Under the pieces are notes generated by a model. That model saw only the letters and a list, made by a program, of their open reading frames with translations, searched no databases and was not told the origin of the DNA. The position numbers and the translations under genes are program-made. Positions 1 to 20,215 of a stretch of DNA of 20,215 bases are shown here, piece by piece. Each line of letters opens with the position of its first letter. Position 1 is the stretch's first letter. The stretch comes from a virus. The stretch is from the IMG/VR virus record IMGVR_UViG_3300001419_000082, positions 1 through 20,215 of that record; one strand, given 5' to 3'.

Positions 1-12
1 AGGGGGTGAGTG

Positions 13-336
13 ATGCTCCTGCAACCGTTGGAATGGGCTCGAGTGGAGTTCACTCCAGACCCAAAAACAGTTTGCACCTTCTGCAAAGAGCAGCCGCCAG
101 CCGCACAACTGATCACCGGCCCTGGCGTGAATATCTGCTCGGCATGCATCAGCCTCTGCAACGAAATCATTGCAGAGCGGGAAGAGAAGGAACGAATAAA
201 GGCGACGGCGCAGATCGTTGAGCTGCTGTCCGGGCTGCCTGATTCATGGCAAAACCACGATGCGGCCGCTGCGCTATATGATGCCGGCTATCGAAAATTG
301 AACACCGGGGGTTCCGATGAAAAAACCAATAATTGA
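13..336 (+). CDS. Small ClpX-type zinc-finger protein
   Basis: A 107-residue protein with four cysteines in two CxxC pairs (C21/C24 and C42/C45, counted from ATG at 13). They are separated by a segment of the pattern LIxGPxVxIC..C..LCNEII, which closely follows the N-terminal zinc-binding domain of the ClpX unfoldase (zf-C4_ClpX family). The AAA+ ATPase part of ClpX is absent; the rest is a charged helix ([10 protein letters not shown]) and a short tail. The family fold binds one zinc ion, and in ClpX it dimerises and binds adaptors and substrates. A role in modulating host ClpXP is inference. GTG at 10 and ATG at 13 are both in frame after a TGA at 7-9; ATG at 13 lies 6 nt after AGGGGG (1-6), so it is preferred. 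It overlaps the next gene by 20 nt, so it belongs to one operon with the two genes downstream. Confidence 0.75.
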
Positions 337-670
337 CTTTTCCGTGCTGGTTACCATCGAAGATCACCTCAAGGCGTTGGTGGACGCAGAAGACTCAATC
401 AGCCATATCGAGCACCAGCTATCAGCATCTATCGATAATGACTCTGCCTGGCGCCACCGAGCGAATCATGCAATGGCAGCCTGGAAAGCAAGCCGGCGTC
501 GTATCACTGCACGCCTCGCTGTTCTGCGTCAGCAGGAGAAGATAAGGAATATGGAGATCCACCAGCAACACAACGATTTTCTGGTGAAAGAGCTCATGAC
601 AATGGTCTCGCCGGAGGCATTCCTGGAATGTGATCGGCGCGCCAAGAAGAAATTGGAGGACATCCAGTGA
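317..670 (+). CDS. Hypothetical phage protein, helical, charged
   Basis: A 117-residue protein that I do not recognise beyond a general resemblance to accessory proteins of enterobacterial prophages. It appears fully helical: a region near residues 14-40 ([15 protein letters not shown]...) could form a coiled coil, followed by a basic stretch ([21 protein letters not shown], about 55-75) and a C-terminal KKKLEDIQ. There is no signal peptide, membrane segment or cysteine cluster; the single cysteine is near residue 105. The ATG at 317 is preceded by a GGGGG Shine-Dalgarno (307-311). The start lies inside the end of the zinc-finger gene, and the stop overlaps the start of the PrtN-like gene as GTGA, so translation of all three is probably coupled. 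A DNA- or RNA-binding role is possible from the basic patch but unsupported. Confidence 0.65.
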
Positions 671-921
671 ACAGAATGTTTTTGCTGATGGCTGAATTTG
701 AGACCACGGATATCCCTCTGGAGAAAATCGCGGAGAAATACCTTGGCATCTCAATCGAGTTAGCCAACAAGCGTGCTAACGCTGGCAAGCTGCCTATCCC
801 AAGCTTCCGGGCGGTAAACTCGAACAAAGCCCCGCGCCTGGTGTATGTGAAGGATTTGGCAGATTACCTTGATCAACGCACTGCAGCAGGGAGGGAGGAA
901 TTCAAGCAGGTTAATTCGTAA
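667..921 (+). CDS. PrtN-family (pyocin activator-like) protein, candidate excisionase
   Basis: An 84-residue protein matching the pyocin activator PrtN family in length and layout: an N-terminal FLLMAEF segment, an IPLEKIAEKYLGI helix, a helix-turn-helix-like section (ANKRANAGKLPIPSFR) and the LVYVKDLADYLDQR C-terminal signature. In Pseudomonas, PrtN activates pyocin genes. In enterobacterial prophages small relatives sit beside the integrase, where they resemble excisionases in size, charge and position. Here it lies 270 bp upstream of int in the same direction. The GTG at 667 is chosen because GGAGGA (655-660) is 6 nt upstream; the ATG at 676 would be 15 nt away. Its start overlaps the previous stop as GTGA. 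Whether it acts as a recombination directionality factor, a transcriptional activator or both cannot be read from the sequence. Confidence 0.7.
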   Translation: MNRMFLLMAEFETTDIPLEKIAEKYLGISIELANKRANAGKLPIPSFRAVNSNKAPRLVYVKDLADYLDQRTAAGREEFKQVNS

Positions 922-929
922 GTCGGCGC

Positions 930-956
930 GGGGTGCTGGGTCACCTATAGCACCCC
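930..956. repeat. Perfect 8-bp inverted repeat with nested GGTCACC
   Basis: GGGGTGCT (930-937) pairs with AGCACCCC (949-956) across an 11-nt loop that contains GGTCACC (939-945). No T-run follows on either strand, so it is not an intrinsic terminator. The same octamer recurs twice just upstream of int (1135, 1147), which suggests protein-binding sites such as integrase arm sites or operators. Confidence 0.6.
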
Positions 957-1079
957 ACAAACCTATAACTTACTGATTTATTTAACCACTCAATCCCACC
1001 AGATATCGAACTGACCACTCCTTATCACTCTCAACAAAATCAAGGGAACTCAAGCACAGCGCAGGTTGGGCCTGGGTTC

Positions 1080-1117
1080 CTATTTGGTTTATTTTGGTGC
1101 ATACGGTAACCAAATAG
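1080..1117. repeat. 10-bp inverted repeat overlapping the int promoter (operator or att core candidate)
   Basis: CTATTTGGTT (1080-1089) is the exact reverse complement of AACCAAATAG (1108-1117), with 18 bp between. A partial copy of the left arm (ATTTTGGT, 1091-1098) lies within the spacer, and GGTAACC (1105-1111) overlaps the right arm. The right arm abuts the -10 box proposed for int. This can be read as an operator controlling int or as part of attP. The 18-bp spacing is too wide for a standard tyrosine-recombinase core pair, so the operator reading is somewhat better. Confidence 0.5.
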
Positions 1118-1123
1118 TATATT
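1094..1123 (+). promoter_or_regulatory. Candidate integrase promoter
   Basis: TATATT (1118-1123, one mismatch to TATAAT) is preceded at 18 bp by TTGGTG (1094-1099), a weak -35. It would start transcription about 60 nt before the int ATG. It is embedded in the 1080-1117 dyad, so occupancy of that dyad would be expected to repress it. This is sequence resemblance only. Confidence 0.35.
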
Positions 1124-1134
1124 TTCTCTTTGTC

Positions 1135-1170
1135 AGCACCCCATAGAGCACCCCATTTTCATGGTGACCC
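1135..1170. repeat. Tandem AGCACCCCAT repeats plus GGTGACCC (candidate integrase arm or operator sites)
   Basis: AGCACCCCAT occurs at 1135-1144 and again at 1147-1156, 12 bp apart (about one helical turn), followed by GGTGACCC at 1163-1170. The octamer AGCACCCC also occurs at 949-956 and inverted at 930-937. The near-match GGGGTGCC occurs in the first part of int at 1331-1338 and 1366-1373. GGTNACC also occurs at 939, 1105, 1344 and 1405. Such clustering around an int start fits arm-type integrase/Xis sites or autoregulatory operators. Confidence 0.45.
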
Positions 1171-1191
1171 GGAACCGGCAAAGGAATTGAG

Positions 1192-2289
1192 ATGGCATAC
1201 TATAGCATAGAAAAACGTCCGCGCGCTGATGGTACAACGCGCTACCGCTGCACAGTGGGCGTGAAGCAAGGCGGAAAATACATCTACCGCGAGAGCAAAA
1301 CCTTCGGGCGCCACCAGCTCGCCAAAACGTGGGGTGCCAACCGGGTGACCCAGATAGAGGCAGATGGGGTGCCAGGCGACAATAGGTCAAGTGACCTGAC
1401 TGTGGGTGACCTTCTCAGAAAGTACATGACCGATCCAGCATTAGGAGGAAAGGTCGGGCGTAGCAAGGGCTATATACTCAACATGCTTGCCGATTGCGAT
1501 ATTGCCAATATTAAGCTGCTGGATTTGCAAGACCATCACGTTATTGAGCATTGCCGCGACCGCAACGCCGCCGGCGCTGGCCCGGCAACGGTAGCCCAAG
1601 ACCTGAGTTACCTTTCGTCCGTTCTCTCAACAGCTAAACCTATCTTCGGCCTGGATTACACTCGCAACCCAGCGAAAGAGGCACGGGCTACGGCTTTAAA
1701 AATGGGGTTGATAGGGAAATCACAGCGCAGAACCCGCAGGCCAGCCAGCGAAGAGCTGGAACGCCTTGTCGCCGGTTTGAGAGAGCGCGCAGGTAAGCGT
1801 CAGTCGATAATACCCTACGAAGATATTCTCAATTTTTCGATACTGTCATGCATGAGGATAGGAGAAGTCTGCCGCATAAGGTGGGAGGACGTGAACGAGC
1901 AACAGCGGGCCGTGATGGTCAGAGACAGGAAGGATCCGAGAAAGAAAGCCGGCAATCATATGATGGTGCCGCTACTCGGCGAGGCTTGGGATATTGTTCA
2001 GCGCCAGCCGAAAAAATCTGAACTTATCTTCCCATACAAGCCACAGTCCGTTAGTTCAGGATTCCAGCGCGTCAGAGACCGATTAGGCATAGAGGACTTG
2101 CGCTATCACGATATGCGTCGTGAGGCGGCAAGCAGGCTATTTGAGGCGGGATTTAGCATTGAGGAGGTTGCCCAGGTCACCGGCCATCGCAACTTAAATC
2201 TGCTTTGGCAGGTGTACACCGAGCTCTACCCGAAATCGCTGCATGAGAAATTCGAGCAGTTGAAGAAATCGAAGTTGACCGAAGAATGA
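1192..2289 (+). CDS. int: Tyrosine-recombinase phage integrase
   Basis: A 365-residue integrase. It catalyses site-specific recombination between phage attP and host attB. An N-terminal arm-binding-like domain (1-60, with YRCTVG and ESKTFG) is followed by a SAM-like core-binding domain (about 65-165) and a catalytic domain (about 180-350). All catalytic residues are visible: R222 in CMRIGEVCRIRW, K247 in the beta-hairpin region, H306 and R309 in YHDMRR, H332 in TGHRN, and the nucleophile Y342 in WQVYTELY, ten residues after H332. The ATG at 1192 has AAGGAA at 1181-1186. It is transcribed toward the convergent late operon. Nothing suggests truncation. The target site cannot be deduced because no tRNA or other gene fragment is recognisable nearby. 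Confidence 0.95.
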   Translation: MAYYSIEKRPRADGTTRYRCTVGVKQGGKYIYRESKTFGRHQLAKTWGANRVTQIEADGVPGDNRSSDLTVGDLLRKYMTDPALGGKVGRSKGYILNMLADCDIANIKLLDLQDHHVIEHCRDRNAAGAGPATVAQDLSYLSSVLSTAKPIFGLDYTRNPAKEARATALKMGLIGKSQRRTRRPASEELERLVAGLRERAGKRQSIIPYEDILNFSILSCMRIGEVCRIRWEDVNEQQRAVMVRDRKDPRKKAGNHMMVPLLGEAWDIVQRQPKKSELIFPYKPQSVSSGFQRVRDRLGIEDLRYHDMRREAASRLFEAGFSIEEVAQVTGHRNLNLLWQVYTELYPKSLHEKFEQLKKSKLTEE

Positions 2290-2333
2290 TCGGGCTGTAC
2301 AAATAGCCAGCACACCTATACCGGACTCAAAAT

Positions 2334-2597
2334 ATGAAATCTCAAGACGAAATTATCGGCATGCGGCAGCTGACCAACTTTCAGGCAGACCACAGCGCCT
2401 TTGGTGGTTTCGTTCTGCTGCGTTCATCCTTCGTGGATACGATGTCATATGTGTGCGCTGACAAGTCCACCACCTTTGCCGATCAGGATGTGATGATTCG
2501 GTTGGACGTTGCCAAAGCGCTGATCCGCGAGCTGCAGAAACGTGTCGATTACATCGAAGCTGGCATCGAAAACAACGCCGTGCACCTGGTTGATTAA
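2334..2597 (+). CDS. Small protein of unknown function downstream of int
   Basis: An 87-residue ORF starting 44 nt after the int stop. I do not recognise it with certainty. The middle reads as beta strands (GGFVLLRSSFVD, then VMIRLDVA) followed by an amphipathic helix (ALIRELQKRVDYIEAGI). That strand-strand-helix order and size are loosely reminiscent of BssS-like small enterobacterial regulators; this is a weak analogy, not an assignment. There is no signal peptide. No good Shine-Dalgarno precedes the ATG at 2334 or the alternative ATG at 2361, so expression may depend on read-through from int. It is the last plus-strand gene before the convergent tail operon and could be a lysogeny-expressed accessory gene. 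Confidence 0.55.
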   Translation: MKSQDEIIGMRQLTNFQADHSAFGGFVLLRSSFVDTMSYVCADKSTTFADQDVMIRLDVAKALIRELQKRVDYIEAGIENNAVHLVD

Positions 2598-2778
2598 ACA
2601 AAGATTGCGGGTGATATCGGTCACCACCATCTCACCAGCATAACTATTTGATAACTTTGCAAAGACCTGTCAAAAACCATCGATTTTCCGCCAGGCGGTC
2701 AGCACCACCAAAGATGCTGCCCCCTGCCGATGTTCAACCTGACTGAACACTACGAGGCCGGCGACGGGGCAGCAGATT
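2598..2778. other. Non-coding convergent junction with nested inverted repeats (attP or terminator candidate)
   Basis: A 181-bp gap between the last plus-strand gene and the 3' end of the late operon, with no plausible gene. It contains several perfect dyads: GGTGA/TCACC (2610-2625, 6-nt loop), the palindrome CTTTGCAAAG (2655-2664), CCGCCAGGCGG (2688-2698), and TGCTGCCCC (2715-2723) pairing with GGGGCAGCA (2766-2774). Nested inside the last is TGTTCA (2731-2736) with TGAACA (2744-2749) around a 7-bp spacer. The 6-7-6 arrangement matches the geometry of a tyrosine-recombinase core site, and in lambda attP lies between int and the tail genes. No stem is followed by a strong T-run; the best is GATTTTAG after 2774 on the plus strand. 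Confidence 0.4.
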
Positions 2779-3966
2779 TTAGATAGGGTCAACGTTCACA
2801 TTTTCAAGGGCCGAAGTTTCCTCCTCGGCTTCCGGTGCTACTTCAACCTCGCGCACAGGCATTTCCAGGCGCAGATCAATCCAACGCCCCGCCGGAATAT
2901 CCATCGGCTCACCGGCCACAATCGCGGCTGTGTCGATGTCAAAGCGGCGCTTGCTGACTTTGACGGTAATAGTGCCGTCTTCGGCGGTGTCGGTCTCCAC
3001 GAAACACAGACGGTTGCCGTTTACGTCCTGTGGTACCTCGATAGTCCACCCCTCTTTTGCCAGTCCAAGAGAGCCTGTGACGGTATAGACACCCACAGCC
3101 TGACGCTCAGCTTTAACACCTGCCGCTTCGTCATTCACTGCAGCAAGCCCCGACAACGTGAAACCATCGAGGTAATCCGAGTCCATCGTGTCGGGATTGC
3201 CAGACAGACGAGCTATCGGCGAGGCTTTCTTGATGAAGCCGTTGCCGTCAACAGAAGTGTTAGCCGTTCCCCACAGCGTGTTGGTTCTAATTACGCCGCT
3301 CGCCAAGCCGGCATCAGAGCAAGCGGCCACTACCACGACGCCATTAAAGGGGTTGACAGTGAATACACTGTTGGCGTCACCCGCTCGCGCATATATACCC
3401 GCCCCCCAGGTGGCGACTCCTGTTGCATCCTTGGTGTTTCTGAAAAAGCTGCTGCCGCGAGCCTTTAAGGATGTCAACAAATCAACGGAATTCTCATGTT
3501 TCCCCTCCCAGCCCCCGCCACCTAAACCAAAGTCCCCTTTTTTCATAGCACCAGCAAGTGTCGCGGCCGCATTATTCTCACTGACTTTTGCCGCCGCTGC
3601 CGATGCCGCTGATTTATCTGCTGACAATGCTGCATCGGCACGCAGGCGATCGACCGTCTGCACAATCTCTGGTGTGATATCACTTTCACCTGGACGGCGC
3701 AGGAAATCATTGAGTGTACCGGGTAGGGAGTCGGTATAAACCTCTATAGTGCCTACTCGTTCCGGCTGTGCGCCATAAACTGACACAATCACCTCGTAGG
3801 CACCAGGCTCTACATTAAGCGAATACCGCCCCGTATCATCGGTGACAGATTGCGACTTTGCCAAATTCAACACCGTGGATGATGTTTTCATTGAGCGCAT
3901 AGTAATAGTTACGCCAGAACGAGAATCACCGTAAGGCCCCTTTAAAACTCCGCTGATTAATACCAT
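2779..3966 (-). CDS. Side tail fibre protein, lambda Stf-like N-terminus
   Basis: A 395-residue fibre protein. Residues 1-90 match the prophage tail-fibre N-terminal domain of lambda Stf: MVLISGVLKGP, the VTDDTGRYSLNVEPGAYEVIV beta-sandwich and DSLPGTLNDFL. This part would attach to the virion. Residues 100-140 are an Ala/Ser-rich helical linker (RLRADAALSADKSAAS), and the remainder is a beta-rich distal region likely to contact the host surface, ending in a glutamate-rich tail. It is far shorter than lambda Stf (774 residues) and no tail-fibre-assembly (Tfa) gene follows, so trimerisation may not need a separate chaperone. The ATG is 3 nt after the stop of the S74 fibre gene; GGAG for this start lies inside the end of that gene, so translation is probably coupled. 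It is the last gene of the late operon. Confidence 0.8.
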   Translation of the reverse strand: MVLISGVLKGPYGDSRSGVTITMRSMKTSSTVLNLAKSQSVTDDTGRYSLNVEPGAYEVIVSVYGAQPERVGTIEVYTDSLPGTLNDFLRRPGESDITPEIVQTVDRLRADAALSADKSAASAAAAKVSENNAAATLAGAMKKGDFGLGGGGWEGKHENSVDLLTSLKARGSSFFRNTKDATGVATWGAGIYARAGDANSVFTVNPFNGVVVVAACSDAGLASGVIRTNTLWGTANTSVDGNGFIKKASPIARLSGNPDTMDSDYLDGFTLSGLAAVNDEAAGVKAERQAVGVYTVTGSLGLAKEGWTIEVPQDVNGNRLCFVETDTAEDGTITVKVSKRRFDIDTAAIVAGEPMDIPAGRWIDLRLEMPVREVEVAPEAEEETSALENVNVDPI

Positions 3967-3969
3967 TAC

Positions 3970-5253
3970 TTATTTCTCCATTAATAATTTAATTAATTCA
4001 TCTTGGCGGTCTATTCTCTCCAGCATTTCCTTATTTGCTGTCAACAAAAGACCAAATAGCTCAAGTGGATTCAGCGACTTTTTCCCATCTGATAGTGTCG
4101 TAACACCATGAGGTAATATCTTCTCTACTTCCTGCGCAATTACACCGAAATCATGCGTAGCACCTATAGTTACCCCACCGTCATAAGTAGTGTCTTTAAA
4201 CTTGTATGACACCGGGCGAATCTGACGTATAACAGCCGAAGCGGAACCTGGTTCAACTGGATTAATTTTTTCTTTGATTGTTTCGTCTGAATCAAAGAAG
4301 TTCATCCCCTTAGGGACACCATCAACAAAAATCTCAACATAACCCGCGCCTAACCCTGTAAATGAACGGACGCGCCCATTTAAAGAATAAACTCCACTGG
4401 GCGCAATCATTGTCCCGTCAGGATTGAACGTGAAACGCGCCTTCTCTGCTGTGTTCGCTTTATTTAACAGCCTAATCCAAAACCCGCCAAGGCCGTAACC
4501 GGGGTTATTAACTAATGAGCTTATTCCAGTTCCCGGCTGCTCATTCCATAATAAATATGTTCCCTGTAAGGAAAGATTTACATTATTAACCCCGTTCAAC
4601 ACACCCAGACCGCCGGTAAGTTGCCCGCCAGATTTACCGCCCACAGTGTTCAAACGAGCATCATCACCATCTGCAACGGTTCCAGCCGTCGAGCCTACGT
4701 TTCTCGTCGCAGAACTGCCAAGCCCAAGGTTTGCGCGGGCGCCAGCAGCGTCTTTTGCTCCCGTGCCTCCCTGCGCAACGGTGATTGCTGTGCTCAATGC
4801 CTTCAGCTGGGTTATATCATTGTTTACCCCTTTCCCGGCTTTATTTTCCAATGCCGCAGTAATGCTATTCCAGGCTGGGCCAGTAAACGTGCTGCCGTCA
4901 GGTAACGTCACCGTAATGTTTCCGGTTCCGCTGAATACCTGCTGCCAGTTATCTTTATCGAGGTTCAGCCCGCGCAGGGCTTTCGCCGTCTCTGCGGCCA
5001 GCTGGGCGGTAATGGTGTTCATCGCGTCGCGCGGTACGGCATACCATGCTGCGCCCGCCTGCGTTGGGCCGTCATAGGCTTTAATCAGCGTCGCCTGTGT
5101 GGCGCTATCAACGGTTTTAACCGGTAGCGTATAGGTAACGCCGCCGACGACGCTCACGATGAAATCACCGGCTTTCAGCTCGGTATTGAACGTTGTCCCC
5201 GTTCCTTTCACTACGGCGGAATTGTTCGTTAGAGTAAGAGTGCCTGCGGGCAT
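3970..5253 (-). CDS. Tail fibre/spike with C-terminal S74 autocleaving chaperone
   Basis: A 427-residue fibre. The N-terminus (1-130) is of the prophage fibre type: MPAGTLTLTNN, TTFNTELKAGD, the WYAVPRDAMNT beta-sandwich and an ALRGLNLDKDNWQQV helix. Residues 155-200 carry the AQGGTGAKDAAGARANLGLG and ADGDDARL motifs common in fibre shafts. The C-terminus (about 320-427) is an intramolecular chaperone of family S74: the self-cleavage serine is likely S322 in DSDETIKEK, followed by IRQIRPVSYKFKD, DFGVIAQEVEKILP and a terminal helix. In this family the chaperone trimerises the fibre and is then released. DNA encoding the distal half (3970 to about 4600) is visibly more AT-rich than the N-terminal half, suggesting exchange of the receptor-binding part. 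A terminator (5277-5299) lies just upstream, and AGGAG at 5259-5263 serves the ATG at 5253. Confidence 0.85.
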   Translation of the reverse strand: MPAGTLTLTNNSAVVKGTGTTFNTELKAGDFIVSVVGGVTYTLPVKTVDSATQATLIKAYDGPTQAGAAWYAVPRDAMNTITAQLAAETAKALRGLNLDKDNWQQVFSGTGNITVTLPDGSTFTGPAWNSITAALENKAGKGVNNDITQLKALSTAITVAQGGTGAKDAAGARANLGLGSSATRNVGSTAGTVADGDDARLNTVGGKSGGQLTGGLGVLNGVNNVNLSLQGTYLLWNEQPGTGISSLVNNPGYGLGGFWIRLLNKANTAEKARFTFNPDGTMIAPSGVYSLNGRVRSFTGLGAGYVEIFVDGVPKGMNFFDSDETIKEKINPVEPGSASAVIRQIRPVSYKFKDTTYDGGVTIGATHDFGVIAQEVEKILPHGVTTLSDGKKSLNPLELFGLLLTANKEMLERIDRQDELIKLLMEK

Positions 5254-5276
5254 GATGCTCTCCTAAATCGTTGCAT

Positions 5277-5299
5277 AAAAAAGCCGGCTCAGTGGCCGG
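5277..5299 (-). terminator. Intrinsic terminator between the DUF6453-like gene and the S74 fibre
   Basis: On the minus strand CCGGC, a 6-nt loop and GCCGG (5299-5284) are followed by C and six T (5282-5277). The stem is short (5 GC pairs) but the T-run is clean. It lies between the stop at 5303 and the Shine-Dalgarno of the fibre gene. Confidence 0.65.
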
Positions 5300-5302
5300 T
5301 TG

Positions 5303-6292
5303 TTAGAAGTAATGGTCTGCGTTAATCACCATGAGCGGCATCTGCGACGAGTACCATCGGTTTGATGTATTCCATTTTGTCTGAATTTGTCTCCCAGATT
5401 CAGAGCGCCAAAATTGAACGGCACTGCCATTAAACCGATAGCCGCAACTGTAATAGTTATAAACTCCGCCGCTCATTTCTGAGTTACCACGCATGAACGC
5501 ATTCACCGCGAGGGGGATCATCGGCCTGGCAATCCCTGTATCGACCAAGTCTTCTGGGTTCCTGCCGACATTGACCGATCGACCATCCCAAACTAACGGC
5601 TCTGTATCGCTGGTGAACGTGTTATTACCGTCAGTGTTCTTAATCACCATTCCGTAGCCGCTTGGCGTCGGTGGGTAATAACCGCTGTTCATAATGACCA
5701 CTTTCACATTGGCCGTGGTTAACACCGCTTCACCCGAACCATTATCACGCGATACCGTTAACTCGTTATATTGCACAGCATGGTAAATAGAAACGCCGGG
5801 GTCATCGCACCGTACAAAGACAACCTTGGTGTTATCGTTTTGAACGACTGGCAATGTCCATTTTCCGTTAATCGTTACCTCACCTTTCCACGCAACAAAA
5901 CCCAGCCTGGACGAACTGTTAATGCTCATCCAGTCCACTGAGTTTTGAATCATTATTCCATACGTACCGGAAACTGATTGCGGTGGCTGAACCTGGTATA
6001 TGCTGAATTCGGTAAAAAATGCTTGTTGGTTTGCGCTTGAAAAATCAACAACTATTCTAGCTCCCTCGGTTCGCCATCCCGTAACCCCGCCGTAAAACGG
6101 AGGGGTTACGTTATCACCGAATATATACCCGGTCTGACCAACCAGAAATACCGGGTTACCAGCAACGTAATCAGGCGGAGTATAAATCTTTTGTTTATTG
6201 CCATCCGCCCAGGGTTCTTTATCGTTGGCTAACAGTGAAATACTATTAACCGCCGCCAGCGTTTTTCCGTTCATCCATAGGCCATACGCCAC
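5303..6292 (-). CDS. Tail-tip-associated protein, DUF6453-like
   Basis: A 329-residue protein directly after J. The start (MAYGLWMNG), the size, the tryptophan- and tyrosine-rich beta character (GWRTEGARIVVDF, LGFVAWKGEV, GYRFNGSAVQFW) and the position fit DUF6453 proteins found after J in enterobacterial prophages; I assign this from memory of the family and context. It is probably a structural protein at the tail tip or fibre base, and its function is unproven. The start is GTG at 6292; GGGGAGG (6300-6306), inside the end of J, is 7 nt upstream. Only one base separates the J stop from this start, so translation should be coupled. An intrinsic terminator follows immediately. Confidence 0.6.
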   Translation of the reverse strand: MAYGLWMNGKTLAAVNSISLLANDKEPWADGNKQKIYTPPDYVAGNPVFLVGQTGYIFGDNVTPPFYGGVTGWRTEGARIVVDFSSANQQAFFTEFSIYQVQPPQSVSGTYGIMIQNSVDWMSINSSSRLGFVAWKGEVTINGKWTLPVVQNDNTKVVFVRCDDPGVSIYHAVQYNELTVSRDNGSGEAVLTTANVKVVIMNSGYYPPTPSGYGMVIKNTDGNNTFTSDTEPLVWDGRSVNVGRNPEDLVDTGIARPMIPLAVNAFMRGNSEMSGGVYNYYSCGYRFNGSAVQFWRSESGRQIQTKWNTSNRWYSSQMPLMVINADHYF

Positions 6293-6293
6293 G

Positions 6294-9200
6294 CTACAAC
6301 CTCCCCATTCTCACCCGCAGATTGCCGCCAGCGTCATAAACATTAATCTGGTCGCCGCGTATTTCCATGCGCCCATTACCGTCGCCGCCGTTAATCTGGA
6401 TTTGACCAGCCCCTGCGCCGCTTTTATCCATCCGCCAACCGCTGGTTGCGCTGAAATTGTCGGACTGAATAAAGCCGCTGATTTTGGCGTTTGTGATTGC
6501 CGCATCCGCAATTTTCGCCGACGTGATAGAGGCGTTCTGAATGAACGCATCGCTGATAAACACCTGGCCGTTAATCACAGCAAACGGTGAATATTGAGTG
6601 TCCCCGCTGCCGCTCATCAACACGAACTGATTGGCGTTGAAGCCGATGCGAGTGATAACGGGTTTGCCGGTTTCCGCCAGCACGGCGATCGACATGCCCG
6701 CGTTGTAGAACACGCCGTTAACCCTCACACCGGCTTTCAGCGTGTGGATTGCCGTTGCGCCATCGGCATCAACTGTTGCCGTCAGCTTGTCCTCCAGTAC
6801 CGCTGTCACGTCGTCAATCTGTGCCTGCACCTGCGTGGACAGTTCTGCCAGGGCATGATCGACTTCCGCAATAGTGGTTTTCACCACCAGAATATCAGCC
6901 CGCACCGTGCCGTACTGCGCCCACTGGTGCTCCACCGTCGCGTTGTTTGCCAGCGCGTTCTGGATGATGGCCTCAATGTTTGTGTCAATATCGCCAGTGA
7001 GGCGGTCGCCGTCTTTGTCGGTCAGGAACCCATCGCCAATGCTCTCCAGATAGTCACCGGCGTTAGCGTTCGACTGCCCCTTAACCCAGCCTGTCCAGTC
7101 GCCCTGATTGCCCGTGCGGTCTTGCAGACGAGCGCGGAACCAGAATTCCTGCCCCGCCTTCAACCCGGTCATGGTGTGCGTGTGCAGCGGGTACGGAATA
7201 TCGGCCAGCAACATCGCGTTATTCCCGGCGGCGTTGTCCGCATAGTGGATTTCGGTTTTCAGCGTGTCCTCGGCACCAGACGGGAATCCCCAATCAAGCT
7301 GGATGCCCCATAACAAAGGCGATGCCTTGAAGCCGACCGGCACCGGCGGCTTGCCCTCTTTCCCCTTCAGATAGGTTTCCATCGACGTCGCCCAGATAGA
7401 CGATACGTCACTGGCATTAATGGCCCGCACGCGCACCAGGTAGCGCCCGGCGTAAATGCCTGGCACTTCAAAACCGAGCGCCGAGGTGCGCGCTACCGAT
7501 ACCCAGTTGCCGTTATCTTTCCGCCATTCCGCCTCATACGCTATCGCGTTATCCACTGCCCCCCAGGCGGCGCGCAGGGTGGTGATGGCGATACCCTGGC
7601 TCACCGAGGAGTAGCTGTCGATAGTGATGTTTTTCGGCGGGGCTTGCACGCCAGGAGGAATAATCGATATCGGGCGATCGTCGATGCGCGCGCCGGTATC
7701 GATGCGGGCGTACTTGTTCGGGTCATGCTCGGTAGCATTAATCGTAAAGGTGTTATCGCCATTGTCAGCGATACCCACCACACGGTAGAGCTGAACAGCC
7801 AGATCATCAGCATCGATAGACCAGGCAGACTCCGACACGGGTATCTCGCTATAGGCAGTGGTAACGGTCACCACGCGATCATTCACCGCCTGCACGGTGC
7901 GAGCCTGTGCTTTGCCTGAAGGCAGGTTAATGATCAGGCGATCGCCGACTTTAGCGCCTGGCTTTCTGTCCAGCTTCAACTTGCGACCGTCCACCGCACT
8001 GATACGGCCACCGATCACCCGACCGGCAACCATCTGATCGGCCACGCCGACGATATGCCCAGGCATGGGGATCATGCCATCGAGGCCAACAGAGAAAGTA
8101 ACCGTGCGGTCTTTGCTGTTGGTCAGCAATGCCCAGCGGCCCCGGCGGTTTGCCTCGCTCTGGCGGGTACAACCGATCGCCGTAAGCTCGGTTTGGTTCA
8201 CGTCGTACCGGCGCACCAGGTCGCTATCAAATACAGCCTCTATCGCATCGGCGTAGTGGTTCGCCGGATCAGACCAACTGACCATCGCGGTGCTGTAGCG
8301 GGTGCGCTCGCTGGCCGACGAGTAGGTAAACTTGCCGTCGATAACGTTGGCACGGGTATAGGTGAAGTCCATATCGCGCGGCATATCCGCCAGGGCGACC
8401 ATTTGGTTTTGTCCCCAATAGGTCATGCCACGGAAGATACCGGCCAGATCGCTCAACACCGTCCAAGCATCCTCTCGGGATTGAATGTAAACGTTGCAGG
8501 TAAAGCGTGGTTCCATGCCATCACCGCCGCGCCCGTCCGGCACCAGTTGGTCGCAATACTGCGCGATGCGGTACAGTTCAGACTCGGATACTTGGGTTGA
8601 GTCGATGCGATCACCCAGGCCAAAGCGGTCAGCTAAAATAATGTCGTAGAACACCCAAGCCGGATTATCGCTGTAGGCCCACTTAAAGCCCCCTGTCCAG
8701 ACGCCGGTATAGCTGCGCGTTTCTGGGTCATAGTTGTCAGGCACGCGGATAACTCGCCCACGCGGCGCACAGCTGATCTTCGGGATGTTCGGAAACTGTT
8801 TGGAGTCGAATTCAACGTACAGCAGCGCCGTGTTCGGATAACGCAGTTTGGCGTCAATAATTTCGGTCAACGCCTCGATGTTCATACGATCGGCGATCCG
8901 GGCGCTGTTGGCGTTAGGCGTCAACCGCCGAACGCGCACCTGCCAGCCCGTAGTGGCTTTCGGTAAGTTGATGCGGTGAGAACGCTCATACAGCGAGGTG
9001 GTTTTGTCGTCGATTGCAGCCGTTAACATTTCCTGGTAGCTGCCGCCATCGGTGGCCACATCAATGGCGTATTCGATGCGGTAGCCGTTAACGTCGCCGT
9101 TGTCCTCCTGCTTTTGCAGCATCGGCCAGCCAAAGCGCAGACGCACAGCAGAAAGCTGCAGGTTCGATACTGACCGCACCCACGGCGTGCCGCTTTTCAG

Positions 9201-9500
9201 TTCTGTGCCGACGGTGATCTCGTTTTCGACAGCAGGAATACCCTGAATATAATCCTGTGCCTGCGTACCTGGGCGAAACTCCCAGCGGAAGCCGGGGAAA
9301 TTTTCAGAGCCATCGGCATTAAGTGCTGGGGTGCCGTCAGCAAAAATGTTTGTGCCATCCAGCCCACCGGCAAACTCTCCCTCGCCCAGGGCAAATAACA
9401 TCTTCGCTCTGGCGATCGATTGAATGCTGTCCGGCGATTCTACAGGCGTGTGGCCGCCACCACCGCCGCCTTTCCGCCCACGGATAATTTTCTGTGCCAT
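6294..9500 (-). CDS. J: Tail tip host-specificity protein J
   Basis: A 1068-residue homologue of lambda gpJ (1132 residues), the central tail-tip protein that nucleates tail assembly and binds the host receptor. Conserved lambda J landmarks are present: SPDSIQSIARAKMLFALGEG near the N-terminus, YPNTALLYVEFDSKQF, the VPDNYDPETRSYTGVW motif, QYCDQLVPDGRGG and EPRFTCNVYIQSREDAWTVL. Beta-sandwich domains of FN3 type occupy roughly 620-830. A coiled-coil region (about 870-925) precedes a DUF1983-like region (GVRVNGVFYNAGMSIAVL) and a distal adhesin-like end (NAQITNAKIS-type repeats). The Gly-rich N-terminus (GRKGGGGGG) is typical. The distal end differs from lambda, so the receptor is not predictable. 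An intrinsic terminator lies 12 nt upstream of the start, and the Shine-Dalgarno is weak. Confidence 0.95.
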   Translation of the reverse strand: MAQKIIRGRKGGGGGGHTPVESPDSIQSIARAKMLFALGEGEFAGGLDGTNIFADGTPALNADGSENFPGFRWEFRPGTQAQDYIQGIPAVENEITVGTELKSGTPWVRSVSNLQLSAVRLRFGWPMLQKQEDNGDVNGYRIEYAIDVATDGGSYQEMLTAAIDDKTTSLYERSHRINLPKATTGWQVRVRRLTPNANSARIADRMNIEALTEIIDAKLRYPNTALLYVEFDSKQFPNIPKISCAPRGRVIRVPDNYDPETRSYTGVWTGGFKWAYSDNPAWVFYDIILADRFGLGDRIDSTQVSESELYRIAQYCDQLVPDGRGGDGMEPRFTCNVYIQSREDAWTVLSDLAGIFRGMTYWGQNQMVALADMPRDMDFTYTRANVIDGKFTYSSASERTRYSTAMVSWSDPANHYADAIEAVFDSDLVRRYDVNQTELTAIGCTRQSEANRRGRWALLTNSKDRTVTFSVGLDGMIPMPGHIVGVADQMVAGRVIGGRISAVDGRKLKLDRKPGAKVGDRLIINLPSGKAQARTVQAVNDRVVTVTTAYSEIPVSESAWSIDADDLAVQLYRVVGIADNGDNTFTINATEHDPNKYARIDTGARIDDRPISIIPPGVQAPPKNITIDSYSSVSQGIAITTLRAAWGAVDNAIAYEAEWRKDNGNWVSVARTSALGFEVPGIYAGRYLVRVRAINASDVSSIWATSMETYLKGKEGKPPVPVGFKASPLLWGIQLDWGFPSGAEDTLKTEIHYADNAAGNNAMLLADIPYPLHTHTMTGLKAGQEFWFRARLQDRTGNQGDWTGWVKGQSNANAGDYLESIGDGFLTDKDGDRLTGDIDTNIEAIIQNALANNATVEHQWAQYGTVRADILVVKTTIAEVDHALAELSTQVQAQIDDVTAVLEDKLTATVDADGATAIHTLKAGVRVNGVFYNAGMSIAVLAETGKPVITRIGFNANQFVLMSGSGDTQYSPFAVINGQVFISDAFIQNASITSAKIADAAITNAKISGFIQSDNFSATSGWRMDKSGAGAGQIQINGGDGNGRMEIRGDQINVYDAGGNLRVRMGRL

Positions 9501-9511
9501 ATTTCGCCCAT

Positions 9512-9533
9512 AAAAAAAGCCGCTATTGCGGCT
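9512..9533 (-). terminator. Intrinsic terminator between I and J
   Basis: On the minus strand AGCCGC, loop AATA and GCGGCT (9533-9518) run into six more T (9517-9512). It is a 6-bp GC-rich stem with a T-tract, 12 nt before the J start codon, so J transcription must pass it. Confidence 0.8.
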
Positions 9534-9553
9534 GTTTGTTCAAACGAATGTCG

Positions 9554-10168
9554 TTATTGCTGGTCTTCGGTATAGATGCCAGCAGATATAACCGCTCCGC
9601 CTATCTCACGCGTGCCGTACAGCACGCCGACAGGATTACCCTGTGCCGTGGTATTGACCGGCCCGCCGAAGGCATAGCTCGGTTTGTTGTCCTGATCTTG
9701 GCGCATGCGCAATCCTCCCATTTGCGGGGAGAGCATTTGAACAACACCACCAAGGGCCATTGCTGCACCTGCATAAGCCATAGAAGCCCACCCACCTGTT
9801 GCCGAAAAAACACCAAGGCCAGCGGGTGAGAAGGCCATAGCCGCGCCAATTAATGCCACGCCTAAAATAGTTTGGAATAGGCCAGCGCGCTTGCTCCCAA
9901 TCACAACGGGAACAAGGTGAATATCTTCCGTACCTTTGGTTAGCTCAAGCTCATCCTGACCGACATTGCGCTTACCGATGAAAACTGAAAATGTCAGGCC
10001 ACGCTTATGCGCCTCAAGCATGTAGCGTTCAAAGCCGGGCAACAGATTTTTCATCGCATCGATCGCCTTTGGCACCGTTGGTGCTCGATATTTAAATTCG
10101 CGACCGAAAATCTTAATCATGGGGCCATGAAAGCGAATGGTTCTGAGTGAAGTATCAATAAAAGCCAT
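9554..10168 (-). CDS. I: Tail assembly protein I
   Basis: A 204-residue homologue of lambda gpI (223 residues), needed for assembly of the tail tip. The N-terminal domain (1-90) carries the FGREFKYRAPTVPKAIDAM and VGKRN-like segments of the family. A long Gly/Ala-rich hydrophobic stretch (96-146, GLFQTILGVALIGAAM...GGVVQML) could form two membrane-type helices, as in other gpI proteins. The C-terminus ends in the typical GNPVGVLYGTREIGGAVISAGIYTED sequence. TGGAGA precedes the ATG by a normal distance. It lies between a moron with its own terminator (10181-10204) and J, which also has a terminator ahead of it. The hydrophobic stretch fits either packing inside the tip or membrane insertion during DNA entry; the sequence does not decide. 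Confidence 0.9.
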   Translation of the reverse strand: MAFIDTSLRTIRFHGPMIKIFGREFKYRAPTVPKAIDAMKNLLPGFERYMLEAHKRGLTFSVFIGKRNVGQDELELTKGTEDIHLVPVVIGSKRAGLFQTILGVALIGAAMAFSPAGLGVFSATGGWASMAYAGAAMALGGVVQMLSPQMGGLRMRQDQDNKPSYAFGGPVNTTAQGNPVGVLYGTREIGGAVISAGIYTEDQQ

Positions 10169-10180
10169 ACAATCTCCAAT

Positions 10181-10204
10181 AAAAAGCCCCTTTAGAATGG
10201 GGCT
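10181..10204 (-). terminator. Intrinsic terminator after the moron
   Basis: On the minus strand AGCCCC, an 8-nt loop and GGGGCT (10204-10185) are followed by TTTT (10184-10181). It lies 6 nt after the end of the 10211-10561 gene and just before the Shine-Dalgarno of I. Confidence 0.75.
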
Positions 10205-10210
10205 ATAAAC

Positions 10211-10561
10211 TCACTTGCTTGCGCTATTAATTAATATTTTACATTCTCGCTTATTCAGCTCAATACCACCTACTGCCGTGGTTCCATTTTTACAGTCGGT
10301 TGAAAGTTTACGAATACTCAACGCACCATACCTCTCACCTTTTGCACTAAGTAATTCATTAATCTTTGTTGAATCTGATGTATTATATTTTTGCTGCGAA
10401 TCCATTAATGCCATAAACCAAGCCCATTTTCTTACATATTCACTAAGGATTGGGTCTTCTTCTATATCTTTATGATTTTTAAGATATGCATCCAGTGTAA
10501 TTGCATTAGCAAAAAACGAAGTCAAAAAACACAAAGTCAGTGCAGATAATACTTTTTTCAT
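10211..10561 (-). CDS. Secreted small protein, tail-operon moron
   Basis: A 116-residue protein of unknown function. The N-terminus is a clear Sec signal peptide (MKKVLSALTLCFLTSFFANA, cleavage likely after ANA), leaving a periplasmic protein of about 96 residues. It has two cysteines (in STDC and KREC) that could form a disulfide. There is no lipobox and no further membrane segment. The second of two ATGs is chosen: AAGGA lies 8 nt from it but only 2 nt from the first (10567). The gene is clearly more AT-rich than its neighbours and interrupts the conserved K-I order. It has a candidate promoter (10590-10618) and its own terminator, the typical make-up of a moron expressed in lysogeny. By position it parallels exclusion or envelope-modifying genes such as Cor and Lom, but I see no homology to them. 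Confidence 0.75.
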   Translation of the reverse strand: MKKVLSALTLCFLTSFFANAITLDAYLKNHKDIEEDPILSEYVRKWAWFMALMDSQQKYNTSDSTKINELLSAKGERYGALSIRKLSTDCKNGTTAVGGIELNKRECKILINSASK

Positions 10562-10589
10562 ATCCATTTTCCTTAAATTGAAAAGTGGA

Positions 10590-10618
10590 ATGATAGCATT
10601 ACATCAGTTCTTTGTGGC
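10590..10618 (-). promoter_or_regulatory. Candidate extended -10 promoter for the moron
   Basis: On the minus strand TGC-TATCAT (10598-10590) is an extended -10 element with one mismatch to TATAAT. A weak -35 (GCCACA, 10618-10613) lies 17 bp upstream, inside the last codons of K. The -10 is about 30 nt upstream of the moron start codon, so transcription would start shortly before its Shine-Dalgarno. Confidence 0.45.
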
Positions 10619-11303
10619 GCAGCACCTTCACAGTTCGCTCTTTCCAATAGCCACCGTAAGGCACCCGCTGGCTAAGCATGCCGTACATGTGGTGCAGCAG
10701 CATACCGTCTTCTAGCAGAATACCGGCATGGTTCGCTACCGGCGCGGAAACCTGCATAATCACCATGTCACCCAGCATAGGTGGGCCGTCGAACTCGCGA
10801 AAGCCGCAGTTGTGCCAGTTGTCCATGTAGAGATTTTCGCCCCGTTCCCACCACGGATAATCAACGCGGTAATCCTGGAGCTCTATGCCGTGCTCCTGCC
10901 GGAAATAGCTCATGATCAGCCCCCAGCAGTCGGTATGCCCCAGAACGAACTGGCGGCCCACCAGCGGTAGTTCGCCGCGCGGCAAGATTGTACGCAAATC
11001 CCCCTCCGGCCAACTGGCGATCGCCCAAGGCAACTCCATTGCGTCACACTGCGCCTTGTCCAGTTCGCTCGGCTGTGTGGTGGCATCCGGGTGACTGTGC
11101 ACAATCATTGTGATCGTCCCCCACTCGGCAGCGGTCACATAATCCTCTGGCGACAGATGAAATTGTTCGGTGGGATTGTCCGCCAGGTTGCGGCAGGGAA
11201 AGTAACGCTCAACGCGGGATTTCTGCGCCACGAGGCCGCAACACTCGCGCGGATACTCAGCCTCGGCGTGCGCCATAATGGCCGCTATGGTTTTCTCTTT
11301 CAT
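10599..11303 (-). CDS. K: Tail tip assembly protein K (JAMM + NlpC/P60 peptidase)
   Basis: A 234-residue homologue of lambda gpK with two peptidase domains. Residues 1-110 form an MPN/JAMM metalloprotease-like domain with E20 and the H69-S-H71-P...S79-x-x-D82 motif that would bind zinc. Residues 115-234 form an NlpC/P60 cysteine peptidase with C126 in HTDCWGL and H192 in NHAGILL. In lambda the protein is needed for tail tip assembly, and the NlpC/P60 part is thought able to cut peptidoglycan cross-links. All expected catalytic residues are present, so both domains could be active. The gene starts 8 nt after L. Its last codons contain the weak -35 of the following moron's candidate promoter. 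Confidence 0.92.
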   Translation of the reverse strand: MKEKTIAAIMAHAEAEYPRECCGLVAQKSRVERYFPCRNLADNPTEQFHLSPEDYVTAAEWGTITMIVHSHPDATTQPSELDKAQCDAMELPWAIASWPEGDLRTILPRGELPLVGRQFVLGHTDCWGLIMSYFRQEHGIELQDYRVDYPWWERGENLYMDNWHNCGFREFDGPPMLGDMVIMQVSAPVANHAGILLEDGMLLHHMYGMLSQRVPYGGYWKERTVKVLRHKELM

Positions 11304-11311
11304 AACGCCAC

Positions 11312-12061
11312 CTACTGCTTAATCAGCGCTGCGCCGGGGAAACCGCCGAACGGTAAAGGCTCAGTCTCACCAAAACGTTTTTGACAATCGCTCAACAGTC
11401 CACCGCAGCGATCTTTACTTGGGTCATCCACCGGATTGCCCTTGTCGTCAAAGTATCGCGTGCCTGCGTAATCGCAGCCCTTACCGGTGCGATACCATCC
11501 ACGCGAACACCAGGTGCACAGGCTGTGGATTTGGCGGGTAGGGATGCGCAATCCCCGCAGGTCTGCCGGACTGGAGAGCTCGAACTCCACCGCCTCATCG
11601 CTTTCCGTCGCTTTGCGATCGATGTAGAACACCTGTAGCTTTTCCTGCACCGGGTCAGCCGTTGGGTTCCCTTCTGGAAAATTTCGGGCATCAAGGTAAT
11701 GCACCAGCGTATCGTGGATCAGAACCTTGGCCTGTGCCATATCTTCAAACTGAAGGCAAAGCGCAGTGATCAGGCCGTTGATATTGGCAACCGTCAATTT
11801 CGGCTCCGTGCTTTGACTGTCGGAAGATATTTCCAGCCCTTCAACGGAAAACGGCCACGGCCCGTACTCCTTGCCCTGCCACCAGATCGATTTTGCGGGT
11901 AGTTTCGTTTCGTCCCCGCCAGCAGCGGCCAGTTCTTCCGCCGTATAGGGGAGCGTGTCGCTGTGAAAGCGCAGAATATCAGCGCCGAACTTTGTCCCGT
12001 CCACTTCAACAAGACGAACGCGGTTGCCCGGCTCCAACTTCTGCAGGTCTGTATTCAGCAT
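11312..12061 (-). CDS. L: Tail tip protein L, iron-sulfur type
   Basis: A 249-residue homologue of lambda gpL (232 residues), a tail-tip component between M and K. The N-terminal half (MLNTDLQKLEPGNRVRLVEVDGTKFGAD, WWQGKEYGPWPF) is the conserved structural part. The C-terminal part has a cysteine cluster: C182, C185, C196, C219 and C226, in CTWCSRGWYRTGKGC and CGGLLSDC. Lambda gpL uses cysteines of this region to hold a [4Fe-4S] cluster, and the 23- and 7-residue spacings between the last three look conserved. Four of the five would suffice as ligands. Order and spacing with M (12-nt gap) and K (8-nt gap) are as in lambda. Confidence 0.9.
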   Translation of the reverse strand: MLNTDLQKLEPGNRVRLVEVDGTKFGADILRFHSDTLPYTAEELAAAGGDETKLPAKSIWWQGKEYGPWPFSVEGLEISSDSQSTEPKLTVANINGLITALCLQFEDMAQAKVLIHDTLVHYLDARNFPEGNPTADPVQEKLQVFYIDRKATESDEAVEFELSSPADLRGLRIPTRQIHSLCTWCSRGWYRTGKGCDYAGTRYFDDKGNPVDDPSKDRCGGLLSDCQKRFGETEPLPFGGFPGAALIKQ

Positions 12062-12073
12062 GATTAATCTCGG

Positions 12074-12412
12074 TTAAACGTGGAAGGCCTCGGTAAACGT
12101 GGCCGTCAGTGAATAGTTATCGCCGCCCATTGCAACAGGCTTATAGCCTTCGCAACGGTAGAGGCCGGGAACGTTGGTCGGAGGTGTCCATTGGAATGAC
12201 TTCACCCCTTGATGATCTTCAAGAAAGACAATAATCGGCGTGATGTAGTTGTACTTGCCGATAAAGGTCAAATCCCATGAGCGAATGATCGGATTAATGC
12301 CATCACCGGAAACCTGCATATAACCATCGCCGAACTGCGCCTTCCTGATACGAAATCGGGTATCACCGGCAGCATTGACGCGCGCCGGATAGTTGAATGT
12401 CTGAATGGCCAT
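12074..12412 (-). CDS. M: Minor tail protein M
   Basis: A 112-residue homologue of lambda gpM (109 residues), a tail-tip protein of the distal-tail (tube-like) fold. Recognisable segments are MAIQTFNYPARVNA, RKAQFGDGYMQVSGDGIN, the central SWDLTFIGKYNYITPIIVFLEDHQG and the C-terminal SLTATFTEAF. Its ATG overlaps the tape measure stop as TAATG, so the two are translationally coupled. In lambda it joins H to L and K in the tip complex. Confidence 0.9.
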   Translation of the reverse strand: MAIQTFNYPARVNAAGDTRFRIRKAQFGDGYMQVSGDGINPIIRSWDLTFIGKYNYITPIIVFLEDHQGVKSFQWTPPTNVPGLYRCEGYKPVAMGGDNYSLTATFTEAFHV

Positions 12413-15400
12413 TACATCCCCTTGATTGCTTTCCAGATAGGCTGGCCGGGCTTCAGGTTCCGGTTGATGACCTTCTGGCTTTCCTGCGCGGCGATGCTGC
12501 CCATCTGCTTGCCAAACTCTTCCCAGCCCTGATCGGCCTGAGTATTCACGTTGCCGCCGCCTTCAATCGTGATGTAGACGTTCGGTGCAGCAGCAGCCTG
12601 CTGTGGCATGCCAATAGCCCGCACACCCAGCGAACCGTCCGCCCCACGCTTGAGCGGCATGATCGCCTCCGGGCCAGCCTCGCCCATCAGGCCAGCGCCC
12701 TTAGCGAATGCAAACATGGTGGGATTGCTGACGATCTGGCCGCTGTACGCGCTCAGTGACGGCGACGAATAAACGCCGCCTTTGGCGTTGGCGAACATTG
12801 GAACAGCACCTGGATTATTGCCACCACCAGCGCCACCGCCAAAGCTCATGAACGAAGACAAAATAGTTTTTGTCAGCAAAGCCTGTGCGGCCATTTCTAT
12901 CAGGTTCTGCACTATCGATTGCGTCAACGATGAGAACAGCCCTACCATGCTGTCTTTAAAGCTCTGCGTACCCGTGAGTAATCCAGTCAGCATATTGGTT
13001 GAGCGTTCCCGCATTGTGTCCACCAAACCAATCTGTAACTTATTGATCTGGCTTTGTCCCGCATAAAGACTCATTGCCTGCTTATATTGAGCTTCGGTTG
13101 ACTCTTGCGTTGCCGCCTGCATCAGCTGTTCATAACGTTGCTTGTCAATATAGCCTTGCTGGTAGTACGCCTGATATTGTGCCTGCTGCTGTACAAGTTG
13201 GTTGTTCAACTGGACAGAGGGATCTACGTCACCGGCGATATCTTGTCGTGGTACAGAAATGGCGTCAGCCTCTGCTTTCAGGCGTTGGCGAGCCATTTCT
13301 TGCTGCAACGTGTCGCGAGCAACAAGATAATCGCGCTCAGTCAGTAGCCTCGCATCATATAATGCCTTCAGTTCGCGACTAGTTTCCTGCTCCTTGCGTA
13401 CTGCCGCCTTTCCGGGGGCGTACTGTTCTGCCAGCTCCAACCGCTGACGCTGATAATTTTCCGCATTTAATGCCATGACGCGTTGCACGTCGGCTTGACT
13501 GGCACCGGCAGCCTTAGCAGTAGCCACCAATTTTGCCTGCGAATTTCGTTCTTCGAGATCGATCTTCGCAAGGCTGGTTGCAAGCGCGACTTCAATTTCC
13601 CGGCGCAGCTGCTGATATTGTTTCAGCGCCTGCTGACCCTTTTTATCAACCTTGCCAGGGTCTTCGCCACCCCACGGACTAAGCGGCTTATCACTCAGGC
13701 TTTCTGTTTGTGAGGTAATGGTATTGATATCGCTGGCAAGCTGATTAGCGGTGTTGGCTACGCCGGTCTGAACGAGGAAACGGGCCTTGCCGACATTTTC
13801 AAGATTATCGCGAGTTTTCTGGATGCCTTGATTAACGGAGTCCAGATCGTTCTCTGCACGGGTTCTCGCAGCCTGCATTTCTTTCTTATTGCCAAACAGA
13901 TCACCAACCCATCCTTGCTGATTGGTTTGCTCAATCTGTTTGTTCATATACTTCAGCTGATTTTGCAGCTTACTTTGCTCTTCCAACTGGCTTTCAAGCT
14001 GATCGCCAAGGTCAAGCTCTTTGACTGCAAGCTGCTTGTTAGATAACTGCATCAGCGCGGAGGTGGTTTCTATAACCGCATCCTTCAGATTTATCGCTGA
14101 GTCTCTGGCATCCTTCGCCTGCTGATGAAAATATAGCAGTGCCGATCCAGCAAGCATGGCCGCGCCAAATGGACCGCCTACCAACGCTAGTGCACCACGT
14201 GCAGCCCCCACTGCGACTGATGCAGCTCGAGCAGAGAACGATAGGCGTTTGTTAGCTGCATCCAGTTGGGCTTTAGCCACAGTGGCCGAGCGTGTTGCCT
14301 CAGTCTCCTCACGAATCAAACGATTGTAGTCAGCTGTATAGCTGACGTTCAGTCCGTACTGCTTAGCCGCTTTTTCCATCGCACGAACGCGACCAAACTC
14401 AGCATCATTTTGTTTTAACGTGGCGTTGGCAGCATCAATAGTTTTCTGCGCGATACTTGCTTGTGCCAAGGTAGCAGATTTAACTGCCGCCTGCTGTTCT
14501 CGCCAGGCGCCTATACTTTCACGAATTCCAGCCGTAAGTTTTGTGGACATAATGGGGATCAGCGTATACATCGCTACGCTGGCCACCATATTGAAGTTAT
14601 CCGCCAGCCCGTTGATCGCCTCCGTTACATTCTGAACACCACTGCGCAGCGGCCCACCGCTCGCTTGCCCAACCTTGATGATCAATCCTTCAAAGGCACT
14701 GGTCAGCCCCATCAGGTCGCCGTTCAGGTTGTTGACGCGAGTCGCCGCCTGTTCATGCGCAGTCTGTGTGCCGGTCAGTGATTTGGTCAGGTCATCCAGC
14801 TTGCTGCGGTTACTCACAAGGATTGAGGCGGCGTTAATGTTCTCGAGGCCGAACAACTTGACCGCCTGCGCCGTAGAGAGGTTTTTCTTCGACAAGTTTT
14901 CCAGCGCGGTGCTTAGCCCCACAACGGAAGGTTTGAGCGTTTTATCCGTGCCTTTTTCAAGGTTAAGGATAACGTTACGCAACCCGGTTCCTGCCTCACC
15001 CCCTTTAATTTCACGCTCTGCCAACACCTGGATTGCTGCGTTCAGTTGCTCAAAGCCGATACCGGCCTGCGCCGCTGCCACGCCGCCATTCTTTATCGCT
15101 GCGGCCGTATCAGCGATCTCTGATGAACCGTACTTGGCACCGGCGGCCAAAACGTTAATGTAGCGGTCTGCCTGGTTAGCACTGGCGCCAAATTGGTTCA
15201 GCGAGAGGGCCAGCGTCTTCGTCGCATCCGGCAACGTTGTCCCTGCCGCCTGCGCCAAAATCAACGCGCTGTGGGTGGCGGTGGTCAGCCCGTCAGCCGT
15301 TTTCAGCAGTTCCGGCTTGGCGCTGGCCATAAGTTTCAGCGCCTCCGCTGCCTGGCTGGCACTGTACTCCGTGGTACGCCCCATTTGCTGGGCTGCATCG

Positions 15401-15729
15401 TCCAATTGTTTCAGCTGAGCACCTGTAGCACCGGTGATAGCGGAAAGGTCAGACAGCGCCTGGCCATACTGCCGGGTTGTCGTGATAATGCTCCCCAGCG
15501 AGAAGCCTAACCCTGCTACTCCAGCCAAACCAGCCAGCGTCCCTTTAAGGCTGCTGACCGTTTGGCCGACACGCTGATAAGCCTCATCGGTCTTTTTCGC
15601 ATCCTGCTGGGCTTGACGGTTAAACCTTCCGGATTGATCGCCGGCGGTGCGGTAAGCAGCCACCAGCTTGTTTCTAAAATTGGCGTCATTCAGGTACAAC
15701 CCGACCGCCAACGATGCCACATCAGCCAT
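12412..15729 (-). CDS. H: Tape measure protein H
   Basis: A 1105-residue tail tape measure protein, which sets tail length and helps DNA pass the membrane. The start is ATG at 15729 (MADVASLAVGLYLN), which overlaps the T stop; an in-frame ATG at 15765 lies inside T and is unlikely. The N-terminal part (1-400) is of the TP901/lambda tape measure type, with AYRTAGDQSGRFNRQAQQDAKK, KEADALSAIT-like helices and LSLNQFGASANQADRY. A Gly/Ala-rich hydrophobic segment lies near 505-545 (GAARGALALVGGPFGAAMLAGSALLY). Long charged coiled coils follow (570-860), then the conserved C-terminus (LTGLLTGTQSFKDSMVGLFSSLTQSIVQNLIEMAAQALL) and a Gly-rich end. In lambda, gpH has 853 residues, so the tail should be longer than lambda's. 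Confidence 0.93.
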   Translation of the reverse strand: MADVASLAVGLYLNDANFRNKLVAAYRTAGDQSGRFNRQAQQDAKKTDEAYQRVGQTVSSLKGTLAGLAGVAGLGFSLGSIITTTRQYGQALSDLSAITGATGAQLKQLDDAAQQMGRTTEYSASQAAEALKLMASAKPELLKTADGLTTATHSALILAQAAGTTLPDATKTLALSLNQFGASANQADRYINVLAAGAKYGSSEIADTAAAIKNGGVAAAQAGIGFEQLNAAIQVLAEREIKGGEAGTGLRNVILNLEKGTDKTLKPSVVGLSTALENLSKKNLSTAQAVKLFGLENINAASILVSNRSKLDDLTKSLTGTQTAHEQAATRVNNLNGDLMGLTSAFEGLIIKVGQASGGPLRSGVQNVTEAINGLADNFNMVASVAMYTLIPIMSTKLTAGIRESIGAWREQQAAVKSATLAQASIAQKTIDAANATLKQNDAEFGRVRAMEKAAKQYGLNVSYTADYNRLIREETEATRSATVAKAQLDAANKRLSFSARAASVAVGAARGALALVGGPFGAAMLAGSALLYFHQQAKDARDSAINLKDAVIETTSALMQLSNKQLAVKELDLGDQLESQLEEQSKLQNQLKYMNKQIEQTNQQGWVGDLFGNKKEMQAARTRAENDLDSVNQGIQKTRDNLENVGKARFLVQTGVANTANQLASDINTITSQTESLSDKPLSPWGGEDPGKVDKKGQQALKQYQQLRREIEVALATSLAKIDLEERNSQAKLVATAKAAGASQADVQRVMALNAENYQRQRLELAEQYAPGKAAVRKEQETSRELKALYDARLLTERDYLVARDTLQQEMARQRLKAEADAISVPRQDIAGDVDPSVQLNNQLVQQQAQYQAYYQQGYIDKQRYEQLMQAATQESTEAQYKQAMSLYAGQSQINKLQIGLVDTMRERSTNMLTGLLTGTQSFKDSMVGLFSSLTQSIVQNLIEMAAQALLTKTILSSFMSFGGGAGGGNNPGAVPMFANAKGGVYSSPSLSAYSGQIVSNPTMFAFAKGAGLMGEAGPEAIMPLKRGADGSLGVRAIGMPQQAAAAPNVYITIEGGGNVNTQADQGWEEFGKQMGSIAAQESQKVINRNLKPGQPIWKAIKGM

Positions 15730-16326
15730 TTCCAAGCACTCGCATAACGTCAGCACACTGCGCATCTATCAAACTTTGCGCAGGCTGAACGGGTTGACGA
15801 ACAAAGGCATCCTCAGCAGCATCAGCAGTAATGCCCTGCAGCTTGAAGTATGCCCGCCAGTAATTCAGGATTTGTGCCGGCAACGCGGCTATTTTGCGGG
15901 GATCAGACTCACCCCAACGGTCTGCCAACTGGAAAATCAGCATCAGCCAGGGTGAGTCAGTCAGTTTTTTTCCGCTTCTTCCAGCGTGCCTACGGCGTGA
16001 CGCTTGACGGTGCTGATCGCCTCGACCAGTGTCGGGTTATCATGTGCAGCAAGCAGATCATCCACGCTGGGCAGTGCATTTGCAGGAATACGTTTGCCAT
16101 CTGGCGTCATAAAGCAGGACAGTAGCAATTCAACGTTGAGCCGCGCGGCCTTATTCATATCCCCGGCTTCGATGGCATCTTTCATGCCATCCTCATTATC
16201 CTGCAGTTCTGAGGCCTTCAGGCGGCGGATAAAGGTTTTAGTGCCAAACATTGGCACTTCTGTCACGTGGTCGTCAGATTTCAAAAGAGCGGCCTTGAGC
16301 GCCTTCAGGTCATATTTCTCGGACAT
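15722..16326 (-). CDS. Tail assembly chaperone GT (programmed -1 frameshift product)
   Basis: Predicted 201-residue fusion. Ribosomes translate G to the slippery AAAAAAC (15970-15964), slip back one base and continue in the -1 frame from CTG at 15964, adding 80 residues (LTDSPWLMLIFQLADRW... to VLGNG) that end at 15722. The -1 frame is open through the junction, and no good Shine-Dalgarno precedes the ATG at 15943, so a separate T is unlikely. In lambda, G and GT together coat the tape measure and recruit tube protein, and are absent from the virion. The T part (ALPAQILNYWRAYFKLQG) ends just inside the H start, matching lambda order V-G-T-H. Confidence 0.88.
15906..15970 (-). promoter_or_regulatory. 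-1 frameshift signal for G/GT
   Basis: On the minus strand the heptamer A-AAA-AAC (15970-15964) is in the correct phase (codons GAA AAA AAC, then TGA). A 5-nt spacer follows, then a perfect 9-bp stem: GACTCACCC (15958-15950) with GGGTGAGTC (15914-15906), loop 35 nt. The seven-A run could also allow transcriptional slippage. Confidence 0.85.
15961..16326 (-). CDS. G: Tail assembly chaperone G
   Basis: A 121-residue protein in the position of lambda gpG. It starts MSEKYDLKALKAALLKSDD and contains VPMFGTKTFIRRLKASEL, in the style of phage tail assembly chaperones. It is highly charged and helical. The reading frame ends with GAA AAA AAC TGA, placing the slippery heptamer at the very end as in other siphophages. 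AAGGA is 6 nt upstream of the ATG. Most ribosomes would stop here and a minority would shift to make GT. It begins 9 nt after the Ig-like ORF. Confidence 0.88.
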   Translation of the reverse strand: MSEKYDLKALKAALLKSDDHVTEVPMFGTKTFIRRLKASELQDNEDGMKDAIEAGDMNKAARLNVELLLSCFMTPDGKRIPANALPSVDDLLAAHDNPTLVEAISTVKRHAVGTLEEAEKN

Positions 16327-16335
16327 TGATATTCC

Positions 16336-16599
16336 TTATTTAACAGTTACGGTTGCGGTAGCGCTGTTGATAGCGTCTGCCCGCTCGGCCGACATCACAA
16401 CGCGATAAGCGCCAGCATCCGCCGCCACAATAGAGTTTTTGGTAAAGGTGGCAGAGGTTGCGCCGCTGATATCAGTGCCGTTTTTCTGCCATTGATATTT
16501 AACGGGCTTTCCGTTACTTGAGGTAGCCGCAACAGTCAGGGACAAATTGCCCCCGACTGCCAGATCAGCGCTCTTCGGCTGGGTAGTCACGCTGATCAC
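16336..16599 (-). CDS. Ig-like domain ORF, likely -1 frameshift extension of the tail tube protein
   Basis: An 87-residue ORF that is a single bacterial Ig-like domain: VTTQPKSADLAVGGNLSLTV, the core tryptophan in KYQWQKNGTDI, then ADAGAYRVVMSAE and a final strand SATATVTVK. Lambda gpV carries an Ig-like domain at its C-terminus; here it lies in the -1 frame relative to the tube gene. The only start is a GTG at 16599 overlapping the tube stop (GTGA), with AAAGG just 1 nt away, too close for normal initiation. A slippery heptamer and hairpin at the junction suggest it is translated as a fusion: 150 tube residues, then Gly, then this domain, 238 in all. Coupled re-initiation from the GTG is the alternative. 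Ig domains on phage surfaces are thought to help adhesion. Confidence 0.75.
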   Translation of the reverse strand: MISVTTQPKSADLAVGGNLSLTVAATSSNGKPVKYQWQKNGTDISGATSATFTKNSIVAADAGAYRVVMSAERADAINSATATVTVK

Positions 16600-16608
16600 A
16601 CCTTTGGG
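16563..16608 (-). promoter_or_regulatory. Candidate -1 frameshift signal, tail tube to Ig domain
   Basis: On the minus strand the heptamer C-CCA-AAG (16608-16602) is in phase (codons GCC CCA AAG GTG TGA). A 4-nt spacer (GTGT) leads to a perfect 8-bp stem: GATCAGCG (16597-16590) with CGCTGATC (16570-16563), loop 19 nt. The site resembles lambda's G-GGA-AAG. Slippage gives GGT GTG ATC in the Ig frame with no intervening stop. Confidence 0.7.
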
Positions 16609-17051
16609 GCTACAGCTCCCCAGGTGTTGTTGTTCTGCTTGCCTTGCACCGTGATTTGAATGACTTCACTCGCCGGAGCGGTGATTTCGTTCATCTTCCA
16701 GCCGGACAGCGAGAGGATCGAGGTGGAGGTGCGACCGTTCGGCAGCTCAACATAAAATTGAACGGTTTCACGGTTGTCCGCAGCGGTCAGGAACGCCGCA
16801 AAATCGGTATTGGATGGATCGTCGATAAACCCGATCGACTTCTCCGCGCCTTCCGGCAGGTCGGAGATAAATTGCTTGGTGGTGTCGATCAGGGTCGTGC
16901 AATCAACAAAGCTGCCGGTTTGCCCCATTTCACCTACTGCTTTGCAGTTGGTCAGTGCCTTCATGGCCGTTGGGGCGGCGCCAATAGCACCCCACTTAAC
17001 GATCGTGCCGGCCGGCAGCATGGCATATTCTGGCGAAGTTTTATCAGCCAT
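16596..17051 (-). CDS. V: Major tail tube protein (gpV-like)
   Basis: A 151-residue tail tube protein whose hexamers stack around the tape measure. It starts MADKTSPEYAMLPAGTIVKWG and has the family's ISDLPEGAEKSIGFIDDPSN, a central FAAFLTAADNRETVQFYVELPNGRTST, a GWKMNEITAPASEVIQITVQGK strand pair and a short C-terminus. It resembles the tube domain of lambda gpV (246 residues) but ends where lambda's Ig-like domain begins. AGAGGA precedes the ATG. The last codons hold a slippery heptamer and are followed by an Ig-domain ORF in the -1 frame, so a minor 238-residue form is predicted. It sits between the neck genes and G/GT. Confidence 0.88.
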   Translation of the reverse strand: MADKTSPEYAMLPAGTIVKWGAIGAAPTAMKALTNCKAVGEMGQTGSFVDCTTLIDTTKQFISDLPEGAEKSIGFIDDPSNTDFAAFLTAADNRETVQFYVELPNGRTSTSILSLSGWKMNEITAPASEVIQITVQGKQNNNTWGAVAPKV

Positions 17052-17083
17052 AATTCCTCTCTCAATGATTGTGGCAGCGGTCG

Positions 17084-17476
17084 CTACCGGTTTTCGATGC
17101 CATAGCGGACGTTAGCCGCCAGGATGCGTAATACGTGGGTTTTGTTGTAATCCAGTGCCGGGCGAATGAATGGTGAGGCAACCTGCTTAACCGTGCCGAA
17201 TTCCTGCGCCAGCGCCTTCATATGGTGCAACTTGCTTGGGCCTACACGTAGAGTTACTTGTGACCGTCCGCGTGTAGTTGAACGAATAGATATGCTGTCG
17301 CGCATGTGTGGGCCGCTGGCGGTGTCGTCATAACCTGCATGCTGCTGCATATCTTCCAATACAGGATCCAAAGCGGCTCGACCTGCATCACGCAGAATTT
17401 TTGTAGACACGTCACGCCCCAGAGCTTCCAACTGGCGGGCCAATTCGTCCATACCCGTTACACCTATGCTGATCAT
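17084..17476 (-). CDS. HK97 gp10-like neck/tail protein
   Basis: A 130-residue protein of the HK97 gp10 family, named for a protein encoded between head closure and tail tube genes in HK97-like phages. Typical segments are VTGMDELARQLEALGRDV, KILRDAGRAALDPVLEDM, the central RDSISIRSTTRGRSQVTLRVG and FIRPALDYNK near the end. GGAGG lies 7 nt before the ATG, and the start overlaps the DUF3168 stop as ATGA. It is thought to act in tail completion or tail-to-head joining; the exact function in this group is not firmly set. Confidence 0.82.
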   Translation of the reverse strand: MISIGVTGMDELARQLEALGRDVSTKILRDAGRAALDPVLEDMQQHAGYDDTASGPHMRDSISIRSTTRGRSQVTLRVGPSKLHHMKALAQEFGTVKQVASPFIRPALDYNKTHVLRILAANVRYGIENR

Positions 17477-17862
17477 GTGGCGTCCTCCGGGTAACAGATG
17501 ACGTAATCACGCACCAGCCGGTACTGAACGCTGTTGTTGGTGAGGGTGGTTGCTCCCTGTTGCATCGTGCCGCGTGTCACCGTCTGCACGGGCCAGCGCC
17601 CAATATGCCCGTGCTGAATGCTCTCCCAGGCGACACAGATAGCCTTATCCAGTTCAATGAGGCGCGCGTAATCGTCGATAACATAAAGCGTGACCTGAAA
17701 GCGCCCCTGAATCAGTGCCGTGCTGGCTAGCCCGGTATCAACTTTCGGGTTGCTGACCTTCTGATACGTCACGCCTTCCTGTTCCGGGTCAGGTAACAGC
17801 AGCGGATACGCTGGCAGGCTCGTTAGTGCCTCCAGTGCCGCTTTGATTTCATACTCGATCAT
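17473..17862 (-). CDS. Tail terminator/completion protein, DUF3168 family
   Basis: A 129-residue protein fitting the DUF3168 family (SPP1 gp17-like, analogous to lambda gpU), which caps the head-proximal end of the tail tube. Features are MIEYEIKAALEALTSLPAYPLLLP, the central FQVTLYVIDDYARLIELDKAI and the C-terminal VQYRLVRDYVICY strand. It overlaps head closure by 14 nt and gp10 by 4 nt, showing tight coupling. Confidence 0.82.
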   Translation of the reverse strand: MIEYEIKAALEALTSLPAYPLLLPDPEQEGVTYQKVSNPKVDTGLASTALIQGRFQVTLYVIDDYARLIELDKAICVAWESIQHGHIGRWPVQTVTRGTMQQGATTLTNNSVQYRLVRDYVICYPEDAT

Positions 17863-18178
17863 GACGAATATCAGCCTCCGCCGTAATTAACAGCCGGTCT
17901 CGCTGTGAACGGTCAGGCGCACGGACGGTAAACGTTCGCTGCTGAAAAACCACCTGCCAATCAACGGTAATTTCGTCCCGTGGCCGCAATGTAAACAGCA
18001 TGGTTTCTACCACCTGCCCCTGTTCACCCGTGCGAATTTTTCGGTTGGCGATCGGCTCCGCATCAGCCCAGACCTCAGCGACAAACTCGTAGGTTTTTAC
18101 CGTGCCGCCGGTGCGATCATCCCGGACAACGATCGGGCGCAGCAACCGTATGCGATTATTTAGTTTTCCTGCCCTCAT
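17849..18178 (-). CDS. Head closure protein (SPP1 gp16 / phage head-tail joining family)
   Basis: A 109-residue head-tail joining protein. It opens MRAGKLNNRIRLLRP and continues with DDRTGGTVKTYEFVAEVWADAEP, the strand-rich ETMLFTLRPRDEITVDWQVVF and a C-terminal LLITAEADIR, as in SPP1 gp16 and HK97-type adaptor proteins that close the capsid after packaging. It starts within the connector stop (ATGA overlap). Confidence 0.87.
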   Translation of the reverse strand: MRAGKLNNRIRLLRPIVVRDDRTGGTVKTYEFVAEVWADAEPIANRKIRTGEQGQVVETMLFTLRPRDEITVDWQVVFQQRTFTVRAPDRSQRDRLLITAEADIRHDRV

Positions 18179-18489
18179 GTTCCCGGCCTCTTTCGTTTTC
18201 CCTTCAACAAGTCGTAGAACCCCAGCGGCGCCTGATACAGTTTTTCCTCAGAGGTCGTTTCGCGATTTTCATACCAGTGGACAACCACCAGCATGATCGC
18301 CAGCTTGACCTTGCCGGCAATCACAACGCCCTCATCAACATCTTCCGGCACGCGCTCGTCAAACAGCGGCAGATTTAAGTATTCCTGCGCAAGGTCCTTC
18401 GCCGCATCGGCATAAATGTTCAGCAGTCCATCTTCTGTATCGCCGTCAATTCGGCATTGAAGGCGCAGCTCATCAAGTGATGGCGTCAT
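18175..18489 (-). CDS. Head-tail connector, HK97 gp6-like
   Basis: A 104-residue connector protein forming the ring below the portal. The start at 18489 (MTPSLDELRLQCRID) is chosen because GAGGT lies a few nt upstream; the reading frame is open to 18531, but that extension would encode the terminator hairpin. Family features are LDELRLQCRIDGDTEDGLLNIYADAAKDLAQEYL, the AIMLVVVHWYENRE helix and FYDLLKGKRKR at the end. It lies directly after the capsid gene and its terminator. Confidence 0.87.
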   Translation of the reverse strand: MTPSLDELRLQCRIDGDTEDGLLNIYADAAKDLAQEYLNLPLFDERVPEDVDEGVVIAGKVKLAIMLVVVHWYENRETTSEEKLYQAPLGFYDLLKGKRKRPGT

Positions 18490-18500
18490 ATCGACCTCAC

Positions 18501-18523
18501 AAAAAAGGCGGCCGTAGCCGCCT
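18501..18523 (-). terminator. Intrinsic terminator between capsid and connector genes
   Basis: On the minus strand AGGCGGC-TACG-GCCGCCT (18523-18506) is a 7-bp stem closed by C-G around a UACG loop (UNCG class, very stable), followed by five T (18505-18501). It lies between the capsid stop (18532) and the connector Shine-Dalgarno. Confidence 0.88.
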
Positions 18524-18531
18524 GATATCAC

Positions 18532-19749
18532 TTATTTCCCTGCCGGTGCAGCACCCATCTTGAGCAGTTTCACCGAGTTGCTGTCCACCATCATCGACCC
18601 GACACGCTTGGTGGTGTAGAAGCCAACAAAGGGCTTTTTAGTGTACGGGTCACGCAGCATGCGCACACCGATACGATCCAGAATGGTGAAGCAGCGTTTG
18701 AAGTTGCCAAAACCGATTGGCGTGCCGTCGCCGGCGATATCCGGGAACTGCTCATTCTCGGCAATGCCGTAGCTCAGCAGCGAAGACGGCTGGCCGAGCT
18801 GCAGGCCTGGCTGCCACAGATAGTTGCCCTGGCTGTCTTTCAGCGTGCGGACGGTGAACAGCGTGCTGTTGTTCATCATCCAGCGAGCGCCCGAGCGGTA
18901 AGGCTTACGCAGGGTATAAACCAACTTCACGATTTCATCGGCAGTGATCGCGTCTGGCTTGCCAGCCAGCAGGTGCTGCAGCTTGCCCCAATCGCGCTCC
19001 TTGTCGTCCTTGATGTCACTGCCATAGGCCAGCAGCCCTTTCGGCTTTTTGTTGCCGTCGCCGTTGGTGAAGGCGATTTCTTCCTGCTCGGCAAATTCCT
19101 GAGTCAGCTCAGAGACAATGAAGTTTTCCACATCGAAAAACGCATCATCCAACATTGTCTGCGTGGTCATTGGGTTACCGTAGATTTCACCCCATACCGG
19201 CTCAATGACCGCCAGCTTGGAGGTCTTGGTTTCTGGGCGCTCGTCGGTTTCACCCACCCAGCCGCTGTTAGTGCCGCCCTGGTTCACCAGTTTTTTATAG
19301 TTCGGCGTACCCATAGTGATAACGGTACACTCGGCACGCATGACCACCTCATCTTTCAGCGCGCTGATAATGTTGCGGTCCAGCTCCTCCGGCACCGCGT
19401 ATCCACCATCCGGATCGGTGGTCGTCTGCATGGCTTTCTGCTCAAGCTCCGCCAGCCCATCATCCTTGCCTTTGCGGACGAACTGAAGCCATCCGGCCTT
19501 GTGTTCCGTCGCGGCTTTGGAGTCTTTGCCACCGCCGGGACGTTTGACGGCCGCCAGCTCTTCTTCCAACTGAGATTTCAGATTATCCAGTTCGGACAAT
19601 TTCCCGTTCAGGGTGTCCACGGATTCGGACAGCTTGCCCTTTTCCGCTTCGATCGCATCCAGGCGCTTATCGTTCTTTTTGGTGAACTCTTCAAAGTTAC
19701 CTTTCAGCTCCTGCGCGACCAGTTCAACGTCTTTAATATCAACGGCCAT
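18532..19749 (-). CDS. Major capsid protein, HK97 fold
   Basis: A 405-residue HK97-type capsid precursor. Residues 5-75 are a strongly charged coiled coil (LVAQELKGNFEEFTKKNDKRLDAIEAEK...), the delta domain that acts as built-in scaffold. A Gly/Lys linker follows, and the HK97 core begins around residue 107 (MQTTTDPDGGYAVPEEL). Other core motifs are GWVGETDERPETKTSKL, the long helix VENFIVSELTQEFAEQEEIAFTNGDG, NPMTTQTMLDD and FKRCFTILDRIGVRMLRDPYTKKPFVGFYTTKRVGSMMVD. The adjacent protease would remove the delta domain; the exact cut site is not evident. The stop is followed by a strong terminator. Confidence 0.95.
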   Translation of the reverse strand: MAVDIKDVELVAQELKGNFEEFTKKNDKRLDAIEAEKGKLSESVDTLNGKLSELDNLKSQLEEELAAVKRPGGGKDSKAATEHKAGWLQFVRKGKDDGLAELEQKAMQTTTDPDGGYAVPEELDRNIISALKDEVVMRAECTVITMGTPNYKKLVNQGGTNSGWVGETDERPETKTSKLAVIEPVWGEIYGNPMTTQTMLDDAFFDVENFIVSELTQEFAEQEEIAFTNGDGNKKPKGLLAYGSDIKDDKERDWGKLQHLLAGKPDAITADEIVKLVYTLRKPYRSGARWMMNNSTLFTVRTLKDSQGNYLWQPGLQLGQPSSLLSYGIAENEQFPDIAGDGTPIGFGNFKRCFTILDRIGVRMLRDPYTKKPFVGFYTTKRVGSMMVDSNSVKLLKMGAAPAGK

Positions 19750-19764
19750 AGTATTTCTCCAGAT

Positions 19765-20215
19765 TCAGAATGTTATTGATTTCAAAATGGTTAAAGCAGC
19801 ATCTACATCACCAGCATCACGCTGGGACAAGGCGCCGTATCCCTCGGCCATAAACGCTTTGGCCTGAGAGCGAGAAAGCCCAACATCGCGCAGGACTCTT
19901 TCAATACTTTTCGGGGAGGGGGTTTCACCTCGCGCAAACGCGGATTTCACATCGCTGATGCGGGCTTCGTCGTTTGCCGGGAACGTCACCAGGCTCACTT
20001 CCCAGAGGTCCAGCTCCTTGAGCATCCAGGCCTCTTTCGCCCTGTCGTATTCCCAATCCTTCAGCATGTACCCTATAGAAAGGCCGGTTATAGAACCGGC
20101 CTTCATGTGTGCGTGGGCGCGTTTGGCGAGGGGGTCGTCGTCAATGAGCAGCTTTCCTTTGAGATATAAGCCGACATCATCCTCCTGCATCTCGGCATAG
20201 ACGCCGATCGGCTCC
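19765..20215 (-). CDS. Prohead protease, HK97 type (5' end outside the window)
   Basis: The C-terminal 149 residues of a caudovirus prohead serine protease (family S78/U35). The frame is open to the window edge and reads EPIGVYAEMQEDDVGLYLKG, so the start is beyond 20215. The catalytic serine is in the GSITGLSIGY motif and the catalytic glutamate in LWEVSLVTFPAN. The histidine normally just before the PIGV segment is outside the window. After the protease fold there is an extra C-terminal tail (SKSIERVLRDVGLSRSQAKAFMAEG) typical of these enzymes. It ends 15 nt before the capsid start; the portal gene is expected beyond the edge. Confidence 0.93.
   Translation of the reverse strand, partial: EPIGVYAEMQEDDVGLYLKGKLLIDDDPLAKRAHAHMKAGSITGLSIGYMLKDWEYDRAKEAWMLKELDLWEVSLVTFPANDEARISDVKSAFARGETPSPKSIERVLRDVGLSRSQAKAFMAEGYGALSQRDAGDVDAALTILKSITF

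Follow-up and report, generated by a model that had tools for sequence, protein, structure and literature searches.

Ig-like domains on the tail tubes of described phages

Ig-like extensions that frameshifting adds to structural proteins of phages are established for SPP1 gp17.1* (+1), T3, A2 and Listeria phages (PMC5009743, PMC8718954), and a review puts many of the Ig domains in phage proteins down to programmed frameshifting (PMC9022992). The tail tube of SPP1 contains gp17.1 together with gp17.1*, a minority form that is made by frameshifting and ends in a C-terminal Ig-fold (FN3) domain, in a ratio of 3:1 (PMC8718954). Lactobacillus phage A2 is cited in PMC5009743 and PMC7260188 for -1 frameshifting on its major tail and head proteins. 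In lambda gpV and the ES18-like tubes of Salmonella phages Oslo and 29485, tube and C-terminal Ig-like domain form one chain by in-frame fusion, and every subunit carries the domain (PMC8718954). The lambda chaperone gpG/gpGT is produced by a -1 slip at a gene-end X_XXY_YYZ heptamer and serves as an assembly factor that the virion does not contain (PMC5009743). The addition of Ig domains to phage tail proteins by frameshifting is thus already known, and the locus described here is a further, well-supported case.

We analysed a 20,215-bp IMG/VR virus record, the whole of which is called the window below. Its minus strand encodes a siphophage head-to-tail module with a Phage_capsid capsid protein, connectors, an HK97-gp10-like protein, the tube protein and a tail chaperone, followed downstream by tape measure, tip genes and fibres. 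The tube gene sits between the HK97-gp10-like gene and the chaperone gene, and relatives of the tube up to 97% identical were found in Serratia genomes. We propose, with a probability of about 90%, that the 3' end of the tube gene carries a programmed -1 frameshift site that adds an Ig-like domain to some of the subunits. Like SPP1, the window would thereby make a frameshift-derived minority tube form with a C-terminal Ig-fold domain, here a predicted one, but SPP1 is a Gram-positive phage that uses a +1 frameshift (PMC9022992) at another frameshift signal and carries FN3 rather than an I-set/Ig_3 type domain. A2, a member of another phage group, shares an Ig-like extension by -1 frameshifting as the review summarizes it. 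The window has the same two parts as lambda gpV and the ES18-like tubes, but in different frames, and its tube site resembles that of gpG/gpGT, which also recurs in the next gene of the window.

Yersinia phage PY54 has the same arrangement in gp12/gp13 (NP_892057/NP_892058), with a homologous tube and Ig domain, the C_CCA_AAG/TGA overlap, the -1 frame and two hairpins; its tube is 72% and its Ig domain 60% identical to those of the window, and its last tube codon is CCG instead of GTG. The PY54 records show two separate genes with no frameshift annotated, whereas gp12 is listed as an I-set-bearing major tail (tube) protein in PMC9022992. Since the database gp12 is the short form only, the authors of that review appear to have assumed a frameshift. 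Public records treat the tube and Ig frames as two genes, so databases lack the predicted longer tube protein. Added here are the conservation of the site across three clades, a natural Ig-loss experiment and a second hairpin. The well-supported implication is that an enterobacterial phage would use frameshifting to dose a surface Ig-like domain on its tube, where an in-frame fusion would put the domain on every subunit. With relatives that have lost the Ig domain, relatives with in-frame fusions and three Ig-bearing clades, the question of why phages dose Ig domains becomes open to direct testing, for which PY54 offers a phage already described.

Elements at the 3' end of the tube gene

The tube ORF ends in GCC CCA AAG GTG TGA. 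The preliminary description of this DNA had pointed to a slippery heptamer in the right phase 3 nt before the stop; the sequence agrees, and every coordinate given there is correct (Table 1). In E. coli, according to a review (PMC5009743), C_CCA_AAG is a highly shift-prone sequence. The main genes of the window hold only 14 in-frame X_XXY_YYZ heptamers in 5,433 codons, and only two of these, C_CCA_AAG of the tube and A_AAA_AAC of the chaperone, are no more than one codon away from a stop, which makes the heptamer at the tube end more than a chance occurrence. The chaperone site shows the classical lambda G/GT arrangement and therefore served as a control for the tube site: its -1 extension matched the C-terminal half of PHROG 25875 (15943-15722), and the same kind of chaperone frameshift is annotated as a putative programmed frameshift in phiKO2.

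The -1 frame had been described as open and as encoding one complete Ig-like domain. It is indeed open to 16336, and in addition to the Ig_3 match a complete Ig fold was predicted (AlphaFold2, mean pLDDT 96.4); in Foldseek the model matched Ig domains, with a TM of 0.91 to an Ig C2 domain. The transframe product comprises 238 aa with the junction ...TWGAVAPK-GVISVTTQPK....

The proposed mechanism is as follows. The majority of ribosomes would terminate at TGA, yielding the 151-aa tube protein. A fraction would be stalled at C_CCA_AAG by the one or two hairpins downstream and slip back by one base, with CCA/AAG re-pairing on CCC/AAA, and would read on to give the 238-aa protein with the C-terminal Ig-like domain. 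Both forms would join one hexameric tube, a fraction of whose subunits would show the Ig domain outward; that only some subunits would be decorated follows from the presumed partial nature of frameshifting. Slippage itself, its efficiency and the incorporation of the product into virions are inferred, as is, by analogy with lambda gpV and SPP1 gp17.1*, its surface exposure.

Table 1 Features of the tube, Ig and chaperone region, in window coordinates
Feature	Position	Strand	Remarks
Major tail tube protein gene, 151 aa	16596..17051	-	Pfam PF16463 Phage_TTP_13, E=6.9e-65; PHROG 158 major tail protein
-1 slippery heptamer C_CCA_AAG, X_XXY_YYZ phase	16602..16608	-	Ends 3 nt before the tube stop
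-1 frame after the predicted slip (GVISV...), one Ig-like domain, 88 aa and stop TAA	16336..16602	-	Pfam Ig_3, E=2.2e-8
GTG of the GTGA overlap with the tube stop, which may start a free Ig protein of 87 aa	16597..16599	-	In 45/45 Ig-bearing homologues, never ATG
Second in-frame GTG	16588..16590	-	Weak Shine-Dalgarno-like AAAGGUGUG, 6-nt spacing, -3.9 kcal/mol
Hairpin 1, GATCAGCG(T)/(G)CGCTGATC, 4 nt after the heptamer	16563..16597	-	-13.8 kcal/mol, z -4.2
Hairpin 2, GGCAGTCGGGGGCA/TTTGTCCCTGACTGTT, 14 bp	16531..16561	-	-22.4 kcal/mol, z -5.9; missed by the preliminary description
Tail assembly chaperone gene, lambda G-like	15961..16326	-	Pfam Phage_TAC_14, E=4.3e-35; positive control within the window
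Slippery A_AAA_AAC, chaperone gene end at TGA	15964..15970	-	Canonical G/GT-type frameshift
T-like -1 extension of the chaperone, about 80 residues	15722..15970	-	Open frame KKLTDSPWLML...

Conservation of the heptamer and the hairpins

Homologous loci were gathered by tube protein or family, by Ig protein and by Ig DNA patterns, none of which demanded the heptamer, and gave a set of 45 distinct Ig-bearing sequences covering tube, junction and Ig domain. These fall into three clades: clade A from Serratia, which includes the window; clade B from Yersinia, which includes phages PY54 and P840; and clade C, formed by L107 and L192-L207. The L107 tube is 75-79% identical to the tubes of clades A and B, and the clade C Ig domain only 41-49% identical to the others. 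In 45/45 sequences, for which the collecting pattern required AAG and GTGATCA but not CCCA, CCCAAAG is followed by one codon ending in G and by TGA, with the Ig domain in the -1 frame. Both heptamer codons (CCA AAG) are invariant in all 45 tubes, and they are always preceded by a C, which belongs to a residue that itself varies (A, S, T, P, V, I). In comparison, among tube columns with an invariant degenerate amino acid, counted without the first 12 and last 4 columns, the codon is invariant in only 2 of 75, and in none of 42 adjacent pairs. Since all columns evolved on one shared tree, relatedness does not explain this contrast. The synonymous conservation called for at the outset was thus found at the heptamer in every Ig-bearing homologue, together with the -1 phase.

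In the tube tree, the Ig-bearing tubes form three separate clades and the Ig-bearing label takes 5 changes, at least 3 of which are forced by well-supported branches. Ig-less Serratia tubes are nested within an Ig-bearing group and were read as cases of Ig loss. They retain the Pro/Ala-Lys-Val end and TGA, and their heptamer has drifted to CCGAAG, CCGAAA, GCGAAG, GCCAAAG or CCCAAAA; CCCAAAG is present in only one of them, L086. The heptamer has thus mostly decayed in the Ig-less lineage, which suggests that, L086 excepted, it is maintained only where the Ig frame can be reached. The invariant codons and the decay after Ig loss indicate purifying selection on the heptamer site beyond that on the protein. 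These results support the predicted programmed -1 frameshift that would fuse the Ig domain to the tube.

A perfect 8-bp stem had been noticed four nt past the heptamer. It is present, GATCAGCG (16597-16590) being the exact reverse complement of CGCTGATC (16570-16563), and it extends to 9 bp; 0.54% of positions have a perfect 8-bp stem (loop 3-30) that begins 3-9 nt downstream. Hairpin 2 begins one base past hairpin 1, and the two jointly reach -37.4 kcal/mol, compared with -22.5 for shuffles (z -4.7). Both are kept in clades A and B, hairpin 1 with G-U changes. When compared with 1,000 synonymous recodings of the Ig residues, the structure was more stable than expected in the window (z -4.3), in PY54 (-4.4; 0/1000 in each), in P840 (-3.5) and in L161 (-3.7), whereas it was weak in L045/L110 (z -1.68). 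In the same test clade C gave z -0.65 and -1.18, with no significant structure beyond the protein sequence, so the hairpins are not universal. The expectation that the stem is conserved across homologues therefore held in the Serratia and Yersinia clades but failed in L107 and its relatives.

In clades A and B, 96% of alignment cells pair, compared with 36-48% when the partner is slid by one to three columns. Almost all changes within pairs affect one side only, and the hairpins score no higher for covariation than shuffles do, so the case for the hairpins rests on synonymous recoding and synonymous conservation. As to the latter, comparisons of clade A with clade B find identical synonymous codons 142 times out of 175 (81%) at Ig codons 2-26, against 101 of 272 (37%) for the rest; for the window and PY54 alone the counts are 14/17 and 11/32 (Fisher p=0.002). 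A short recombination tract may contribute to this codon identity, but several amino-acid changes also lie in the segment. RNAalifold found no common structure in all 25 variants of the three clades. Support for the hairpins is thus good in clades A and B, where they would stimulate slippage, and lacking in clade C; their absence there suggests that stimulators differ between clades or are dispensable.

L107 and L192-L207 could form a different long stem, CAACGTATCG/CGATGCGTTG, 7 nt past the heptamer, which folds, but not beyond what the coding sequence gives in the recoding test, and was rejected. An internal Shine-Dalgarno, GGGGAG (16621-16616), 7 nt from the heptamer, is not claimed as a stimulator, since it is a product of conserved Trp-Gly codons and is lost in L045. 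Separately, the tube coding sequence itself contains a stable hairpin at 16898-16824 on the minus strand (GATCGAC.../...GTCGATC, -28.6 kcal/mol), with a synonymous-recoding z of -5.4, as extreme as that of the junction hairpins.

Starts and relatives of the Ig domain

The main rival to frameshifting is translational coupling, in which ribosomes ending at TGA reinitiate at the GTG of GTGA and produce a free Ig protein, perhaps a non-covalent, Hoc-like decoration. Four-base overlaps are common coupling junctions, and the GTG/TGA overlap is present in all 45 Ig-bearing homologues; PHROGs puts the Ig domain near Hoc-like decoration proteins, and the PY54 and P840 records annotate it as a separate gene. 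The overlap therefore suits coupling as well, and this counts against the frameshift reading, as does the identical heptamer in the Ig-less tube L086. However, coupling does not require CCA AAG to be synonymously invariant, nor this codon pair to decay upon Ig loss. A start of its own with a ribosome-binding site, as would mark a free Hoc-like protein, was not found: no Shine-Dalgarno lies at usable spacing from the GTG at 16599, which is never replaced by ATG and stands at the base of the stable, -13.8 kcal/mol hairpin.

The relatives of the Ig domain, which were sought in 392 sampled Enterobacteriaceae genomes, also speak against a free protein. The closest ones have either the same -1 arrangement or are in-frame C-terminal parts of ES18-like tubes, the latter in Salmonella phages Oslo and 29485 as well as in seven of the sampled genomes; in this close group, no gene for a free Ig domain turned up. 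On this basis, covalent attachment to the tube would be the rule for this Ig domain. Taken together, we consider coupled reinitiation improbable and prefer programmed frameshifting.

The preliminary description had taken a GTG lacking a usable Shine-Dalgarno as the only start of the Ig frame. The lack of a Shine-Dalgarno was borne out at 16599, but this GTG is not the only one, and independent initiation at GTG 16590 could use AAAGGUGUG, a weak Shine-Dalgarno-like match at 6-nt spacing, as its ribosome-binding site. This GTG is not conserved: the Yersinia clade lacks it, and it is GTT in PY54, P840, L161 and L162 and GTA in L045/L110 and the L107 clade; AAGG is missing in the Yersinia and L107 clades, and a start here would remove most of the first Ig strand (E2-6 in the AlphaFold2 model). 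Such a start was rejected as extremely unlikely. Equally implausible is a decayed remnant, left when a one-base indel disrupted an in-frame tube-Ig fusion as in Enterobacter asburiae plasmid p16773_4, a reading already refuted by conservation: the -1 arrangement is common to three clades, the Ig frame stays open with its protein sequence conserved (41-86% identity), and the junction is under synonymous constraint.

If frameshifting is the correct reading, the stimulator would lie within the Ig coding sequence, as a tandem pair of hairpins within the first 26 codons. It is conceivable, though speculative, that the Ig domain and its stimulator could move between tubes as a self-contained 'optional decoration' cassette, for which a recipient would need only a terminal C_CCA_AAG. 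The three separate Ig-bearing clades and the lineage with secondary Ig loss fit this idea.

Three further observations were made. In the E. asburiae plasmid (L266, 1034-1767), a one-base indel divides an ES18-like in-frame tube-Ig fusion into parts annotated as two genes, which likely reflects a broken gene or a sequencing error. Salmonella plasmid pZ1322SSL0070-3 (L267, 1033-1767) carries an unannotated tube-Ig gene whose frame changes mid-gene. Both were rejected as frameshift sites because they are isolated indels within in-frame fusions. Elsewhere in the window, a 329-aa protein with a match to PHROG 1265 (moron/membrane protein class) is encoded at 5303-6292 on the minus strand, between the tail tip and fibre genes.
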